A stretch of DNA of 64,000 nt from Geothrix sp. (lineage in GTDB: Bacteria; Acidobacteriota; Holophagae; Holophagales; Holophagaceae). Location: positions 1 through 64,000 of the forward strand of contig NZ_JAHRYQ010000002.1 of assembly GCF_020622065.1 (NCBI RefSeq), given 5' to 3'. Numbering within the stretch: the first letter of the stretch is position 1; each line of letters begins with the position of its first letter. Shown piece by piece: positions 1 to 64,000 of the stretch. The notes beneath the pieces are model-generated. The model worked only from the letters and a program-made list of their open reading frames with translations, made no database searches and was not told the DNA's origin. A program made the translations under genes and the position numbers.

Positions 1-120
1 GGCTCCCCTCGGCACCTCGCAGCCTCAACTGCGCAGGACATTCAGACTATCACTGGTCGCCAATGACGCAAGAGAAAATTTCAGGTGACCTCCCGGAACC
101 CCCAAGATCGGGCCATCTGA

Positions 121-139
121 CATGCCCGGCAAGGGCATG
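121..139. repeat. short inverted repeat left of trmFO
   Basis: Seven-base arms (CATGCCC / GGGCATG) flank a 5-base loop. There is no T-tract on either side, so it is not a convincing terminator. Nothing else can be supported in the first 224 bases, and the gene to the left lies outside the window. Confidence 0.25.
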
Positions 140-224
140 CCGAGCCCGGGAAGCGGCTCTGGCGGGGGGGCTTGGAAGCCCGGCGCGTCCTTGACGGTAG
201 AATCCTCCCAAACGGGGAGAGCGC

Positions 225-1571
225 GTGATCCACATCATCGGGGCGGGCCTGGCTGGCTCGGAAGCCGCCTGGCAGTTGGCGTCGAGGGGCCACGAGGTCC
301 TGATCTCCGAGATGAGGCCGCGGTGGACCACGCCTGCCCACACCACGGACCGCGCCGCGGAAATGGTCTGCTCCAACTCCTTCAAGAGCGACGATCCCGA
401 TTCGGCCACCGGGATCCTGAAGGCCGAGTTGCGGCGCATGGATTCGCTGATCCTGCGATGCGCCGAGGCCACCCGCGTCCCGGCAGGAAACAGCCTCGCG
501 GTTGACCGGGAGGCCTTCTCCCAGATGGTCACCACCGAATTGAAAACGCATCCCCGCATCCACTGGGAGGAGGCCCAGGTCGACTGTCCGGATCTCACGG
601 TGCCGACCATCCTGGCCACGGGTCCCCTCACTTCGGAACCCCTGGCCGCCTGGCTTGCCGGCCTCACCGGGAACGACAATCTCCATTTCTACGATGCGAT
701 CGCCCCCATCGTGGAACGGGACAGCATCGACATGGGCATCGCCTGGATGGCGGCGCGCTACGACAAGGGCGGCCCGGACTTCATCAACTGCCCCATGGAC
801 AAGGTGCAGTACGAACGGTTCCTGGATGCGCTGCTCGCCGCCGAGCGCGTTCCTCTCCACGAGGTGGACACGCCTTACTTCGAGGCCTGCCTGCCCATCG
901 AGGTCATGGCGGACCGTGGCCGCGAAACCCTCCGCCACGGCCCTATGAAGCCTGTGGGATTAGACGATCCCCGCACCGGGCGCTGGCCGCATGCGGTCAT
1001 CCAGCTTCGCCAGGACACCCTCGCCGGTGAACACTTCAACCTGGTCGGCTTTCAGACCCGCCTCAAATGGGGCGCCCAGAAAGAGGTCTTCCGCCTGATC
1101 CCGGGCCTCGAAGCGGCGGAATTCGTCCGCTTTGGAAGCATCCACCGGAACACCTACATCCAGGCCCCACGGATGCTCGATGCGACACTTGCTGTCAAAT
1201 CCATCGCGAACCTGTGGATCGCCGGCCAACTCTCAGGTGTGGAAGGCTATCTGGAATCCGCCGCCGGCGGCCTAGCAGCCGCCTTTGCCGTGGATCGCGC
1301 CGCTCAGGGCCAATTCACCCAACCCTTTCCGCAGGAGACGGTGCTGGGCAGCCTGCTCCACTACCTAGCCCACGCCTCCAGCAAGGACTTCGGCCCGACC
1401 AATGCCATGCTCGGCCTGCTGCCGCCTCTTCCCGAGGGCCTGCTCGACTTGCGGGGACTCAAGCGCGCGGGGGGAACCCGGGCGGTGAAATCCGCCAAGG
1501 GAAAGGCCCATCGTGAGCGGGCCCTGCTGGCGCTCGACCAGCACCTTCAAGCCCTTGGAGGCGCGCGATGA
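225..1571 (+). CDS. trmFO: methylenetetrahydrofolate--tRNA-(uracil-5-)-methyltransferase TrmFO
   Basis: A 448-residue cytosolic flavoprotein of the TrmFO family. These enzymes methylate U54 of tRNA to ribothymidine, using methylene-tetrahydrofolate and FAD. The N-terminus has a dinucleotide-binding glycine motif (GAGLAGSEA, residues 5-13) followed by the family segment with ARG/GLU-rich EMRP and the NSFKSDD region. The C-terminal part contains the GQLSGVEGYLESAA block typical of the family. Length matches the usual 430-470 residues. The start is a GTG with a GGGGAGA ribosome site 4 bases upstream. A TAGAAT hexamer at 199-204 could be its -10 box. The stop overlaps the start of the next gene (GATGA), so the two are likely translationally coupled. 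The call is very secure. Confidence 0.97.
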   Translation: MIHIIGAGLAGSEAAWQLASRGHEVLISEMRPRWTTPAHTTDRAAEMVCSNSFKSDDPDSATGILKAELRRMDSLILRCAEATRVPAGNSLAVDREAFSQMVTTELKTHPRIHWEEAQVDCPDLTVPTILATGPLTSEPLAAWLAGLTGNDNLHFYDAIAPIVERDSIDMGIAWMAARYDKGGPDFINCPMDKVQYERFLDALLAAERVPLHEVDTPYFEACLPIEVMADRGRETLRHGPMKPVGLDDPRTGRWPHAVIQLRQDTLAGEHFNLVGFQTRLKWGAQKEVFRLIPGLEAAEFVRFGSIHRNTYIQAPRMLDATLAVKSIANLWIAGQLSGVEGYLESAAGGLAAAFAVDRAAQGQFTQPFPQETVLGSLLHYLAHASSKDFGPTNAMLGLLPPLPEGLLDLRGLKRAGGTRAVKSAKGKAHRERALLALDQHLQALGGAR

Positions 1572-2875
1572 CCAGCCCCAAACTTCTCCTCGGCATTGCA
1601 GCGCTTGGCCTGTGCCTTGGCATCGGGTCATTCTGGCTGACCCGCCGCACACCTGGCGCCCCGCCCCAGGATGAGATCCAGACCCTGTTCCGGACGGAGG
1701 CCTCAGGCGCCGGTACCCTCGTGGCGTTGCAACCGCCGCCGGTGCCCCTCAGGACAGTCCGCTGGGTCGGCCCTCTCCCGGGAGGTGCCGCGGTGGCGCA
1801 AGTCCTGACCCAGACGGGACAGCAGCGGGTCGTGCTCTTCCAGAATGGGCAGCTGGGTCCCACCCTCTCCCTGCCCTGCCCGCCGGGCGTATCGGCGAGC
1901 TTCTTCCAATTCGCCGATCTGGTGGATGCGATCGTGGCTCCTGGCGAGGCGATGACGCTGCTGTACCGCAGCGCCAATGCGGCTGAGCCGGCCCTGATTC
2001 TCGCTTGGGATCTGCGTTCCGATCAGATGAAGTGGGCTCATCGGGCCAAGGGCGCCCATCTCGCTCTCTCCCCGGATCGGCGCAGCGTCTTCCTCTATGG
2101 TGAAGGCAGCGTCAGCATCCTTGATCTGGCCAGCGCGGCCCGCACTTCCATCCTTCAGGTGGAGATCCCCCAGGAGGTCGGAGAGATCTCCAGTTTGCTC
2201 CCCACAGGACCCAGGTCCTTCCTCGCGGCTCATGGGGCGGGCCTGTCGGCCTGGCACCAGGGAAGCTGGGCCCACACCAAGGCCCCGATGCCTTCACCCC
2301 TGGGGTTCAGCCGAGGCCTCGGTGCCCTTGCGGGATCAGCCAAGACCGCCTGGTGGCAGCCGGAACCCGGTCTGCTGATACCCCTCGACCCCAAGGGCCT
2401 CCCGGGAGAATCCAGAAACCTGAAGGTTCTGCTTCCCGAGGCCGCGGCCCTGGACGCGGACCTGCTCCGGCTCCTGGGCGCCGACGCCTCGGGTGCGCTC
2501 TGGTTCGGGCTGGCGCGGCCCACCCTGCCTTCGGCCCCCGCCCCCGTCCAAGAGGCGGCCCAGGCGCCCGCTGGAGAACCCAGCCCCCTTGCGGAGCCAT
2601 CGCCTTCCCTGCCCGGGGCCCAGGCCCCCGTCCCATCCCGCGACCCATGGGAGGCGCATCTGAAACAGGGGCTGGATCGCGTCTACCGGTGGAAGCCCGG
2701 CGAGGAAACCATGGCCGTCCTTACCTGGGCCGAAGCCTGGAAGAACCTGGCGCCCCCCGCTGGCTTCGTGCCGCCGACGGGCGACGCAGGCTTGCGGCCG
2801 GAGGCGGGTGCCCTGACCTTCGGCGCTCCGGAGCGGCTGTGGTGGCTGCCGTTGCCGGCCCTTCAGCCCAGGTAA
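1568..2875 (+). CDS. membrane-anchored propeller-like protein of unknown function
   Basis: A 435-residue protein with a single N-terminal hydrophobic segment (about residues 6-24), followed by TRR, suggesting an inner-membrane anchor. Residues about 45-310 contain repeated short strands and WD/quinoprotein-like elements, for example DLRSDQMKWAHRAKGAHLALSPD and the related SVSILDLASA segment. This suggests a beta-propeller, though I do not recognise a named family. A proline/alanine-rich linker covers about residues 318-352. Its ATG overlaps the trmFO stop, so it is co-translated with trmFO. Its 3' end overlaps the end of flgL on the other strand by 13 bases. The function is unknown; a role linked to tRNA modification is not implied by the sequence. 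Confidence 0.8.
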   Translation: MTSPKLLLGIAALGLCLGIGSFWLTRRTPGAPPQDEIQTLFRTEASGAGTLVALQPPPVPLRTVRWVGPLPGGAAVAQVLTQTGQQRVVLFQNGQLGPTLSLPCPPGVSASFFQFADLVDAIVAPGEAMTLLYRSANAAEPALILAWDLRSDQMKWAHRAKGAHLALSPDRRSVFLYGEGSVSILDLASAARTSILQVEIPQEVGEISSLLPTGPRSFLAAHGAGLSAWHQGSWAHTKAPMPSPLGFSRGLGALAGSAKTAWWQPEPGLLIPLDPKGLPGESRNLKVLLPEAAALDADLLRLLGADASGALWFGLARPTLPSAPAPVQEAAQAPAGEPSPLAEPSPSLPGAQAPVPSRDPWEAHLKQGLDRVYRWKPGEETMAVLTWAEAWKNLAPPAGFVPPTGDAGLRPEAGALTFGAPERLWWLPLPALQPR

Positions 2876-3804
2876 TCGAAGAGGTTGGTCTTGTTGATTT
2901 TCGCCAGGGCGCTCAGGGTGGCAGTCTGGATCGTCTGATCAGAGCTGAGTTCCGTGGCCGACTGGACATAGTCGGTGCCTTCCTGGGTGTCCTGGAGCCC
3001 CTGGAGGGTGAGGTTGAAGCCCGAGAGGGTGTCCTTCAGGTCCAGCAGGCCGGCCTGCCGCCCCCCCAGGTCGTCCTGGATCTGGTTCAGGTTGTCGAAG
3101 ATGCCCTTCAAGTCGGTCATGGCCGTCTGGATGCCCGTCGTGCTGTTGGCCAGCAGGGCATCGTGGAGCTGCGTCACGACCGTGAAGAGATCCGTGCTGC
3201 TGCCGACGCCGCCGCTACCGAAGAAGACCTTGTCTCCAGGCAGATTCGTCGTGACGGCCGTGTTGCTCGTCACATCGAGATTGATGTCCCCCGAGTCGCC
3301 CGAATAGGTGATCGCGCCGTTGCCGGGCCCGTAAGGAGGGGTGTTGGGCGGCACTGGAACCGCGAACGGAAGCGTCTGTGTCTGGGTGCCGGCAAAGAGG
3401 TACTTGCCCTGATCCTTCGTATTCGCCAGGGCCAGCAGGTTGCTCCGGATCGAGTCCACCTCCTGGGCCAAGGCCGCCCGGCCGGCGGCGCCGTTCGTCG
3501 AGTTCGCGGCCTGCTGGGCCAGTTCCCGGAGGCGGGTGACCGAGTTGAGTGAGCCCGTCACCACATCTTCGGAAGACATCAGGAAGGACAGCGCCGAGTC
3601 CGCCTGCTTGATGAACTGGGCATTGGCCTGGATGGAGTTCTGAAAATCAAGCACCAGCGCGGCCGCGGCGGGGTCATCCCCGGGGCGGGTGATGCGCTTC
3701 CCGGAAGCCAGGCGGGTGGTGTTCAGCGCGAGCCTTTCCTTGGTCCTCTCGAGATCGAGGAGCGTCTGGCGCTGCTGGGTGGTGCTGGGCGTTCGGAAGG
3801 ACAT
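2863..3804 (-). CDS. flgL: flagellar hook-associated protein 3 (FlgL)
   Basis: A 313-residue homologue of FlgL, the second hook-filament junction protein, exported through the flagellar type III apparatus. The N-terminal D0/D1 helix region is flagellin-like: residues 5-45 carry the heptad-rich STTQQRQTLLDLERTKERL and the conserved RLASGKRITRPGDDPAAAA. The C-terminus has the matching helix (LSALAKINKTNLFDYLG). There is no signal peptide, as expected. The start is an ATG with AGGTG upstream. It lies 30 bases downstream of flgK and is the last gene of the flagellar operon. The stop overlaps the convergent gene on the plus strand, and no terminator hairpin is visible between them. Confidence 0.95.
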   Translation of the reverse strand: MSFRTPSTTQQRQTLLDLERTKERLALNTTRLASGKRITRPGDDPAAAALVLDFQNSIQANAQFIKQADSALSFLMSSEDVVTGSLNSVTRLRELAQQAANSTNGAAGRAALAQEVDSIRSNLLALANTKDQGKYLFAGTQTQTLPFAVPVPPNTPPYGPGNGAITYSGDSGDINLDVTSNTAVTTNLPGDKVFFGSGGVGSSTDLFTVVTQLHDALLANSTTGIQTAMTDLKGIFDNLNQIQDDLGGRQAGLLDLKDTLSGFNLTLQGLQDTQEGTDYVQSATELSSDQTIQTATLSALAKINKTNLFDYLG

Positions 3805-3834
3805 GGGTCACCTGCTCTCAATGCTTATCGGCAC

Positions 3835-5328
3835 TTATCGGCCGAACTGGTTCACCAGCTGATCCGTGAGTTGGTTGATCACGCTGAGGAAACGCGCAGA
3901 TGCCTGATAGCCCCGCTGGAAGGTCATCATGTTCGCGGCTTCCTCATCCAGGTCCACGCCCGAAATGCGGTCCCGCTGGGTCTGGAGGGCCGACACCAGG
4001 TTCTGCTGAGTGTCGCTCTGGGCCTTCCAGTTCTGGGCCTGGGTACCGACATCGCTGATGAGCCGACCCGCCGCGGTGCTGTATCCCGTGTCACCCACGC
4101 CATTGTGGTCCGTATCCACCGTCGTTCCGGAGAACTGGAGGTTTGCCATGGCCTTGGCATTGTCATTGTTGCCCTTGGCTCCAGCCACTCCAGCGGCGGC
4201 AATCAAGTAGGGGTCCTTCACGATGGCCGAGGAGACCGAGAGCGCGTTCACCATGCCCTTGTACGAGCTGGCCACCGTGATGCCTCCCGGGAGCCCCCCA
4301 TTGGTGGCGTCCCCGAGGAAGAAGTAGTTGTCGTAGGGGGGCGGGCCCGCGTTGGCTGTGGTGACGCCATCGGCCGCGTACCCGGTCTTGTGGAGTGCGT
4401 TCACCTGCCCCGCCACGCCGGCGGCGATCTGATCCAGCTGCAGCTGGAACCCCACCAGGATGTTGTCACGAAGGTCCAGCTTGGCGCCGAGCTGCCCGTC
4501 CTTGATGCCCTTGGTGACATCCACGGGGGCCCCACCCATCTCCGACAGCACGCTGGAATAGCCGTCCTGGGCGCTTCCGGCCTGGACTCGAAGCTTGTAG
4601 GCGTTGCTTCCGCTGACGAGCACGGCGGCACCCGAATCCAGGCTGATCTGGTACTCCCCCTTGGAGCCCTCGAACACATTGATGCCCACCAGCCCCGCGA
4701 GCTTGTCTGTCAGGGCCTTCCGCTGGTCGCGGGCGTCGTTGTCCAGGCCCTGGCCGGATTCGGTGGTGATCTGCTGGTTCAGCCGGGCGATCTGATCCGT
4801 CAGCACATTCACTTCGTTCGTGATGCTGCCCACGGCCAGATCGGCGCTGCTCCTCTGATCCGCCAGGAGGCGGTAGCGGCTCTGGAGCGCCGTGATCATG
4901 GACTGGGCCTTGCCAACCACATTGGTACGCAGGGCCCCGTCTTCGGGCCGCGCCGACAGTTCCTGAAAACCTTGGAAGAAGGCCTGGATCTGAGCGGCGA
5001 TGCCGGTGCTTCCCGAATCGCCCAGACTCGCCGAAATGGCGTCCACGCCGGAGTAGCGCTCCGTGGCGCCCGTCTGGCGGGCCGTCTCGCGGTAGATCTG
5101 GAGATCCAGGAACCGGTCGCGGATGCCCTGCACCGTATTCAGGGTCACGCCCGTCCCGAAATAGACCTGGCCTTCGATCAGCGACTGGTTCGAAGTCAGG
5201 TCGGCCCGCTGCCGGGTATAGCCGGGCGTGTTCACATTCGCGATGTTGTGGCCCACCACATTGAGGGCCGACTGCTGGGCCTGGAGGCCCGTAAGCCCGA
5301 GGTAGAGACTGGCATTGAGTCCGGGCAT
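3835..5328 (-). CDS. flgK: flagellar hook-associated protein 1 (FlgK)
   Basis: A 497-residue FlgK, the first hook-filament junction protein. The N-terminus has the rod/hook family motif (LTGLQAQQSALNVVGHNIANVNTPGYTRQRA, residues 11-41). The C-terminus has the paired helix with GVDLDEEAANMMTFQRGYQASARF (about 453-476), diagnostic for flagellar axial proteins. The central part is a variable Gly/Asn-rich domain. FlgK is exported by the flagellar type III system, and the presumed chaperone gene (FlgN-like) lies immediately upstream. The start ATG has a GGAG site (GGAGACTCCC) and lies 9 bases after the preceding stop. Confidence 0.97.
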   Translation of the reverse strand: MPGLNASLYLGLTGLQAQQSALNVVGHNIANVNTPGYTRQRADLTSNQSLIEGQVYFGTGVTLNTVQGIRDRFLDLQIYRETARQTGATERYSGVDAISASLGDSGSTGIAAQIQAFFQGFQELSARPEDGALRTNVVGKAQSMITALQSRYRLLADQRSSADLAVGSITNEVNVLTDQIARLNQQITTESGQGLDNDARDQRKALTDKLAGLVGINVFEGSKGEYQISLDSGAAVLVSGSNAYKLRVQAGSAQDGYSSVLSEMGGAPVDVTKGIKDGQLGAKLDLRDNILVGFQLQLDQIAAGVAGQVNALHKTGYAADGVTTANAGPPPYDNYFFLGDATNGGLPGGITVASSYKGMVNALSVSSAIVKDPYLIAAAGVAGAKGNNDNAKAMANLQFSGTTVDTDHNGVGDTGYSTAAGRLISDVGTQAQNWKAQSDTQQNLVSALQTQRDRISGVDLDEEAANMMTFQRGYQASARFLSVINQLTDQLVNQFGR

Positions 5329-5337
5329 GGGAGTCTC

Positions 5338-5634
5338 CTAGGCCTTTTCGTACAGGCGGGGAGCCAGGCCAGAGGCGTCGGCAGGAATGCCATTCCGGCC
5401 ATAACCGGGATTCCCCGACAAGCCGATGAGCGTCGCCCGAAGGGGCGACTGCAGCCCCGCCAGGAGGGTCTGGATGGAGGTGAGACGGCGCTTCAGAGCC
5501 AGGGCGCCAGCCTGATCCTCCGGCCAACCCACCAGTTCGGACCAGCGGATCTTGGTCAGAAGGGTGGCCGGATCCTCCCCTGCAACGAGTCTGGACTCGA
5601 GCGCATCCAGGAGTTCGGGCACGGCATGCAGCAT
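5338..5634 (-). CDS. FlgN-like flagellar export chaperone candidate
   Basis: A 98-residue acidic-to-neutral helical protein just upstream of flgK. The ATG at 5634 is preferred because AGGAGG sits 6 bases upstream; an in-frame ATG at 5649 would add five residues. Size and position match FlgN, the chaperone for FlgK/FlgL, and a short basic/aromatic tail (LYEKA) also fits. However, there is no motif that proves the family, so the assignment rests mainly on context. It lies 9 bases before flgK. Confidence 0.6.
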   Translation of the reverse strand: MLHAVPELLDALESRLVAGEDPATLLTKIRWSELVGWPEDQAGALALKRRLTSIQTLLAGLQSPLRATLIGLSGNPGYGRNGIPADASGLAPRLYEKA

Positions 5635-5666
5635 GGAAGGCCTCCTCATGGGTCTTCCGGCAAGCC

Positions 5667-5963
5667 TCAGGCCAACAGGTCCAGGTGCGGGTCGGCACCC
5701 TCTGCCGGGCTTTCTTCGGCTTCTTCGTCAGAGGCACCAGTGCCCTCGCCCTGGTTGCCCCGCTGCCCCTGGCGCTCCGAGAGCCGCAGCTCATCGGATT
5801 CGGCGACCTCCGGCACTTCCGCCATGGCCTCAGCCAGCTTCGCATCGAAGGCCTGCCGCCGGGCCTGCTCCCGCTGCACCTGCGCCCCGCCGTCCATGGC
5901 CAGCCGAACCGTCTCGATGGCGGCGGTCTGCAGAATTTGGCGCTGTCCCAGGGGGCTGATCAT
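5667..5963 (-). CDS. small flagellar-operon protein of unknown function
   Basis: A 98-residue protein not recognised from sequence. Residues 1-60 look helical (ISPLGQRQILQTAAIETVRLA and a charged heptad region). Residues 60-98 are strongly acidic and low in complexity (GEGTGASDEEAEESPAEGAD). It sits between flgM and the flgN-like gene in the same orientation, with short gaps on both sides, so it belongs to the flagellar operon. The start has GAGG very close (about 3 bases), so initiation may be weak or coupled. It may be a lineage-specific flagellar accessory factor. Confidence 0.65.
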   Translation of the reverse strand: MISPLGQRQILQTAAIETVRLAMDGGAQVQREQARRQAFDAKLAEAMAEVPEVAESDELRLSERQGQRGNQGEGTGASDEEAEESPAEGADPHLDLLA

Positions 5964-5987
5964 GTCCTCACGACGGGGACCTCGGGG

Positions 5988-6290
5988 CTAGGAACGATGT
6001 CCCTTCGCCAGATGCTCACGAATGAGCCCCTCGGCCACGGCCTCTCCATCGGGGTGGTAGGCATCCGCATCAAGTTGATTTTTAAGGGCTTCCACCTTTT
6101 CAGCCCGAATATCCGGGGTCACCGCCAGAACCTCCTGGGCCACGGCCATAAGCTGGGCCGAAGAGGAGACCTGGACGGCGTCTGAAGCAGGCGCCGGTGC
6201 GACGGCCGCAGCCGAGGGCGTGGCGGATCCCTTGGACCCGGACACGCTCTGGGAGCCACTGACGCCACCCGGTTTGCCACTGATGCGCAT
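5988..6290 (-). CDS. flgM: negative regulator of flagellin synthesis FlgM (anti-sigma-28)
   Basis: A 100-residue FlgM-type protein. FlgM binds and inhibits FliA (sigma-28) until the hook is complete, then is exported. The N-terminus is disordered and Ser/Gly/Ala-rich (MRISGKPGG onward). The C-terminal half contains the FliA-binding helices, with VQVSSSAQLM followed by RAEKVEALKNQLDADAYHPDGEAVAEGLI, the classic FlgM pattern. The ATG at 6290 follows a GAGGTG site. A longer in-frame extension to 6416 would run into flgJ and is rejected. Its placement between flgJ and flgK matches many flagellar late operons. Confidence 0.88.
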   Translation of the reverse strand: MRISGKPGGVSGSQSVSGSKGSATPSAAAVAPAPASDAVQVSSSAQLMAVAQEVLAVTPDIRAEKVEALKNQLDADAYHPDGEAVAEGLIREHLAKGHRS

Positions 6291-6292
6291 AT

Positions 6293-6673
6293 TCACCTCG
6301 ACAAGGCTCCTATCGGCAGTTTGCCGGAATCCCTCAACTCGTCGGGTGTCGTGATTTTTTTGTCGGTTTTTTCGTGCTGGTTCCAGCTTTCCTTCAGGCG
6401 ATCCGCGAGGCCCCATCCATGGCCGGTGGAGACGGCCTGGTCCACCACGGCCTGGTCCATCAGGTACTCGTAGGTCGAGCGCGACTGGCCGGAATCCCCC
6501 AGCAATCCCGAGGGTTCCACGGTCTTGCGCATGGTCTGGAAGAGGAGGCCCATGAGCAGGCCCTCGAACTGCCGTGCCGCCTTGTCGGTCTTTTCCGCCG
6601 GACCGGGCAGGGCCTTCATCCCCTGGGCCTGGGTCAGGGGATCGGCGGTGGGCAGCGCGCCAAGGCCGATCAC
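6293..6673 (-). CDS. flgJ: rod-binding protein FlgJ, N-terminal domain only
   Basis: A 126-residue protein corresponding to the rod-capping domain of FlgJ. The conserved block KAARQFEGLLMGLLFQTMRKTV (about residues 31-52) is followed by YEYLMDQAVVDQAVSTGHGWGLADRL (about 68-93). The C-terminal peptidoglycan hydrolase (glucosaminidase) domain of enterobacterial FlgJ is absent, as in many bacteria where a separate enzyme is used. The start is a GTG that overlaps the flgI stop (GTGA), giving translational coupling. It stops 2 bases before the flgM start. Confidence 0.9.
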   Translation of the reverse strand: MIGLGALPTADPLTQAQGMKALPGPAEKTDKAARQFEGLLMGLLFQTMRKTVEPSGLLGDSGQSRSTYEYLMDQAVVDQAVSTGHGWGLADRLKESWNQHEKTDKKITTPDELRDSGKLPIGALSR

Positions 6674-7779
6674 AGCACCCTCAGTTCAGCCTGGAGGGCT
6701 CCGGCTTCCTTGATGGCCTGGAGGATGGCCACCATGTCCCGGGGGCTGACGCCCATGCTGTTGAGCATTTCCGCGAGCTTACCCACGCTCACGCCGGGTT
6801 CGACATTGAGCGTCTTGGGCTTTTCCTCCACGGCGGCAACATCCTTCTTGGTCGCGGTGACGGTCTTGCCCTGGCTGAAGGGCGCGGGCTGGCTCACCAG
6901 CGGCGTGGAACTGACCATGATGCTGAGACCGCCCTGCACGATGCTCACGGCGCCGATGCGGACTTCGGATCCCAGGATGACGGTCCCCGTGCGCTCGTTC
7001 ACCACGACCCGGGCCCGGGGCTGCAGCTGCACACTCAGGTTCTCCAGCCGGGCCACGAGCTCGACGGCCCGACCCTGGTACTCCTTCGGAATCTGCACAT
7101 CCACCGTGCGGGCATCCAGGGGCTGGGCCACCTTCTCGCCAAGCTCTTCGTTGATGCTGTGCACCACCCGGATGGCCGTCGTGAAGTCCTCTTCCATCAG
7201 GCTGTACCGCAGGGAGTTCCGGGCATTGAAGTTCCCGCCCACCTCGCGCTCGATGAGGGCGCCTTCCGGCACCCGGCCCACCGTCGGATGGTTCTTCGTG
7301 ACTGAGGCGCCCCCGGCCGCGGCGCTGAATCCGCCCACCAGCAAGGGGCCCTGGGCCACCGCGTAGGTCTGGCTGTCCGGGCCCTGCAGGGCCGTCATCA
7401 GCAGAATGCCGCCGGCCAGGGACTTCGCGTCGCCGGTGCTGGACACGGTCACATCGATGCGGGAGCCCGTCCGGGCGAAGGGGGGCAACTCCGCCGTCAC
7501 CATGACTGCCGCGATGTTCTTCACCTTCACCGTCGTCGGATTGACTGTCAACCCTTGACGGGACAGGAGGTTGGTCAGCGATTGCACGGTGAACTTCGTC
7601 TGGTCCTTGTCACCGGTTCCGTCCAGGCCCACCACCACGCCGTAGCCCAGCAGCTGGTTGCCGCGGACGCCCTGGAGCCGGGCCACATCCCGGAGGCGGG
7701 ATTCGATCTTCTTTTCAGGCTTGACCGCATCCGCTCCGAAGAGCGTGAGGGCCGCGAGGAACAGGGCTGCGATGCGCAT
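6670..7779 (-). CDS. flgI: flagellar P-ring protein FlgI
   Basis: A 369-residue FlgI, the subunit of the periplasmic P ring around the flagellar rod. A Sec signal peptide is present (residues 1-19, cleavage near LFGADA). The mature part starts with the family block SRLRDVARLQGVRGNQLLGYGVVVGLDGTGD (about 27-57). Other conserved parts are VMVTAELPPFARTGSRIDVTVSS and the C-terminal LAEMLNSMGVSPRDMVAILQAIKEAGAL. Length is normal for the family. The start has a strong AGGAGG site. It follows flgH by 9 bases. Confidence 0.97.
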   Translation of the reverse strand: MRIAALFLAALTLFGADAVKPEKKIESRLRDVARLQGVRGNQLLGYGVVVGLDGTGDKDQTKFTVQSLTNLLSRQGLTVNPTTVKVKNIAAVMVTAELPPFARTGSRIDVTVSSTGDAKSLAGGILLMTALQGPDSQTYAVAQGPLLVGGFSAAAGGASVTKNHPTVGRVPEGALIEREVGGNFNARNSLRYSLMEEDFTTAIRVVHSINEELGEKVAQPLDARTVDVQIPKEYQGRAVELVARLENLSVQLQPRARVVVNERTGTVILGSEVRIGAVSIVQGGLSIMVSSTPLVSQPAPFSQGKTVTATKKDVAAVEEKPKTLNVEPGVSVGKLAEMLNSMGVSPRDMVAILQAIKEAGALQAELRVL

Positions 7780-7788
7780 GGAAGCCTC

Positions 7789-8463
7789 CTAGAAGGGCCA
7801 GATGTAGGCCAGCAGCCGGCTGATGTAGCCCGGCTTGAGGGTCTCGTCCACCACGCCCTGGCCACCGTAGCCGATGCGCAGTTCCGCCACCTGGCCGGAG
7901 GCGATGCTGTTGTCCTTGTCGAGCCGGTTCGGATCGATCATGCCCGCCACATAGAGACGCTGCGTCTCGTTGTTGAGCTGGATGTCGCGGTAGCCTTCGA
8001 CGATCAGGTTCCCGTTACCGATGACCTTGACCACCCGGGCGGTGACGACCGTGGTGAAGGTCGCGCTGCGCCCCGTGGTCCCGGTGCCGGCGAACTTGTT
8101 GGTGTTGGCGGTCGTCTTGTCGGAGGTGCTGCTGCCGATGCCGAATCCCGAGAGCGCACCGAACAGGTTGGGGCTGCTCAGCTTATTGCTACCATCCCGC
8201 TTGGTCGTCACATCGGCCTTGCTGATGGCATTGGTGCTTTCCGTGATGCGCAGGGTCACCAGGTCGTTCACCCGGAAGGCCCGGAGGTCGGCCACGAAGG
8301 GCCGGTCCCGCCAGAGGCTGCCCTCACTCAGGGGCTGGGCGGCCGGGGCCTCCTCCACCAGGGGAATGGCCGGCTTCTTCACCAGGTTGGGGTCGTGGCG
8401 ACGGGGAATGGAGCAACCGATCCCGACCAGCACCAGGGCAATAGGCAGCATTTTCCGCATCAC
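7789..8463 (-). CDS. flgH: flagellar L-ring lipoprotein FlgH
   Basis: A 224-residue outer-membrane lipoprotein that forms the L ring. The signal peptide ends in a lipobox (GIGC, Cys17), followed by S-I-P. The core has the FlgH hallmark SLWRDRPFVADLRAFRVNDLVTLRITESTNA (about 49-79), then the variable region and LIVEGYRDIQLNNETQRLYVAGMIDP. The C-terminus ends in a hydrophobic/aromatic IWPF. It is the first flagellar gene of the minus-strand operon in the window. The 42 bases between prmC and flgH show no clear promoter, so transcription may enter from prmC. Confidence 0.96.
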   Translation of the reverse strand: MMRKMLPIALVLVGIGCSIPRRHDPNLVKKPAIPLVEEAPAAQPLSEGSLWRDRPFVADLRAFRVNDLVTLRITESTNAISKADVTTKRDGSNKLSSPNLFGALSGFGIGSSTSDKTTANTNKFAGTGTTGRSATFTTVVTARVVKVIGNGNLIVEGYRDIQLNNETQRLYVAGMIDPNRLDKDNSIASGQVAELRIGYGGQGVVDETLKPGYISRLLAYIWPF

Positions 8464-8505
8464 AGGCCTCCACGCCTAGACAGGGCGAGGAGGATGCCAA
8501 AAGGC

Positions 8506-9336
8506 TCAGGCCAGCGTCACCAGTACCCGGTCGTAGCCTGCAAAATCCTGATGGACCATGGCTTTACTCCAGCCAGCCCCCAAAGCCCGGCGGCATAACT
8601 CGCCCCCCTGCCCAGCGCCGATCTCCAGGAGGCAGGCCGGGGCTTGCCGCTTTCGGGCCTGGATCAGCAGCTCGGCGGAAAGGGCCAGGCCCCGATCCGG
8701 GGCGAACAGGGCTGAGGCCGGTTCGAACCCCAGCTCCCGCTGAAGACTCGGCTGGTCGGCCGGATCCACATAGGGCAGATTGGCCACCACCAGGCCGAGG
8801 GGCTCTGGCACCGGGTCCAGCAGGCTGCCTTCGAAAAAGGCCACCGGGGCCTTCAGGGCCTCGGCATTCGCGCGGGCCACCGCCAGGGCGCCGGGGCTCA
8901 GATCCGTGGCGGCCACCTGCCAGGCCGTTTCCAGGGCCAGGCTCACGGCGATGATGCCACTTCCCGTCCCCACATCCACGCAACGCTCGATCTGCAGGCG
9001 CTGGCCTACATCCAGGGCCGCCTCCACCAGCAGCTCCGTTTCCGGGCGGGGAATCAAGGTATCGCGGGTGACCTTGAACCGGCGATCCCGGAAGAGACTC
9101 CACCCCAGAAGGTAGGCCCAGGGCTCCCCGGCCCGGCGGCGGCGGACCCAGTCACTGACCTGTCGGCGCACCTGGGCCGGGGCCGGTTCCATTCCGTGGA
9201 TGGCCAACCAGCTGCGCGAGAGGCCGAGCCCCTCCTCGAACCAGCGGATGCTCTCCGCGTGGGCTTCGGACAGGTCGAGGAATTCGGCGAGGGCCGCGCT
9301 CAAGTCGAGGCGGAGCTGTCGGTAGGTCTGGACCAT
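8506..9336 (-). CDS. prmC: peptide chain release factor N5-glutamine methyltransferase PrmC
   Basis: A 276-residue SAM-dependent methyltransferase predicted to methylate the GGQ glutamine of release factors. The N-terminal helical domain (residues 1-80) ends with the family segment EPWAYLLGWSLFRDRRFKV, then TLIPRPETELLVE. The SAM motif VDVGTGSGIIAVSLALE lies near residues 120-136. The catalytic motif, normally NPPY, reads NLPY here (about 186-189), which is unusual for PrmC. The start ATG is preceded by TAGGCT exactly 6 bases upstream, suggesting a leaderless transcript. It is located between flgH and the fumarase genes. Confidence 0.92.
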   Translation of the reverse strand: MVQTYRQLRLDLSAALAEFLDLSEAHAESIRWFEEGLGLSRSWLAIHGMEPAPAQVRRQVSDWVRRRRAGEPWAYLLGWSLFRDRRFKVTRDTLIPRPETELLVEAALDVGQRLQIERCVDVGTGSGIIAVSLALETAWQVAATDLSPGALAVARANAEALKAPVAFFEGSLLDPVPEPLGLVVANLPYVDPADQPSLQRELGFEPASALFAPDRGLALSAELLIQARKRQAPACLLEIGAGQGGELCRRALGAGWSKAMVHQDFAGYDRVLVTLA

Positions 9337-9348
9337 CCCTCCAGCCTA
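9337..9348 (-). promoter_or_regulatory. putative leaderless promoter of prmC
   Basis: On the minus strand TAGGCT is followed by GGAGGG and then directly by the ATG. The GGAG lies only 2-3 bases from the start, too close for normal ribosome pairing. The hexamer spacing puts the +1 at the start codon. There is no clear -35 box. Confidence 0.45.
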
Positions 9349-9380
9349 TCGCGGGAGAGAGCCTCCAGAACCTCTGGATT

Positions 9381-9965
9381 TCAGGCCATCAAGGCCTTGG
9401 CGCGCTCCTGGCTCTGCTGGGCCACGATCTCGTGGAGGCTGCCGCCGTGGCTGTCCATGGTGACCACCAGGGGGAAGTCCTCCACCTCGATGATCCAGAA
9501 CGCCTCAGGGCTGCCGAACTCCTCGAGCATCTTCACATCCACCACGCGCTTGCAGCGCTCGGCCAGCAGGCTGCCCGCCCCACCGGTGGCGTGAAGGTAG
9601 ACGGCGCCGGTCTTCTGGAGGCCCTCGCTGGTCTTCTTGCCCATGCCGCCCTTGCCAATGACGCCGCGCACCTTGTAGGTCTCGATGACATCGGCCTGGT
9701 AGGGCTCCTCCCGGATGGAGGTGGTCGGACCCGCCGCCACGAAGCTGTAGTGGCCGTCCTCGTGCTTCTTCACGACGGGGCCGCAGTGGTAGATGACCAT
9801 GTTCTCGAGGATGGGCTTCAGCCACTCGGGCTTCTGCTCTTTCATGTACTTGTGGCCCATGTCGCGGCTGAGGACGACGCGCCCGTTGAGCAGCACCTCG
9901 TCGCCCACCTTGAGCTGGCGGATCTGGTCTTCAGTGATGGGAGTGGTGAGACGGATCATGGACAT
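9381..9965 (-). CDS. class I fumarate hydratase, beta (C-terminal) subunit
   Basis: A 194-residue protein homologous to the C-terminal domain of Fe-S dependent class I fumarases (TtdB/FumB-type), which works with the alpha subunit to hydrate fumarate to malate. The segment LLNGRVVLSRDMGHKYM (residues 26-42), the GPTTSIR motif (about 79-85) and VRGVIGKGGMG (about 99-109) are characteristic. It is encoded separately from the alpha subunit and lies 10 bases downstream of it, so the two are co-transcribed. Substrates such as tartrate or mesaconate are possible for this family, but fumarate in the TCA cycle is the simplest reading. Confidence 0.92.
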   Translation of the reverse strand: MSMIRLTTPITEDQIRQLKVGDEVLLNGRVVLSRDMGHKYMKEQKPEWLKPILENMVIYHCGPVVKKHEDGHYSFVAAGPTTSIREEPYQADVIETYKVRGVIGKGGMGKKTSEGLQKTGAVYLHATGGAGSLLAERCKRVVDVKMLEEFGSPEAFWIIEVEDFPLVVTMDSHGGSLHEIVAQQSQERAKALMA

Positions 9966-9975
9966 GCTCCTGGGA

Positions 9976-10956
9976 TCAGTCGAAGGACACTTCGCCGTTG
10001 GTCCGGAGCGTCATCGCACCCCGGCGGCTGCTCCAGCACATGTAGCTGATGCTCACATAGAAGCTGGCAGGGTGGCGGTACATCTCCTCCGCCATTACGC
10101 CCAGCACGGTCGTGTTGCCGCCGTAGCCCATGGGGCCGATGCCCAGGGTGTTGAGGTCATTGGTGACCTCCTTCTCGAAGGCGTCCATCTTCGGATCGGG
10201 GTTGGCGGTGCCGAGCTTGCGGAGGATCAACTCCTTGCTCTTCTCGTAACTGGAGACCCGATCCCCGCCGATGGCCACGCCGAGGATGCCCGGGCTGCAG
10301 CCCTGCCCCTGGGCCTTCACCACGGCGTCAATGATGCACTTGCGCACGCCCTTGATGTCGCGCCCGGCACCCAGGGCGGCATCCGGCAGGCGATACTGGG
10401 CGCCGACATTCTCGCAGCCGCCGCCCTTCTGCATGACGGCGATCTCGACTTCCGGCTTGTCCCACTCCTCGAAGTGGACGGCCGGGTGGCCTTCATGGAA
10501 AGGGTCCATGTTGTTGCCGGTGTTCTTGCCGCTGAGGGCCTCCACGCAGTTGGGGCGCAGCCAGGACCGCTTGGTGGCCTCGGCCACGGCCGCCCGGACC
10601 TGCTGCTTGGCGGCACGCTGACTCAGGCCGAAGGGGTGGCGCACCCAGACGATGATGGTGCCCGTGTCCTGGCAGAGGGGGGTGACATGGCCATCGGCCA
10701 GGATGATATTCCGCACCATGTCGTTGAGCGTATTGAACGCGCGGCTGCCTTCCTCCTCGGCGTCCCGGCCCTTCACCAGGGCGTCGATCACATCCTGCGG
10801 CAATCGGCTGGTGGACCGCCGGAGCAGTTCCAGCATGGGCAGCGTGAGATCCAGGGTTTTCAGGTCCGAGAGGTCGGCCTTCCACCCGGCGGGCAGGACT
10901 GACTTGGATTCCACCACTTCAGCTGAGGTGAGCGTGGGGATGACGCATTCGGACAT
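9976..10956 (-). CDS. class I fumarate hydratase, alpha (N-terminal) subunit
   Basis: A 326-residue catalytic subunit of an oxygen-sensitive [4Fe-4S] fumarase. Expected cluster cysteines are seen in HVTPLCQDTGTIIVWV (about residues 96-111) and in the MQKGGGCENVGAQYRLPDA block (about 174-192). A further Cys-Ser-Pro-Gly segment (GQGCSPGILGVAIGGDRVSSYEKSK, about 216-240) completes the family pattern. The beta subunit gene follows after 10 bases. The start has GGAGGGCCC upstream. A two-subunit fumarase fits an anaerobic or facultative respiratory lifestyle. Confidence 0.93.
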   Translation of the reverse strand: MSECVIPTLTSAEVVESKSVLPAGWKADLSDLKTLDLTLPMLELLRRSTSRLPQDVIDALVKGRDAEEEGSRAFNTLNDMVRNIILADGHVTPLCQDTGTIIVWVRHPFGLSQRAAKQQVRAAVAEATKRSWLRPNCVEALSGKNTGNNMDPFHEGHPAVHFEEWDKPEVEIAVMQKGGGCENVGAQYRLPDAALGAGRDIKGVRKCIIDAVVKAQGQGCSPGILGVAIGGDRVSSYEKSKELILRKLGTANPDPKMDAFEKEVTNDLNTLGIGPMGYGGNTTVLGVMAEEMYRHPASFYVSISYMCWSSRRGAMTLRTNGEVSFD

Positions 10957-11036
10957 GGGCCCTCCGGGATTCAGCCCCCATGATCCGCCCGCCGAAGCTC
11001 ATGCTCAAGTGATCAATGTCCGGTTCCCCCGGGAAT

Positions 11037-12053
11037 TCAGCGGCTCCAGGCCCGGCACAGGGTCAGGGTGAGATCCAACAGGGGTGCCTCGCTCCGGGAA
11101 AGGGCCATGCCTTTGAGATCCCGTTCGCACTGGTTCAATCGACCCAGCAGCGCCTTCAGCCCCCGGGGCTTGAGCTTGGCCAGGGCATTCCGATAGCCCT
11201 CCAGCAGGAAGGCCTGCTTGGGAGACAAGCCGAGGGCGCCCAGCACCTCGCCTCCCTTCAATCCGGCCGCGTCGGCCTCCGCCAACTTCAGCAGCCGGTC
11301 GACCTCGCGCCGGGCCTGACCCAGCAGCATCAGAGGCTCGTCGCCATCCTCCATGGCCATCCGCAGGGCCTTCAGCGCCCCCGCGGCATCCCCCTTCTGC
11401 CAGGCCCCGGACCAGGCGAAGGCCTTCTGCTCAGCCAGGCGGAAGGTGACCTGATCGACCATCGCCTCGGTGACGCGCCGATCGTCGGCCAGCAGATCCA
11501 GCACCTCCAGCGCCCGCTTGATGAGCCCGGGGTTCCCGCCCTGGCGCTGGGCCAGCAGGCTGCCCGCGGCCCCTTGGAGCGACAGCCCCAGCTTCCGGGC
11601 CTCGGCCTCGATGAAACCCGGAATCTCCGCAGGCTCGATGACGCCCACCTTCAGGATGCGCCCGGACTTGGCCCAGTCGGTCCAGGGCTTGGCGCCCAAG
11701 GCCTTGCCCGGTGCCGCGGACAGGGTATTCCAGGCCACCAGCAGCAGTTTGACTCCCTGGGGCGGCTTCTCCAGCAAGCCCTTGACCGCGGCCGGCAGTT
11801 CCTTGGCGCGCAGGAACAGGTTGTCCGCTGCGGGCACCAGCACCGTGCGGGCCTCCGCCCCCAGGGGCGTGGCCTCCTGGAGCGCCGCAACGACCTCGGG
11901 CCAGGGGCAGCCTTCGCCGCAAACCGTCAGCGAAAAATCCGCCCATTCAGGGTCCACATGCTTCTGCTTCCACGCCTCCACAGCCTTCCGGCGACCATCG
12001 CCATCCTCGCCGTGGACCAGGGCGAAGGACTGGTCCAGCCAAGCCGTGGCCAT
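11037..12053 (-). CDS. holA: DNA polymerase III subunit delta (HolA)
   Basis: A 338-residue HolA-like protein, the clamp-loader wrench that opens the beta clamp. The N-terminal third fits the delta domain I arrangement (SFALVHGEDGDGRRKAVEAW, residues 9-28). Middle segments RTVLVPAADNLFLRAKELPAAVKGLL and EAEARKLGLSLQGAAGSLLAQRQGGNPGLIKRALEVLDLLADD match domain III and the transition into the collar. The C-terminal collar is helical. It shares one base with the lptE stop (TGATG), the gene order lptE-holA found in many bacteria. Confidence 0.9.
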   Translation of the reverse strand: MATAWLDQSFALVHGEDGDGRRKAVEAWKQKHVDPEWADFSLTVCGEGCPWPEVVAALQEATPLGAEARTVLVPAADNLFLRAKELPAAVKGLLEKPPQGVKLLLVAWNTLSAAPGKALGAKPWTDWAKSGRILKVGVIEPAEIPGFIEAEARKLGLSLQGAAGSLLAQRQGGNPGLIKRALEVLDLLADDRRVTEAMVDQVTFRLAEQKAFAWSGAWQKGDAAGALKALRMAMEDGDEPLMLLGQARREVDRLLKLAEADAAGLKGGEVLGALGLSPKQAFLLEGYRNALAKLKPRGLKALLGRLNQCERDLKGMALSRSEAPLLDLTLTLCRAWSR

Positions 12054-12610
12054 CAGTCCGTGCCTTCCAGCAGCTGAGTGAGAAAGCTCTCCGCGAAATC
12101 GTCGGCGAGGCTCTCAAGCACTTGAAGCTCGCGGCTGTCGAAGCTCGCGAAGTTCTGATCCACCCGGTACTGGTTGGAGAAGGTCAACCCCCGGCGGGAC
12201 AGCACCACCGCGCCCGTCTGGCCATCCAGCAGCTCCACGCTGGCCACCACGGCCACTTCCACGCGAGAGGCCGAGCCGGCGCTGGCCTTGGCCCGGTCGT
12301 TGCCCAAGGTGAGGCCGATGGGACGCGACTTGTACTCCTCGAGCGTGCCTTGCAGCACCCAGCGAGAAGGTTCTCCCTGCGCCACCAGGCGCCAGGGGCT
12401 GGCCGCCACGATGCGGTTCTCCAGGGCCTTGGTGAAGCGGTCCTCCAACCCCAATCTCGGCGTCAGGTTGCGGAACCGGGCCAACCGGATGGTTTCCCCC
12501 TGCTTCGCCCAGGCCACGGATCGCTGCTGGCGGTCCAGACGGTGATACCCGCAGCCCGAGAGGGCCGCAAGAAAGAGCGGGAGAACGGCGAGGCGGAGTG
12601 ATGAGCGCAC
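12053..12610 (-). CDS. lptE: LPS-assembly lipoprotein LptE
   Basis: A 185-residue outer-membrane lipoprotein that plugs LptD in LPS export. A GTG start at 12610 gives a signal peptide with lipobox LSGC (Cys20) followed by GYH, a sequence very typical of LptE. The rest has the family mix of alternating strands (IRLARFRNLTPRLGLEDRFTKALENRI, then a VEVAVVASVELLD segment). Extending the frame upstream to 12718 would overlap hpt and is rejected. It sits 7 bases after hpt and overlaps holA by one base. It supports a diderm envelope with LPS. Confidence 0.87.
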   Translation of the reverse strand: MRSSLRLAVLPLFLAALSGCGYHRLDRQQRSVAWAKQGETIRLARFRNLTPRLGLEDRFTKALENRIVAASPWRLVAQGEPSRWVLQGTLEEYKSRPIGLTLGNDRAKASAGSASRVEVAVVASVELLDGQTGAVVLSRRGLTFSNQYRVDQNFASFDSRELQVLESLADDFAESFLTQLLEGTD

Positions 12611-12617
12611 GGAGATC

Positions 12618-13139
12618 CTACGGGTGGTAGACGCCCACATACGGAAGGTTGCGGAGTTTTCCGTCGAAGTCGAGGCCGTAACCCACGACGAAGTGATCCT
12701 CGATGGTGAAGCCGACATAGTCCACGGGCACTTCGATCTTGCGGCGGCTGGGCTTGTCCAGGAGGGTGCAGATCTTCAGGCTCTGGGGCTCCCGGTCCTT
12801 GAGCAGGTTCCGGACCTTGAAGAGGGTCAGGCCCGTGTCCACGATGTCCTCCACCACCAGGGCGTGACGCCCCTGGATGGAGCGGTCCAGGTCCTTGAGG
12901 ATGTGGACCTCGCCCGTGCTTTCGGTGCCGCCGCCGTAGCTGGCCACCTGCATGAAGCTCACATCGAAATCGAAATCCATGGACCGCACCAGGTCGGCGA
13001 AGAAGGGGAACACGCCGTTGAGGAGGCCCACCACGACCAGATCCTGGCCGGCGTAATCCCGGGTCAGCTGGGCGCCCATTTCCTGGACCCGGGTCCGGAT
13101 CTGGGCTTCCGTGAGCAGCGGGGTGATGCGGTCGCGCAT
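12618..13139 (-). CDS. hpt: hypoxanthine phosphoribosyltransferase
   Basis: A 173-residue purine salvage enzyme converting hypoxanthine (and guanine) with PRPP to the nucleoside monophosphate. The PRPP-binding loop is VVEDIVDTGLTL (about residues 93-104), and the substrate motif near the C-terminus is VDYVGFTIEDHFVVGYGLDFDGKLRNLPYVGVY. A SYGGGTESTG flexible loop is also present. The ATG at 13139 has AAGGAG upstream; in-frame upstream codons have no ribosome site. Length matches the usual 170-185 residues. It heads the minus-strand set hpt-lptE-holA and is divergent from the sigma factor gene. Confidence 0.95.
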   Translation of the reverse strand: MRDRITPLLTEAQIRTRVQEMGAQLTRDYAGQDLVVVGLLNGVFPFFADLVRSMDFDFDVSFMQVASYGGGTESTGEVHILKDLDRSIQGRHALVVEDIVDTGLTLFKVRNLLKDREPQSLKICTLLDKPSRRKIEVPVDYVGFTIEDHFVVGYGLDFDGKLRNLPYVGVYHP

Positions 13140-13156
13140 GGAGACTCCTTGGAACT

Positions 13157-13177
13157 GAAGATTGAAGATCGAAGACT
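13157..13177. repeat. three tandem 7-bp repeats in hpt leader
   Basis: The units GAAGATT, GAAGATC and GAAGACT follow each other directly in the hpt/sigma-factor divergent gap. They lie just upstream of the hpt ribosome site on the minus strand. They could be regulator half-sites or simple sequence; nothing decides between these. Confidence 0.4.
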
Positions 13178-13266
13178 TAGACCATTTCCATTCAACCCCA
13201 GAAGGGCTTCCCGGGTCCATCGGGTGACGGCGGATCTCCATCAGTCCCCTGCCGTCGAGGTCTAAG

Positions 13267-13914
13267 ATGATGGTGGAAGCCACTTTGAACGAGCCCCTGC
13301 TGCCCCCTTCGGTCGTCCCGACCGCCGATCGGCTCCCCGATCCGGGCTCGCCGTACCATGCCCCGGAGGTTCTCAGTTGGGTCGAGGCTGCCCAGGGTGG
13401 CGACCAGACAGCCTTCGCAGCCCTGGTGCGCTTGTTTTCGCGGGATGTCTACGGCAAGGCCTTTTCCATCCTGAAGAACCACCAGGATGCGGATGATGTG
13501 GTGCAGGAGACCTTCATCCGGGTCTTCCGGTCGCTGCCGGGCTTCCGCTTCGAGTCTTCCTTCCGCACCTGGCTCATCACCATCGCCACCCGGCAGGCTC
13601 TCAACTTCCGCGAACGGGTCGCCCGGGATCACGAAAGCCTTGAAGGCCCTGACGGCACCCTGGAGCATCCCGCCCTCCGAGTGGAGGAGACCCAGGTGGC
13701 GGCCCTCCTGGACCAGGAGGCGAGACGCCTGCTGCACGAGGCCCTCCCCAAGCTGCCCCGGCGCCAGAAGGAGGCCCTGACCCTGAAGCTGCAACACGAC
13801 TGGAAGTACGAGCAGATCGCGCAGCAGATGGGCACCTCCGTGGGCAGCGTGAAGGCCCACATCTTCCACGCCATCCAGAACCTCACCCGTCATGTCAAAG
13901 GAGGCCGCGCATGA
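13267..13914 (+). CDS. ECF-type RNA polymerase sigma factor
   Basis: A 215-residue sigma-70 family protein of the extracytoplasmic function (RpoE-like) class. Region 2 is DVYGKAFSILKNHQDADDVVQETFIRVFRSLPGFRFESSFRTWLITIATRQALN (about residues 60-113). Region 4 is LPRRQKEALTLKLQHDWKYEQIAQQMGTSVGSVKAHIFHAIQNL (about 163-206), with a helix-turn-helix. Residues 1-35 are a non-conserved extension. The anti-sigma gene follows with an overlapping ATGA, so the pair is stoichiometrically coupled. It likely controls envelope stress genes, including its own operon. Confidence 0.93.
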   Translation: MMVEATLNEPLLPPSVVPTADRLPDPGSPYHAPEVLSWVEAAQGGDQTAFAALVRLFSRDVYGKAFSILKNHQDADDVVQETFIRVFRSLPGFRFESSFRTWLITIATRQALNFRERVARDHESLEGPDGTLEHPALRVEETQVAALLDQEARRLLHEALPKLPRRQKEALTLKLQHDWKYEQIAQQMGTSVGSVKAHIFHAIQNLTRHVKGGRA

Positions 13915-14420
13915 ATCTCGAGTTCCTCCCGCCCCCAGAAGCCTGTGCCACCGCGCTTGCCGCAGTCCAGGCCGATCCTCTGGAACCCGGTGCCGAAGCG
14001 GAAGCGCACTTGAAGGTTTGCCGTGCCTGCGCCGAGACCCGGGTCTTCTACCTCGCCCAGGAGGAGAGCCCGGAGGTCCTGGTGCCTGCAGGCTACTTCA
14101 GCCAACTGCCCGACCGGATCCTCCGCAAGCTTCCCGCCCGGACCGCCCTGCATCGCCGCATGGGCCCCCTGGCCTGGGCCACCGCCGCCGGCGTGCTGAT
14201 GGCCGTGGGTGCCGGCGCCTTCCTGGCCGGGCGCGCGAACCGCACGCCCTATGTCGAGGCCACCCTGCCCCGCCCGGCGGAAACCCTTGAGATCCCGGTT
14301 CCCGACACGCCCTTCCACGACCGCGAGGAAGAGGCCGCCCAGGTTCAGGCCCTCAGCCCCGATGAAATGAAAGCGCTCCTCAAGCGCCTCGACCCGCCCG
14401 CTCCGACCTCCCCGAGGTGA
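13911..14420 (+). CDS. zinc-finger anti-sigma factor
   Basis: A 169-residue membrane protein with a cytosolic N-terminus and one transmembrane helix (about residues 86-107, LAWATAAGVLMAVGAGAFLAG). The N-terminus has the ZAS zinc-binding arrangement H-x3-C-x2-C (HLKVCRAC, residues 33-40), as in RsrA/ChrR-type anti-sigma factors. The C-terminal part (about 108-169) would be periplasmic and is Pro/Glu-rich. It overlaps the upstream sigma gene by 4 bases and precedes a Spy-like periplasmic protein. It likely sequesters the ECF sigma factor until an envelope or redox signal arrives. Confidence 0.85.
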   Translation: MNLEFLPPPEACATALAAVQADPLEPGAEAEAHLKVCRACAETRVFYLAQEESPEVLVPAGYFSQLPDRILRKLPARTALHRRMGPLAWATAAGVLMAVGAGAFLAGRANRTPYVEATLPRPAETLEIPVPDTPFHDREEEAAQVQALSPDEMKALLKRLDPPAPTSPR

Positions 14421-14422
14421 CC

Positions 14423-14938
14423 ATGTTCCGCCCCCTCCTGATCTCCTTGCTGCTGCTGGCCCCGCTCCCGGTCTGGTCGCAGGCCTCCGCCGCGTCCCAG
14501 GCCGAAGAGGAGCAGCCCCTGGCCCGCTTCCGCATGGAACAGCTCCAGCAGAAGGTGGGCCTGCCCGAGGAACAGGCGCGGACCGTGGTGGATCGCTGGA
14601 TGCGCTACGACCGGGAGCAGTTCGACCGGGCTCGGCAGATCCAGGCGCTCCGCCGCCGCTTCAACGACATCCTGATCAGCCCCGGCTCCGAGGAGGAGAA
14701 AAACGCCAAGGTCCGCCCCCTCCTGGAGCAGTTCATGGACCTGCGCCGCCAGCAGGCGGACCTGAAGTTCCGCTTCGAAGACGACATCCGGGCCAAGCTC
14801 AGCCCTGCTCAGCAGGTGCGGCTGGTGCTCCATGTGGAGGAGATGCAGCGGCGAATGGTGGAGGCCCTGCGGCAGGGCTTCCCCGACCGGCCCGGCGCCC
14901 TGCGTCCGGGTGGGGGAGGACGCCGGGGCCTTCGGTAG
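14423..14938 (+). CDS. Spy/CpxP-like periplasmic protein
   Basis: A 171-residue exported protein. A Sec signal peptide covers residues 1-22 (LLISLLLLAPLPVWSQA). The mature part is almost all charged helix, with a Spy/CpxP-type LTxxQ-like motif (LSPAQQVRLV, about 129-138). It ends in a short Gly/Arg tail (GGGGRRGLR). The ATG at 14423 has GAGG about 5 bases upstream; a GTG at 14417 would add two residues and overlap the anti-sigma stop. It forms the third gene of a sigma/anti-sigma operon, which suggests a metal or misfolding stress chaperone. Confidence 0.72.
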   Translation: MFRPLLISLLLLAPLPVWSQASAASQAEEEQPLARFRMEQLQQKVGLPEEQARTVVDRWMRYDREQFDRARQIQALRRRFNDILISPGSEEEKNAKVRPLLEQFMDLRRQQADLKFRFEDDIRAKLSPAQQVRLVLHVEEMQRRMVEALRQGFPDRPGALRPGGGGRRGLR

Positions 14939-14950
14939 CGCCGGATTTCA

Positions 14951-16669
14951 TCAGAGGACTGGCGCCTCGATGATCACCGGGATCACCAGCGGCCGGGTCT
15001 GGGTGGTCTTGCGGATGATGCGCCGCAGGGCCAGACGGAGCGTGTCGCGCAGGGCCTCGCCATCCTTCCGCACCGCGGGCGGAGCTTCGTCGTAGGCTTT
15101 GCGGGCCACGCCCGCCAACAGCTCCGCGTAGGCCTCGTCGTCCGATAGCATCACGAAGCCCCGGCTCAGAATCGTGGGATCCGCCGCCAAGTCTCCCGTC
15201 TGTGGATCCACCAGCAGCGTCACGAAGACCACCCCATCTTCCTGGAGGATGAGGCGATCCTTCACCACACGGGCATCCACCATGTGCTCCACACCCTGAT
15301 CCACGAAGCACTTGCCCACCGGCACCGCCCCCGGCATGTCCATCTCTCCATCGTCAAAGAGACGCAGGCAGAGGCCACCATCCAGCAGGGAGATGCGCTC
15401 GGCCGGCCAGCCCAGGTCCGCGGCCAGCTTCCCGTGGGCGCGCAGGTTCCGGTAGGTTCCATGCACGGGCACCATCTGATCCGGCCGCACGGCCCGGATC
15501 AGATCGGCCAGTTCCTCGCGGCTGCCGTGGCCCGAAGCATGGACAGGGCCAAGACCTTCCAGGGAGGTCTCTGCACCGAGCCGCTCCGCCGTGTCCAACA
15601 TGCGCGAAATGGCCACTTCATTGCCGGGGATGGCCCGGGCGCTCACCACCAGCCGGTCGCCGGGTTGGATGGGCAGCCCCTTCACCTCCCGCCGGAGCAG
15701 CCGCGCCAGCCCGCTCATGGGCTCACCCTGGCTGCCGGTGCAGAGCACGAGCAGCTCATCAGGGTCATAGAGCTGGGCATCCTTGGCATCGATCAGGATG
15801 TCGTCCGGCAGGGACAACCGCTTGAGGGACCGGGCCAGGGCGAGGTTGCGATCCAGGCTGCGCCCCAGCAGCACCACCCGCCGCCGGAACTCGTAGGCGA
15901 GGTCCACCAGCGTTTGAAGCCGGTGGATGTTTGAGCTGAAGGTGGTGACGAAGAGGCGTCCCTTCGTCTGCTCGAAGGCGGCCTCCAGGCCTTCGCGGCA
16001 CACCGATTCCGAGGGCGAGCGGCCCGGCCGGCCGATGTTGGTGGAATCCGCCATGAGCAGCCGCACGCCGGCATCTCCCAGGGCCGTGAGGCGCTCCATG
16101 CCCGTGAGTCGGCCGTCCAGCGGCTCGGGATCGATCTTGAAATCGCCCGAATGCACCAGCACCCCCTGGGGCGTGTGCAGGACCAGGGCGCAGGCGTCGG
16201 GGAGGCTGTGGGTGACGGGGATCCACTCCGCCTCGATCTCACCGTCCCCGACCTTCACGCGGCCATAGTCGCGCACCGGGTGGAGCAGGCCCACATCCAG
16301 GCCGTGCTCGCGGAGCTTGCCCTCTACCAGCCCCAGGGTGAAGGCCGTCCCGTACACGGGCACCGGCCAGCGCCGGAGGAAGTAGGGCAGCGCGCCGATG
16401 TGATCCTCGTGGCCGTGGGTCAACAGCACGGCTTGGAGCTGCTCCGCGAAGGGCTCGAGATAGGCGAAGTCCGGCACGATGGAATCGATGCCCGGCTGGT
16501 CGTCCGAAGGGAACAGCTGGCCGCAGTCCACCAGGAAGAGGCTGCGGGCACTGTGCACCACCAGCGCGTTCATGCCGAACTCGCCGAGCCCGCCAATGGG
16601 GATCAGCCGCAGTTCTCCGACGGCAGGGGCCTCGGTCCAGGATTCAAATTCGGGTGCGGCGGGGATCAC
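14951..16669 (-). CDS. rnj: ribonuclease J
   Basis: A 572-residue metallo-beta-lactamase/beta-CASP nuclease with endo- and 5'-exoribonuclease activity on mRNA and rRNA. The zinc motif HGHEDH is at residues 85-90, with upstream GGLGEFGMNALVV. The beta-CASP region includes STNIGRPGRSPSE and CTGSQGEPMSGLARL (about 311-325), and PVHGTYRNLRAH is the C-terminal metal ligand region. The RNase J C-terminal domain follows. Its ATG overlaps the rsmA stop (ATGA), so both are translated from one mRNA. An RNase J alongside other housekeeping genes is usual in Acidobacteriota-type genomes. Confidence 0.96.
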   Translation of the reverse strand: MIPAAPEFESWTEAPAVGELRLIPIGGLGEFGMNALVVHSARSLFLVDCGQLFPSDDQPGIDSIVPDFAYLEPFAEQLQAVLLTHGHEDHIGALPYFLRRWPVPVYGTAFTLGLVEGKLREHGLDVGLLHPVRDYGRVKVGDGEIEAEWIPVTHSLPDACALVLHTPQGVLVHSGDFKIDPEPLDGRLTGMERLTALGDAGVRLLMADSTNIGRPGRSPSESVCREGLEAAFEQTKGRLFVTTFSSNIHRLQTLVDLAYEFRRRVVLLGRSLDRNLALARSLKRLSLPDDILIDAKDAQLYDPDELLVLCTGSQGEPMSGLARLLRREVKGLPIQPGDRLVVSARAIPGNEVAISRMLDTAERLGAETSLEGLGPVHASGHGSREELADLIRAVRPDQMVPVHGTYRNLRAHGKLAADLGWPAERISLLDGGLCLRLFDDGEMDMPGAVPVGKCFVDQGVEHMVDARVVKDRLILQEDGVVFVTLLVDPQTGDLAADPTILSRGFVMLSDDEAYAELLAGVARKAYDEAPPAVRKDGEALRDTLRLALRRIIRKTTQTRPLVIPVIIEAPVL

Positions 16670-17490
16670 GATGGGAACACCTCGGGATGATGGGCCAACA
16701 AGTGGCGGGTGGCGGCGAGCCAGGCCGGCGGCGCCAGCACTTCAGCTCGCAGCGTCGAGTCCAAGCCGGCGCGGGTCAGGGCTTCCGCCGGAAGGGTGCC
16801 CTGCCAGTTGTTCGCCAGGGTCTTGCGGCGGTGGGCGAAGGACCGGTGCAGCACGGTGAGCAGGGCCTTCCGTTCCCCGAGGCTGGGCGCGTCTCCGCGG
16901 GGCTCGAAGAGCACCACGGCGGATTCCACCTTGGGCGCGGGCCGGAAGGAACCCGGCCCCAGCTTCACCAGCCGGGTCAGGCGTGCGCAGAGCTGGGCCA
17001 GCACCGACAGGGGCCCGTAGGCCTTGGTAGCGGGCACGCCCATGAGCTTCTGGGCCACCTCCAGCTGGAACATCAGCGCCATGCGGTCCCAGGGAATGCC
17101 TTCGGTGAGCAGCCTGGCGAGGATGGGCGTCGCCGCGTTGTAGGGCAGGTTGCCCACCACCGACCAGGTCTCGCCTTCGGGCAGGGGCATCCGCACCGCG
17201 TCGCCCTCCAGCAGGTGGAAGTGGGGCATCACTGCAAAGCGGTCGCGCAGCAGGGCGATGGCCTCGGGGTCCAGATCCACCGCCCACAGCGGCCGACCGT
17301 CGGCCAGCAGCCGCTCGGTCAGGACCCCAGGCCCGGGGCCGATTTCCAGTAGCCGAGGGGCCGGGCTCGTCAGCGCCGCATCGACGATGGTGCGAATGGC
17401 CCCCTCGTTCACCAGGAAGTTCTGGCCGAAGGCCTTTTTGGGGCGAAGGCGGGCAATAGTTGAAGGATCCGACACACCCCAGCGTACCAC
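16666..17490 (-). CDS. rsmA: 16S rRNA (adenine1518-N6/adenine1519-N6)-dimethyltransferase
   Basis: A 274-residue KsgA/RsmA, which dimethylates two adenines in helix 45 of 16S rRNA during 30S maturation. The N-terminus has PKKAFGQNFLVNEGAIRTIVDAA. The SAM motif is LLEIGPGPGVLTERLL, and the catalytic motif is GNLPYNAATPIL. The C-terminal helical domain ends in a region rich in Ala/His. The chosen GTG at 17490 has GGAGGAGG 7-8 bases upstream; a GTG at 17475 is also possible but lacks proper spacing. It is co-translated with RNase J. Confidence 0.94.
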   Translation of the reverse strand: MVRWGVSDPSTIARLRPKKAFGQNFLVNEGAIRTIVDAALTSPAPRLLEIGPGPGVLTERLLADGRPLWAVDLDPEAIALLRDRFAVMPHFHLLEGDAVRMPLPEGETWSVVGNLPYNAATPILARLLTEGIPWDRMALMFQLEVAQKLMGVPATKAYGPLSVLAQLCARLTRLVKLGPGSFRPAPKVESAVVLFEPRGDAPSLGERKALLTVLHRSFAHRRKTLANNWQGTLPAEALTRAGLDSTLRAEVLAPPAWLAATRHLLAHHPEVFPS

Positions 17491-17507
17491 CTCGGCCCCT
17501 CCTCCAC

Positions 17508-17535
17508 GAAAAGGGGCCCTCACGGGCCCCTTTCG
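17508..17535 (-). terminator. rho-independent terminator after pilY1
   Basis: A GC-rich hairpin with 12-base arms (GAAAGGGGCCC / GGGCCCCTTTTC) and a 4-base loop begins 4 bases after the pilY1 stop. It ends in TTTTCG on the minus strand. It separates the pilus operon from rsmA. Confidence 0.85.
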
Positions 17536-17538
17536 ATG

Positions 17539-20500
17539 CTACCGGATGATGCGCCAAGCCCGTGGCCTGGGAAGAAGCGGGTTCGGGGGAGGCGGAATGA
17601 CCGTGGGAGCGACCGTTCCGACGCCTGTGCCAGCGTTCTGGACCTCTCCGACCTGGATCACGGCCCGCATGCCCGCCGTGGCCAATTCGCTAGGGATGTC
17701 GTTGTAGCTGACATAGTAGCCGTTGCATCCAGTCGTCGTCGTCGTACCTCCACCGAAAACCGGGTTCATGACATCGCAAAGGCTGTAGGTGTAAGTGGTC
17801 CCTCCCGCACCCGAACAGACTCCGGCGGTGGTCAAAGGTGCGAATTTGGAGAAGAACAATCCTGAATTGAGCACGAGGGGAGCCGTCACCGACTTCTCGT
17901 AATACCAGGCATTGCTCATGCTCGGCTTGGCCGTTCCCACCGCATAGTTCAGCATGTAGCCGCTCTTGGATTTCAGGTAATAAGTGGTGCTGCCCGTGGA
18001 AATCCTGGCATCGCTGGTGCTGGCCACGGAGGTGAGGTCGGCAACATCGTCCTCGGAATACCCGAGGGCGTCCACGGATCCCCCGCCCGATCTCGGCACA
18101 TCCGCGCTGTCCTGCCGATCGAGAACCATGACCAGTCGATCTCGGTAGGCCGTACCACCACCTCCCGGATTGATGCTGTCCAGGTCCATCGGGTCGTTGC
18201 GATCCCCCATCCCGAAAACCACTCCGGTGGCCGGCACCATGGCCGTCGGGGCGCTATCCCTTACCACCGGGTAGCCATACGGAAGCGGGAAAATGGCCGG
18301 CGAGGAACTGATGGGGGTTCCAGCGTACTTGGTGTGGAAAATGGTCCGGACATTCCAACCGCTCATGTCGGAGGTTTCGACGCGCATCCCGGAGGAGGCC
18401 TTCGCACCCAAGGCATAGACGCCGCCGGAGAAGTCCGAGAAGTAGACCCGTTGCGTCTTGAAGCTTCCCTGAAGCACTTCAATGGGAACTGCGCCCGCAG
18501 GAATGCACCCCATCGAGGGGTAGGCCGCCTTGAGCGTGGCGTTGTTGATGAAGTCCCATGACTTGACCAGGGTCCCATCCAGGACGCTGACGGCGATCAC
18601 CGAACGCCCCAGCTTGGCGGAACTTCCAAAGGCCGCATCGACATCGAGGGTGGAGAGTCCCCCACCCAGGAAGAAGACATCCTTGAGCACGCCCCCGTCG
18701 AACACACGGGCGGGCGCCGGCGTGCTGGTGCTGAACCCCATGGACTTGATGGCGAGATCGGAGGAATCGTCCGGACGGACCATCCAGGGCACCAGTGGCA
18801 AAGTGGGATCATTGCTATCAAAGGACAGGGCGTAGTAGCTGCGCCCTCCCTTCCGGAGACCGAACACCACCCGCACGATGTCGGTCCCATCCACCTGGCC
18901 ATTGGGGGTGCCCTGCTCGTTCAGGTAGACCATGGGGGAGCCATCCACGAGATAGCGATGGATGGTGCCCGTTCTCCAGGTCTGCAGTCCTCCGAGGATG
19001 TCGGGGGGAATGATGCCCCAGAGTTCATCCACGGCGGCCTGCACGAGGCCACCAGAATCCACGCCGCTGACTTCGCCGAAGCCATGCAGGATGCCCTGGT
19101 TATCCCCCACGATGATGAGGCGGAAGCGCTTGTCCTGCAGGCTGGAGTTGCTGGACAACCAAGAGGATAGGGTTCCGCTCGGCACTTTGGAGAGGGGGAA
19201 TTGGAGAATCGCCGGGGTGCTGTTGATGATGTCGCCCATCAGATCATCCCGGGAAGTGGCAATGCTCGTGACTGCGGCAGCGTCGTCCTGGGCTTCCTTG
19301 CTGGCTCCCATCATGAACCGCATGAGGCTGCGGCGATTCGCATCTGTGCTGACCCCGAGGGTCGCATTCGGCAGGTCCGCGAGCGAGGTGCTCTGGTTCC
19401 AGACCAGGAGATCCTTCAGGAATTTGCCTGTGTTGAGCGGATCCGGTTTCAGGGTATAGATCGTGCGGTTCTGCCACCCCTTGGCCTTCAACATGACGGA
19501 GGCCGACCAGATGGCCGAATTGATGTTGATGCCGCTGGTCAGGGGCGATCCGCCCTTGTCGAGCAGCCTGACCGTTCCACCGGAAGTCGACATGCCCGTC
19601 ATGAGCAGATCTCCCACCCAGGCCGCCTGATTGCTGGCCGTGGTGAAAGTGCCCAGGTACATCTGTTTGCCGACGCCCAGACCAACGAGGGGGGCGACCG
19701 GGGCGCTCATGGTGTTCGTCACGGCGCGCGCCTGGGCGAAGGTTTCAGCCAGGGCATCCGCGATGCTTTCTGGGCTTTGTGCGTCAAAGAAGAAGGGATT
19801 CTTCTGTGTATCCTTTCGCGTCGAATCCGTGGGGTCGAAGGGCATTGGGAGGTTCGTCGAATCGTAGGAACCCCGCTGTTCCCACCCATAGAGTGCCGTC
19901 CGGTACATGCCGGACTTGGCACCCGTCTCCCCCTGGGCATCGGCGCCCCGCTTGCCCGCCATGCTGATGCCGATCGTCATGGTGCTGATGCGGCGCGTCA
20001 CGCCGCTGGGCCTCGACGTCACCAGGAAGGGGGGGAGCACACCCGCATTGTCGTTATCCGTAGGCCAGCCGCTCTTGTTGGTGGCATCCGCCGCCGAGGG
20101 CGTGATGTGGGCGGCCACGGCGGCCAACGACCAGATGTTGAAATTGGCCTTGGTGGGGCCGATGGTATTGAACGCGATGGTGGGGAAGGAACCGCCGGAG
20201 AAGGGGTCCCCCGTTCCCAGAGCCCCGCCATTGCTGCCGTTGGCGTTGGAATTATCATCATTGGGATTGCCGTCTGACAACACGACCACAAAGCTCCGGC
20301 GGCAGCTGGGAATGGGGTTCTCCCCCTTGTAGGCATCATTGGCGGGGCTGAAGACGCTGCCACTGGTCCCGTTATCCGTGCTGGCCATCTGGGCATAGGT
20401 GTTGAGCAGGGCGAAGGTCAGGGGCGTGTTGTTGGGAGCCCCCATCCTCTGGATGTAATCCATGTTGGGATCAGGATTGTTAGCACTGGTAGGACGGTAG

Positions 20501-21822
20501 AGGCGAAGAACCTGCCGATCGCCAGGGTTGCCGGCCGTGTTGCTGGAGCTGAACACCTTCGAGGCGGAGGATCGGCCGTTCTCCTGGAATCCCTGGGATC
20601 CCAATTTCAGGAACCGGATGCCCCACCAGACTTTCATCTGCTCATTGATGTAGGTCCGGATGACGGCATATTTGACGGCCTGAAGGCGCGTCATGTTGGG
20701 CAGCCCATTCCCCGTCATGGTCACGCCATCGCGGGTGAAGCTCCGGAAGCCCGCCGCACCATCCCGGGCATCCGGAACAGTGTACCCACCGTCATTGGTT
20801 CCGAGGTACTTGTCAACCATGCCGCCCTGGAAGGCCCCAGTCTCATTCTGATTCCGGATGTCCTGGCCGAAGAAACACCAGGCCAGATACTCGGGGTGCA
20901 CACGGATGTAATCGAATTGCCCGCTGCCGTTGACGAGCGCGCCGTTCCGTCCACCGTTGCCGGTGCTGGCCCACCAGTTGGTGTCCACTTCGTAATACTG
21001 GGCGGTGGCAGTTGGCACCACCGGGAGGGTATCGTCGAGCGGCACGGGATCGTACAGGTACATGTGCTGGGGGTGCTTATCCGTCTTCGCAGTGCTTAGA
21101 GAAGCAGGTGATGGCGAGAGGGAGCGCTTTTCGTAGTCAGGCACGCGATCAAAAACGGCCCAGGGGAGAGGAATGTCCACCACCCGGGTCTGGTCGGAAG
21201 TAGCGATGTTGCCCGTGGAGGAGGAACTGTAGTTGCCTGAATTACTGAAGGGCTTTGGTTTGATCCCGCAGTTGCTAGATGGGAGTGCGTAACCAATGCC
21301 CCCATAGGTGTAGGTCGGCGCGCTCCCGGATGACTTGGAGGTGACGGCGAACCGGACATGGCTGGATCGGGCCACCCATTTTTGGACATCCGAGGCATTG
21401 CTGACATCGCTGGACACCACCGGTGTGCCATCAGGCTTGATCAACAGACCTTCGGTGACCCCCCCGAAGGACACGGTGTACCGGATGTTCCCATGGGTCG
21501 CGTCGTTATAGAGGCTCGAGGACACCACCTGGAAGTAGTCGACGGAGTTGTCCCCACTGGAGTTCCCGAACGCCGTGGATGCGCCCACATGGATGTTCGT
21601 GGAGACATTGGCGTAGAAACGCGAATCCCAGCCCAACGCCTCCATGGACCCCGAATTGTCGATGAGCGTGATGATCTCGGGCTTGGCGCCCTGCTTCCCG
21701 CCGCTGTAGACATCCAGCACATCGGTCTTGCACGCCTGCAGGCGGGGGTCCACCTGCGCGGCCAGGAATGTGGAAACCACGAAGGGGATGGAAAGAAGGG
21801 GCAGGAGCTTCATGCGACTCAT
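17539..21822 (-). CDS. pilY1: PilY1-like type IV pilus tip adhesin/assembly protein
   Basis: A 1427-residue exported protein. A signal peptide covers residues 1-22 (LLPLLSIPFVVSTFLAAQ). A von Willebrand A-like region begins with a MIDAS sequence DNSGSM (D55-x-S57-x-S59). The long C-terminal part is the PilC/PilY beta-propeller, with blade features such as FRLIIVGDNQGILHGFGEV and VRVVFGLRKGGRSYYALSFD (about residues 920-1120). Such proteins sit at the pilus tip, stabilise extended pili and mediate adhesion or surface sensing, often with calcium. It is the last gene of the minor pilin cluster. The ATG at 21822 has GAGG 7 bases upstream. A terminator hairpin follows its stop. Confidence 0.93.
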   Translation of the reverse strand: MSRMKLLPLLSIPFVVSTFLAAQVDPRLQACKTDVLDVYSGGKQGAKPEIITLIDNSGSMEALGWDSRFYANVSTNIHVGASTAFGNSSGDNSVDYFQVVSSSLYNDATHGNIRYTVSFGGVTEGLLIKPDGTPVVSSDVSNASDVQKWVARSSHVRFAVTSKSSGSAPTYTYGGIGYALPSSNCGIKPKPFSNSGNYSSSSTGNIATSDQTRVVDIPLPWAVFDRVPDYEKRSLSPSPASLSTAKTDKHPQHMYLYDPVPLDDTLPVVPTATAQYYEVDTNWWASTGNGGRNGALVNGSGQFDYIRVHPEYLAWCFFGQDIRNQNETGAFQGGMVDKYLGTNDGGYTVPDARDGAAGFRSFTRDGVTMTGNGLPNMTRLQAVKYAVIRTYINEQMKVWWGIRFLKLGSQGFQENGRSSASKVFSSSNTAGNPGDRQVLRLYRPTSANNPDPNMDYIQRMGAPNNTPLTFALLNTYAQMASTDNGTSGSVFSPANDAYKGENPIPSCRRSFVVVLSDGNPNDDNSNANGSNGGALGTGDPFSGGSFPTIAFNTIGPTKANFNIWSLAAVAAHITPSAADATNKSGWPTDNDNAGVLPPFLVTSRPSGVTRRISTMTIGISMAGKRGADAQGETGAKSGMYRTALYGWEQRGSYDSTNLPMPFDPTDSTRKDTQKNPFFFDAQSPESIADALAETFAQARAVTNTMSAPVAPLVGLGVGKQMYLGTFTTASNQAAWVGDLLMTGMSTSGGTVRLLDKGGSPLTSGININSAIWSASVMLKAKGWQNRTIYTLKPDPLNTGKFLKDLLVWNQSTSLADLPNATLGVSTDANRRSLMRFMMGASKEAQDDAAAVTSIATSRDDLMGDIINSTPAILQFPLSKVPSGTLSSWLSSNSSLQDKRFRLIIVGDNQGILHGFGEVSGVDSGGLVQAAVDELWGIIPPDILGGLQTWRTGTIHRYLVDGSPMVYLNEQGTPNGQVDGTDIVRVVFGLRKGGRSYYALSFDSNDPTLPLVPWMVRPDDSSDLAIKSMGFSTSTPAPARVFDGGVLKDVFFLGGGLSTLDVDAAFGSSAKLGRSVIAVSVLDGTLVKSWDFINNATLKAAYPSMGCIPAGAVPIEVLQGSFKTQRVYFSDFSGGVYALGAKASSGMRVETSDMSGWNVRTIFHTKYAGTPISSSPAIFPLPYGYPVVRDSAPTAMVPATGVVFGMGDRNDPMDLDSINPGGGGTAYRDRLVMVLDRQDSADVPRSGGGSVDALGYSEDDVADLTSVASTSDARISTGSTTYYLKSKSGYMLNYAVGTAKPSMSNAWYYEKSVTAPLVLNSGLFFSKFAPLTTAGVCSGAGGTTYTYSLCDVMNPVFGGGTTTTTGCNGYYVSYNDIPSELATAGMRAVIQVGEVQNAGTGVGTVAPTVIPPPPNPLLPRPRAWRIIR

Positions 21823-21868
21823 CTCAAGACCTCATCAGAAGGGGGAAGAATCGGCCATATGGGAGAAC

Positions 21869-22561
21869 TCAAGGGATCAGCGTCAGGTACATTTCGCGGG
21901 TGGCCCGATAGTTCATGTAGGTTCCCCCGGTCGGAATGCTGGCCTTGCCCGTGGATTGGAGTTGGAAGAGAACCGACTGGCGCCCGGTCCCAGAACCAGG
22001 GCCTGCCGGGCTGCCGGTGCCGCTGGAGACCGTGTTCACCAGGGGTGTTCCGAGGAACCGGAACATCAGATCGAAGGACTGTTTCACCTCTGAGCCGCTC
22101 TGGAGATAACCCGTTCCCGTATTCGCGAAGACCATGTCCGACCCGGTCGTGGAGGGCGTGGAGGTCAAGCTCGCCGCCCGGTCCCAGGGCTTGGCACTGT
22201 TCAGGAGGTAAGGATTGATCGTGGGATCACTCCAGGTCGTTCCTGCATTCAGTGCATTGAAGGCAGTCACCAGAGTCTCCCGGCCGGCACTCGTGGCACT
22301 GCCGGCGTTGACCGGATTGGTCCACAGGATGAACCAGTCCAGGCCGGCTTCCGCGGCCTCGCTGGCCTTGGCGGCCTGCCATACGGTGCCCGTGACAGTC
22401 AGTTCTCGAAGGGAACTCTTGCCCAGGCTGAAGACCAGCACCGTGAGCAGGACCAGGAGGCCCAGCGTGGTGAGGATGGTGATTCCACCTTGTTCGGCGG
22501 GGCGGGAAGGGGAGGGGAGATCGGCATTCATGGATTCACCATCGACAGGCAGGGGGCGCAT
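21869..22561 (-). CDS. pilX: PilX-like pilus assembly protein
   Basis: A 230-residue protein with an N-terminal PilX-type region: an EQGG box (about residues 23-26) is followed by a hydrophobic helix (ITILTTLGLLVLLTVLVFSLGKSS). After this comes an Ala/Glu-rich helix (KASEAAEAGLDWF) typical of the family. No canonical prepilin peptidase site is seen, as is common for PilX N-terminal domain proteins. The ATG at 22561 overlaps the pilW stop; an ATG at 22531 (MNADLP) is an alternative. Position between pilW and pilY1 matches the Pseudomonas fimU-pilV-pilW-pilX-pilY1 order. Confidence 0.8.
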   Translation of the reverse strand: MRPLPVDGESMNADLPSPSRPAEQGGITILTTLGLLVLLTVLVFSLGKSSLRELTVTGTVWQAAKASEAAEAGLDWFILWTNPVNAGSATSAGRETLVTAFNALNAGTTWSDPTINPYLLNSAKPWDRAASLTSTPSTTGSDMVFANTGTGYLQSGSEVKQSFDLMFRFLGTPLVNTVSSGTGSPAGPGSGTGRQSVLFQLQSTGKASIPTGGTYMNYRATREMYLTLIP

Positions 22562-23757
22562 CACTTACCCACGCCGAAATTCCTGGAGGAGATCATCAGG
22601 GTCTGGGTTCGAGTACGGTAGGCACGGGTCCCGAGCGTGGGGCTGTATTCCTCGCGGCGGATTGGGGCCCGGGTGGTGATGTCGACGCGGATCAGGCAGG
22701 TGATCCCGCGGAACCAGTCCGGCTTCGAGGGATCCGTCACCTTGTTCCATCCCGGAAGCCCCATGGTCGCCAGCTGGGCATCGGCATTGGCCTGGATGGC
22801 CGCCCAGGTGGTGGGGGATCCGGTGGTCCTCGCCCAGGTGGTGCCGCCGTCAAAGCTGAGGTCAACCCGGAAGCCCTCGACATTCTCGGCGATGATCTGC
22901 GTGGGTACCGTGGTCCAATCAACCGTGCCGGCCGTGGGGTAGTTCGCCTGCTGGCGGACCAGGCAGGGCAGGCGCACCGCCGTGTTGGCAGGGTCCAGGG
23001 CCACCGACTGGATGGTGTAGCGGACGAGCTGGGCGGGGCGGATGAAATAGACGGGAACATCCTTCTTGTGGGCCAGCGTGATACCAGGATTGATGGGCGT
23101 CGCGGCATAGTTGGCCAGCTTCGTGGTATCCGTCTCGAACACCACGGGATTGGCGCCCCCGCTGATCAGGGGATGTTCCCAGTTCCCATACTCGCCACTA
23201 TCCAGAATGACCATCACATCGCCGGCCTTGAGGTCCGTGGGGGCGCCAAGCTTGAAGTCCACGGCCGCGCTGGTCGGGGCCACCGACGGGGTACCACCGG
23301 GGTTGGGGTTGTCACCAGGTGTATCCGCCGCCCAAAAACCGCTCACAGGCAGCGGCGCGTCCGTGAAGAATTGGAGGATGTCTGCATTCACGACCTCCGC
23401 CTGAGTGGCCGCGGGGTTGGTGTCGCTGACACGCACCACATTGGCCACCACCGCGCCCGGAGTGATGGAAAACAGGCTTTCCGACCCGCTGATGATGAAG
23501 CTGGGCAGAGCGCGATCAGGAAACACCAACCCGGCCTGGGAGATGTCGTCGGAAAGTTGATCCATGGCCCAGCGGTTGGTTCGCTGGGCGCCCATGGTCT
23601 CGTTGACGGCCGTGAAAGTTTGGATGGATGACTTGAAGACATTCGCCATGCCAGCCATGAGAAGTGCGGTGAACGCCAATGCCACCAGCAACTCGACGAG
23701 CGAGAACCCTCCGGCCCTCTGATGCCTTCCGAGATCGTCAGTCATAGGTTGATCCAT
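22561..23757 (-). CDS. pilW: PilW-like minor pilin
   Basis: A 398-residue prepilin. The type IV cleavage site is AGG-FSLVELLVALAFTALL, with Phe18 becoming residue 1 and Glu at +5. The hydrophobic N-terminal helix runs to about residue 40, and the rest is a large beta-rich globular part of unknown detail. PilW primes pilus assembly with the other minor pilins in the periplasm/inner membrane. Two ATG starts are possible, 23757 and 23745; the upstream one is used here. The gene overlaps pilX by one base (TGATG). Confidence 0.88.
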   Translation of the reverse strand: MDQPMTDDLGRHQRAGGFSLVELLVALAFTALLMAGMANVFKSSIQTFTAVNETMGAQRTNRWAMDQLSDDISQAGLVFPDRALPSFIISGSESLFSITPGAVVANVVRVSDTNPAATQAEVVNADILQFFTDAPLPVSGFWAADTPGDNPNPGGTPSVAPTSAAVDFKLGAPTDLKAGDVMVILDSGEYGNWEHPLISGGANPVVFETDTTKLANYAATPINPGITLAHKKDVPVYFIRPAQLVRYTIQSVALDPANTAVRLPCLVRQQANYPTAGTVDWTTVPTQIIAENVEGFRVDLSFDGGTTWARTTGSPTTWAAIQANADAQLATMGLPGWNKVTDPSKPDWFRGITCLIRVDITTRAPIRREEYSPTLGTRAYRTRTQTLMISSRNFGVGK

Positions 23758-23791
23758 GGAGTGAGCCCTTTGATCAGGATGAGGAGGACGA

Positions 23792-24346
23792 TCAGTACCG
23801 GATGCTCCGGCTCATGCTGAGGTACTTGGTCTGTGGCCCTTCCACCCAGGCGATGTTCACCACGAATTCCTGGGTCTGGGTCGTGCTGGCGGGTGCGGTT
23901 CCCAGATAGGCCCGGCGAGCCCAAGAAGCCGTGAAGATAGGGGTGCGCTTGTTGGCATCGGGCACCAGGGTGGCGAGGTTGGCCAGGTTGGCGCCGGCGG
24001 CATCCGTCACCTGGACACCATCGACATTGAATCCGCCAAAAGTGGCGTTGGCCAAGGCGGTACCAGGCGTAGCCGTGAACACCGCAGGCAGGGTGGGAGC
24101 CACGCTGTTGTACTTGGCGAGGTAATAGTGCTGACCCTCCATCTGGGCCCGCTGCAGGATCTGGTTCGCGATGTTGGCTGCCGTGGTCCGCCCCCGCCCC
24201 GCCGCGGTCTGGGCCACGGCGCCGACTTGGAGGGTGATCAACCCCAGCAGGCCGATTGCAAGAATGAATGCGGCCACCAGGAATTCGACCATGCTGAAGC
24301 CGCTGAGATGGCGGCGTTCGAGAGTGATGCTCGGAGTGGCGTTCAT
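23792..24346 (-). CDS. pilV: PilV-like minor pilin
   Basis: A 184-residue prepilin with cleavage between Gly16 and Phe17 in LSG-FSMVEFLVAAFILAIG, and Glu at +5. The segment IGLLGLITLQVGAVAQTAAGRGRTTAANIANQILQRAQ after it is characteristic of the PilV family. The start at 24346 overlaps the fimT stop (ATGA), making coupling likely. It would form part of the minor pilin tip complex with PilW, PilX and PilY1. Confidence 0.9.
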   Translation of the reverse strand: MNATPSITLERRHLSGFSMVEFLVAAFILAIGLLGLITLQVGAVAQTAAGRGRTTAANIANQILQRAQMEGQHYYLAKYNSVAPTLPAVFTATPGTALANATFGGFNVDGVQVTDAAGANLANLATLVPDANKRTPIFTASWARRAYLGTAPASTTQTQEFVVNIAWVEGPQTKYLSMSRSIRY

Positions 24347-24984
24347 AACCTCACCCATGCAGAGCTGGAATTGGTCCGGTAGTAGCGGTAGATGTTTCCG
24401 GAGGCATTGATCAGAATGATGCCCACGGGACCGTCCGACAGAGGCACCCCCTCCGCAGAACCCACAATGGCGATGAAGGCATCCGTGCTGGCCGTCCCGT
24501 TGCTGTTGAAGAAGAAAGTCTTCGAGGAATCGAACAGGCTCTGGGTCCAGGCCGTACTGCCGAAGATGCTGGTGTTGTTGACCTTCGTACTCTGCAGATC
24601 CGCTTTCAGGCTGGCGATGGCAGCGCTACCTGCCGAGCTCGAACCATCCAGATCCACGATGCAATACCTCGAAACACTCGTGTCTGCGGCATGCGCATAC
24701 TGGCCCGGAGCACCACTTCCGGATGTCGACTGGTAGTCAAGGACGGCTCGGGGTGGCGTGCCCGAGGGAGTCAGGGTTACCGTGCTGCCGGTTCCCCGGG
24801 CCAGCGTCCTGGCATCCACGAGCACGCTGAAGATTCCATTGATGGTTCCCCGAACGGCTGGACCGTTCTTGTCCGAACGGTAGGACACATACGCGAGGCT
24901 CAGAACACCGATGATCGCAAGTACGACCAGTACCTCGACCATGGAGTAGCCGGAGGAGCCTTTGGGGGAATGTGGGGACGCCAT
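24343..24984 (-). CDS. fimT: GspH/FimT-like minor pilin
   Basis: A 213-residue prepilin with a cleavage site after Gly12 (SSG-YSMVEVLVVLAIIGVLSLAYVSYRSD). Glu is at +5 and a hydrophobic helix extends to about residue 32. The C-terminal part is a small globular domain of GspH/FimT size. It is the first gene of the minor pilin operon and the likely initiator of pilus assembly. The start ATG has GAGGTC upstream. The AT-rich region in front of it is the obvious promoter site for the whole cluster. Confidence 0.88.
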   Translation of the reverse strand: MASPHSPKGSSGYSMVEVLVVLAIIGVLSLAYVSYRSDKNGPAVRGTINGIFSVLVDARTLARGTGSTVTLTPSGTPPRAVLDYQSTSGSGAPGQYAHAADTSVSRYCIVDLDGSSSAGSAAIASLKADLQSTKVNNTSIFGSTAWTQSLFDSSKTFFFNSNGTASTDAFIAIVGSAEGVPLSDGPVGIILINASGNIYRYYRTNSSSAWVRL

Positions 24985-25131
24985 GGTGTGACCTCGCCGG
25001 TGGGCTAAAGATTAGGACCCATGAAATATCGATCTTGAAAGAAGATTAATATATATTATTTCAATAGTTTAAATTTATACATCCCGCATTGCTGAAGCTC
25101 TCTCACTTCAGAATTGACTACTTTTTATACA
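24985..25131 (-). promoter_or_regulatory. AT-rich promoter region of the minor pilin operon
   Basis: This 147-base gap between priA and fimT is far more AT-rich than the surroundings. It holds two copies of the 10-mer GATGTATAAA on the minus strand (25074-25083 and 25124-25133), exactly 50 bases apart. It also holds a TTGAAA followed by ATATATATTA. A 6-bp stem (CTGAAG/CTTCAG, 25092-25111) might end the priA transcript. No single sigma-70 or sigma-54 box pair with correct spacing stands out. Confidence 0.5.
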
Positions 25132-27402
25132 TCATCCAAATTGCACGGGATCCCGGTCCAGGCTGAGGGGACCGGCGGGATCCAGGGGGTGCCGGTTCAG
25201 GACTTCACCCAGGGCGCCTCGGGTGCCTTTGAGGAGCAGGTGCATGCGCCAGCGGTCGCGCACGCGAGGTACGGGCGCCTCCAGGGGGCCCAGCACCCGC
25301 AGGCCGGGCACGGACAAGCGCTGCCGGAAGGCATCCAGAGCCTCGCGGGCTTCGCGGAGTGTGTCGGCCTCGGCCCGGTAGAGGGTGAGGGCCGTAAAGG
25401 GCGGATAGCCCAGACCTTCGCGGAAGGTCAGTTCCGACGCGGCGAAACCCTCGAAATCCTGGGCCAGGGCGAAGGTGATGGCCGGGTGCTCGGGTGAGTA
25501 GGTCTGGAGGATCACGCGGCCGGGCAGCTCGGCCCGGCCCGCCCGGCCCGCCACCTGGGTGAGCAGCTGGAAGGTGCGCTCGGAGGCCCTGAAATCCGCG
25601 ACCTTGAGTCCCTGGTCCGCGTTGAGGACGCCCACGAGGGTGAGCCGCGGGAAGGTGTGACCCTTGGCCAGCATCTGGGTGCCCACGAGGATGTCCACTT
25701 CTCCGGCCTCGGCGGCCAGCAGGCCCGCTTCAAAGGAGCCCCGGCGCCGGGTGGTGTCGCGGTCCAGCCGCAGGATGCGGGCGCCGGGGAAGAGCTGGTT
25801 CAGGTGCTCCTCCACCTGCTCCGTGCCCTCGCCCACGCCCCGCAGGTGATCGGCGCCGCAGTCGGGACAGGCTTCGGGCGGCACCGTCTCATGGCCGCAG
25901 AGGTGGCAGCGCAGGCGGTAGTCGCCTCGGTGATAGGTCAGCGAAATGGCACAGTGCGGGCACCCCAGCGTCTTGCCGCAGGCCCGGCACATCCAGAAAT
26001 TCTCGTAGCCCCGGCGGTTCAGCAGCAGCAGGGCCTGCTCGCCCTTCGCCACGGTCTCGGTGAGGGCCTGCATCAGGGGCGGCGCGAGGATCACCTTCCG
26101 CCGCAGCTGCCGGTAGGCATCGCGCAAATCGACGATCTCCACCGTCGGCAGCGTGATGCCCGCGGGGCGCTGCCGCAGCCGCAGCAGCCCGTACCGGCCG
26201 CTCTGGGCCGCCTGCCAGCTTTCGAGGCTCGGCGTGGCGCTGCCCAGCACGATGGGGCAGCCTTCGAGCTGGGCCCGCTTGATGGCCAGGTCCCGGGCGT
26301 GGATTCGGGGATGCTCTTCGGACTTGTACGAGCCTTCGTGTTCCTCGTCGACGATGATGAGGCCGATGTCCCGCAAAGGCGCCAGCACGGCGTTCCGCAC
26401 GCCCACGAAGAGGTCGGCCCCGTTGAAGAGCAGGCGCACCACATCCCCGTGTTTCTCGCCCGCATTGAGCCCGGCGTGGCCCACGGCGATGCGGCCGGGA
26501 AAGCGGGCCTCGAGGCGATCCAGCAGCCGGGCTGTGAGGCCGATCTCGGGCACCAGCCACAGCACGCGATGGCCCTCCGCCAACACCCGCTCCGCCAGGG
26601 CGAGATACACCTCGGTCTTGCCGGAACCCGTCACGCCGTGGAGCAGGTGGACGCCGAAAGTCCCGAGTGCCACGGCCTCCAGGGCTGACTGCTGCTCCTC
26701 ATTCAGAACCACGGTGCGATCCACCCCCGCCTCGCGCCGCTGGCCCAAGAGGTCCATCCGCTTCATGCGAGTGAGGAGCCCCCGCTTTTCCAGGGTGCCC
26801 AGGACAGTGGCGCCCACACCGGCGGCTTCCAGAAGGTCTGGTTCCATCAGGGCGCCACCGGCCTCCTCCAAGGCGAGCAGTACTTTGGCTTGGGCCGGCG
26901 TCACCCGGGGCGGATGGGGAGCACCCGTCAGGCGGACCTCCGTGAACCCCGCCCCGCGCAGGCCCGCCCGGTGCAGCAGCGTGGGCAGGATGGCCGGATC
27001 GCGGTGCCAGGCCTCGCCCAGGTCGGCCAATGCCTGCCAGTCCCCGCGCTCGCGGTGAAACGACAGTCGCTGTCCATCCTCATCGGCCTCCCAATGCGGC
27101 AGCATGGCCTGGGGCAGGCTCAACGGCAGCAGGTGGGCCTCGAGGCAGCCGTAGTAGCGGGCGGCAAAGGCCTGGAGCTCCCGCAGCTTCGGCGGCAGCA
27201 GGGGGAATGGATCCAGCACGGCCTCGATGGGCCGCAGTTTGGCCGCAGGCGGGGTCGGGTCGGGCCCCATGGCCAGCCCCACCGCCAGGCTGTTCCGCAC
27301 CCGCACCCGAACCCGCACCCCCGCCGGCAGGCCCTCCGGTGCCAGGTAGGTGAGCGGCGGCAGGGGCCGGTTCAACTGAACGCGGGTGGGGGCCAGGGTC
27401 AT
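25132..27402 (-). CDS. priA: primosomal replication restart helicase PriA
   Basis: A 756-residue PriA, the superfamily 2 helicase that reloads the replisome at stalled forks. The Walker A motif is LLHGVTGSGKTEVYL (about residues 257-271), the DEAH-type box is IIVDEEHEGSYKSE (about 348-361), and helicase motif VI is VAGRAGRAELPGRVILQT. The zinc-binding region has paired CxxC motifs (CRACGKTLGCPHC and CHLCGHETVPPEACPDCG, about 474-520). The N-terminal 3'-DNA-binding domain starts with PLPPLTYLAPEGL. The start ATG overlaps the upstream gene's stop (ATGA). Confidence 0.97.
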   Translation of the reverse strand: MTLAPTRVQLNRPLPPLTYLAPEGLPAGVRVRVRVRNSLAVGLAMGPDPTPPAAKLRPIEAVLDPFPLLPPKLRELQAFAARYYGCLEAHLLPLSLPQAMLPHWEADEDGQRLSFHRERGDWQALADLGEAWHRDPAILPTLLHRAGLRGAGFTEVRLTGAPHPPRVTPAQAKVLLALEEAGGALMEPDLLEAAGVGATVLGTLEKRGLLTRMKRMDLLGQRREAGVDRTVVLNEEQQSALEAVALGTFGVHLLHGVTGSGKTEVYLALAERVLAEGHRVLWLVPEIGLTARLLDRLEARFPGRIAVGHAGLNAGEKHGDVVRLLFNGADLFVGVRNAVLAPLRDIGLIIVDEEHEGSYKSEEHPRIHARDLAIKRAQLEGCPIVLGSATPSLESWQAAQSGRYGLLRLRQRPAGITLPTVEIVDLRDAYRQLRRKVILAPPLMQALTETVAKGEQALLLLNRRGYENFWMCRACGKTLGCPHCAISLTYHRGDYRLRCHLCGHETVPPEACPDCGADHLRGVGEGTEQVEEHLNQLFPGARILRLDRDTTRRRGSFEAGLLAAEAGEVDILVGTQMLAKGHTFPRLTLVGVLNADQGLKVADFRASERTFQLLTQVAGRAGRAELPGRVILQTYSPEHPAITFALAQDFEGFAASELTFREGLGYPPFTALTLYRAEADTLREAREALDAFRQRLSVPGLRVLGPLEAPVPRVRDRWRMHLLLKGTRGALGEVLNRHPLDPAGPLSLDRDPVQFG

Positions 27403-28637
27403 CGGCTCTTCGGCGTCAGGGCACCCCAGCGGGTGGCAAGGTCCGGCCGGTTCAGGCGCAGGGCCAAGTCGCGGGCCTTGGCCGGCAGGCCGGGCCAGCT
27501 GATCACCTCGGCCGCCTCGTTCAGCACCTGATCAGCGGCCCCAGTGTCCCCCTGGGCAACCTGCGCCTCCACCAGGGGACCGAGGATCCAGTTCCAGGGG
27601 AAGGCGTCCCCTCCGATGCTCCGCCGGTCATCCAACAGGGCCTCCCGGAGTTCGACCCAGCGGGGCTCCAGAACCTCCCGGATCGTCGCCCACTCACCGC
27701 GGGATTTGGCATCCTTCAGATACTCCTCGAGGACGCTCCAGGGGGGCCACTGCCCTGCCGTGGCACCCGGCAGGGGTGCCATGGTCGCCAGCAGAGACTG
27801 GAGAGGCCACCCACCGCACTTCTGGGAGGCCACCGTCCAAAGCTGCCAGGCTTCAGAATCCTCGGGCTGCCGGCGCAGGTTTTCTTCCAGATCGGCCCGG
27901 TGCCGATTCAGGACGGCCACCATGGATGGGGAACGCTCCGCGGCGGATTGCCGGATTCCGTTGCTGAGCATAAATCCCTGGACACCTCCCAGAGGGGCCC
28001 CTCCCGTCTCCCGAAGGAGGGTGTCCAGCTGATGCGCCGCCGCGCCCCAGATGGCCAGGTCCGCCTCAGGTCCGAGCGGCTTCACGGGCACGGGGCCGGA
28101 GGGCTCCGCTGGCTTCGCTTCAGCGGAGCCCAGAGCCTTCCAGGTCCTGCGGCTGGCCACCGCGAGGTGAACCTGGATCAGGGCCGCGCGCGCATCCAAT
28201 CGATCCGGGCTCTGCCGGAGGAAAGTCTCCAGTTCCTGCGTGCGAGAAGAAGTCCCCGCCTGTTCCACCGCCCGGCCGAGGGTCGCGCCCGTCGGAGCCT
28301 CGGCCCCTTCCACCTGGATCCGGCCCTTGGCATCCATCAGGGCCCAATGGGCGCCTTTGGACCATCCGAAGCGTTCGCGGAGGGTGGCCGCCAGAGCATC
28401 GGCCTTCTTGCCCCCGGCGACCACTTTCAAGGGAAGGTTCAGGAGCACCATCGGTTCCTCGTCCAGGGCCGACCGCATGGTCCCGCTCCAGGCGGCGCCC
28501 TCGTCCTCCAGCACCAGCCAGGTGCCGAAACGGTTCCGCTTCAACTCGCGGTTGAAGGCCTCAGCGGGGGACGCCTGCGGGCGCTGGGCCATCAGCACGG
28601 CAGGCGTGAGCAGCAACAGCAGCATCGGACCGCGCAT
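27399..28637 (-). CDS. exported protein of unknown function, cotranscribed with priA
   Basis: A 412-residue protein not recognised. A Sec signal peptide spans residues 1-18 (GPMLLLLLTPAVLMAQ). Residues 25-120 have a mixed alpha/beta pattern that includes a thioredoxin-fold-like ALMDAKGRIQVEG. The rest (about 130-400) is helical with Ala/Leu/Trp repeats resembling tetratricopeptide-type pairs. The ATG at 28637 has GGAG 6 bases upstream. It overlaps priA by 4 bases. It is divergent from tsaD with only 35 bases between the two starts. The function is unknown; a periplasmic TPR protein is the best guess. Confidence 0.7.
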   Translation of the reverse strand: MRGPMLLLLLTPAVLMAQRPQASPAEAFNRELKRNRFGTWLVLEDEGAAWSGTMRSALDEEPMVLLNLPLKVVAGGKKADALAATLRERFGWSKGAHWALMDAKGRIQVEGAEAPTGATLGRAVEQAGTSSRTQELETFLRQSPDRLDARAALIQVHLAVASRRTWKALGSAEAKPAEPSGPVPVKPLGPEADLAIWGAAAHQLDTLLRETGGAPLGGVQGFMLSNGIRQSAAERSPSMVAVLNRHRADLEENLRRQPEDSEAWQLWTVASQKCGGWPLQSLLATMAPLPGATAGQWPPWSVLEEYLKDAKSRGEWATIREVLEPRWVELREALLDDRRSIGGDAFPWNWILGPLVEAQVAQGDTGAADQVLNEAAEVISWPGLPAKARDLALRLNRPDLATRWGALTPKSR

Positions 28638-28660
28638 GGGGGGACTCCAGCTTGCCAAGT

Positions 28661-28672
28661 TACACTATCCCG
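28661..28672 (+). promoter_or_regulatory. putative leaderless promoter of tsaD
   Basis: TACACT is followed by ATCCCG and then the ATG of tsaD at 28673. No Shine-Dalgarno sequence lies in the last 20 bases. The -10-like box fits transcription starting at the start codon. No -35 box is evident. Confidence 0.45.
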
Positions 28673-29695
28673 ATGCTGATCCTGGGCCTGGAATCCTCGT
28701 GCGACGACTGCTCCGCCGCCGTGGTGGAAGAAACGGCCGCAGGCCCCGTGCTCCGGTCCCTGGTGCGCGAGAGCCAGGACGCCATCCACGGCCCCTTCGG
28801 CGGCGTGGTGCCGGAGCTGGCGGCGCGGGAACACCTGTTGCAGGTGCGCGCCGTGATGGCCGCGGCCCTGGCGCAGGCGGGGGTCGGCCTGACGGATCTG
28901 AATCGCATCGCCGTCACCCGGGGACCGGGGCTCGTAGGCAGCCTCCTGGCCACCTTCAGCGCCAGCAAGGCCGCGGCCTGGCGTCACGGCCTCCCCTGGG
29001 TGGGCGTCCACCACCTGCTGGGGCACCTGAATGCCGCCCGCTTTGCGGCCCCGGACCTGCCCTTCCCTGCCCTGGTGCTGCTGGTCTCCGGCGGCCACAC
29101 GCACCTCTACCTGGCGAAGGATTGGACTTCGCTCCAGCTGCTCCAGAAAACCCGGGACGATGCCGCCGGTGAGGCCTTCGACAAGACTGCCCGCATGCTG
29201 AACCTGGGCTATCCGGGCGGCCCGGTGGTGGATGCCTGCGCCCAGACCGCCCCCCGCGCAGCCGAGTCCTTCACGCCGCCGAAATTCCGCGATGGCAAGG
29301 CCTCCTGGAGCTTCTCGGGACTGAAGACCGGCGTGAAGCTGCGGGTGGAGCGCAACCCCCGCCTCGCCGAAGCCGGGGCCGCCGATCCCGAGGTGCAGGG
29401 CCTCTGCCGCAGCCTCCAGGAGGCCATCTCGGCCTGGCTGTTGAAACCCATCCCGGCCCTGGCTCAGGAACACGGCGCCCGGAGCCTGGTGATCAGCGGC
29501 GGCGTGGCCTGCAATTCGAGGCTGCGGAGCGAAGCCGCCCGCCTGGCCGCCCGCGCAGGCCTGAGGCTCGCCATCCCCGAGCCGCGCCTCTGCACTGACA
29601 ACGGGGCCATGATCGCCGCGGCCGGCGCGCTGCTGGCGCCCGACCGCGACCCCTGGATCCAGAACGCCGACGCCGACCTGAAGCTGGGAGCCTGA
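28673..29695 (+). CDS. tsaD: tRNA N6-adenosine threonylcarbamoyltransferase TsaD
   Basis: A 340-residue ASKHA-fold enzyme that transfers threonylcarbamoyl to A37 of ANN-decoding tRNAs together with TsaB/TsaE. Key motifs: ILGLESSCDDCSAAVV at the N-terminus, HGPFGGVVPELAAREH with metal-binding His, VGVHHLLGHLNA (about residues 105-116), LVSGGHTHLY and VISGGVACNSRLR. The start at 28673 gives the normal family N-terminus; an in-frame ATG at 28652 would add seven non-conserved residues. gatC follows two bases after the stop. Confidence 0.97.
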   Translation: MLILGLESSCDDCSAAVVEETAAGPVLRSLVRESQDAIHGPFGGVVPELAAREHLLQVRAVMAAALAQAGVGLTDLNRIAVTRGPGLVGSLLATFSASKAAAWRHGLPWVGVHHLLGHLNAARFAAPDLPFPALVLLVSGGHTHLYLAKDWTSLQLLQKTRDDAAGEAFDKTARMLNLGYPGGPVVDACAQTAPRAAESFTPPKFRDGKASWSFSGLKTGVKLRVERNPRLAEAGAADPEVQGLCRSLQEAISAWLLKPIPALAQEHGARSLVISGGVACNSRLRSEAARLAARAGLRLAIPEPRLCTDNGAMIAAAGALLAPDRDPWIQNADADLKLGA

Positions 29696-29696
29696 A

Positions 29697-29981
29697 ATGG
29701 AAGTCACCCGTGAGGATGTCCTGCGCTGCGCCGCCTTGGCCCACTTGAGCCTGCAGGAGGAAGAGGTCGAGCCCATGCGCGCGGCCATGGCCCAGATGCT
29801 CACCCATGCGGCCAGCCTGGACGAACTCCCCCTTGACCAGGTGGAACCCATGCTCGCCGGCCTGGACCGTCCCCTGCCCCGCCGGAAGGATGAGGCGCAC
29901 GAGGTTTTCACCCAGGCCCAGGCCCTGGCCAACGCCCCTGAACAGGACCATGGGCAGTTCGTGGTTCCGAAGGTGCTGTAG
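29697..29981 (+). CDS. gatC: aspartyl/glutamyl-tRNA amidotransferase subunit C
   Basis: A 94-residue GatC, the small structural subunit of the GatCAB amidotransferase that converts Glu-tRNA(Gln) or Asp-tRNA(Asn) to Gln/Asn-tRNA. The family opening is VTREDVLRCAALAHLSLQEEEVE, followed by the MAQMLTHAASLDELPLDQVEPM segment and RPLPRRKDEA. The C-terminal half (FVVPKVL) is the conserved end. gatA and gatB are not in this window. It is cotranscribed with tsaD. Confidence 0.93.
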   Translation: MEVTREDVLRCAALAHLSLQEEEVEPMRAAMAQMLTHAASLDELPLDQVEPMLAGLDRPLPRRKDEAHEVFTQAQALANAPEQDHGQFVVPKVL

Positions 29982-30043
29982 CCGGGCCAACTTCCAGTCT
30001 CGGCTCAAGATGCCATCAAGTGCAGTCCGAGGTCGAAGCCCGC

Positions 30044-30625
30044 CTACCAGTCTCCGCCGGAGTCCCCGCCGGAATCTCCCCCGCCCCAGTCGCCACCGGA
30101 ATCGCCGCCATCGCTGGAACCCGACTCACCCCAGTCGCTGGAGGAACTGTCGGAGGATCCGCCACCCCAGCCATCCCCCCCATCCTGGTGATCGTGGTGC
30201 TGGTGGCCGCCGCCCATCATGCTGCCGATCATCATGCCCGTGAGCAGGCCGCCCATGCCGCCGCCCGGCTGGCCGTAGCCGCCCTGCTGCATGGGCACGG
30301 AGCCCTGCATGGGCGCGTCCAGACCCAGGCGTCGCCGGGCCGAGGGGGGGAGCTCCTCGTCCTTGAGGGTCTGCACGCCCGCCTGGGCCCCGCAGTACCC
30401 GCAGGTCCACTTCACGGCGCGCAGGCCGTCCCAGTCCTGCTTCATCTTGTCGCCCGTGGCGCCGCAGGTGGGGCACTTGGGGTAGGGGCAAGGGAAGACA
30501 TGGGGCTCCAGCGGCGCCGTGGGCAGGGCGCGGCGCGAGGCGCCGAGCTGCTCGGCACGGTCCTTCTTGCCCCGCAGGATGAAGAAGACCACGACGCCGA
30601 TGATGAGAATGAGCCAGAAGGACAT
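30044..30625 (-). CDS. membrane-anchored zinc-ribbon protein with Gly/Ser/Asp/Trp tail
   Basis: A 193-residue protein with an N-terminal transmembrane helix (SFWLILIIGVVVFFIL, residues 2-17). Two CxxC pairs follow (CPTCGATGDK and CGYCGAQAGV, about residues 50-80), forming a likely zinc ribbon. Next comes a Met/Gly-rich segment (GGGMGGLLTGMMIGSMMGGGHQHHDHQ, about 119-145), then a low-complexity acidic tail built from GGD/GSSD/SGGDW units and ending in Trp. No known family is recognised. The start codon is the ATG at 30625; upstream in-frame codons would overlap anmK. It is divergent from anmK. Confidence 0.75.
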   Translation of the reverse strand: MSFWLILIIGVVVFFILRGKKDRAEQLGASRRALPTAPLEPHVFPCPYPKCPTCGATGDKMKQDWDGLRAVKWTCGYCGAQAGVQTLKDEELPPSARRRLGLDAPMQGSVPMQQGGYGQPGGGMGGLLTGMMIGSMMGGGHQHHDHQDGGDGWGGGSSDSSSSDWGESGSSDGGDSGGDWGGGDSGGDSGGDW

Positions 30626-30680
30626 GGAAACCCCCGAGGGCATCCAGGGTATCCGGAATCCGGCACCCCGACTTGCTGGC

Positions 30681-31814
30681 ATGATCACCCTCATGCGTTC
30701 CCGCATCCCGCTCCCGGAGGACCGCCCCTGGCGTGTGCTGGGCCTCATGTCCGGCACCAGCGCCGACGGCGTGGACACCGTGCTGGTGGAGGTGGAGCCG
30801 ACGGCCTTCCCGGAGGGGCGTCCCTTCCTCCGCCTGCTGGGCCACCACGCCGCGCCATATCCGGAATCGCTGAAGGACCAGGTGCTCGAGGCCGCCTCGA
30901 ACCACCTGGACCCTGCCGGGCTCTGCATCCTCCAGCGCCGCTTGGGCGACCACCATGCCCGCGCCGCCGCGGACCTCTGCGCAGACCTCGGCCTCTCGCC
31001 GGACCTGGCGAGCCTCCATGGCCAGACCGTCCAGCACCACCCCGCCGAGGGCGCGAGCCTCCAGCTGGCGGATCCCTATGTGCTGGCCGAGGCCCTGGGG
31101 TGCCCCGTGGTGTGGGACCTCCGCCGCCGCGATCTGGCCCTGGGCGGGCAGGGAGCCCCCCTGGTCCCCCTGCCCGAGCGCTGGCTGCGGGGGGCCGGGC
31201 CCTGGCTGGCCCTGAACCTGGGCGGCATCGCCAATGTCGCCGCTTGGGACGGCCGGCGCCTCCAGGCCTGGGACACGGGCCCGGGCATGTCGCTGCTGGA
31301 CCTCGCGGCCCATCGCTGGCTGGGCCGGCCATTTGATCCCGAGGGCGCCGGGGCCTCCGGTGGGGTTCACGCGGACCTGCTGGCGCGCTGGCTGCAGCAT
31401 CCGTACTTCCAGCAGCCCCTGCCCAAATCCACCGGCCGGGAGATCTTCGGAGAGGCGTGGCTGGAGGCGGAATCCACCACCCTGGAGGCCCTGCCCCTGG
31501 CTGACCGCCTGGCCACCCTGGCGGCCTTCACGGCTCAAACCATCGCGCAGGAACTCGCCCGGCTGGGGCCGCAAGTTGCCGCCTTGCAGGGCCTGGTGAG
31601 CGGCGGCGGAGCCCGGCACCGGCGTCTGCGAGCCGAGCTGGCGGCCCGGCTGCCGCTGCCGCTTGAAGACGACCTGACCTTCCCCTCGGGGGCGCGGGAG
31701 GCTGTGAGCTGGGCCCTGCTGGGCGCCGCCAGCGCGCTGGGCGTGCCCGGCAACCTCCCGGAAGTGACCGGTGCCAGCCATCCCGCGGCCCTTGGGAGCT
31801 GGGTCTGGCCGTGA
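30681..31814 (+). CDS. anmK: anhydro-N-acetylmuramic acid kinase
   Basis: A 377-residue ASKHA-fold sugar kinase that phosphorylates and hydrolyses anhydro-MurNAc during peptidoglycan recycling. The N-terminal family motif is VLGLMSGTSADGVDTVLVEV. Further motifs are ASLHGQTVQHHPAEG, LNLGGIANVA, AWDTGPGMSLLD and the C-terminal LVSGGGARHRRLR. Two ATG starts (30681 and 30693) are possible; neither has a strong ribosome site. It overlaps the next gene by 4 bases (GTGA). Confidence 0.94.
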   Translation: MITLMRSRIPLPEDRPWRVLGLMSGTSADGVDTVLVEVEPTAFPEGRPFLRLLGHHAAPYPESLKDQVLEAASNHLDPAGLCILQRRLGDHHARAAADLCADLGLSPDLASLHGQTVQHHPAEGASLQLADPYVLAEALGCPVVWDLRRRDLALGGQGAPLVPLPERWLRGAGPWLALNLGGIANVAAWDGRRLQAWDTGPGMSLLDLAAHRWLGRPFDPEGAGASGGVHADLLARWLQHPYFQQPLPKSTGREIFGEAWLEAESTTLEALPLADRLATLAAFTAQTIAQELARLGPQVAALQGLVSGGGARHRRLRAELAARLPLPLEDDLTFPSGAREAVSWALLGAASALGVPGNLPEVTGASHPAALGSWVWP

Positions 31815-33760
31815 GAGGGGCGCGCTGGATCGACCATCTGCCCCTGTGGGTGGCCCTGGGGGCCGCCGCTTCCACAGGCCTCTACGATCCGGGCGAGCTG
31901 GTGGGCATGGCGCTGCCCCTGATCGCGGCGGCGCTCGTGGAGCTGCTCCGCTGGAACCTCGGGCGGCATCAGCGCTGGCTGGAAGTGGGTGCCCTGGTCT
32001 TCTTCCTGGCTGATCTCGCGCGGGGTCGCGGCGTCTTCCCCGTCGCCATCCACACCCTCTTCCTGCTGGCCGGCCTGCGGCTCGCCCTGCCCCGGGAGAT
32101 TTCCCACCGACGCCAGCTGGTGCTCATGGGGTTCCTGCTCCTCCTGACGGCCGCGGTCAGCACCACCAGCCTGCCCTTTCTGGCCTGGGCCCTGGCCTGG
32201 TTCGGCGCCGCGGCGCTCGCCCTGCTCCAGCAGAGCTGGGAAATCTCCTCCAGCCTCCGACGGGGCGCCTTCTCACGCCCACCCTACGGCCTGGTCCCCC
32301 TCTGGCTGGTGGGTGCCCTGCTGCTGGGGGCAGGCTTCTTCATTTCGCTCCCCCGCCTGAATACCGGATTCCGGCCCGCCTTCCTGGGCTCCACGGCCGC
32401 CCTGGCCCAGGCCGGGCTCAGCGACCGGCTCGACCTCGCCGGCAGCGGCCCCATCGCCCCCAATCCCGAGGTCGTCCTGCGCATCGCCCCGCCCCCCGGC
32501 ACGGATCCATCGCGGCTGCAGGGATTGGAGCTTCTGCACGGGGTGGCGCTGGAGTCCCTCGAGGGGGACCACTGGATCCCCTCCAAGCTCACCCCGAGTG
32601 ATGCCTTCTTTGTCCCCCGCCGTGGCCCCGGCGCCCTGCAGGCGGAATTCCTGTTCAGCCCCAGCACCCACGGCATCCTGGCCCTGCCCTACGGCCTGTC
32701 CGGGCTGTCGCCCGCAGGGCTGCCGTTGCGGCGCGCCGAAGGTGGCAGCCTCCGCTGGCGGTTCCCCCGGGTCCGTCCCATGCCGATGGAAGTGGCCTGG
32801 AACCCCGCAACGGCTGAGCCGTTGGAACCTCAGCTGTCCCCTCGACGACTCGAGCAGCTCGTCGAACTCGGCCCCGAGCAGGAGGTGGTCCGCCGCTGGA
32901 GCCTGCGCCTGGCCCCGGGGATCCTTCCCGCGCCAGAGCTGGCCCGGGTGCTCGAGCGGGCCCTGCGCGGCTTCCGCTACACCCTCGACAATCCCTCCGG
33001 CAAAGCCGCCCGCCCTCTGGAGGATTTCCTGGAGCGCACCCAGGCGGGCCACTGCGAATACTTCGCCTCGGCCATGGCCCAGATGCTGCGGGCCCGCGGC
33101 GTGCCTGCCCGCGTGGTGAACGGCTACCGGCTGGGCCCCTGGATTCCCGAAGGGGGCTACTTCCGCGTGAGCCAGGACCAGGCCCACAGCTGGGTGGAGT
33201 ACTGGGACCGGGGCCGATGGCACCTCGCGGATCCCACTCCGGCGACGGCGGCAGGCGCCTCCAGCGGCCGGGCCCTCTCGACGCTCTCCCGCTGGTTCGA
33301 TGCGCTGGCCTATCACTGGGACCGGTACATCGTCCGTTTTTCCGACCAGGACCAGCAGGCGGGCTTCTCCTGGATCCAGAGCCGCGTCGAGGGTTGGGAA
33401 TGGCGCTGGAAGGCGCCTCCGGCGGTGCCGTCCTGGGGGGTGGGCCTGCTCGCCCTGGCCTGGGCGGCCTGGCGCACGCGGGGCCTGTGGCGGCCCCAGC
33501 CGGCCGGGCCCGGTCGCATCCGGGCCCTGCGTCCCCTGCTGGCCCGGACTCGCCACGCGGCCCCGCCGATGGCCGGCGAGACTGCCAGGCTTTGGCTGGG
33601 CCGCCTGGCGGTCTTGCGCCCCGAACGGAGGATTCTGCTCGCGGAGCTGGCCGACGCCGTGGAAGCCGAGGCCTACGCCGGCCGAAACAGCACGGCCTCC
33701 ACCCTGGCGAAGGCGGAGGCCGCGGCTTGGCGGGGCTGGAGGGGCCCTACTTCCCGCTGA
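31811..33760 (+). CDS. TgpA-like membrane transglutaminase (DUF3488 + transglutaminase core)
   Basis: A 649-residue protein with a multi-helix membrane domain (about residues 10-180) followed by a periplasmic transglutaminase-like domain and a C-terminal membrane segment. The catalytic triad is visible: Cys in AGHCEYFASAMAQML, His in QAHSWVEYWDRG and Asp in LADPTPATAA (about residues 415-480). The first five helices have the DUF3488 look. TgpA is essential in Pseudomonas and is often found near DUF58/MoxR genes, but here those are elsewhere. The start is a GTG overlapping the anmK stop. Its 3' end overlaps the SPFH gene by 14 bases. Confidence 0.88.
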   Translation: MRGARWIDHLPLWVALGAAASTGLYDPGELVGMALPLIAAALVELLRWNLGRHQRWLEVGALVFFLADLARGRGVFPVAIHTLFLLAGLRLALPREISHRRQLVLMGFLLLLTAAVSTTSLPFLAWALAWFGAAALALLQQSWEISSSLRRGAFSRPPYGLVPLWLVGALLLGAGFFISLPRLNTGFRPAFLGSTAALAQAGLSDRLDLAGSGPIAPNPEVVLRIAPPPGTDPSRLQGLELLHGVALESLEGDHWIPSKLTPSDAFFVPRRGPGALQAEFLFSPSTHGILALPYGLSGLSPAGLPLRRAEGGSLRWRFPRVRPMPMEVAWNPATAEPLEPQLSPRRLEQLVELGPEQEVVRRWSLRLAPGILPAPELARVLERALRGFRYTLDNPSGKAARPLEDFLERTQAGHCEYFASAMAQMLRARGVPARVVNGYRLGPWIPEGGYFRVSQDQAHSWVEYWDRGRWHLADPTPATAAGASSGRALSTLSRWFDALAYHWDRYIVRFSDQDQQAGFSWIQSRVEGWEWRWKAPPAVPSWGVGLLALAWAAWRTRGLWRPQPAGPGRIRALRPLLARTRHAAPPMAGETARLWLGRLAVLRPERRILLAELADAVEAEAYAGRNSTASTLAKAEAAAWRGWRGPTSR

Positions 33761-34517
33761 GTTTCTCGAAAGCGCGCATGAACTCGATGGGCAGGGGGAA
33801 GACGATGGTGCTGTTCTTCTCGGTGGCGATCTCGGCGAGGGTCTGCAGGTAGCGCATCTGAATGGCCGTGGGGTTCTCGCTGATCTTGTTGGCGGCCTCC
33901 AGCAGCTGCTGGCTGGCCATCAGCTCGCCCTCGGCGGCGATGATCTTCGCCCGCTTCTCGCGTTCGGCTTCGGCCTGCTTGCCCATGGCGCGCTGGATCT
34001 GCTCGGGCAGGTCCACGCTCTTGAGTTCCACGCTGGTGACCTCGATGCCCCAGGGTTCGGTGGAGCGGTCGATGATCTCGCGCAAGCGCTGGCTGAGCTT
34101 CTCGCGGTCAGCCAGCAGCTCGTCCAGGGTGACCTCGCCGAGGATGCTGCGCAGCGTGGTCTGGGCCATCTGGCTGGTGGCGTAATAGTAGTTCTCCACG
34201 CCGATGATGGCGGCCTTGGGATCCAGCACCTTGAAGTAGACGACGGCACTCACCTTCAGGCTCACATTGTCGCGGGTGATGATGTCCTGGCTGGGCACAT
34301 CCATCACCACCGTGCGCAGGCTCACGGTGACGGCGGTCTGGAAGGGGCGCCACACGAAGCAGAGGCCCGGTCCCTTGGGCTTCTCCTGCACCTTGCCCAG
34401 GGTGAAGATCACCAGCCGCTCGTACTCGTTCACCACCTTGAGGCAGGAGAGCAGGTAGATCAGCACGAAGATGGCGGCCGGGCCGAAGCAGCCGAAGGTC
34501 GTAAGCAGGGCGTCCAT
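33747..34517 (-). CDS. SPFH/stomatin-like (slipin) membrane protein
   Basis: A 256-residue member of the band 7 family. One N-terminal membrane helix (residues 9-28, GCFGPAAIFVLIYLLSCLKVV) is followed by the SPFH domain with TVVMDVPSQDIITRDNVSLKVSAVVYFKVLDP (about 70-100). A charged coiled-coil follows (GKQAEAEREKRAKIIAAEGELMASQQLLEAA), then a conserved end (STIVFPLPIEFM). Such proteins organise membrane microdomains or regulate proteases; an NfeD partner is not seen next to it. SD is GGAGG. A TAGACT box 24 bases upstream of the SD may be its -10. Confidence 0.9.
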   Translation of the reverse strand: MDALLTTFGCFGPAAIFVLIYLLSCLKVVNEYERLVIFTLGKVQEKPKGPGLCFVWRPFQTAVTVSLRTVVMDVPSQDIITRDNVSLKVSAVVYFKVLDPKAAIIGVENYYYATSQMAQTTLRSILGEVTLDELLADREKLSQRLREIIDRSTEPWGIEVTSVELKSVDLPEQIQRAMGKQAEAEREKRAKIIAAEGELMASQQLLEAANKISENPTAIQMRYLQTLAEIATEKNSTIVFPLPIEFMRAFEKLSGK

Positions 34518-34567
34518 TGAGGACCTCCGGGGGAAGATGCCCCCAGTCTACGCCTGTCTGGATCTGT

Positions 34568-35191
34568 CTAGGCCTTCACGAAGGGATTGCCGGCCGCCTC
34601 CGCGCCGATGGTGGTGGCCGGGCCGTGGCCTGGGATGACCAGCGTGGCGCCGTCGAGGACATACAGGTCCCGACGGATGCTCTGCTCCAGCGCCTCCCAG
34701 CTGCCGCCCCAGAGGTCAGTGCGGCCCACGCCGCCCCGGAAGAGCGTGTCCCCGGCCAGGAGCACCTGTCCCTTGGCGAAGGCGCCGTGGAAGCAGCAGG
34801 AACCCGGCGTGTGGCCCGGCGTATGCAGGGTGGCAAGATCCAGGTGCCGGTCCCCCGCGTTCAGGGCCGTCATCTCGGGCTGGGGGATCCTCGGCATGCC
34901 GAACATCCCCGTCTGCTGGGGCAGCGCCTCGATCAGGAAGGTGTCATCGCCGTGCAGGTGGGCCGGGCACTGCCAGAGGTCCTGCAGCTCCCGGGTGGCG
35001 CCCACATGATCGAAATGCGCATGGGTGTGCAGCAGGGCCGTGACCTGGAAGCCGAGAGCCTCCACCCGCATGCGGATCTTCGCGCCGTCTCCGCCCGGAT
35101 CGACCACCACGCCCTGGCCCCTGGCCGGATCCCACAGCAGCGAACAATTGCAGCCCAGGGGGCCCACGGGGAAGGTCTCGAGGTTCAGCAT
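34568..35191 (-). CDS. metallo-beta-lactamase fold hydrolase (glyoxalase II-like)
   Basis: A 207-residue MBL-fold protein. The zinc motif HTHAHFDHVG is at about residues 55-64. Further metal ligands are in HTPGHTPGSCCF (about 122-133) and VLLAGDTLFRGGVGRTD (about 143-159), with a final GHGPATTIG. This layout is that of the YcbL/hydroxyacylglutathione hydrolase-like group; the true substrate is unknown. The ATG at 35191 gives a normal N-terminus; an in-frame ATG at 35215 would add eight residues and enter the uvrC upstream region. Like several genes here, its start has no ribosome site but a -10-like box 6 bases upstream. Confidence 0.88.
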   Translation of the reverse strand: MLNLETFPVGPLGCNCSLLWDPARGQGVVVDPGGDGAKIRMRVEALGFQVTALLHTHAHFDHVGATRELQDLWQCPAHLHGDDTFLIEALPQQTGMFGMPRIPQPEMTALNAGDRHLDLATLHTPGHTPGSCCFHGAFAKGQVLLAGDTLFRGGVGRTDLWGGSWEALEQSIRRDLYVLDGATLVIPGHGPATTIGAEAAGNPFVKA

Positions 35192-35203
35192 GCCCCCATT
35201 GTC
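35192..35203 (-). promoter_or_regulatory. putative leaderless promoter of the MBL hydrolase gene
   Basis: GACAAT, then GGGGGC, then ATG on the minus strand. The hexamer matches four of six bases of the -10 consensus. The GGGGGC directly before the ATG is too close to serve as a ribosome site. Confidence 0.35.
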
Positions 35204-35234
35204 CCCGATCCCCACTCCTCCGGCGGCGGATCGC

Positions 35235-35245
35235 TAAACTGGACC
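35235..35245 (+). promoter_or_regulatory. putative leaderless promoter of uvrC
   Basis: TAAACT, then GGACC, then the GTG start at 35246. It is divergent from the MBL hydrolase start at 35191. No Shine-Dalgarno is visible. Confidence 0.4.
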
Positions 35246-37060
35246 GTGGCCGCCGTCCGAACCAACCTCGAGAAATCCCCTACCCTGAAGCGCAAGCTGT
35301 CGGACCTGCCCCTGCGTCCGGGCTGCTACCTCTACCGGGACGAGGGCGGCAACCTGCTCTATGTGGGCAAGGCCAAGGTGCTGCGGAACCGGGTGAAGTC
35401 CTACTTCCAGCAGAAACGGCTCGACGCCAAGACCCGACGCCTCGTGGCGCGCATCTGGGATGTGGAGCTCATCGTCTGCGAGACGGAACTCGAGGCCCTG
35501 GTCCTCGAGAACAACCTCATCAAGGAGCACCTGCCGCCCTTCAACATCCTGTTGCGGGACGACAAGAGCTACCCCTATGTGAAGCTCACCTGGAAGGAGG
35601 CCTTCCCGAAGGTCTTCGTCACGCGGAAGATCCGCAAGGACGGGAGCCTCTACTTCGGCCCCTTCTTCCCCGCCAGCACCGCCTACCGCACGGCCGAACT
35701 GGTCTACCGCTTCTTCCAGATCCGCGACTGCGACATCGACATCGACGGCAAGCGGGGCCGGGCCTGCATGAAGTACCAGCTGCACCGCTGCACGGCCCCC
35801 TGCATCGCGGCCGTGGACCAGGAGGCCTACCGCGAGCAGGCGAAGGAGGCGCGGCTCTTCCTGGAGGGCAAGCGCGATGAGCTGAAGGCGCGGCTGGAGG
35901 CCGCCATGTGGAGGGCCGCCGAGGCCGCCGCCTTCGAGCAGGCCGCCCAGCACCGGGACGCCCTCCAGCAGGTGGACGCCTGGTTCACCCGGCAGAAGGC
36001 CGCCAGCACCGACCTTGACGACACGGATGTGTACGGCAGCGCGGTGCTGGATGGGCGGGCCTGCGTCCACCGCCTCCTGCTCCGCGAGGGCCGCATGGTG
36101 GGGCGGCAGGAGTACCTGCTGGATGAGGTCGAGAGCTTCGACGGCGCCGTGCTGGCCCAGGTGCTCCAGCGGGTCTACAGCGCCGACCCCGCCCCCGCGA
36201 AGATCCTCGCGGAGGTCGAGCCGGAGGACGGCGACCTGCTGCGCAGCTGGCTGTCGGACCTGCGCGGCACGAAGGTCCGCATCCAGATCCCCCAGAAGGG
36301 GGAGAAGGTGGATCTGCTGGCCATGGCCCAGGAGAACGCCCGCCTGGCCCTGGAGCGCAAGTTCGAGCCAGCGCGGCTCAACGAGGCCGTCCTGGAGGGC
36401 CTGCAGGCCTTCCTGGGCCTCGCCCACCTGCCCCGGCGGCTGGAGTGCTTCGACATCAGCCACGGCCAGGGCCGCGAGGTGGTGGCCAGCTGCGTCGTGT
36501 TCAGCGATGGCGTACCCGACAAGGCCCGCTACCGCCGTTTCAAGATGACCAACGAGCAGAACGACGACTTCGCCAACATGCACGAAGCCGTGACGCGCCG
36601 CTACCGGCGCATGCGGGACGAGGGACAGGATTTCCCAGACCTGGTGCTCATCGACGGCGGCCTCGGCCAGCTCCACGCGGCCGAGGCCGCCCTGAAGGAC
36701 CTGGGCATCGACCAGCTGGAGTTGGGGAGCCTGGCCAAAAAGGAGGAGCTGGTGTTCCGCCCCGGCTCCAGCACCCCGCTGAAGATTCCGAAATCCTCGC
36801 CGGTGCTGCAATTGCTCCAGCGCATCCGCGACGAGGCCCATCGCTTCGCCATCACCTACCACCGGGCCCTGAGGGCGAAGCGCACCCTCCAGACCGAACT
36901 GACGCAGATCCCCGGCATCGGCCCCGCCACGGCGAAGAAACTGCTCCAGACCTTCGGCAGTGCCACCCAGGTGCGCGAAGCCGAGGAATCCGCGCTGGCG
37001 GAAGCCGTCGGCCGCTCAGCCGCCGGCAAGGTCCTGGCCTGGCGGAACCGGGCCGACTGA
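35246..37060 (+). CDS. uvrC: excinuclease ABC subunit C (UvrC)
   Basis: A 604-residue nuclease that makes both incisions in nucleotide excision repair. The GIY-YIG domain at the N-terminus has CYLYRDEGGNLLYVGKAKVLRNRVKSYF. A UVR region follows (EAAMWRAAEAAAFEQAAQHRDALQQV). The RNase H-like domain has LECFDISHGQGREVVASCVVF and VLIDGGLGQLHAA, and the C-terminal helix-hairpin-helix is LTQIPGIGPATAKKLLQTFGS. Start is a GTG at 35246, because only this gives the conserved N-terminal segment; upstream in-frame sequence lies inside the MBL gene. Length matches the family. Confidence 0.96.
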   Translation: MAAVRTNLEKSPTLKRKLSDLPLRPGCYLYRDEGGNLLYVGKAKVLRNRVKSYFQQKRLDAKTRRLVARIWDVELIVCETELEALVLENNLIKEHLPPFNILLRDDKSYPYVKLTWKEAFPKVFVTRKIRKDGSLYFGPFFPASTAYRTAELVYRFFQIRDCDIDIDGKRGRACMKYQLHRCTAPCIAAVDQEAYREQAKEARLFLEGKRDELKARLEAAMWRAAEAAAFEQAAQHRDALQQVDAWFTRQKAASTDLDDTDVYGSAVLDGRACVHRLLLREGRMVGRQEYLLDEVESFDGAVLAQVLQRVYSADPAPAKILAEVEPEDGDLLRSWLSDLRGTKVRIQIPQKGEKVDLLAMAQENARLALERKFEPARLNEAVLEGLQAFLGLAHLPRRLECFDISHGQGREVVASCVVFSDGVPDKARYRRFKMTNEQNDDFANMHEAVTRRYRRMRDEGQDFPDLVLIDGGLGQLHAAEAALKDLGIDQLELGSLAKKEELVFRPGSSTPLKIPKSSPVLQLLQRIRDEAHRFAITYHRALRAKRTLQTELTQIPGIGPATAKKLLQTFGSATQVREAEESALAEAVGRSAAGKVLAWRNRAD

Positions 37061-37072
37061 CCTGTTTCCAGC

Positions 37073-37711
37073 CTATTTCCCGGGGGCGTCCAGCTTGGCC
37101 AGTTCGGCCCGGGCCGCCTCACTGCCCTTTTCCGCGGCCTTGCGGTACCAGCTGAGGCCTTTCTCGCGGTCCTGCGGGACATTCAACCCGTAGTAATACA
37201 TGACCCCGAGCATCCGCATGGCATTCGCATCTCCGGCCTTGGCCTGCTCCAGATAGGCCTGGGCACCGGGCGGATCCGCTTCCGCCGCCGGCGCCGCGGA
37301 AGCTGCCGGCATGGGTGCCGTCGTTCCCCGGGAGAACAGGAAATAGGTGGCGGCGCCCAGCAATGCCAGCGCCCCCAGGGCGAGGGGGCCCTTCCATCCC
37401 CTGGACTCGGGCTTCCGGGCTGGAGGCGGCGGCAACTCGGTCTGCCCGGCCGCTCCGGCGGGAAGGGCCAGCTTCTGAGTGCGAATCGGCGGATCACCGG
37501 CCATGGGGAGGATGAGCTTCTGCGTCTGATCCGGGCCCTCATCCGGGCTCGGGGGGGTCATCTTCATCGCCTCCGCCACCTCCGCCAAGGCTTTGAGGGG
37601 GAGCTTCTGCGTGGCACGGGGATCCAGGGAGGGCGCGCCGGCGGGCAGGCGCACCGTGTCGCCCGGAGAGGGTTCGGGGCCGTTCGGTTCCGGCCGCTCA
37701 GGCTCATGCAT
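37073..37711 (-). CDS. Sel1-repeat protein with one membrane helix
   Basis: A 212-residue protein. Residues 1-100 are cytosolic and low-complexity; the phrase QKL(P/I/A)L recurs four times (TQKLPLKAL, TQKLILPMA, TQKLALPAG), an unusual repeated motif. A membrane helix follows (about 106-124, GPLALGALALLGAATYFLF). The C-terminal periplasmic part has a Sel1 repeat pair (YLEQAKAGDANAMRMLGVMYYYGLNVPQDREKGLSWYRKAAEKGSEAARAEL). Sel1 repeats are protein-binding solenoids. It is convergent with uvrC. Function is unknown; the repeated TQKL motif may be a docking site. Confidence 0.78.
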   Translation of the reverse strand: MHEPERPEPNGPEPSPGDTVRLPAGAPSLDPRATQKLPLKALAEVAEAMKMTPPSPDEGPDQTQKLILPMAGDPPIRTQKLALPAGAAGQTELPPPPARKPESRGWKGPLALGALALLGAATYFLFSRGTTAPMPAASAAPAAEADPPGAQAYLEQAKAGDANAMRMLGVMYYYGLNVPQDREKGLSWYRKAAEKGSEAARAELAKLDAPGK

Positions 37712-37762
37712 GGGGGCCCCTCCGGATCACGGACATCCTCATCCAGGATACTCCCGGAAGAA

Positions 37763-38236
37763 TCATGCCGCCTCCCCGGGGTCTGCCTTGGAAGCCCTCA
37801 CCCAGCGATCCAGCCGGGGGACGAAGGCCAGAAACAGGAGCGGCGCCAGAAGGATGAAGCCCAGCACATGGCGGAGGGCGTACCGCCCCACCAGCAGCCA
37901 GTAGACCAGTCCGTAGAAGCTGCTCAGTTCGAACAAGGCCGAATACAGCAGCGATTCCCGCAGCAACACCCGGGGTCGCTGGGACTCGGGAACCCGGTGG
38001 AACGCCCCCAGCACCACGCCCCGACGCCAGAGCACCCAGGCCGCCGACAGGAAGACCAGGCCCGTGAAGGCGTGGCCGATTTGGAGCAACGATCCCTCGG
38101 GGCGGTTCTCCCCGGCCGGGACCAGGCCCGACAGGACCAGGGCGGCGATCAGGACCGGAGTTCCCAGGCACATCCCAAACCCCGCCAGGCGGGCCAGACG
38201 GTAGCTGGAAGACAGGGAGTCCGGCGCGTCCGTCAC
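37763..38236 (-). CDS. small multipass membrane protein of unknown function
   Basis: A 157-residue protein with about four hydrophobic segments (LAGFGMCLGTPVLIAALVLSGL, AFTGLVFLSAAWVLW, FELSSFYGLVYWLLVG and VLGFILLAPLLFLAFV). It is not recognised as a known family. Its GTG start overlaps the scpA stop (GTGA), so it is translated with scpA. Neighbourhood suggests no specific role. A longer frame up to 38392 would lie inside scpA and is rejected. Confidence 0.7.
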   Translation of the reverse strand: MTDAPDSLSSSYRLARLAGFGMCLGTPVLIAALVLSGLVPAGENRPEGSLLQIGHAFTGLVFLSAAWVLWRRGVVLGAFHRVPESQRPRVLLRESLLYSALFELSSFYGLVYWLLVGRYALRHVLGFILLAPLLFLAFVPRLDRWVRASKADPGEAA

Positions 38237-39048
38237 GCGGCCTCGGCGGCCTTGACGCGGATCTCCCCGAAGGTTTCGCCCTGCACCAGGGCGATGCGAC
38301 CGGTCCGCACCAGCTCCAGCAGCGCCAGGAAGGTGAGCACCAGCTCCTCGCGGGTGCGGACCTGGCCCAGCAACCCTTCGAAGGGTTTCCACAGGCCGTC
38401 CTGGAGGCTGCCGAGCACTTCCATCACCCGCTGCTCCAGCGTCTTCGGCTGGGTGCGGACTTCCACGGGCGGCGGCGGCAGCAGGCGCTTCAGGGCCTCG
38501 CGGTAGGCGCCCAGGAGATCGAAGAGCGTGGCGCGAATGGGCTCGTCCTCCACGCGCTTGTGGTCGTCGAGATCCAGGCCGGGTGCGAAGGCGATCTTCT
38601 GCCAGTCGGACTCGCGATCCGAAAGCACCATGGCAGCCGCCTTCACCTGCTGGTAGTCCAGCAGCCGCTGCACCAGGGTCTCGCGGGGATCCTCCTCTCC
38701 GGTCTCCTGCGGCGAACGGGGCAGCATGAGCCGCGATTTGATCTGCAGCAGCTGCGCGGCCATGGCCACGAACTCCGCCGCGATCTCCAGGTTCAGTTCC
38801 TCCATGAGCTTCAGGTAGTCCATGTACTGCCGCGTGACATCGGCCATCGGCAGGTTCAAGATGTCCAGCTTCTGCTCGTGGATGAGATGCAGCAGGAGGT
38901 CCAGGGGGCCATCGAACGCCGACAGATGGAGCGCCAGACCCCGGAACTTCGTTTCAAAGCCCTTGGGGGGCTCGAAGGTTCGAGGGGCCTCCGGGGCGGG
39001 CGGGGCTTCCACCACGGATTCGGGGAGTTCCTGAGGGGCGTCGGACAT
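38233..39048 (-). CDS. scpA: segregation and condensation protein A
   Basis: A 271-residue kleisin that links the SMC heads in chromosome condensation. The conserved block is ALHLSAFDGPLDLLLHLIHEQKLDILNLPMADVTRQYMDYLKLMEELNLEIAAEFVAMAAQLLQIKSRLMLP (about residues 34-105). The C-terminal winged helix has the EELVLTFLALLELVRTGRIALVQGETFGEIRV segment. Residues 1-30 are Pro/Glu-rich and not conserved. scpB is not adjacent on this side within the window. Upstream TAAAAT is 6 bases before the ATG, with no ribosome site, so the transcript may be leaderless. Confidence 0.95.
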   Translation of the reverse strand: MSDAPQELPESVVEAPPAPEAPRTFEPPKGFETKFRGLALHLSAFDGPLDLLLHLIHEQKLDILNLPMADVTRQYMDYLKLMEELNLEIAAEFVAMAAQLLQIKSRLMLPRSPQETGEEDPRETLVQRLLDYQQVKAAAMVLSDRESDWQKIAFAPGLDLDDHKRVEDEPIRATLFDLLGAYREALKRLLPPPPVEVRTQPKTLEQRVMEVLGSLQDGLWKPFEGLLGQVRTREELVLTFLALLELVRTGRIALVQGETFGEIRVKAAEAA

Positions 39049-39060
39049 GAATGGATTTTA
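39049..39060 (-). promoter_or_regulatory. putative leaderless promoter of scpA
   Basis: TAAAAT is separated by CCATTC from the ATG. This is the closest match to the -10 consensus of the set found in the window, and the spacer contains no purine-rich ribosome site. Confidence 0.5.
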
Positions 39061-39087
39061 CCGCTTCCGGGCCCCAGCCCTGCATGG

Positions 39088-39116
39088 AAACAGGCGCCTC
39101 ATCGAGGCGCCTGTTT
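39088..39116 (-). terminator. terminator after the SdrD-like gene
   Basis: A perfect 13-base stem (AAACAGGCGCCTC / GAGGCGCCTGTTT) with a 3-base loop lies 17 bases after the stop. Flanking A and T runs make it work on both strands. Confidence 0.85.
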
Positions 39117-39133
39117 CCGGTGCGACCGCCGGG

Positions 39134-40366
39134 TCAGAAGCTGAAGGGACCGGGGCCTGGCTGTACGAAATTCTTGTTGTTGTTGGCGTTGTCGAGAGCG
39201 TTCTTGAGGGCTTCCAGATATCCCCTCACCGGGCTGTCAGACAGCGCCACCGGGTGCAGGGCCAGCTGGGCGTTGGCCTCGGCCATCACGGCGCCGACCG
39301 TGGCAAAGCCGAGCGGGTTGGCGCTGGCAGCGCCCGGGGCGTAGATCAGGGCACCCGCCCCGACCTTGCCGTTGAAGACATTGAGCTCCATGGCGGTCAG
39401 CTGGACCGAGAGCATGTAGCTCATGTTGGTGGCGGTGCCGTTCAGCAGCCAGGTCCGCAACGCACTGTAGACCGTGGGATCGAAATCGCTCCCGTTGGCG
39501 GTTTTCAGGTTGAGGCCCCGCAATAGGTCAAGATCGTCGGCACCCACCAGGCTCTGGCCATTCTTGTTGGACCAGAAGCCCAGCGTCAGACCGCCTCCCG
39601 GCCCCAGCAGCAGGTTGCCGAAGCGGACATGGACCGTATCGCCATAGGCAAGGGTGGCCGTCTGCTCCAGCCCCGTGGTGGGGACCCAACCGGGCTGGAT
39701 GGGCATGAATTCGCTGACGGTGTAGGTGCCCGGGGTCACGGCCTCGTCCACCAGCGTGAACCGGACCACCCAGGTCAGCTGGTCCGCGCTGTAGGAAACC
39801 TTCCAGCCGGAGAGCTCAATCTCCCCGGGATCGAAGAGGCCGTTCGCATTGGCATCATAGAACTTGTGGATGAACAGGCGGGGCGGTTCCGGCGGCGGCG
39901 GCGGCGCGACCTCCCGGACCTTGAAGTTGTCGGTCTTGGAGACGGACGCGCCGAACTCGGGCGAGGAGCTGACCCACACCTTGTACTCACCCCCGTTGTT
40001 CGAGGTGAGGTCGTAGCCCCGCTGGGTGGGGTCGCTGTACTTCCAGAGGATGTCCCAGAGGCGATAGCACTGGACGAAGGATCCGCCCGTGACCTGGGCG
40101 GGCGCCGTGGTCAGGGAGCTGCCCAGCGGCGTCCCGTCGGGAGCCGTGACCTGCACATAGTAGTAGCCGTCCGGCAGCCCGGCAGACCCCGGATGGTGGG
40201 GGCCGCCGTTCAAGTACACCTCCTGCCGGAGGTCGAAGAGATTCAGATCCACCCCGCCACAGGCGGAATTCGTGGTGAACACCGCCCCTGGCATGGGCTG
40301 GGCTTGGACCGGCATCGTCAGCGATGCCGCCAGGGCCAGGAAGACAAAAAGTGAACACATCCGCAA
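39134..40366 (-). CDS. secreted SdrD-like repeat-domain protein of unknown function
   Basis: A 410-residue exported protein. Signal peptide: residues 1-22 (SLFVFLALAASLTMPVQA). Residues 25-150 form an Ig/SD-like beta region; a proline linker (PPPPPEPP) follows; then an SdrD B-like module with the calcium-type loop KFYDANANGLFDPGE (about 168-182) and LSGWKVSYSADQLTWVVRF. The C-terminal part has the GGGLTLGFWSNKNGQSL segment (about 262-278), often found in secreted bacterial proteins. The TTG at 40366 has AGGAGG 6 bases upstream and adds Met-Arg to the signal peptide; the ATG at 40360 is 12 bases from the site. It is preceded by a long AT-rich regulatory region. Confidence 0.8.
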   Translation of the reverse strand: MRMCSLFVFLALAASLTMPVQAQPMPGAVFTTNSACGGVDLNLFDLRQEVYLNGGPHHPGSAGLPDGYYYVQVTAPDGTPLGSSLTTAPAQVTGGSFVQCYRLWDILWKYSDPTQRGYDLTSNNGGEYKVWVSSSPEFGASVSKTDNFKVREVAPPPPPEPPRLFIHKFYDANANGLFDPGEIELSGWKVSYSADQLTWVVRFTLVDEAVTPGTYTVSEFMPIQPGWVPTTGLEQTATLAYGDTVHVRFGNLLLGPGGGLTLGFWSNKNGQSLVGADDLDLLRGLNLKTANGSDFDPTVYSALRTWLLNGTATNMSYMLSVQLTAMELNVFNGKVGAGALIYAPGAASANPLGFATVGAVMAEANAQLALHPVALSDSPVRGYLEALKNALDNANNNKNFVQPGPGPFSF

Positions 40367-40620
40367 GGGGCACCTCCTGAGGCTGGCGAATCACCTAGAT
40401 CGATCGGACTATCTATCCTTGGGTAGATAGAAGGTAGTAGCAAAAAAAAGGCTGTCAACTCGCGTTCATCGAATTAATTCCATCACCTAATCGCACCAGG
40501 GGAAATCTATCAATTTATTTCATAACTATCATTTTTATAAATATTTAATATTCAATCACTGAGCCTTGGAACCACCGCAACGGTAGTCGGCGTGTCGCGG
40601 AGCCGCCACAATGGAAGGCC
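40367..40620. promoter_or_regulatory. AT-rich divergent regulatory region with inverted repeat at 40409-40430
   Basis: This 254-base gap between the secreted protein gene and lipA is AT-rich in its middle (40431-40555), in contrast to the genome. It contains CTATCTA-N8-TAGATAG at 40409-40430. On the minus strand TTGACA occurs upstream of an A/T run, but at about 23 bases from TATCTA, so a normal promoter cannot be claimed. For lipA, CACAAT at 40607-40612 with GGAAGG after it fits a short leader. No RNA gene or riboswitch class was recognised. Confidence 0.5.
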
Positions 40621-41517
40621 ATGGCCCGCCCTCCCGTCCTCCCCGGCCCCCGTCCCGACTGGCTCAAGATCCGCGTCCCGGCCCCGGAGGTGGTGGCGGA
40701 GGTCGAGGGCCTGATGCGGGAGCAACGGCTGGTGACCGTCTGCGAAGAGGCCCGCTGCCCAAACCTGCACGAATGCTGGGGCATCCACCGCACGGCCACC
40801 TTCATGCTCATGGGGGATATCTGCACCCGGCACTGCGGGTTCTGCAATGTGGGCAAGGGCCGCCCCGGAGAGCTGGACCCAGGCGAACCCCAGCGCGTGG
40901 CCGAGGCCGTGGCGCGCCTGGGCCTGAAATTCGCCGTGGTCACTTCGGTGAACCGGGATGATCTGCCCGACGGAGGCGCCGCCCACTTCGCCGAAACCAT
41001 CCGCTGGATCCGCGCTCTCTCACCCCACTGCGGCGTGGAGGTGCTCATCCCCGACTTCCGGGGCCGCGAGGCCGACCTCCTCACCGTGCTGGAGGCCCGG
41101 CCCGAGGTGCTCAACCACAATGTGGAGACGGTGCCCCATCTCTACCGCCGGGTACGGCCCGACGCGGACTACCTCCAGAGCCTCGAGGTGCTCCGCCGGA
41201 CCGCGGACTGGCGGGACGCCCATGCCCCGGCCATGCGGGTGAAGAGCGGCATCATGGTGGGCTTGGGGGAGACGCCAGACCAGGTGCTCGCCCTCATGGC
41301 CGACTGGCGCGCCTCCCGCGTGGACATCGCCACCATCGGCCAGTACCTGCCCCCCTCCGAGCTGCACCTGCCCCTGCACCGCTTCGTGGAACCGTCCGAG
41401 TTCGACCTGTACCGGCAGAAGGGGCTGGAGATGGGCTTCCAGCGTGTGGAGTCCGCACCCCTGGTGCGGTCCAGCTATCACGCTGGGGAGGGCCTGGCCG
41501 AAATCGCCAAGAGCTGA
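40621..41517 (+). CDS. lipA: lipoyl synthase
   Basis: A 298-residue radical-SAM enzyme that inserts two sulfur atoms into octanoyl-lysine. The auxiliary cluster cysteines are in TVCEEARCPNLHECWG (about residues 39-54). The radical-SAM CxxxCxxC is CTRHCGFCNVGKG (about 69-81). The HNVETVPHLYRRVRP and GIMVGLGETPDQVLALM blocks are family-specific. The conserved RSSYHAGE near the end (residues 287-294) holds the serine that caps the auxiliary cluster. lipB is not adjacent. Start ATG has GGAAGG upstream. Confidence 0.97.
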   Translation: MARPPVLPGPRPDWLKIRVPAPEVVAEVEGLMREQRLVTVCEEARCPNLHECWGIHRTATFMLMGDICTRHCGFCNVGKGRPGELDPGEPQRVAEAVARLGLKFAVVTSVNRDDLPDGGAAHFAETIRWIRALSPHCGVEVLIPDFRGREADLLTVLEARPEVLNHNVETVPHLYRRVRPDADYLQSLEVLRRTADWRDAHAPAMRVKSGIMVGLGETPDQVLALMADWRASRVDIATIGQYLPPSELHLPLHRFVEPSEFDLYRQKGLEMGFQRVESAPLVRSSYHAGEGLAEIAKS

Positions 41518-41541
41518 CGGCCGGGGGACCTCCCAGCAGGG

Positions 41542-42678
41542 TCAGGGGACCTCCTTCAGCACCGCCTCGGGTTGGACGATCTGCAGGTCGCTGCAGAGGC
41601 CCAGGAAGGCATCCAGGAAAGGCTTGTGGGCCGCACCGTAGATCACCAGGATCCGCTTCCCCGGGTAGAGGGCCGAAAGGGCCCGGATCCGCCCGGCGAT
41701 CTTCAGATTCCGGTTCTCCCACAGGGCGAGACGCCCCCGGTCTGACCCGTCCTTCAGGCGCGTTCGCAGGTACACGGCCCATTGGGCGTCCACATCCGCC
41801 GCCGCATAGGCCGGCGAGTTCAGGTGGCGGAGGTAGGGCAGCAGGTCCCCCGCCGCCACGGCCGCATCCCGGCGCTCCTGGCTCTCCCGGTGGACTGACG
41901 CCTTCGCGGTCCCGGCCAACAGGGGCGCCTCCTTGCGGGAGACGGCGAGGGCCGCCATGACCTGCTCCAGCGGTTCCGGGGCCTCGAATTCGTCCACGCA
42001 GGCGATCCGCGCGTGGCCGAGTTTCCGGGCCAGGGGGATCGCCACCGCCTGGATCTCGTTGACGCGAGTGAGGTGGGCGTCCAGCTTGGCGGCCAGGGCC
42101 GCGGGGATCCGGTTCCGTGCGGGGCTTCCCTCGGGGATCCGGGACCAGGCCAGCAGCGCACTGGGCCATTCGTAGGCCGCCAGATGCTGGAGGGTCAAGG
42201 TCACGAGGGCAGCCGGTTCCGAAGACACGCCCTTCTGCGCCGCGAGGACCCGGGAGGCCTGCACCATGTCCAGGCGGAGAAGCGCCTGGGCCTCGTGGCC
42301 CAGCGCCAGCGACGCCTCCGCAAACTGGTCGAGCAGCACCTCGTGGATGGAGGTGGCCTTGGATCGCAGCTCCAGTTCGTGGATGTGGGGCCCGGGAAGC
42401 GCCTCCACGGCCACCACATCAGGCCTGAACGCCTCCAGGCGCTGGAGGAGCGCCTCCACCATGGCGGGCTGGAACCGGGCCTGGACCTCCCGGAAGTGGA
42501 AGGTTCCCAGCACCAGCACCTGGGTGCGCTCCGATTCGGGAACGAGGTGCTGGAGACGCACGAGTGGTAGAGGCTCCTGGATTGGGCCGGCCGGAAGGAG
42601 GATCGGGATGCCCCCCAGCGCCGTCAGGGCCATCGAGCGAAACGCCACGCCCATCGCCATCTCCGCAGGAGGTTTCAT
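41542..42678 (-). CDS. DUF5694/TraB-like protein
   Basis: A 378-residue protein. Residues 1-30 may form a signal peptide (VAFRSMALTALGGIPILLPAG). The first conserved block is TQVLVLGTFHFREVQARF (about 51-68), followed by DVVAVEALPGPHIHELEL. The last is RILVIYGAAHKPFLDAFL (about 344-361). A Gly-His pair at each end is the TraB/PrgY-type signature; the DUF5694 family, in part of this superfamily, is uncharacterised. It lies convergent to lipA with 24 bases between stops. Start choice between 42678 and nearby in-frame ATGs is uncertain. Confidence 0.72.
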   Translation of the reverse strand: MKPPAEMAMGVAFRSMALTALGGIPILLPAGPIQEPLPLVRLQHLVPESERTQVLVLGTFHFREVQARFQPAMVEALLQRLEAFRPDVVAVEALPGPHIHELELRSKATSIHEVLLDQFAEASLALGHEAQALLRLDMVQASRVLAAQKGVSSEPAALVTLTLQHLAAYEWPSALLAWSRIPEGSPARNRIPAALAAKLDAHLTRVNEIQAVAIPLARKLGHARIACVDEFEAPEPLEQVMAALAVSRKEAPLLAGTAKASVHRESQERRDAAVAAGDLLPYLRHLNSPAYAAADVDAQWAVYLRTRLKDGSDRGRLALWENRNLKIAGRIRALSALYPGKRILVIYGAAHKPFLDAFLGLCSDLQIVQPEAVLKEVP

Positions 42679-42730
42679 CAGACGAGGCCTACGCCCCCCG
42701 GTCACCCGCGTTTAGCCGCCGGCCCGATGA

Positions 42731-42787
42731 CTGAAAAGGACAAGGGCTCCGGAAGCCGAGGCCCCGGAGCCCTTGTCTGTTTTTCAG
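42731..42787. terminator. bidirectional terminator between the redox operon and the DUF5694 gene
   Basis: A 14-base stem (42739-42752 with 42764-42777; arm GACAAGGGCTCCGG) has an 11-base loop and symmetrical CTGAAAA / TTTTCAG flanks. It follows the response-regulator stop on the minus strand by 6 bases. Confidence 0.85.
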
Positions 42788-42792
42788 TTCAG

Positions 42793-43920
42793 CTAGGCGT
42801 GAACTCGGGCCTCCGCCCCCAGGAACTGCTGCTCGAAGGCCGCCCAGTCCAACGCATCCGTGCCTGCAGCCTGCGGCTTGTCGGAGGTCCGCAGACGGGT
42901 GATCTCGTCCTGGTACCAGTCGATGACGGGTTGGCCGATCTTCAGGGCGGGAAGTTCCCCAGCCAGGTCGGAGGGCGTCATCAGGCAGACCCAGCCCCGG
43001 TCATAGGGGCTGTGCATGAGCTCGCCGGGATCCGTGAGCAGGCCCGCGTTGTCGTGCTCGATGCGGCCGCTGAGGGGCGCGGCCACATGGACCTCGCCCG
43101 TGGCCCCCTTCAGGGTGAAGAGAGGATCACCCTGCTTCACGACCTTGCCCCGCTCGGGAAGCACCACCGTCTTCACGGCACCCAGGGCCTTGCGCACGAA
43201 ATCATCGATGCCCACGCGGATCTGGCCTTCGGGCTCGATCCGGACCCACGCATGGCCCGCCGACAGGAAGGCACCGCCGGGCACGCAGAATTCGCTGGCA
43301 GACACGACCTCGGCCATTTCAGGAGCGACCACGCGCACATTGGGACGGCGCTGAGCTTCGATGCGCGCCGTGCGCTTGATGAGCAGCTTCTTGGCGAACT
43401 CCGCCAGCTCGTCGGCGGTGAAGGGCTTCTGCACATACTCGCAGGCACCCTGCTGGAGCGTCTGGACCGCGGTCTCGATGCTGCCGTAGCCGGTGATGAC
43501 GACCACATCCACATCGGGGCGCAGGTGCTTCGCCGCCTTCACCACATCCACGCCATCCATGTCCGGCATCTTGAGGTCGGTGAAGAGGAAGTCGTAGTCG
43601 TTCCGCTGGATCAGGCCCAGAGCCTCCGGGCCGTGCTCCACGGTGTCGACACTGTAGCCCTCCAGGACCAGGATGCGGCGGAAGGAGTCGAGCACCACCG
43701 CCTCATCGTCCACGGCGATGATCCGGGCCTTGGGATTGGGCACCTCCACGCGCTTGAGGCTCTTGGCCTCATGGGTGAAGTCCAGGCGGATCGAGGTGTT
43801 CAAGACCGCCTCGCGGGCCTGGCGTTCCCGTTTCTCGTGCATGCGGCGGAGGCTCGTACGCACCAGGAAGTCGATGCCCACGAAGGCAACGAACATGATG
43901 ATGATCAAAAGGGCGGTCAT
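42793..43920 (-). CDS. membrane-anchored response regulator fused to a GcvH-like domain
   Basis: A 375-residue protein with three parts. An N-terminal membrane helix (residues 3-20, ALLIIIMFVAFVGIDFLV) is unusual for a response regulator. The receiver domain (66-185) has acidic residues D71/D72, phospho-acceptor D115 (LFTDLKMPDMDG) and K165. The C-terminal part (215-315) resembles glycine cleavage H protein: GHAWVRIEPEGQIRVGIDDFVRKALG and GLLTDPGELMHSPYDRGW. The lipoyl-lysine position of true GcvH (ESVKA) reads LKGATGE, so lipoylation is unlikely. There is no DNA-binding domain. It follows the kinase gene by 9 bases and likely acts on the HybA/HybB-like complex. Confidence 0.85.
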   Translation of the reverse strand: MTALLIIIMFVAFVGIDFLVRTSLRRMHEKRERQAREAVLNTSIRLDFTHEAKSLKRVEVPNPKARIIAVDDEAVVLDSFRRILVLEGYSVDTVEHGPEALGLIQRNDYDFLFTDLKMPDMDGVDVVKAAKHLRPDVDVVVITGYGSIETAVQTLQQGACEYVQKPFTADELAEFAKKLLIKRTARIEAQRRPNVRVVAPEMAEVVSASEFCVPGGAFLSAGHAWVRIEPEGQIRVGIDDFVRKALGAVKTVVLPERGKVVKQGDPLFTLKGATGEVHVAAPLSGRIEHDNAGLLTDPGELMHSPYDRGWVCLMTPSDLAGELPALKIGQPVIDWYQDEITRLRTSDKPQAAGTDALDWAAFEQQFLGAEARVHA

Positions 43921-43929
43921 GGGGACCTC

Positions 43930-45468
43930 CTAGGTGGTGGTGGGAATGGGGGGCTGGCCGCCGTCCGGGGTGTCTTGGGGGCCGGCTGCCGTAGGAATGC
44001 GAAGGGTGAATTGGGTGCCCTGGCCAGGTTCGCTCTGTACCTCGAGGGCGCCGCCGTGGGCCTCGACGATGCCCCAGCTGACTGCGAGCCCAAGCCCCGT
44101 GCCATGGTTGCCCTTGGTGGTGTAGAAGGGCTCGAAGATGCGGGGCAGGTCTTCGGCGGCAATGCCGCGTCCGCTGTCCTTGATGACGAGCTCGATGGAG
44201 CCGTCAGGTCCCGAGCGCGTGCTGGCCCGGATGGTCCCGCCCTCGGTGCCGATGGCATCTCCCGCATTGAGCAGCAGGTTCACGGCCACCTGCTGGATCT
44301 GGTTGGCATCGGCATGGGCGAGGGGCAGTTCCGCCGCCAGGTCCAACGACAGGTCCACCTGGTTCAGCGACAGCTGCGTCATCACCACGGACACCGCCCG
44401 CCGCACGACTTCATTGAGGTCCATGGGCTTCCGCGCCGGAGCCGTGGGGCGGGCGAAATCCAGGAGTCCCCGGATGATCCCCCGGCAGCGCACTGTCTCC
44501 CGGACGATCACATCGAGGTCTTCGCAGGCGGAGGCGTCACCCTCCATCCGCTTTCGCAGCAGGGAGGCATAACTGAGGACGCCGGTCAGCGGGTTGTTGA
44601 TCTCATGGGCGACGCCCGCAGCCAGCCGACCCACGGAGGCGAGCTTGTCGGCCTGGGCCAGCTGCCCCTGAGTCTCGGCCAGCCGTTGGGTCATGGCGTT
44701 GAAGGCCCCGGCCAGCTCGCCCAGTTCATGGCGACCGCTCACGGGGATGGTGGTCGAAAGATCTCCTTCGCCCACCCGCCGCGTGCCTGCCACCAGCGCC
44801 GCCACGGGCTCCACCACCAGCCGGCGGTTCATCCACCAGAGAATGAAGCTGCCCGCGAGCATGGCGAGGATGGCCGAAGCGGCGATCACCGCCCGGCTGT
44901 GGGCGATCTCCCGGTCCACCTCCGCCAGCGACACATTCACATCCAGCACGCCCAGCAGGCTCTGCTTGGCGCTGTGGGCGTGGCAGTCCGCCGTCGAGCA
45001 GGTCGGTTCGTTGGGGATGGGGTTGATGAGGCCCAGAACGCGCGTTCCGTCCGGAGCGCGGAAGGTCCGGGCGCGGGCCTGGATTTCCAGGCGCTCCAAC
45101 GGCCGTCCTTCCGCGTGGCAGGCGTAGCAGGCCTCGCCCCGGATATCGAGGCTGGTGCCGATCTCCTCGTTGGCCGAGGAGAACATGATCCGCCCCTCCT
45201 TGTTGAAGACGCGGACCTTGCGGATGCCCTCCTCCTGGAGCTCGCCCACGGAGCGGATCTGCCGGTGCAGATTCTCCCGGCGGTTCTCAAGCATGTCGAA
45301 GTGGGTGGCGCTCTTGATCGTTTCGCTCAGCTGGTCGGCGCTGCGGGTTCGTTCGGCCAGGAGCTGAGCCGTATGCGACCGCAGGATGACCACCGCCATG
45401 CCGCCGATCACCAGCGCCGTCGACAGACCGGCGCCGAGGATCAGACGGGTGCCGATGCGGGTTCGCAT
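43930..45468 (-). CDS. sensor histidine kinase with two c-type heme motifs in the periplasmic domain
   Basis: A 512-residue kinase. Membrane helices lie at about residues 8-29 and 192-212. The periplasmic sensor contains CYACH (C114, C117, H118) and a wider CSTADCH (C157, C162, H163), both able to bind covalent heme c, which points to redox sensing. A HAMP linker follows. The dimerisation domain has VAHEINNPLTG (phospho-acceptor H288). The ATPase domain shows N, G1 and G2 boxes (LLLNAGDAIG, IKDSGRGI, GTGLGLAVSWG). A Pro-rich tail ends the protein. The cognate response regulator is 9 bases downstream. Confidence 0.9.
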   Translation of the reverse strand: MRTRIGTRLILGAGLSTALVIGGMAVVILRSHTAQLLAERTRSADQLSETIKSATHFDMLENRRENLHRQIRSVGELQEEGIRKVRVFNKEGRIMFSSANEEIGTSLDIRGEACYACHAEGRPLERLEIQARARTFRAPDGTRVLGLINPIPNEPTCSTADCHAHSAKQSLLGVLDVNVSLAEVDREIAHSRAVIAASAILAMLAGSFILWWMNRRLVVEPVAALVAGTRRVGEGDLSTTIPVSGRHELGELAGAFNAMTQRLAETQGQLAQADKLASVGRLAAGVAHEINNPLTGVLSYASLLRKRMEGDASACEDLDVIVRETVRCRGIIRGLLDFARPTAPARKPMDLNEVVRRAVSVVMTQLSLNQVDLSLDLAAELPLAHADANQIQQVAVNLLLNAGDAIGTEGGTIRASTRSGPDGSIELVIKDSGRGIAAEDLPRIFEPFYTTKGNHGTGLGLAVSWGIVEAHGGALEVQSEPGQGTQFTLRIPTAAGPQDTPDGGQPPIPTTT

Positions 45469-45471
45469 GGC

Positions 45472-46638
45472 TCAGGCCCCCTCTTCCGGCCGGTGGCCAT
45501 CGGCCACGGGACCATCGGGGAAGATGGAGAAGTTGCGCACCGCGAAGGCGAACACCGCCATGCCCGTGGCCACCAGGCCCAGCGAGACGATGATCTCCAT
45601 GCCCGAGGGCAGGTAGCGCGTGCCCGAAGCCGCTTCCATGCCCGTGATGCTGACATTCAGGCGGTTCATGACGAAGCCCAGCACCGCCAGGAAAGCCCCG
45701 CCCACCAGCCAGTTCGGATTGGTGCGCAGACGACGGAAGGACATCAGGATCACCGGCAGGATCACGCCCAAGGTGAATTCGAGCAGGAACATCTGGCCCT
45801 CGTAGCCGAAGTCCCGGATGCTGCCGAAGGCGTGGTTGCGGTTGATGGCCTGAAGCCGCATGAGGCCGTAGATGCCGAGGGCCACGACCATGCCGCGGGC
45901 CAGGGGCTCCAGCAGGTCCATCTCCAGATGACGGTGGAAGGCCCGGCCGCTGAGGTAGGACTCCAGGATCACCATGCCGATGCCCGCGCCGATGGCGGAG
46001 ATGTAGAAGTGGAGGGGCAGCATGGGGGAATACCAGAGCGGATGGAGCTTGCTCGGCACGATGAGGTAGAGCGTTCCCAGCGAGGACTGGTGGAGGGTCG
46101 AGAGGATGACGCCGATGATGACGAGCGGAGTGATGAGCCGGTGGATGATCCGCGCCGGGGTATGGAGGCCGAAGCGCTCGAAGACCACGGGGGAGAATTC
46201 CACGGCCAGCACGGTGGTGTAGAGCATCACGCACCAGGCCACTTCGAACATGACGGAGTGGGGGTTCCAGTAGACGATGGCGTGCCAGATGCGCCAGGGC
46301 TGGCCCAGGTCCAGCAGCAGGGCCACGATCACGAAGGCATAGCCCAGGAAGCCCGTCAGGATGGTCGGCCGTACGATGGGCTCGAAGCGCTTGAGGTTGA
46401 AGAGGTGGACCACGGCGGTCAGCGTGAAGGCGCCGGCGGCCAGGCCCACACCGCAGAGCAGGTCGAAGCCGATCCAGAGGCCCCAGGGGAACTGGTCGCT
46501 CAGGTGCGTGACGGCGCCGAGCCCCTTGGTGAAGCGGATCACGGTGACGGCGCAGAAGGCCAGGAAGAGCACGACGAAGACGGCCGTCCAGAAACCGGGG
46601 CGGAACCGACGGGGAGCGAGCGTGGCGAGGGTGTTCAT
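45472..46638 (-). CDS. HybB/NrfD-type integral membrane oxidoreductase subunit
   Basis: A 388-residue polytopic protein of the NrfD/HybB family, the quinone-interacting membrane subunit of many respiratory complexes. About ten helices are visible: FWTAVFVVLFLAFCAVTVIRF, GLWIGFDLLCGVGLAAGAFTL, ILTGFLGYAFVIVALLLDLG and so on. Conserved parts are PWRIWHAIVYWNPHSVMFEVAW and TLHQSSLGTLYLIVPSKLHPLWYSPMLPLHFYISA. No cofactor-binding cysteines are expected. The ATG at 46638 overlaps the HybA-like gene stop (ATGA). An open frame running past 46638 into the Fe-S gene is an artefact of high GC. Confidence 0.92.
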   Translation of the reverse strand: MNTLATLAPRRFRPGFWTAVFVVLFLAFCAVTVIRFTKGLGAVTHLSDQFPWGLWIGFDLLCGVGLAAGAFTLTAVVHLFNLKRFEPIVRPTILTGFLGYAFVIVALLLDLGQPWRIWHAIVYWNPHSVMFEVAWCVMLYTTVLAVEFSPVVFERFGLHTPARIIHRLITPLVIIGVILSTLHQSSLGTLYLIVPSKLHPLWYSPMLPLHFYISAIGAGIGMVILESYLSGRAFHRHLEMDLLEPLARGMVVALGIYGLMRLQAINRNHAFGSIRDFGYEGQMFLLEFTLGVILPVILMSFRRLRTNPNWLVGGAFLAVLGFVMNRLNVSITGMEAASGTRYLPSGMEIIVSLGLVATGMAVFAFAVRNFSIFPDGPVADGHRPEEGA

Positions 46639-47399
46639 GACCGGTCCTCCCGACCGTGGTTGTGTCCGTTGCCGTTGGATTCCGCCTTGGCCACATCCAC
46701 GCGGCGGGCCGTGATCCAGTGGACGCCGTAGAGGAAGACGCCCCATACGCCCACGAAATCGGGAATGTTGGAGAGCACCTGCCAAGTGCGCATGGCCGGG
46801 GGATCGGCGGGCAGGTTCGACTTGAGGCCCAGCTTGTCGAAGGGAGCGCTGGAAATCATCATCACCGAGGTGCCGCCGGCCTCGGTGAGTCCGTAGATGT
46901 GGTCCACATAGGCGCCCGGCTTCTGCCGGATGCGCGTCCGGGCCTCCCAGATCAGATCCTCCTTCTTGCCGAAGATGGTGGCCTCGGCCGGGCAGGCCTC
47001 GGCGCAGGCCGTGGGCTTGCCCTCCTTCAGGCGCCCGGCGCACAGGATGCACTTCCCCACCACGGGCACCGGCCGGTCCCACTGGTACTTCGGGATCTCG
47101 AAGGGGCAGGCCATCATGCAGTAACGGCAGCCCATGCAGCGCTCGGCATCGTAGACCACCGGTCCCTCGGGCGTTTTCTTCAGGGCGGCGACGGGGCAGA
47201 CGGAGGCGCAGGTCGGCACCTCGCAGTGCATGCACATGCGGCGGACATTGAGGCCTTCCCGTTCCTGGACCGTGGTCCAGGTATAGGCCGTCAACACCTC
47301 CTCTACCTTGCCCGGTAGCTTGTTCTGCTCCTTGCACGCGGAGCTGCAGGCGCCGCATCCGATGCAGCGCGTAGCGTCGAAGAGAAGGCCCATGCCCAT
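46635..47399 (-). CDS. HybA-like periplasmic-type [4Fe-4S] ferredoxin subunit
   Basis: A 254-residue protein with four cysteine clusters able to hold four [4Fe-4S] centres: CIGCGACSSACKEQN (residues 12-26), CMHCEVPTCASVCPVAAL (about 57-74), CMGCRYCMMACPFEIP (about 89-104) and CILCAGRLKEGKPTACAEACPAEA (about 117-140). A C-terminal helix (VGVWGVFLYGVHWITA) anchors it in the membrane. A Tat signal is not seen, so its side of the membrane is unclear. It transfers electrons to or from the HybB-like subunit; a catalytic partner is not in this cluster. The first gene of the operon, with SD AGGAGAA before the ATG. Confidence 0.92.
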   Translation of the reverse strand: MGMGLLFDATRCIGCGACSSACKEQNKLPGKVEEVLTAYTWTTVQEREGLNVRRMCMHCEVPTCASVCPVAALKKTPEGPVVYDAERCMGCRYCMMACPFEIPKYQWDRPVPVVGKCILCAGRLKEGKPTACAEACPAEATIFGKKEDLIWEARTRIRQKPGAYVDHIYGLTEAGGTSVMMISSAPFDKLGLKSNLPADPPAMRTWQVLSNIPDFVGVWGVFLYGVHWITARRVDVAKAESNGNGHNHGREDRS

Positions 47400-47527
47400 G
47401 GGTTCTCCTGTCTTATCAACCTCCTCCGGAGGGATTCCGGAGGGTTTCGACAGGAAGCATCCACCCTCCCAGGAGCATAGTCAACCCCTTGGTAGTAATT
47501 AAAAATGACTATCTTGTCGTGTAAAAG
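47400..47527 (-). promoter_or_regulatory. upstream region of the HybA-like operon with distal inverted repeat
   Basis: An inverted repeat (ATAGTCA at 47477-47483, TGACTAT at 47506-47512) brackets AACCCCTTGGTAGTAATT on the plus strand. TTGACT on the minus strand (47479-47484) could be a -35 box, but no good -10 follows at 16-18 bases. The CTCCGGA / TCCGGAG pair nearer the start could form a hairpin in the leader. The regulator is unknown. Confidence 0.4.
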
Positions 47528-47557
47528 ATAAAAGCCCCGCGGCTGCGGGGCTTTTAT
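47528..47557 (-). terminator. terminator after the Cys-rich small protein gene
   Basis: A 13-base perfect stem (ATAAAAGCCCCGC / GCGGGGCTTTTAT) with a GGCT loop starts 16 bases after the stop. A/T flanks allow both directions. Confidence 0.85.
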
Positions 47558-47573
47558 GAGAAATCAAAGATAG

Positions 47574-47774
47574 TTAAGCCTTCTTGGCCTTAGGGCAGTC
47601 GGCCTTCTTGCAGTCGGCGTTTTTATCGCACGCCTTATCCCCCTTACAGGTCGTCTTATCGGCCTTGCAGCACTCCTTGCAGGCCTTGGGGGCGACCGCC
47701 TCCTTGGGCTTGTCCTGAGTGAAGGCGGTGACGGCGAAGGCCGCGACCGCGAGCGAAACGAGGAACTTCTTCAT
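47574..47774 (-). CDS. small Cys/Lys-rich secreted protein
   Basis: A 66-residue protein. A Sec signal peptide covers residues 1-19 (KKFLVSLAVAAFAVTAFT). The mature part has seven cysteines in about 37 residues, spaced KACKECCKADKTTCKGDK and AC-DKNADC-KKADC, with many lysines and aspartates. This is metallothionein-like in composition but matches no family I recognise. Metal binding or a disulfide-rich fold are the obvious options. It has its own AGGAG ribosome site, a -10-like TACCCT about 30 bases upstream and its own terminator, so it is an independent gene between the HybA operon and groESL. Confidence 0.75.
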   Translation of the reverse strand: MKKFLVSLAVAAFAVTAFTQDKPKEAVAPKACKECCKADKTTCKGDKACDKNADCKKADCPKAKKA

Positions 47775-47815
47775 GGGTGACTCCTAAGTAGGAAATGCCA
47801 GGGTACCTCAGTCCC

Positions 47816-47843
47816 GGGGCGGGCTTCGATCACATCCCGCCCC
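47816..47843. repeat. GC-rich inverted repeat upstream of the Cys-rich gene
   Basis: GGGGCGGG at 47816-47823 and CCCGCCCC at 47836-47843 form an 8-base stem with a 12-base loop. It lies between the groEL terminator and the Cys-rich gene. Its role is unknown. Confidence 0.35.
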
Positions 47844-47858
47844 TGCGGAGTTCGGGAT

Positions 47859-47890
47859 TGAAAACGCCCCGCATATGCGGGGCGTTTTCA
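47859..47890 (-). terminator. groEL terminator
   Basis: A perfect 32-base palindrome (arm TGAAAACGCCCCGCAT) 19 bases after the groEL stop. It ends in TTTTCA on both strands. Confidence 0.9.
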
Positions 47891-47909
47891 CGAACTGCAA
47901 AGCGGCTGA

Positions 47910-49562
<1,653 letters not shown>

Positions 49563-49850
49563 TTAGCCGACGATCGCGAGAATCTCGTCTTCGCGCACGA
49601 TCACATGATCGACGCCGTCGATCTTCACTTCCGTGCCGCTGTACTTGCCGATCAGCACTTTCTGGCCAGCCGCCACGGACATCGGGTTGCGGGTGCCGTT
49701 CTCGTTGATCTTGCCCTCGCCGACGGCCACCACTTCAGCCTCCATGGGCTTCTCCTTGGCGGTGTCGGGGATGATGATGCCGCCCTTGACGGTTTCGGCT
49801 GCGTCGACGCGCTTGAGCACCACGCGGTCGGACAGAGGCTTGATGGCCAT
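49563..49850 (-). CDS. groES: co-chaperonin GroES
   Basis: A 95-residue lid of the GroEL chamber. Conserved parts are IKPLSDRVVLKRVDAAETVKGGIIIPDTAKEKPMEAEVVAVG and KVLIGKYSGTEVKIDG, including the mobile loop. The ATG at 49850 has AGGAGG; in-frame upstream extension to 49973 is ignored. The promoter is covered by CIRCE. Confidence 0.98.
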   Translation of the reverse strand: MAIKPLSDRVVLKRVDAAETVKGGIIIPDTAKEKPMEAEVVAVGEGKINENGTRNPMSVAAGQKVLIGKYSGTEVKIDGVDHVIVREDEILAIVG

Positions 49851-49893
49851 GGGACCTCCTTGGAAAGAAAGTGAAAAGGAACGAAGGGGGCTG

Positions 49894-49920
49894 TTAGCAC
49901 TCACCAACAGCGAGTGCCAA
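49894..49920. promoter_or_regulatory. CIRCE operator (HrcA binding site)
   Basis: TTAGCACTC-N9-GAGTGCCAA differs from the consensus TTAGCACTC-N9-GAGTGCTAA at one base. It lies 44 bases upstream of groES. HrcA repressor would bind here and release upon heat shock. A third half-site is present just beyond it. Confidence 0.93.
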
Positions 49921-49948
49921 GTCTGGCACTCCCCGAAACCCCGGTCAA
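49920..49948 (-). promoter_or_regulatory. candidate groESL promoter
   Basis: On the minus strand TTGACC (49943-49948) is separated by 17 bases from CAGACT (49920-49925). The start would fall inside CIRCE, the usual arrangement for HrcA control. The -10 match is weak (3 of 6). Confidence 0.5.
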
Positions 49949-50065
49949 GGCTGAAAGATGCGGGGCACGACAAAATCTTAGTTTATTTATATTAGATTTT
50001 CTTCTTGTTTGGATTACATCTTGAAATCGGCTTCGGTTTCCGGTTTGAGGTGTAGCCTCGACTAC

Positions 50066-50764
50066 ATGGAACACTTGGCGACCCTGCGCGACCTGCAAGC
50101 CACCCTGGACTACCTCCGAACCATCGAACGAGACCTATCGGCCCTGCCTCCGGATCTTGCATCGCTGGACGCCCGCCTCAAGGCCATCGAAAAGCAGACC
50201 GCCGACAAGACCAAGGCCCTCGAGACCGCCCGGACCTACATCCAGCTGAAATCCAAAGAGCTGATCCAGGCCGAGAAGGACGAAGAGCGCGCCCGCGCCG
50301 CGGTCAAGACCACCAGCCAGAAGATCCAGTACACCGCCGCCATCCGCGAGCTGGACGAGAAAGAGCGCATGCGCTCTCAGATCGCCCGGCCCCTGAAGGC
50401 CCTCGAGACCGAAGCCAAAGCGCTTGAGCAGGCCCTCGCGGCGCTCGAAGCCGAGCGGGCCACCCTCCAGGTCCAGTTCGACGAACTGCACGGCGTATTC
50501 CTCGATGAGCACGCCAACCAGGTGGAAGGACGAAAGAAGCTCAAGGCCCAGCAGGCCGCCCTCGAAGCCAAGCTGGCGCCGCCCGAGGTGGCCCGTTTCC
50601 ATCGCCTGGCCCACGCCCGCCAGGGCCGCGTGGTCGTCCCCGTCGAGAACGGCGCCTGCTCCGGATGCCATGTCAAGCTCCGTGGCCCCTTCCTCTTCCA
50701 GCTGAAGGAAGCCAAGGGAGCCGTGGTCTGCGAGTCCTGTCAGCGGATCCTTTTCCTGCCGTGA
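50066..50764 (+). CDS. coiled-coil protein with C4 zinc ribbon (CT398-like)
   Basis: A 232-residue protein. Residues 5-165 form a long coiled coil (for example RTIERDLSALPPDLASLDARLKAIEKQTADKTKALETARTYIQLKSKELIQ). The C-terminal C4 zinc ribbon has GACSGCHVKL and VVCESCQRILFLP (about 197-232). Such proteins interact with sigma-54 or chromosome partners in Chlamydia, but in most bacteria the role is unknown. The ATG at 50066 is chosen; the frame extends upstream to 50009 in AT-rich intergenic DNA. It overlaps yggS by 4 bases. Confidence 0.85.
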   Translation: MEHLATLRDLQATLDYLRTIERDLSALPPDLASLDARLKAIEKQTADKTKALETARTYIQLKSKELIQAEKDEERARAAVKTTSQKIQYTAAIRELDEKERMRSQIARPLKALETEAKALEQALAALEAERATLQVQFDELHGVFLDEHANQVEGRKKLKAQQAALEAKLAPPEVARFHRLAHARQGRVVVPVENGACSGCHVKLRGPFLFQLKEAKGAVVCESCQRILFLP

Positions 50765-51426
50765 GCCTGGCCGAGCGCATCGAGGGGCTGCGGGCCCGCA
50801 TCCGCCGCGCCTGCGAGGCGGCGGACCGCGACCCGGGCGGCGTCGAGCTGCTGCCGGTCTCCAAGAAGCAGCCCCTGGCCCTGATCCAGGAGGCCGCGGC
50901 CCTCGGCTTCGGCCGCTTCGGCGAGAACTATGTGCAAGAAGGCGCCGACAAGGCCGCCGCGGCGCCGGACCTCGCCTTCGTGCTCCTGGGGCCCCTCCAA
51001 CGGAACAAGGCCAAGCCGGCCCTCCAGCATTTCGCGGAAATCCAGAGCCTCGACCGCCCCGAACTCGCCGAACGCCTGCGCCATCTGGCCGGAGAGCTCG
51101 GCGTCGTGCGGCCCGTCTGGATCCAGGTGGACCTCTGGGACGAGGCCACCAAGCTGGGCGGTTGTGCAGAGGCCGATCTGCCCCAGCTGCTCGCGGCCCT
51201 GAGCGGCGATCCGCATCTCCCCCTCCGCGGCCTCATGGCCATCCCGCCTCCAGACGACGGGGCCGCCTTCACCCAGCTGGCGGCCCTGCGCGAGCGCCTT
51301 CAGCAGGAGCTCGGCCTGCCCTTGCGCCTCAGCATGGGCATGAGCGCCGACCTCGAAGCCGCCGTGACGGCCGGCTCCGATCAGATCCGCATCGGCACCG
51401 CGTTCTTCGGTGAGCGCCGGTACTGA
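50761..51426 (+). CDS. yggS: YggS-family pyridoxal phosphate homeostasis protein
   Basis: A 221-residue PLP-binding protein with an alanine-racemase-like TIM barrel. The lysine that binds PLP lies in LLPVSKKQP (about residues 36-44). Other parts are FGRFGENYVQEG, LGPLQRNKAKPALQHFAEIQSLDRPE and the phosphate-binding MGMSADLEAAVTAGSDQIRIGTAFFG. It buffers free PLP and affects amino-acid metabolism. The GTG start overlaps the preceding gene's stop (GTGA). Confidence 0.94.
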   Translation: MSLAERIEGLRARIRRACEAADRDPGGVELLPVSKKQPLALIQEAAALGFGRFGENYVQEGADKAAAAPDLAFVLLGPLQRNKAKPALQHFAEIQSLDRPELAERLRHLAGELGVVRPVWIQVDLWDEATKLGGCAEADLPQLLAALSGDPHLPLRGLMAIPPPDDGAAFTQLAALRERLQQELGLPLRLSMGMSADLEAAVTAGSDQIRIGTAFFGERRY

Positions 51427-51510
51427 GGTGCCGGGCCACCTTCCCGGAGGTAGGCCTCGCGATCTTCGACGCTTCGTGATTGGATGACTCTCTCATCCTC
51501 CGGAGCCCAG

Positions 51511-51936
51511 ATGACCACGATCAAGACCGCCACTGCCACCCTTCCGGTCAGCGCCGACGCGCTCTACGGCTTCCTCTCCGACCTGTCCAAGCACCGCACC
51601 TTCCTCGAGCCGGCGGCCATGAACTTCCAGGGCGAGGCCGACCGGCACAGCTATGTCATCGAGGTCATGGGCATGAAGATGCCGCAGGAGCTCGTGGCCA
51701 AGACCCGCACACCTGGCCAGCTCGTGAGCCTGGTGCCCGGCGCGAAGAAGATGTTCGACCACGAGCTGCGCTTCGAGATCGCGGCGGCTGGGGAAGGCAG
51801 CACCCTGCGCTTGGTGGACGAGGCCGACATCCCCATGATGATGGCCATGATGGGTGCCGAAAAGCTGCTGCAGGGCCAGCTGGACTCGGCCCTGGCGCGA
51901 ATCCAGGAGCTGGCAGGCGAAGGGAAGCTGGTCTAG
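51511..51936 (+). CDS. SRPBCC/START-like lipid-binding fold protein
   Basis: A 141-residue protein whose pattern (TATATLPVSADALYGFLSDLSKHRTFLEP, then EDEAD-type DIPMMMAMMGAEKLLQGQLDSALARIQELA) fits the helix-grip SRPBCC fold. Ligand is unknown. The ATG at 51511 has GGAG 6 bases upstream; the in-frame ATG at 51484 lacks one. It is between yggS and the DUF4139 gene with separate spacing on both sides. Confidence 0.7.
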   Translation: MTTIKTATATLPVSADALYGFLSDLSKHRTFLEPAAMNFQGEADRHSYVIEVMGMKMPQELVAKTRTPGQLVSLVPGAKKMFDHELRFEIAAAGEGSTLRLVDEADIPMMMAMMGAEKLLQGQLDSALARIQELAGEGKLV

Positions 51937-52036
51937 GGGGTCTGGGAGGTGATCCTTAGCTGTTTCTTTGAAAGGATGTTCTTCCTCACGGCATGACCTG
52001 ATATCGGGCACCCTGCCCGTCCCTCCCGGAGATCCC

Positions 52037-53467
52037 ATGCGCCCTGCCCTGCTGCTCGCTGTCCTGCCGTCGCTTCTGGCCGCCCAGGAATCCGTCACCA
52101 CGCTCAAGGACCAGAAGGGCCTGGCGGTGACGATCTACAACGACAACTTGGCCCTGGTGAAGGACCTGCGGGAGGTACGGCTGCCCAGGGGCGAGGCCCG
52201 GCTGGCCTTCCAGGAGGTCTCGGCCCAGATCCGACCCGAGACGGCCCTGTTGCGCAACCTCACGGCCCCGAAGGATTTCTGGGTGGCGGAGCAGAACTTC
52301 GACTTCGACCTGCTCACCCCTCAGAAGCTGCTGGAAAAATATGTCGGCGAGAAAGTAACGGTGGTGCGCACCGTGCCCAACGACTCCGGCGCGGGGTCGA
52401 AGGAGGTGCGAGAGGAGGCCACGGTGCTGGCCACCAACAACGGCACCGTGCTGCAGTTCGCCGACCGCATCGAGACCAGCGTGCCCGGCCGCCTCATCTA
52501 TCCGAAGGTGCCCGGCAACCTGCGCGCCCGGCCCACCCTCGTCATCACCCTCAACAGCGGCGCAGACCGGGCCCAGCAGCTGGAGCTGAGCTACCTCACG
52601 GGCGGCCTCTCCTGGCGTGCCGACTATGTGGCCAACCTCGCTTCCGACGAGAAGACCTTGGATCTCAGCGGCTGGGTGACCCTCACCAACCAGAGCGGGG
52701 CCGCCTATCCCAACGCGACCCTCCAGTTGGTGGCGGGGGATGTGAACCGGGCCAAGGAGCGGCCCGACCGGGCCTATGCCGTGGGTGCCATGATGGAGAG
52801 GGCCATTGCGCCGGCACCCAAGATGGCCGAGGAAAGCCTCTTCGAATACCACCTCTACACCCTGGACCGCCCCACCACCCTGGCCGTGAACCAGACCAAA
52901 CAGGTGGCCCTGCTGAGCGCCAGCGGCGTGCCGGTGCGCAAGGAGTACCTGCTCCGGGGCCAGACCTACTACTACTCCGGCAGCTACGGCGACCTGGGCG
53001 AGAAGCAGAAGGTGGGCGTCTTCGTCGAGTTCGACAACAAGGAATCCAGCCGCCTGGGCATGCCCCTGCCCAAGGGCATCCTCCGCGTCTACAAGCGCGA
53101 CAGCGAAGGCCGCGCCCAGTTCGTGGGCGAAGACAATGTGGACCACACGCCCAAGAACGAGCTGGTGCGCCTGAAGCTGGGAGACGCCTTCGATGTGACC
53201 GCCAAGCGCAAGCAGACCGACTACAAGAGCCTGGGCCGCCAGGGGAAGTTCGGCAGCGTCCACGAAAGCGCCTTCGAGATCGTGCTGAAGAACGCCAAGA
53301 AGGAATCCGTCACCGTGAGCGTGCTGGAGCCCCTGCCGGGCGACTGGGAAATTCTGCAAAGCAGCCACCCCGCCGTCAAAGAAGCTGCCGGAACGGCCCG
53401 GTTCAAGGTGACCGTGCCCGCCGAAGGCAGCGCCACCTTGACCTATCGGGTGCGGGTGAAGTGGTAG
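52037..53467 (+). CDS. DUF4139 domain protein, exported
   Basis: A 476-residue protein. A signal peptide is at residues 1-17 (RPALLLAVLPSLLAAQE). The mature part has the DUF4139/mucoidy-type pattern: VTIYNDNLALVKDLREVRLPRGEARLAFQEVSAQIRPETALL (about 26-67), then LELSYLTGGLSWRADYVANLASDEKTLDLSGWVTLTNQSGAAYPNATLQLVAGDVN and the C-terminal LEPLPGDWEILQSSHPAVKEAAGTARFKVTVPAEGSATLTYRVRVKW. Function is unknown, with an outer-surface role suspected. ATG at 52037 has GGAG upstream. It lies 47 bases before the Bat-type operon. Confidence 0.88.
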   Translation: MRPALLLAVLPSLLAAQESVTTLKDQKGLAVTIYNDNLALVKDLREVRLPRGEARLAFQEVSAQIRPETALLRNLTAPKDFWVAEQNFDFDLLTPQKLLEKYVGEKVTVVRTVPNDSGAGSKEVREEATVLATNNGTVLQFADRIETSVPGRLIYPKVPGNLRARPTLVITLNSGADRAQQLELSYLTGGLSWRADYVANLASDEKTLDLSGWVTLTNQSGAAYPNATLQLVAGDVNRAKERPDRAYAVGAMMERAIAPAPKMAEESLFEYHLYTLDRPTTLAVNQTKQVALLSASGVPVRKEYLLRGQTYYYSGSYGDLGEKQKVGVFVEFDNKESSRLGMPLPKGILRVYKRDSEGRAQFVGEDNVDHTPKNELVRLKLGDAFDVTAKRKQTDYKSLGRQGKFGSVHESAFEIVLKNAKKESVTVSVLEPLPGDWEILQSSHPAVKEAAGTARFKVTVPAEGSATLTYRVRVKW

Positions 53468-53514
53468 GAGGGGTCTTCGAACTCCGGGCCTGAAATCCGC
53501 CATACTGACCTTCC

Positions 53515-54279
53515 ATGCCCCTTCCCGCCCGCTTTCTCGCCCGCCTGCGACGCCTGCCGCTGCGGTTGCGCGGGCGTTTGGCCGGGGGCACGGAGGGCTT
53601 GCATCCCTCCCGGTTCAAGGGCGCCGGCCTCACCTTCGTGGAGAACCGGCCCTATGTGCCCGGCGACGATCCCCGCTTCATCAACTGGCCCCTGACAGCC
53701 CGGGCCGGCGAGCCCATCCTCAAGCGGTTCGAAAGCAGCCGCGACCTGGTGCTGTGGCTGGTGGTGGATCCCTCGCCGTCCATGTTCCTGGGCGATCCCG
53801 TCTCGCCCCTGCGCTGGGCCCTGGAGCTCTGCGGCGCGGCCTTCGCCACCCTGCAGACCACGGGGGATCGCCTGGGCCTGATCGTTCCCGGGGATGGCCG
53901 CACGCCCGCCCTGCGCATCGCACCCAAACGGGGGCGCATCCACGGCCTCCGCATCCTCGAGACCCTGGCGGAACGGGGGCCCTCCCTCCCGACCGAGGCC
54001 GCCTGGCGTGAGGCGCTCGGCCACTGGGGCCAGCACGGGAAGGGCCACCGCCTCTGGCTCTTCAGCAACGGAGCGGGGTTGCAGGGCCTGGCTCCGCTGC
54101 TCAAGCCCCTCGCCACGCGGCATCGCCTGGTGTGGTTCCAACCCGAGGCGCCCGAAGATCGCCAGGGCATGACCTGGCCCGATCCGGGCTTCTCCCCCAC
54201 CATCGAACGGCAGCGCTGGGATCTGTTGGAGGATCCCGTGGTGAAGCTGAATGCGTGGCTCCGGGCGGGGGGAGCGTGA
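53515..54279 (+). CDS. DUF58 domain protein
   Basis: A 254-residue protein with the DUF58 core LHPSRFKGAGLTFVENRPYVPGDDPRFINWPLTARAGEPILKRFESSRDLVLWLVVDPSPSMFLG (about residues 26-91). DUF58 proteins have a VWA-like fold and occur with MoxR ATPases, TgpA-type transglutaminases and BatA/BatB; a MoxR gene is not in this window. It is the first gene of the Bat-type operon. CATACT lies 8 bases before the start. Overlaps the next gene by 1 base (TGATG). Confidence 0.9.
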   Translation: MPLPARFLARLRRLPLRLRGRLAGGTEGLHPSRFKGAGLTFVENRPYVPGDDPRFINWPLTARAGEPILKRFESSRDLVLWLVVDPSPSMFLGDPVSPLRWALELCGAAFATLQTTGDRLGLIVPGDGRTPALRIAPKRGRIHGLRILETLAERGPSLPTEAAWREALGHWGQHGKGHRLWLFSNGAGLQGLAPLLKPLATRHRLVWFQPEAPEDRQGMTWPDPGFSPTIERQRWDLLEDPVVKLNAWLRAGGA

Positions 54280-55103
54280 TGGAGGCCGGAGGTTCCTCCA
54301 ATGGCCCGTCCATGCCGGGAATTCGCCTGCGAATTCCCGGCACGATCCTGATGCTGGCGAACCTGGCAGCCTCCGCCGCGCCCGCGTGGAAAGCGCCGGC
54401 CCAGCTGAACCTGGGCGAACTGCAGGCGCTGGAGCTGCGGGAGGAGGACCCCACCCGGCCCGCCCTGCCGCGCCCCACGGTGGAGGACCGCCTGGGCCCG
54501 CTGCGTCTGCGCGCCATGGAACCCCTCCCGGATGGCCGGGGCTGGCGCTTCCAGGTGCAAGCCCTGGAGCCGGGCCCGGCGGTGATTCCCGCGCTGGATC
54601 TGGGCAACGGGCAGCGGAGCCCGGAACTGCGCCTGGAGGTGCCCCGCACCATCCCCTACGGCGGGCCCTGGGTGGGGTTCGGCGGCGGCAATGACGATCG
54701 CCTGCCGGCCATCCCCTTCCCCTGGGCCTGGGCCTCCCTGCTGCTGCTGCCGCCCCTGGCCCTTCTGGCCTGGGGCATCCGCCATTGGCGTCAAGGCTCC
54801 GGCCAGCGCCGCCTCCGCCATGCGGCCCTTGGCTTCCGGCGCCAGTGGCCGCCCGTGAACAAGGACCGGGCGACCCTGGACGCCGCGCATGGCATCGGTC
54901 GGGACCTGCTGGCCGCCCGCTTCGGGGAGGCTGCCCGGGCCTGGGGGCCCGCGGAGTTCCAGGCCCGCAACCTCGACCCCTGGGACCAGTGGGCGAAGAG
55001 CCTCGATGCGGCCCGCTTCGGCCGCACGGAGCCGCCCTTCCCCGCCTCCGACCCCCTGCTGGCCGCCCTGGACACCCGCGGCGGCGGAAAGGAAGGCGCA
55101 TGA
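54279..55103 (+). CDS. exported membrane protein of a Bat-type operon
   Basis: A 274-residue protein with a likely signal peptide (LRIPGTILMLANLAASAAPAW, about residues 17-37) and one C-terminal membrane helix (WASLLLLPPLALLAWGIRHW, about 150-170), then a cytosolic helical tail. Its place between DUF58 and BatA fits the small BatD/DUF4381-like proteins of these operons, but residues cannot be matched to one family. ATG at 54279 overlaps the DUF58 stop; an ATG at 54312 would start right at the signal peptide. A perfect 13-bp hairpin covers this second start. Confidence 0.72.
   Translation: MEAGGSSNGPSMPGIRLRIPGTILMLANLAASAAPAWKAPAQLNLGELQALELREEDPTRPALPRPTVEDRLGPLRLRAMEPLPDGRGWRFQVQALEPGPAVIPALDLGNGQRSPELRLEVPRTIPYGGPWVGFGGGNDDRLPAIPFPWAWASLLLLPPLALLAWGIRHWRQGSGQRRLRHAALGFRRQWPPVNKDRATLDAAHGIGRDLLAARFGEAARAWGPAEFQARNLDPWDQWAKSLDAARFGRTEPPFPASDPLLAALDTRGGGKEGA
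54314..54341. repeat. perfect 13-bp hairpin at the start of the third Bat-type gene
   Basis: Arms 54314-54326 (GCCGGGAATTCGC) and 54329-54341 have a two-base loop. It begins right after the alternative start ATG at 54312. It may hide the start or be a structured RNA signal. Confidence 0.6.
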
Positions 55104-56056
55104 TCGGCCTGCGCCATCCCCTGCTGCTGCTGGTGGCCGTGCCCCTGGTGATCTGGGCCTGGCGCGTGGTCTACCGCTGGGGAATCCCCGCTTCGCGTCC
55201 CTCGGGTCGCCTGGCGCGGCTCAGTTCCCACTGGCTGCCTCCGCTGGTGGCTCTGACCCTGGGCTTGGCCGCAGCCGGTCCTGAATGGCGACGCCCCCTG
55301 CGAGGCCTCGCTCCCGTGGTGGATTTCGCGGTGGTGCTCGATGGCAGCAGCAGCATGCAGATTCTCGACCGGCCGGACGAGGATCGCTGGCACGCGGCCC
55401 GCCGCACCCTCGCCCAGTTCGTCCTGCGGCGTCCCGAGGACCGCTTCGCGCTGGTGCTCTTCAGCGCCCACCCGGTGACCCTCAGCCCCCTCACCTCGGA
55501 TCACACGCGCCTGCTGCGGATGCTGGCCCGGCTCGACCTCGACAGCCGGGACGACGGCACGGCCATCGGCTCGCCCCTCATGACCGCCGTGCGCCGCCTG
55601 GAGGACAGCCCCGCCCGGAGCCGGGTCATCCTGCTCATCACCGACGGCGTCCAGAACCGCGGCCGGGTCACGCCCCAGGAGGCGGCGGAGGAAGCCCACC
55701 ACAACGGCATCCGCATCCATACGGTGGCCCTGGGCACCGACGGCGAGAGCCTGGTGCCCCTGGAGGGCGGCGGCTTCGCGCGTCTCCGCGTGGAAGTGGA
55801 CCACGCCACGCTCAAGGAGATCGCCCACCTCACGGGCGGGGAGTCCTTCAGCGCCGAGGATCCGGGCGGACTCGCCCGCAGCCTGGCCGCGGTGGATCAA
55901 TTGGAGAAGACCCTCCTGCCCGTGGATCCACCCACCGAGGGCCAGCCCCTGGCCCGCTGGTGCCTGCTGGCCGCCGCCCTGCTGATCCTCCCGCTGGCCC
56001 TCGACCTCGCCTTCAAGCGGGGTCGCCCGCGGCCCGCCTGGGTGGTGGGACCATGA
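55100..56056 (+). CDS. batA: BatA-like VWA-domain membrane protein
   Basis: A 318-residue protein with two N-terminal membrane helices (residues 5-22 and about 47-61), a VWA domain and a C-terminal helix (CLLAAALLILPLALDLAF). The MIDAS is VVLDGSSSMQILD (DxSxS at about residues 78-82), with the second element in DGTAIGSPLMTAVRRL and a third in LITDGVQNRG. Such proteins form a membrane complex with BatB/BatC, linked to envelope stress or oxygen tolerance. The ATG overlaps the preceding stop (ATGA). Confidence 0.92.
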   Translation: MIGLRHPLLLLVAVPLVIWAWRVVYRWGIPASRPSGRLARLSSHWLPPLVALTLGLAAAGPEWRRPLRGLAPVVDFAVVLDGSSSMQILDRPDEDRWHAARRTLAQFVLRRPEDRFALVLFSAHPVTLSPLTSDHTRLLRMLARLDLDSRDDGTAIGSPLMTAVRRLEDSPARSRVILLITDGVQNRGRVTPQEAAEEAHHNGIRIHTVALGTDGESLVPLEGGGFARLRVEVDHATLKEIAHLTGGESFSAEDPGGLARSLAAVDQLEKTLLPVDPPTEGQPLARWCLLAAALLILPLALDLAFKRGRPRPAWVVGP

Positions 56057-57573
56057 ACCTGCCCTTCACCCACCCGGGCCTCCTGGCGCCCTTCGGCCTC
56101 GCGATCCTGCTGGTGCTGGGGCTCGCCCTCCGCGCCCACCTGCAGCCGGGTCTGGGTGTGCAGGTCGTGGGCCAACGACCGCTCTGGCAGGGACTGGGCC
56201 TGGCCCTGATCCTGGCCGGCCTGGGCCTCGGCCTGGCGGAGCCCCGCTGGGGCCTGCCGGAGTTCCCGCGGCTCACGGTCCATGTGGTGCTGGATGCCAG
56301 CCGATCGATGGCCGTGCCCGATGCGGAGGGGCGGACCCGGTGGGAGGCGGCCGTGACCGCCCTGGATCGCATCTGGTCCCACCCCCAACCCGGTATCCGC
56401 TGGGGCCTGGACCTGCTCACGGGCGACGCCATCCCTGTCCAGCCTCCCGGTGAGGATCGGACCCTCCTCCGGGAAGCTCTGCGCGCCGTGGCCCCCGGCG
56501 ATACCGGATCCCCCGGCACGAGCCTGGGCCGGGGCCTGCCCCAGGTGGCGGCCCAGGCGGACCGGGACACTCCGGCAGTGATCCTGCTGCTCAGCGACGG
56601 CGAGGAGACCTGGGAGTCACCGGAGGAAGCCCTGCCCAGGGCCGTCGAGGCTCTCAAAAAGGCCCGGTTGCCCGTCTGCGTGCTCGCCTACGGGGACGGC
56701 CAACCCCATGCGGTGCCGCCCCGGACCGGCGCCCAGGCTGCAGTCTCCAGTGCCGAGCCCGCAGTCAGCACCGCCCATCCCGACTTCCTCGCGCACCTCG
56801 CCCAGGCCACGGGCGGGCAGGTGTTCAAGGATGGCGAGGCTGCCGCCGCGGGACTTCAGGCCTTGGCCGCGGGGAAGCTACCCCTGCCGGCCCGGCGCTC
56901 CCTCCAGCCGGCGCACCCCGAAGCTGGAGCCTGGCTGGCCCTGGTCGGGCTGGCCCTTTGGCTGGCCTTCGCCGGGAAGCCCATGGCCCGCTGGCGCCCC
57001 ATCTTGCTCCTGGCCCTGGCGCTGGCCGCGCCAGCCCTGCGCGCCCAGAGCCCTCCGGGGCGGCTCTGGGCCCCGGCCAGCGTGAAGGCGTGGTTGGCCC
57101 AGCGGGCCATCGAGGGGGGCGATCTGCCCGGAGCCCGGCACTGGCGCCCCTCGGACGCCAAGCCCGCCCATGTCCTCCTGGCCGCCCAGATCGACCTGCG
57201 GACCGGCTTCCCCGAGGATGCCCTGAAAGTCCTCTCCCCCTTGGTGGGCCAGGGCTCCCCGCGCCCGGTTCCCGCCTGGCGGGCCCCGGCCCTGCTGCTG
57301 GCCGCCCGCGCCCACCTCGATGCCCAGCGGCCCGCCGAAGCCCGCGCCCTACTGGAACGGCTGCTCCTGGAACAACCGGGTCAGCGGGAGGCCATCCACG
57401 ATCTGCAGACCCTTGTGCGGGACGCCACGCCCCCGCCACCGCCCGATCCCAAGAAACCGCCCCCGCCACCCCCGCCCCGCCCCAGCATGGGCGCCCAGCA
57501 GGACGAGCTGGAGGGTCTCAAGCAGCGCCTGCCCAAACCGCCGAAGTCGGCGGGTGGAGTAAGGGACATCTAA
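56053..57573 (+). CDS. BatB-BatC-like fusion: VWA membrane protein with periplasmic TPR tail
   Basis: A 506-residue protein. Residues 1-75 hold two membrane helices. The VWA MIDAS is VLDASRSMAVPD (about 79-90), followed by PGTSLGRGLPQV and LLLSDGEETWESPEEALP. A helix (WLALVGLALWLAFAG) ends the BatB part. At residue 311 MARWRP starts a second hydrophobic stretch ending ALRAQS, which looks like an internal signal peptide, so the fusion join is visible. The BatC-like region has two TPR pairs (about 345-430), then a Pro-rich tail (PPPPPDPKKPPPPPPPRP). A start with GGGAAG at 56983 might also produce free BatC. The gene ends the operon. Confidence 0.87.
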   Translation: MNLPFTHPGLLAPFGLAILLVLGLALRAHLQPGLGVQVVGQRPLWQGLGLALILAGLGLGLAEPRWGLPEFPRLTVHVVLDASRSMAVPDAEGRTRWEAAVTALDRIWSHPQPGIRWGLDLLTGDAIPVQPPGEDRTLLREALRAVAPGDTGSPGTSLGRGLPQVAAQADRDTPAVILLLSDGEETWESPEEALPRAVEALKKARLPVCVLAYGDGQPHAVPPRTGAQAAVSSAEPAVSTAHPDFLAHLAQATGGQVFKDGEAAAAGLQALAAGKLPLPARRSLQPAHPEAGAWLALVGLALWLAFAGKPMARWRPILLLALALAAPALRAQSPPGRLWAPASVKAWLAQRAIEGGDLPGARHWRPSDAKPAHVLLAAQIDLRTGFPEDALKVLSPLVGQGSPRPVPAWRAPALLLAARAHLDAQRPAEARALLERLLLEQPGQREAIHDLQTLVRDATPPPPPDPKKPPPPPPPRPSMGAQQDELEGLKQRLPKPPKSAGGVRDI

Positions 57574-57583
57574 AGGGGATCAA

Positions 57584-57609
57584 AAAAGGCGGCCAGATGG
57601 CCGCCTTTT
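57584..57609. terminator. bidirectional terminator of the Bat-type operon and the thioredoxin gene
   Basis: An 11-base stem (AAAAGGCGGCC / GGCCGCCTTTT) with a 4-base loop lies between two convergent genes. Confidence 0.88.
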
Positions 57610-57634
57610 CAAGGTCCAGGCTGAAAACCGTCAG

Positions 57635-58042
57635 CTACTTGCTACCCAGCCAGGCGGCGAACTCGGTGCCGGTGCGGAAGGCGCCGACCTGGCGGCGGAT
57701 CTCCTTGCCGTTCGCGTCGAGGATGACCAGGGTCGGGAAGGCGCTCAGCTTGAACTGGTCGGCCAGCTTGGTGCCCTCAGGAAGGGGGGTCCCATCCCGC
57801 TTCTGCACCAGGGCCGAGTAGGGTACGACCTTGGCCAGGGCGGCGGCACCCTCGGCGCTGGGGAAGACATTCTTCTGCAGGTGCTGGCAGGGCCCGCACC
57901 ATTCGGCCCAGAGGTCCATGAAGATGACCTTCTTTTCGGCCTTGGCGCGCTTCAGGGCAGCCTGGTAGTCGTGCTCCCACTTCACGGGTCCCTGGGCCAC
58001 CAGGGGCGCGGCGATGAGCAGGAGGGCGGCGAGGGACTTCAT
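57635..58042 (-). CDS. exported thioredoxin-fold protein
   Basis: A 135-residue protein with a signal peptide (residues 1-17, SLAALLLIAAPLVAQ) and the active site WAEWCGPCQHL (about residues 48-58). The cis-proline is in FPTLVILD. The ATG at 58042 has GGAG upstream, whereas an in-frame ATG at 58096 would remove the signal peptide from the N-terminus. It is periplasmic, so a role in cytochrome c maturation or disulfide reduction is possible. It is divergent from the next gene. Confidence 0.88.
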   Translation of the reverse strand: MKSLAALLLIAAPLVAQGPVKWEHDYQAALKRAKAEKKVIFMDLWAEWCGPCQHLQKNVFPSAEGAAALAKVVPYSALVQKRDGTPLPEGTKLADQFKLSAFPTLVILDANGKEIRRQVGAFRTGTEFAAWLGSK

Positions 58043-58209
58043 GCTAGGACTCCGGGAAAGGGGCGGCCAGGCCGCATGGGGTTTGGATGGCGACAACCGG
58101 AAATTCGTTCCGACCCATCAGGATACCCAGGCTAATCCTCCAGGATGGCAGTCCGTAATCCCATGCGACCGGCAAGTGCCGAACCCCATCCCCACCAAGG
58201 AGGCCGCCC

Positions 58210-58560
58210 ATGCGCGCCATCATGATTCCGCTGGCCCTGGCGGCCAGCCTCAGTCTTCCCCTGGCCGCGCAGAGCGCGCGGTTCATCAAGGTGGACATCG
58301 TCTCCAAGACGATGATGCAGCACCACCACAAGCAGAAGGGCGTGGACGGCCCCACGGAAGTCCACATCCGCATGCCCATCAGCCTGGCCAAGGGCGTCCT
58401 CGACATGGCCGGCGAAGGCGAGATCAAGGTCAACGGCGAGACCAGGAAGGGCATGAAACCCGAACAGCTCCAGAAGCTGTTGTCCGACGCCAAGGCCGGC
58501 GACCTGCTCCTGGAAATCACCACGGATAAGGGCGATCACGTCCGCGTCACCGTCGAGTAA
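58210..58560 (+). CDS. small exported protein of unknown function
   Basis: A 116-residue protein with a signal peptide at residues 1-20 (IPLALAASLSLPLAAQ). The mature part has a His-rich turn (MQHHHKQKG) and a beta pattern with a helical middle (VHIRMPISLAKGVLDMAG), then KLLSDAKAGDLLLEITTDKGDHVRVTVE. I do not recognise it. AAGGAGG is 8 bases before the ATG. It has its own terminator, so it is a single-gene unit. Confidence 0.72.
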   Translation: MRAIMIPLALAASLSLPLAAQSARFIKVDIVSKTMMQHHHKQKGVDGPTEVHIRMPISLAKGVLDMAGEGEIKVNGETRKGMKPEQLQKLLSDAKAGDLLLEITTDKGDHVRVTVE

Positions 58561-58585
58561 CCGGGAGCCCGGTCCGTGCTACTTC

Positions 58586-58607
58586 AAGCCCCGCTCCGGC
58601 GGGGCTT
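58586..58607 (+). terminator. terminator after the small exported protein gene
   Basis: A 9-base stem (AAGCCCCGC / GCGGGGCTT) with loop TCCG and the tail CTTTGT follows the stop by 25 bases. It lies directly before the 4HBT thioesterase. Confidence 0.8.
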
Positions 58608-58614
58608 CTTTGTG

Positions 58615-58626
58615 TAGGCTGGAGCC
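58615..58626 (+). promoter_or_regulatory. putative leaderless promoter of the 4HBT gene
   Basis: TAGGCT, then GGAGCC, then ATG. The same hexamer and spacing occur in front of prmC. A TGTG sequence precedes the hexamer. Confidence 0.45.
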
Positions 58627-59019
58627 ATGGAATCCCTGACCGAACTCCGCGTGCGCTATGCCGAGACCGATGCCATGGGCATCGTCCACCACGCCACCTA
58701 TCCGGTGTGGATGGAACTGGGGCGCAGCGACTTCCTGCGCGAGCTCGGCCAGAGCTATGCCGAATGGGAAGCCCGCGGCGTGCGGCTGGTGGTGAACGAG
58801 ATCCGGGTGCGGTTCCGCGCACCGGCCCGCTACGACGAGCTGGTGCAGGTGCGGACCTTCCTCCGGGAAACCGGGCGTCGCCGCATCGTGTTCGGGTACC
58901 GCATCGAGCGGGACGGGGTCCTGCTGGCCGAAGGCGAGAGCACCCACCTGGTGGCGGGCTCCGACAATCGCGCCCGGGTGCTCCCCGAGGATCTGCTGAC
59001 CCTGGTTCAGCGGCCCTGA
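58627..59019 (+). CDS. YbgC-like acyl-CoA thioesterase (4HBT hotdog fold)
   Basis: A 130-residue hotdog-fold enzyme. The active-site block RYAETDAMGIVHHATYPVWMELGRSDFLRELG (about residues 9-40) is typical of the 4-hydroxybenzoyl-CoA thioesterase/YbgC family, with the catalytic Asp in ETDAMG. The central strand region RVRFRAPARYDELVQVRTFL follows. YbgC-type enzymes act on short acyl-CoAs or ACP and are often near the Tol-Pal genes, but these are absent here. Its 3' end overlaps the GAF gene by 13 bases. Confidence 0.93.
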   Translation: MESLTELRVRYAETDAMGIVHHATYPVWMELGRSDFLRELGQSYAEWEARGVRLVVNEIRVRFRAPARYDELVQVRTFLRETGRRRIVFGYRIERDGVLLAEGESTHLVAGSDNRARVLPEDLLTLVQRP

Positions 59020-59636
59020 TCGAGGCAGGTGGACAGCAGGGCCGCCAGGGCCTCCATGACCCGGCGCCGACTGTCGCTGAAGGCATCCGTCTGGAAGCTC
59101 TGGAAGCTCACCAGGCCCGCCGGTCGGGGGCCCCAGCCCAGGGGCACGCCGTACCAGGAATGGGGGATGAGCCCTGTGGCCTGCTCCGCGGGTGTGAGCA
59201 GGCTGCCGGCGGCCGTGCCTTCCTCCAGGGTGCGGATGTAGACCGACCGACGGTTGGCGAGGACCCGCTCGGAGAGCCCGGCCCGGTCCGACAGGCGCCG
59301 GGAGGGGTGCTGCCGGGCCCGCCCCCCCTCGTGATAGAGCACGAAATTCAGCTGATCGCCCTCCCAGTCCGCCAGGGCCACATAGAAGCAGGCCAGCCCG
59401 AGGGGCTTGAAGCAGACTTCCAGGAGGGCTTCGCTGAGCTCCAGGGGGGTCCGTCCTGGCCGGAGGCGCTCCAGGGCCCCCAGGAGGAGGTCCCGGTCCT
59501 CGTCCAGATGCCGCACCAGTTCCTCGGTGCTGTCCAGCCGCCCCTGGAGGGCCCGGAGTTCGCGCTCCAGCTGGGCCACCCTGCCCTCCCGTTCGGCCAA
59601 CGCATCGTCCTTGGATTTTCCGCTGAAGAGACTCAT
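59007..59636 (-). CDS. GAF-domain protein with N-terminal coiled coil
   Basis: A 209-residue protein. Residues 10-45 form a coiled coil (REGRVAQLERELRALQGRLDSTEELVRHLDEDRDLLLGAL). The remainder fits a GAF fold: LSEALLEVCFKPLGLACFYVALADWEGDQLNFVLYH, and SWYGVPLGWGPRPAGLVSFQSF. No output domain is present, so it may act with a partner. The ATG at 59636 is chosen as the frame upstream enters the cysS promoter. Signal or ligand is unknown. Confidence 0.82.
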   Translation of the reverse strand: MSLFSGKSKDDALAEREGRVAQLERELRALQGRLDSTEELVRHLDEDRDLLLGALERLRPGRTPLELSEALLEVCFKPLGLACFYVALADWEGDQLNFVLYHEGGRARQHPSRRLSDRAGLSERVLANRRSVYIRTLEEGTAAGSLLTPAEQATGLIPHSWYGVPLGWGPRPAGLVSFQSFQTDAFSDSRRRVMEALAALLSTCLDQGR

Positions 59637-59688
59637 CTGGAACCCTGAGGGGCTATGGCGCGACGGCCAATGATGGTTACCTAGAACC

Positions 59689-61140
59689 ATGAAGAAGATG
59701 CGTCGGCAGATCTCCCTGTTCAATACCCTGACACGAAGGATCGAGCCCGTGGTGCCCGTGGTGCCCGGCACCGTCTCTTTGTATACCTGCGGGCCCACCG
59801 TCTACAACTTCGCCCACATCGGGAACCTGAGGACCTTCCTGTTCCAGGATCTCCTCAAGCGGACCTTCCAGGCCGCAGGTCATGATGTCCGGCACTGCAT
59901 GAACATCACGGATGTCGAGGACAAGATCATCCGGGATTCCCAGGGCGCCCTGCCCGCCGACGCCTCCAACGAAGCCCGGCATGAGGCCATGAGAGCCCTC
60001 ACGGATCGCTTCACCGGGATCTTCCTCGAGGACCTGGAGACCCTGCAGGTCCAGAAGGCGGATTTCCTCCCCCGGGCCACGGCCTACATCCCGCAGATGA
60101 TCGGGCTGGTGCAGGCCCTTGAAGCCAAGGGCCTGGCCTACCCCAGGGAAGGCAGCGTCTACTACCGCATCGCCGGACTGCCCCAGTACGGCTGCCTGGC
60201 CCACCTGGATCGCGAGGGCATGCAGGCGGGCGCCTCCGTGGACGCCGACGAATACGAGCGCGACTCCGTCACCGACTTCGTTTTGTGGAAAGCGGCCAAG
60301 CCCGGCGAACCCTGGTGGGACAGCCCCTGGGGTCCCGGGCGGCCCGGGTGGCACATCGAGTGCTCGGCCATGGGCCTGGAGCTGCTGGGCGAGCGCGTGG
60401 ACATCCACAGCGGGGGCGTCGACCTCATCTTCCCCCACCACGAGAACGAGATCGCCCAGAGCGAAGGCTGCCTTGGGCACCGCTGGGTCAACCACTGGGT
60501 TCACGGCGAGTTCCTCATGGTCGAGGGCCAGAAGATGGCCAAGAGCCTGGGGAACTTCTTCACGCTGCGCGACCTCGTGGCCAAGGGGGTGGATCCCATC
60601 GCCCTGCGCTACGCCATCCAGAGCAACCACTACCGCAAGGTGCTGAACTTCAGCTTCGAGGGCCTGCGGGCCGCGGAGAATTCCCTCAAGCGCATCCGGG
60701 CCTTCCGCAAGCGGATGGAGGGCGAAGGCCAGCCCGGGGGCGGACCCTGGGCCGAAGCCATCGAGCCTGCCATCCGCCTGAATCAGGCCCGCGAGCAGTT
60801 CTGGGCGGCCATGGCCGATGACCTCAACACCCCCGAGGCCCTGGCGGCCATCTTCACCCTCATCAGCGACCTCAATGCCCACGATGACCATGCGGCCCTC
60901 AGCCGGGAGGAGCGCGACGCTGTGCTGGCCTTCCTGGACGAGACCGATACCATCTTCGCCGCCTGGCCCCACGAGGAGGCCAGCCTGGATGCCGAGGTCG
61001 AGGCCCTCATCGAAGCCCGCCGGGCCGCCAAGGCCGCGAAGAACTGGCCCGAAGCCGACCGAGTCCGTGATCAGCTCAAGGCCCTGGGCATCGTCCTCGA
61101 GGACCGCAAGGACGGCACGGTGGGCTGGCGCCGAGGTTGA
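59689..61140 (+). CDS. cysS: cysteinyl-tRNA synthetase
   Basis: A 483-residue class I synthetase that charges tRNA(Cys). The zinc/active-site YTCGPTVYN (about residues 28-36) is followed by the HIGH-type FAHIGNLRTF. Other zinc ligands are in GWHIECSAMGLELLGERVDIHSGGVDLIFPHHENEIAQSEG, and the KMSKS-like loop is GQKMAKSLGNFF. The C-terminal helical region matches the anticodon-binding part. Length is normal. Two in-frame ATGs (59689, 59698) are possible. A terminator follows. Confidence 0.97.
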   Translation: MKKMRRQISLFNTLTRRIEPVVPVVPGTVSLYTCGPTVYNFAHIGNLRTFLFQDLLKRTFQAAGHDVRHCMNITDVEDKIIRDSQGALPADASNEARHEAMRALTDRFTGIFLEDLETLQVQKADFLPRATAYIPQMIGLVQALEAKGLAYPREGSVYYRIAGLPQYGCLAHLDREGMQAGASVDADEYERDSVTDFVLWKAAKPGEPWWDSPWGPGRPGWHIECSAMGLELLGERVDIHSGGVDLIFPHHENEIAQSEGCLGHRWVNHWVHGEFLMVEGQKMAKSLGNFFTLRDLVAKGVDPIALRYAIQSNHYRKVLNFSFEGLRAAENSLKRIRAFRKRMEGEGQPGGGPWAEAIEPAIRLNQAREQFWAAMADDLNTPEALAAIFTLISDLNAHDDHAALSREERDAVLAFLDETDTIFAAWPHEEASLDAEVEALIEARRAAKAAKNWPEADRVRDQLKALGIVLEDRKDGTVGWRRG

Positions 61141-61159
61141 AGGCCGGCTTCACGCCAAT

Positions 61160-61187
61160 GAAACGGCCCCGGGATCGGGGCCGTTTC
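61160..61187. terminator. bidirectional terminator between cysS and the PstS-like gene
   Basis: A 12-base stem (GAAACGGCCCCG / CGGGGCCGTTTC) with a 4-base loop, 20 bases after the cysS stop and between convergent genes. Confidence 0.88.
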
Positions 61188-61207
61188 GCGCTGGGACTTC
61201 CGCCCCT

Positions 61208-62206
61208 CTACCGGCTGAGGCGCCGGAGGGCGATGGTGATGAACTCCGGAGGGCCGGGCAACAGACCCGTATCCGCCACGGCATTCTGCCCTTCCTGGGT
61301 GAGCAGGAAGTGGATGATCTCGTTGGTGACGGGCGGCAGAGGCTTGCCGGGTTCCCGATTCAGGTAGGCGTAATAGAGGCGGGGCATGGGGTACCGGCTC
61401 GTGGTCACATTCTCCTGGGTCGGGAGCCGGGCATCCTCTCCGCGATAGGGCACCACGGGCAGCACCTTGTTGGCGAAATACCAGGACGCCATGGTGGCGA
61501 TGGCAATGCCGCTCTGATCAGTCATCACGGCCTCGGCCAGCGAGGAGGCATCGTTGCGGTCCAGGATTCCAGGGCGGAACTCACCGTTGAGCAGGACCTT
61601 CTCCGCGATCGAGACCCGGGTGGCCGTCCCCGCTTCCCGGGTATAGGCATGGATGGGCAGCTTGGCCCACTCGCCCTTGAGCCCCAGATCCCCCCACACC
61701 ACCGCAGGGGCCTTGGCGCCCCCCTGCCGGTTCGCGGAGTAGATGGCATCCAGCTGCTCCATGCTGATGGAGGTGATCGGGTTGTTCTTGTTCACGAACA
61801 CGATGTTGGAATCCAGACAGATCGGGATGCGCATGGGCATGTAGCCGAACTTCGTCTGGAAGGCCTTGGTCTCATCCGGGGTGAACTCCCGGGCCGTGAT
61901 GATCAGCAGGGAGGTTCCCGCGGCGAATTCCTTCGCCGCATCCTTGGTGAGCTTGGGGCGGAAGATCAGGTTGGATTCGGGATGGAACTTCTTGAAGCTG
62001 GCGGCCCACTCTTCTCCAAGGTCGGCAAGCGCATCCGTGCCAATGAGATCAACGGGACCCTTCACCGCGGCCGCCGGCTGGTAGCGGGGGATGGAGGTGG
62101 GCACCTTCGCCCGGGTCTGGGCCGACTGGGCCTGCAAGAATCCGAAGCAGGACATCCCGGCCGCTAGGATCAGGTTCGATGCCAGGTGGATGCGGTTCGT
62201 TCCCAT
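61208..62206 (-). CDS. PstS-like periplasmic substrate-binding protein
   Basis: A 332-residue exported protein. Signal peptide: residues 1-26 (LASNLILAAGMSCFGFLQA). The mature part has a periplasmic binding-protein fold of the phosphate family: VDLIGTDALADLGEEWAASFKKFHPESNL (about 52-80), IVFVNKNNPITSISMEQLDAIYSANRQGG and SGIAIATMASWYFANKVLPVVPY. No PstC/A/B transporter genes are near. It might bind phosphate or another oxyanion, or serve a sensing role. SD is GAGGG. The stop is 20 bases from the cysS terminator. Confidence 0.87.
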   Translation of the reverse strand: MGTNRIHLASNLILAAGMSCFGFLQAQSAQTRAKVPTSIPRYQPAAAVKGPVDLIGTDALADLGEEWAASFKKFHPESNLIFRPKLTKDAAKEFAAGTSLLIITAREFTPDETKAFQTKFGYMPMRIPICLDSNIVFVNKNNPITSISMEQLDAIYSANRQGGAKAPAVVWGDLGLKGEWAKLPIHAYTREAGTATRVSIAEKVLLNGEFRPGILDRNDASSLAEAVMTDQSGIAIATMASWYFANKVLPVVPYRGEDARLPTQENVTTSRYPMPRLYYAYLNREPGKPLPPVTNEIIHFLLTQEGQNAVADTGLLPGPPEFITIALRRLSR

Positions 62207-62497
62207 AGGGATCCCTCGATCAGGTGTTGAGAATGGTCGGAGCCTGCACGCTTTCCGTTCCTCTGAACTTGCGATGGAGCAGGTGGAAGAGAAGGGTGCA
62301 ACATAAATGCCCTATAGGTCATAATATCTATCCACCCCCAGGCCGCCTGCCCCCACCGCTGAAAGGTGACCTGGATCACTTGGACCTCTGAAAAGACCAA
62401 TCCACCTTCATCTCCGCTGTCCCGAAAAGTGATCCCCCCGACGAGGGAATCCCCTTTCCGAATGGCGCTCGCATCCAACGGCCCCAAGGGATCTGCC
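62207..62497. promoter_or_regulatory. divergent intergenic region, with near-palindrome at 62308-62323
   Basis: This 291-base gap separates the PstS-like gene and the tetraheme cytochrome. It contains ATGCCCTATAGGTCAT (62308-62323), a near-perfect 16-base palindrome with one mismatched pair around CCTATAGG. It is an operator candidate. The half near the cytochrome is Cys/Pro-like coding-poor DNA with no recognised feature. No Pho box was seen. Confidence 0.4.
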
Positions 62498-62854
62498 ATG
62501 ACGCGCACCCACCTCCTCGCCACCCTCCTCCTCGGATGCCTCTGGGCCTCGACCACGCTGGCCCAGGAGGCCAAGACGCACAAGCTCACGCCCCTCCATA
62601 CCAAGGCGGGCGTCCATTGCTTCGACTGCCACAAAGAGGAGAAGCCCACCAAGAAGGCTGTGGCTTCGGAGTCCTGCATGGCCTGCCACGGGGACTATCC
62701 GGCCATGAAAGCCCTGACGAAGGACGCCAAGCCCAACCCCCACGATTCCCACGAGGGCGAGATCGCCTGCACCGAGTGCCACCGGCAGCATGTGCCCCCC
62801 GTGGTGAAATGCCTCGAATGCCACCAGGGCAAGTTCAAGTTCAATATGAAGTAG
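62498..62854 (+). CDS. small tetraheme c-type cytochrome
   Basis: A 118-residue protein with a signal peptide at residues 1-22 (LLATLLLGCLWASTTLA). Four CxxCH motifs bind heme c: CFDCH (41-45), CMACH (60-64), CTECH (91-95) and CLECH (105-109). Extra histidines are positioned as possible axial ligands. It resembles the periplasmic tetraheme cytochromes (small tetraheme/CctA-type and flavocytochrome heme domains). It would shuttle electrons between the inner membrane and terminal reductases or the outer membrane. ATG at 62498 has AAGGG upstream. Confidence 0.92.
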   Translation: MTRTHLLATLLLGCLWASTTLAQEAKTHKLTPLHTKAGVHCFDCHKEEKPTKKAVASESCMACHGDYPAMKALTKDAKPNPHDSHEGEIACTECHRQHVPPVVKCLECHQGKFKFNMK

Positions 62855-62860
62855 GACTGT

Positions 62861-63862
62861 TTAGTCCCGGCGCGACCTGGGGCTGAGCACGATAGCCGCG
62901 GCCACCTGGTCCGGCGGCAGTTCCTCCAGGCATTGCCGTCGCTGGCAGGCCCGCTCGCGGCAGGGCGAGCAGCTGATGCCCGTGCGGAGGATCTGCCCTG
63001 CGCCTGCCGGCAACCCAGCCACCACCGGGTCGCTGGAGCCGTAGAGGCCCAGGGCCGGAACACCGAGCACCACCGCCAGGTGCAGAAGCCCGGTGTCCGG
63101 CGCCACCACCTGGTCCGCCTGGCGCAACGCCGACGCCAGTTGCCAGAACCCCAGGCGCGGCAGGGCGGCCACGCCCGTGGCCCCCGGCAACCAGCCGCGC
63201 AGCTCCTCCTCCTCGGGCCCCAGCGACCAGCGCAGGTCGCAGCGGTCCTTCAGCAGGTGGGCCAGGGTGATCCAGTGATGCAGGGGCCAGCGCTTGATGG
63301 CCCCCCGGCGGGAGGCGCCGGGCACCAACACCAGGCGGGGTTTTGAAGCCTGCGTCCAGATGGCTCCGGGGTCCGGCAGCTCCACCCGCTCCAGGACCGG
63401 CCGGAAGCGCCCAAGGCCCGGGATGCCCCGGCTCCGGCCGAAGGCCTCCGCCAATCCCAGCGCCTGGTCGTACCGGGTCTGGTGCCGGAAAGCCAACGGC
63501 TGGGTCTGGAGGGAGCCCGCGAATTCCTTGGTCACCCCATCGCCCCAGCGCTCAGGCACAGCGGCCAGCCTCGGGATCAGCGCCGCCTTGAGGATGCCGT
63601 GGAAATCCAGGCTGGCCCCGGCGTCTTCGATGAGACCCGCCACCCGCTTCAGTTCCGCCAGGGCCACCAACGGGTTCGACAGCCGCTTCCGCCGCACCAG
63701 CACAGGCTCCAGCCAGGGCAGGGGCTCCAGGAGGAAAGCATGGCGATCCTCCACCACGGCCCTGAACCGGCCCTCTGGGAAGGCTTCGCGCAGGTTCGCC
63801 CAGGCGGGCAGGACGCGGAGGATGTCGCCGAGGGCGGAGAGGCGGAGCAGAACCAGATCCAT
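62861..63862 (-). CDS. family 9 glycosyltransferase (heptosyltransferase-like)
   Basis: A 333-residue enzyme of LPS core assembly. The N-terminal family pattern is LVLLRLSALGDILRVLPAWANLREAFP. The nucleotide-sugar region has VLVPGASRRGAIKRWPLHHWITLAHLL and VAPDTGLLHLAVVLGVPALGLYGSSDP. The C-terminal part has CSPCRERACQRRQCLEELPPDQV, with cysteines often found in this family. The ATG is preceded by TAGGAT at the 6-base distance seen in several other genes. It is divergent from the gene at the right edge. Confidence 0.92.
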   Translation of the reverse strand: MDLVLLRLSALGDILRVLPAWANLREAFPEGRFRAVVEDRHAFLLEPLPWLEPVLVRRKRLSNPLVALAELKRVAGLIEDAGASLDFHGILKAALIPRLAAVPERWGDGVTKEFAGSLQTQPLAFRHQTRYDQALGLAEAFGRSRGIPGLGRFRPVLERVELPDPGAIWTQASKPRLVLVPGASRRGAIKRWPLHHWITLAHLLKDRCDLRWSLGPEEEELRGWLPGATGVAALPRLGFWQLASALRQADQVVAPDTGLLHLAVVLGVPALGLYGSSDPVVAGLPAGAGQILRTGISCSPCRERACQRRQCLEELPPDQVAAAIVLSPRSRRD

Positions 63863-63892
63863 CCCTCCATCCTATTTCGTTACGCTGGAGGC
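63863..63892. promoter_or_regulatory. 30-bp divergent region with two -10-like boxes
   Basis: Minus: TAGGAT (63869-63874) then GGAGGG and ATG at 63862. Plus: TACGCT (63881-63886) then GGAGGC and ATG at 63893. Both starts share CCTCCA/TGGAGG symmetry. Any -35 boxes would overlap the opposite promoter. Confidence 0.45.
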
Positions 63893-64000
63893 ATGAGCAT
63901 GAAGCAGGAGCGAAGCGCCACTTTGGCGGAGCCCGCAGGACCTGGTACAGGAGGTGCCGCGCCCTTCGCCAAGGATCAATCCAAGAATCCCCCGCCCACG
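63893..64000 (+). CDS. truncated gene at the right edge
   Basis: An open frame from ATG at 63893 (alternative 63899) to the end of the window, 36 codons so far. The visible part is polar and low in complexity (MKQERSATLAEPAG, then GGAAPFAKDQSKNPPPT), without a signal peptide. It cannot be identified. The ATG at 63893 fits the leaderless signature; the one at 63899 fits GGAGG with 7 bases of spacing. Confidence 0.45.
   Translation, partial: MSMKQERSATLAEPAGPGTGGAAPFAKDQSKNPPPT

Follow-up and report, generated by a model that had tools for sequence, protein, structure and literature searches.

A membrane-anchored receiver joined to a lysine-less GcvH-like domain, encoded with an Fe-S/NrfD pair and a haem-motif kinase in Geothrix: a candidate effector of electron transfer

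The last gene of a tight operon in Geothrix sp. encodes a membrane-anchored response regulator, here termed RR-GcvH, in which a receiver is joined to an H-protein-like domain that has lost the lipoyl lysine. We consider it possible, at a rough probability of 0.45, that this protein is a two-component effector whose target is an electron-transfer complex and not DNA, along a scheme leading from a kinase via phosphorylation of D115 to docking. The gene lies in the window, i.e., the whole stretch of 64,000 nucleotides that was analyzed (assembly GCF_020622065.1, contig NZ_JAHRYQ010000002.1, positions 1 to 64,000, forward strand). Its open reading frame starts with ATG, specifies 375 amino acids and comprises the following features:

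42793..43920, minus strand: RR-GcvH, consisting of transmembrane (TM) helix, receiver, GcvH-like domain and helical tail (open reading frame, Pfam, AF2 model)
43846..43920, minus strand: N-terminal membrane helix, about residues 1-25, with a basic stretch after it (sequence and model)
43345..43731, minus strand: receiver domain, residues 64-192 (Pfam, structure match)
43576..43578, minus strand: codon of the phospho-acceptor D115 (receiver alignment)
42904..43290, minus strand: GcvH-like domain, residues 211-339 (Pfam and structure comparison)
43099..43101, minus strand: codon of T274, at the place of the lipoyl lysine of true H-proteins (alignment)
42793..42903, minus strand: C-terminal tail, residues 340-375 plus stop, partly common to receiver-less TM-GcvH proteins

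The order of membrane helix, receiver (D115, K165) and GcvH-like fold had originally been proposed from the sequence, and it was confirmed. Pfam places Response_reg at residues 67-174 (E 3.9e-27) and GCV_H at residues 222-320 (E 7.2e-16). An AF2 model was built on an alignment of 23 homologues (pLDDT 83; at a pTM of 0.53 the placement of the domains relative to each other is unreliable). When this model was compared with known structures using VIA-align, residues 64-192 matched a receiver with Z 21.5, and residues 211-339 matched E. coli apo-H-protein (3a7l) with Z 19.8 and an rmsd of 1.1 A over 128 residues, as well as the pea H-protein (Z 19.8); the VIA-align rows are mostly receivers, GcvH rows are present too and other folds are possible. 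H-proteins also took the top rank in a Foldseek search of the PDB (30 % identity, E about 1e-11). Structure prediction and comparison with GcvH, which had been suggested as a check, thus confirmed the H-protein fold. Neither Pfam nor the AF2 model revealed a DNA-binding or catalytic domain, just as had been anticipated.

The receiver contains everything that is expected of a response regulator, namely an acid pair (D71/D72), the phospho-acceptor aspartate (D115), the threonine/serine (T143) and the lysine (K165), all of them invariant among the 23 homologues. Mean identity is 89 % for the receiver, 71 % for the whole GcvH-like domain and 58 % for the hairpin formed by residues 270-277. The basic residues after the TM helix suggest an N-out/C-in orientation, which would place the receiver and the GcvH-like domain in the cytoplasm. 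The helix itself contains D17, likewise invariant in the 23 homologues, and an invariant acidic residue at such a place is suggestive of a membrane partner.

True H-proteins carry the lipoyl lysine eight residues ahead of the conserved proline in a 'P-S-G' turn. The equivalent position in RR-GcvH is T274, eight residues before the invariant P282, and the proposed replacement of the lysine also holds for the family: 75 of 76 distinct receiver-fused domains have A, G, T, S, L, E, D or Y at this position, the sole lysine occurring in L041 (the position was assigned by pattern and is uncertain by about one residue in short forms). The genuine GcvH of the host is encoded by a separate gene (C1:1392061), the only other PF01597 gene in the genome, and retains the lysine (ESVKTVSE). 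RR-GcvH shares with GcvH (PF01597, TIGR00527) the full fold, the HxW motif, P-S-G plus N after the hairpin and the PY..GW end. It differs in the missing lipoyl lysine, in its membrane anchor, receiver and extra tail, and in the lack of adjacent gcv genes, and it scores too low for curated GcvH (57.5 vs 115.85 for TIGR00527 and 57.8 vs 117 for NF002270).

The operon is located on the minus strand and runs from the gene for the Fe-S protein via those for an NrfD-type protein and a histidine kinase to that for RR-GcvH, with genes overlapping or separated by gaps of at most 9 bp:

46635..47399, minus strand: HmcB/HybA-like 4Fe-4S protein without Tat signal peptide (Pfam, NCBIfam)
45472..46638, minus strand: NrfD/HmcC-like integral membrane subunit (Pfam, NCBIfam)
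43930..45468, minus strand: sensor histidine kinase of 512 aa with periplasmic Cache/PAS-like domain, HAMP, HisKA and HATPase_c, 9 bp upstream of the RR-GcvH gene
45115..45129, minus strand: haem-c motif CYACH in the kinase sensor domain (C114, C117 and H118 invariant in 22 kinases)
44980..45000, minus strand: second haem-c-type motif CSTADCH (CX4CH) in the sensor domain (C157, C162 and H163 invariant in 22 kinases)
42740..42777, minus strand: GC-rich inverted repeat immediately following the operon, a probable terminator as judged from its sequence

Between groEL and the operon (about 47600-47774, minus strand) lies a small Cys- and Lys-rich, secreted-looking open reading frame (MKKFLVSLAVAAFAVTAF...), and on the other side lipA for lipoyl synthase (40621-41517, plus strand) is convergent with the operon. 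A sigma-54 promoter ahead of the Fe-S gene was considered and discarded, as it is a single match in the window that is not conserved in homologues.

The original prediction had named the neighbours HybA and HybB. An Fe-S/NrfD-type pair is indeed present; the names fit less well than HmcB- and HmcC-like, and even these NCBIfam matches stay below the curated cut-offs (HmcB, E 1.7e-74, 250.7 vs 420; HmcC, E 8.1e-102, 341.3 vs 550), such that the two subunits are, by sequence, similar to Hmc and not equivalogs. The operon has HmcB- and HmcC-like proteins in common with Hmc/HybAB-type Fe-S plus NrfD modules; unlike Hmc, it lacks the HmcA cytochrome, its Fe-S protein has no Tat signal and a GcvH-like gene is added. 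The Tat signal is missing from the Fe-S protein in Geothrix-type operons, and many relatives have one. Since the Fe-S protein of the window lacks this signal, it is expected on the cytoplasmic side of the membrane, the same side as the GcvH-like domain. The kinase carries two haem-c motifs in its periplasmic domain, where haem attachment is predicted; the 22 aligned kinases in which the motif residues are invariant come from four phyla. The best PDB matches of the sensor domain include the sensor domains of WalK and KinD. It is the only kinase of its kind in the genome, where 13 other matches span only the HAMP side of the profile.

Further receiver-GcvH fusions and their neighbours, a search for which had also been recommended, were found across Holophagaceae, Spirochaetota, Pseudomonadota, Desulfobacterota and Nitrospirota. 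The full-length protein is encoded in most of the Holophagaceae genomes searched (dozens), in single MAGs assigned to Spirochaetia (L047) and Gammaproteobacteria (L050) and also in Desulfobacterota (L208). Because the architecture is shared by dozens of Holophagaceae genomes and extends to other phyla, it is not a product of chance, and the idea of a curiosity confined to Holophagaceae was rejected, given the same or related architectures elsewhere. L047, L050 and L208 each have two receiver-GcvH genes, one long and one short, the short form comprising about 260-300 aa without a TM helix. Nitrospirota contain the short form only, and at 16 of 16 loci its gene is followed by one for a fusion of a receiver with NuoE (with one receiver gene between them in L072). 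In L060 (8815-9741), this receiver plus NuoE-like [2Fe-2S] thioredoxin-fold protein (2Fe-2S_thioredx, 1.6e-48; Response_reg, 2.3e-28; Pfam) adjoins NuoF/NuoG-like genes, and it occupies the same place in other Nitrospirota. A divergent second copy of RR-GcvH is encoded in the Holophagaceae MAG bog_363 (L048, 7869-9107).

Both NrfD and a kinase with CxxCH motif are encoded at 35 of 36 long-form loci from Acidobacteriota, Spirochaetota, Pseudomonadota and Desulfobacterota (at least 4.5 kb of upstream sequence was required, a limit from which L046, L155 and L208 were exempted). When all loci are considered, which are of unequal length and include relatives that are not independent, a histidine kinase or NrfD occurs in the flank at 43/46 loci in Holophagaceae, 14/16 in Nitrospirota, 29/39 in other Acidobacteriota, 16/20 in Desulfobacterota and 2/2 in further MAGs. 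By comparison, neither was encoded within 5 kb of canonical gcvH at any of 20 control loci (drawn for the most part from the same phyla, with about 10 kb of sequence per region). The kinase, counted by itself, is a neighbour at 14/16 loci in Nitrospirota, 24/39 in Acidobacteriota and 15/20 in Desulfobacterota. NrfD is absent from all 16 Nitrospirota loci and from several Desulfobacterota and Acidobacteriota loci beside the kinase, and about a quarter of the loci in Desulfobacterota and non-Holophagaceae Acidobacteriota have neither partner within the region covered. The general picture is that the long form tracks NrfD and the short form tracks the kinase.

When the fused GcvH domain was used as a query in Acidobacteriota and Desulfobacterota, many relatives without a receiver were retrieved, consisting of TM helix, lysine-less GcvH domain and tail, present in one to four copies per cluster; their genes often adjoin those for HmcB/HmcC-type Fe-S/NrfD proteins, for an NtrC-type regulator and for a kinase bearing two haem-c motifs. 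By sequence, these TM-GcvH proteins from other Acidobacteriota and Desulfobacterota appear to be the closest relatives of the GcvH-like part of RR-GcvH. In a tree of 132 domains, calculated from few columns and therefore weak at the deep forks, the long receiver form makes up a clade of its own (support 100/95) within a larger group that also contains the TM-GcvH proteins and is not fully supported (89/84); the short receiver forms fall outside this group and canonical GcvH stands apart. In all seven long forms examined, a profile built from 16 receiver-less TM-GcvH proteins gave a split match, one part covering the TM helix and the other GcvH plus tail, with the receiver between them (second part in the protein from the window, 7.9e-44). 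Taken together, the split match and the tree make it most likely that the receiver was inserted later between anchor and GcvH domain of an older membrane-anchored, lysine-less protein. The original notion that a swinging-arm fold was simply recruited as the output of a response regulator is therefore not upheld: the receiver-less family was already lysine-less, anchored and tied to Fe-S/NrfD and kinase genes before the receiver came.

Other arrangements occur as well. A Cys-rich segment, roughly C-x-[WY]-M-x5-Y-x2-C-x5-C-x2-C, without a Pfam match recurs N-terminal to lysine-less GcvH domains (L146 4386-5525, L148 4008-5231, L152 7734-8585, L158 7697-10441 and others); it is found alone once (L142 5940-6440), with the same 'LQDGG' tail. 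A Desulfobacterota locus (L215 4656-7714) contains four lysine-less GcvH-like genes in tandem in a 12-kb region without kinase or NrfD.

In the mechanism that we favor, the partner kinase would use its two c-type haem motifs to read the redox state of periplasmic carriers or of a quinone branch and would phosphorylate D115 of the receiver. Phosphorylation would reposition the GcvH-like domain, which, free of lipoate at the usual site, may be the module that docks on the cytoplasmic HmcB-like Fe-S/HmcC-like NrfD pair; docking would alter either assembly of the pair or the flow of electrons into or out of the quinone pool, in one direction or the other. For the protein from the window, docking on Fe-S/NrfD is preferred because the operon contains neither another receiver nor a transcription factor. 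Receiver-less TM-GcvH proteins are also encoded beside Fe-S/NrfD, so the link to this pair is independent of the receiver. The receiver-NuoE protein of Nitrospirota appears to be a second case of a receiver on a redox-enzyme subunit and is counted for docking. Against it stands the second copy in L048, which has neither kinase nor NrfD nearby. At some loci the Fe-S subunit is of the Tat type and periplasmic, so docking there would have to proceed via NrfD or the kinase.

Many relatives are encoded beside the kinase without NrfD, so that, for the family at large, the kinase may be the constant partner. The GcvH-like protein may then modulate kinase or phosphatase activity or provide a phosphate sink at the membrane, with transcription via an NtrC-type regulator as the output. 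This explanation is rather unlikely. In its favor, no other gene accompanies the family as constantly outside Holophagaceae as that of the kinase, the short RR-GcvH genes in L050, L047 and L208 begin right where the kinase gene ends, and NtrC-type regulators are often encoded nearby. However, the NtrC-type gene is missing from Holophagaceae operons, where no other receiver gene was found near 44 of 46 loci (present in 2/46), the receiver-less forms have no obvious role in phosphate transfer, and NrfD tracks the long form (35/36). The data fit both docking on Fe-S/NrfD and action on the kinase. We regard it as less probable still that the GcvH-like domain belongs to the Fe-S/NrfD complex as a structural or assembly subunit, comparable to a scaffold or chaperone, with the receiver mainly controlling how much of it there is or where it is localized rather than electron flow. 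The one to four paralogues per cluster and the common receiver-less forms would agree with such a role, but the intact catalytic residues of the receiver argue for real phospho-signaling, and loci with only the kinase are left unexplained. H-protein clefts accommodate small groups, and the predicted fold is kept intact, two points in favor of a ligand or cofactor bound non-covalently in the old lipoyl cleft and making the domain a sensor that gates the receiver; we rate this as improbable. Lipoylation at another lysine, which would make RR-GcvH a redox carrier, is least credible of all: the operon has lipA as its neighbour in the window, as it does at 19 of 23 well-flanked Holophagaceae loci, and K271 is only three residues from the usual site, but these 19 loci also share groEL in synteny, and lipA occurs at none of 92 others, which led us to reject its adjacency as local synteny, while K271 is not fixed (K in 15 of 23, R in 5, otherwise E, I or other) and the hairpin belongs to the less conserved portions of the domain.

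Some response regulators have outputs other than DNA binding, RssB being one example. RR-GcvH resembles RssB-type regulators in that a receiver is joined to a domain that probably docks on proteins, and differs in its membrane anchor and in the nature of that domain, a degenerate H-protein. Among GcvH-like proteins that function outside glycine cleavage, LbpA of the sHdr sulfur-oxidation pathway is similarly linked to a redox complex; it has a strictly conserved lysine and is lipoylated (PMC6067878), unlike the family described here, in which the lipoyl lysine is missing. Curated families of H-like proteins that are not GcvH, NF045810 (GcvH-related protein) and TIGR03077 (GcvH-like 'not_gcvH'), are weakly similar to the receiver-less relatives (scores of 25-50 vs cut-offs of 144-150), and their descriptions mention neither receiver nor membrane anchor. 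NCBIfam and Pfam contain no family describing the receiver-GcvH fusion or receiver-less TM-GcvH, and neither the fusion nor TM-GcvH with NrfD is described in the open-licence PMC literature, to which the search was confined and in which absence is a weak argument. The RR-GcvH family is thus apparently widespread and undescribed. Receiver and H-protein-like domain are both of known kinds, and novelty of the entire module is a realistic possibility.

A practical consequence concerns annotation, as Pfam GCV_H alone labels TM-GcvH and RR-GcvH genes as glycine cleavage H-protein. More broadly, and tentatively, the family may represent a respiratory control module in which haem-c kinases and membrane-anchored, lipoate-less H-protein homologues, some with a receiver and some without, that dock on Fe-S/NrfD or Nuo-type partners adjust electron flow directly by phosphorylation, with the NtrC-type regulator as a transcriptional arm in many lineages. 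The family occurs in Geothrix and, with or without receivers, in many Acidobacteriota, Desulfobacterota and Nitrospirota, groups that matter for the anaerobic cycling of carbon, iron and sulfur, and its presence in Geothrix and other such groups makes the proposal testable in culture. If it is true, the H-protein fold would have found a second career with its chemistry removed, and respiration would be tuned by acting on the machinery itself, on the timescale of phosphotransfer rather than that of gene expression.
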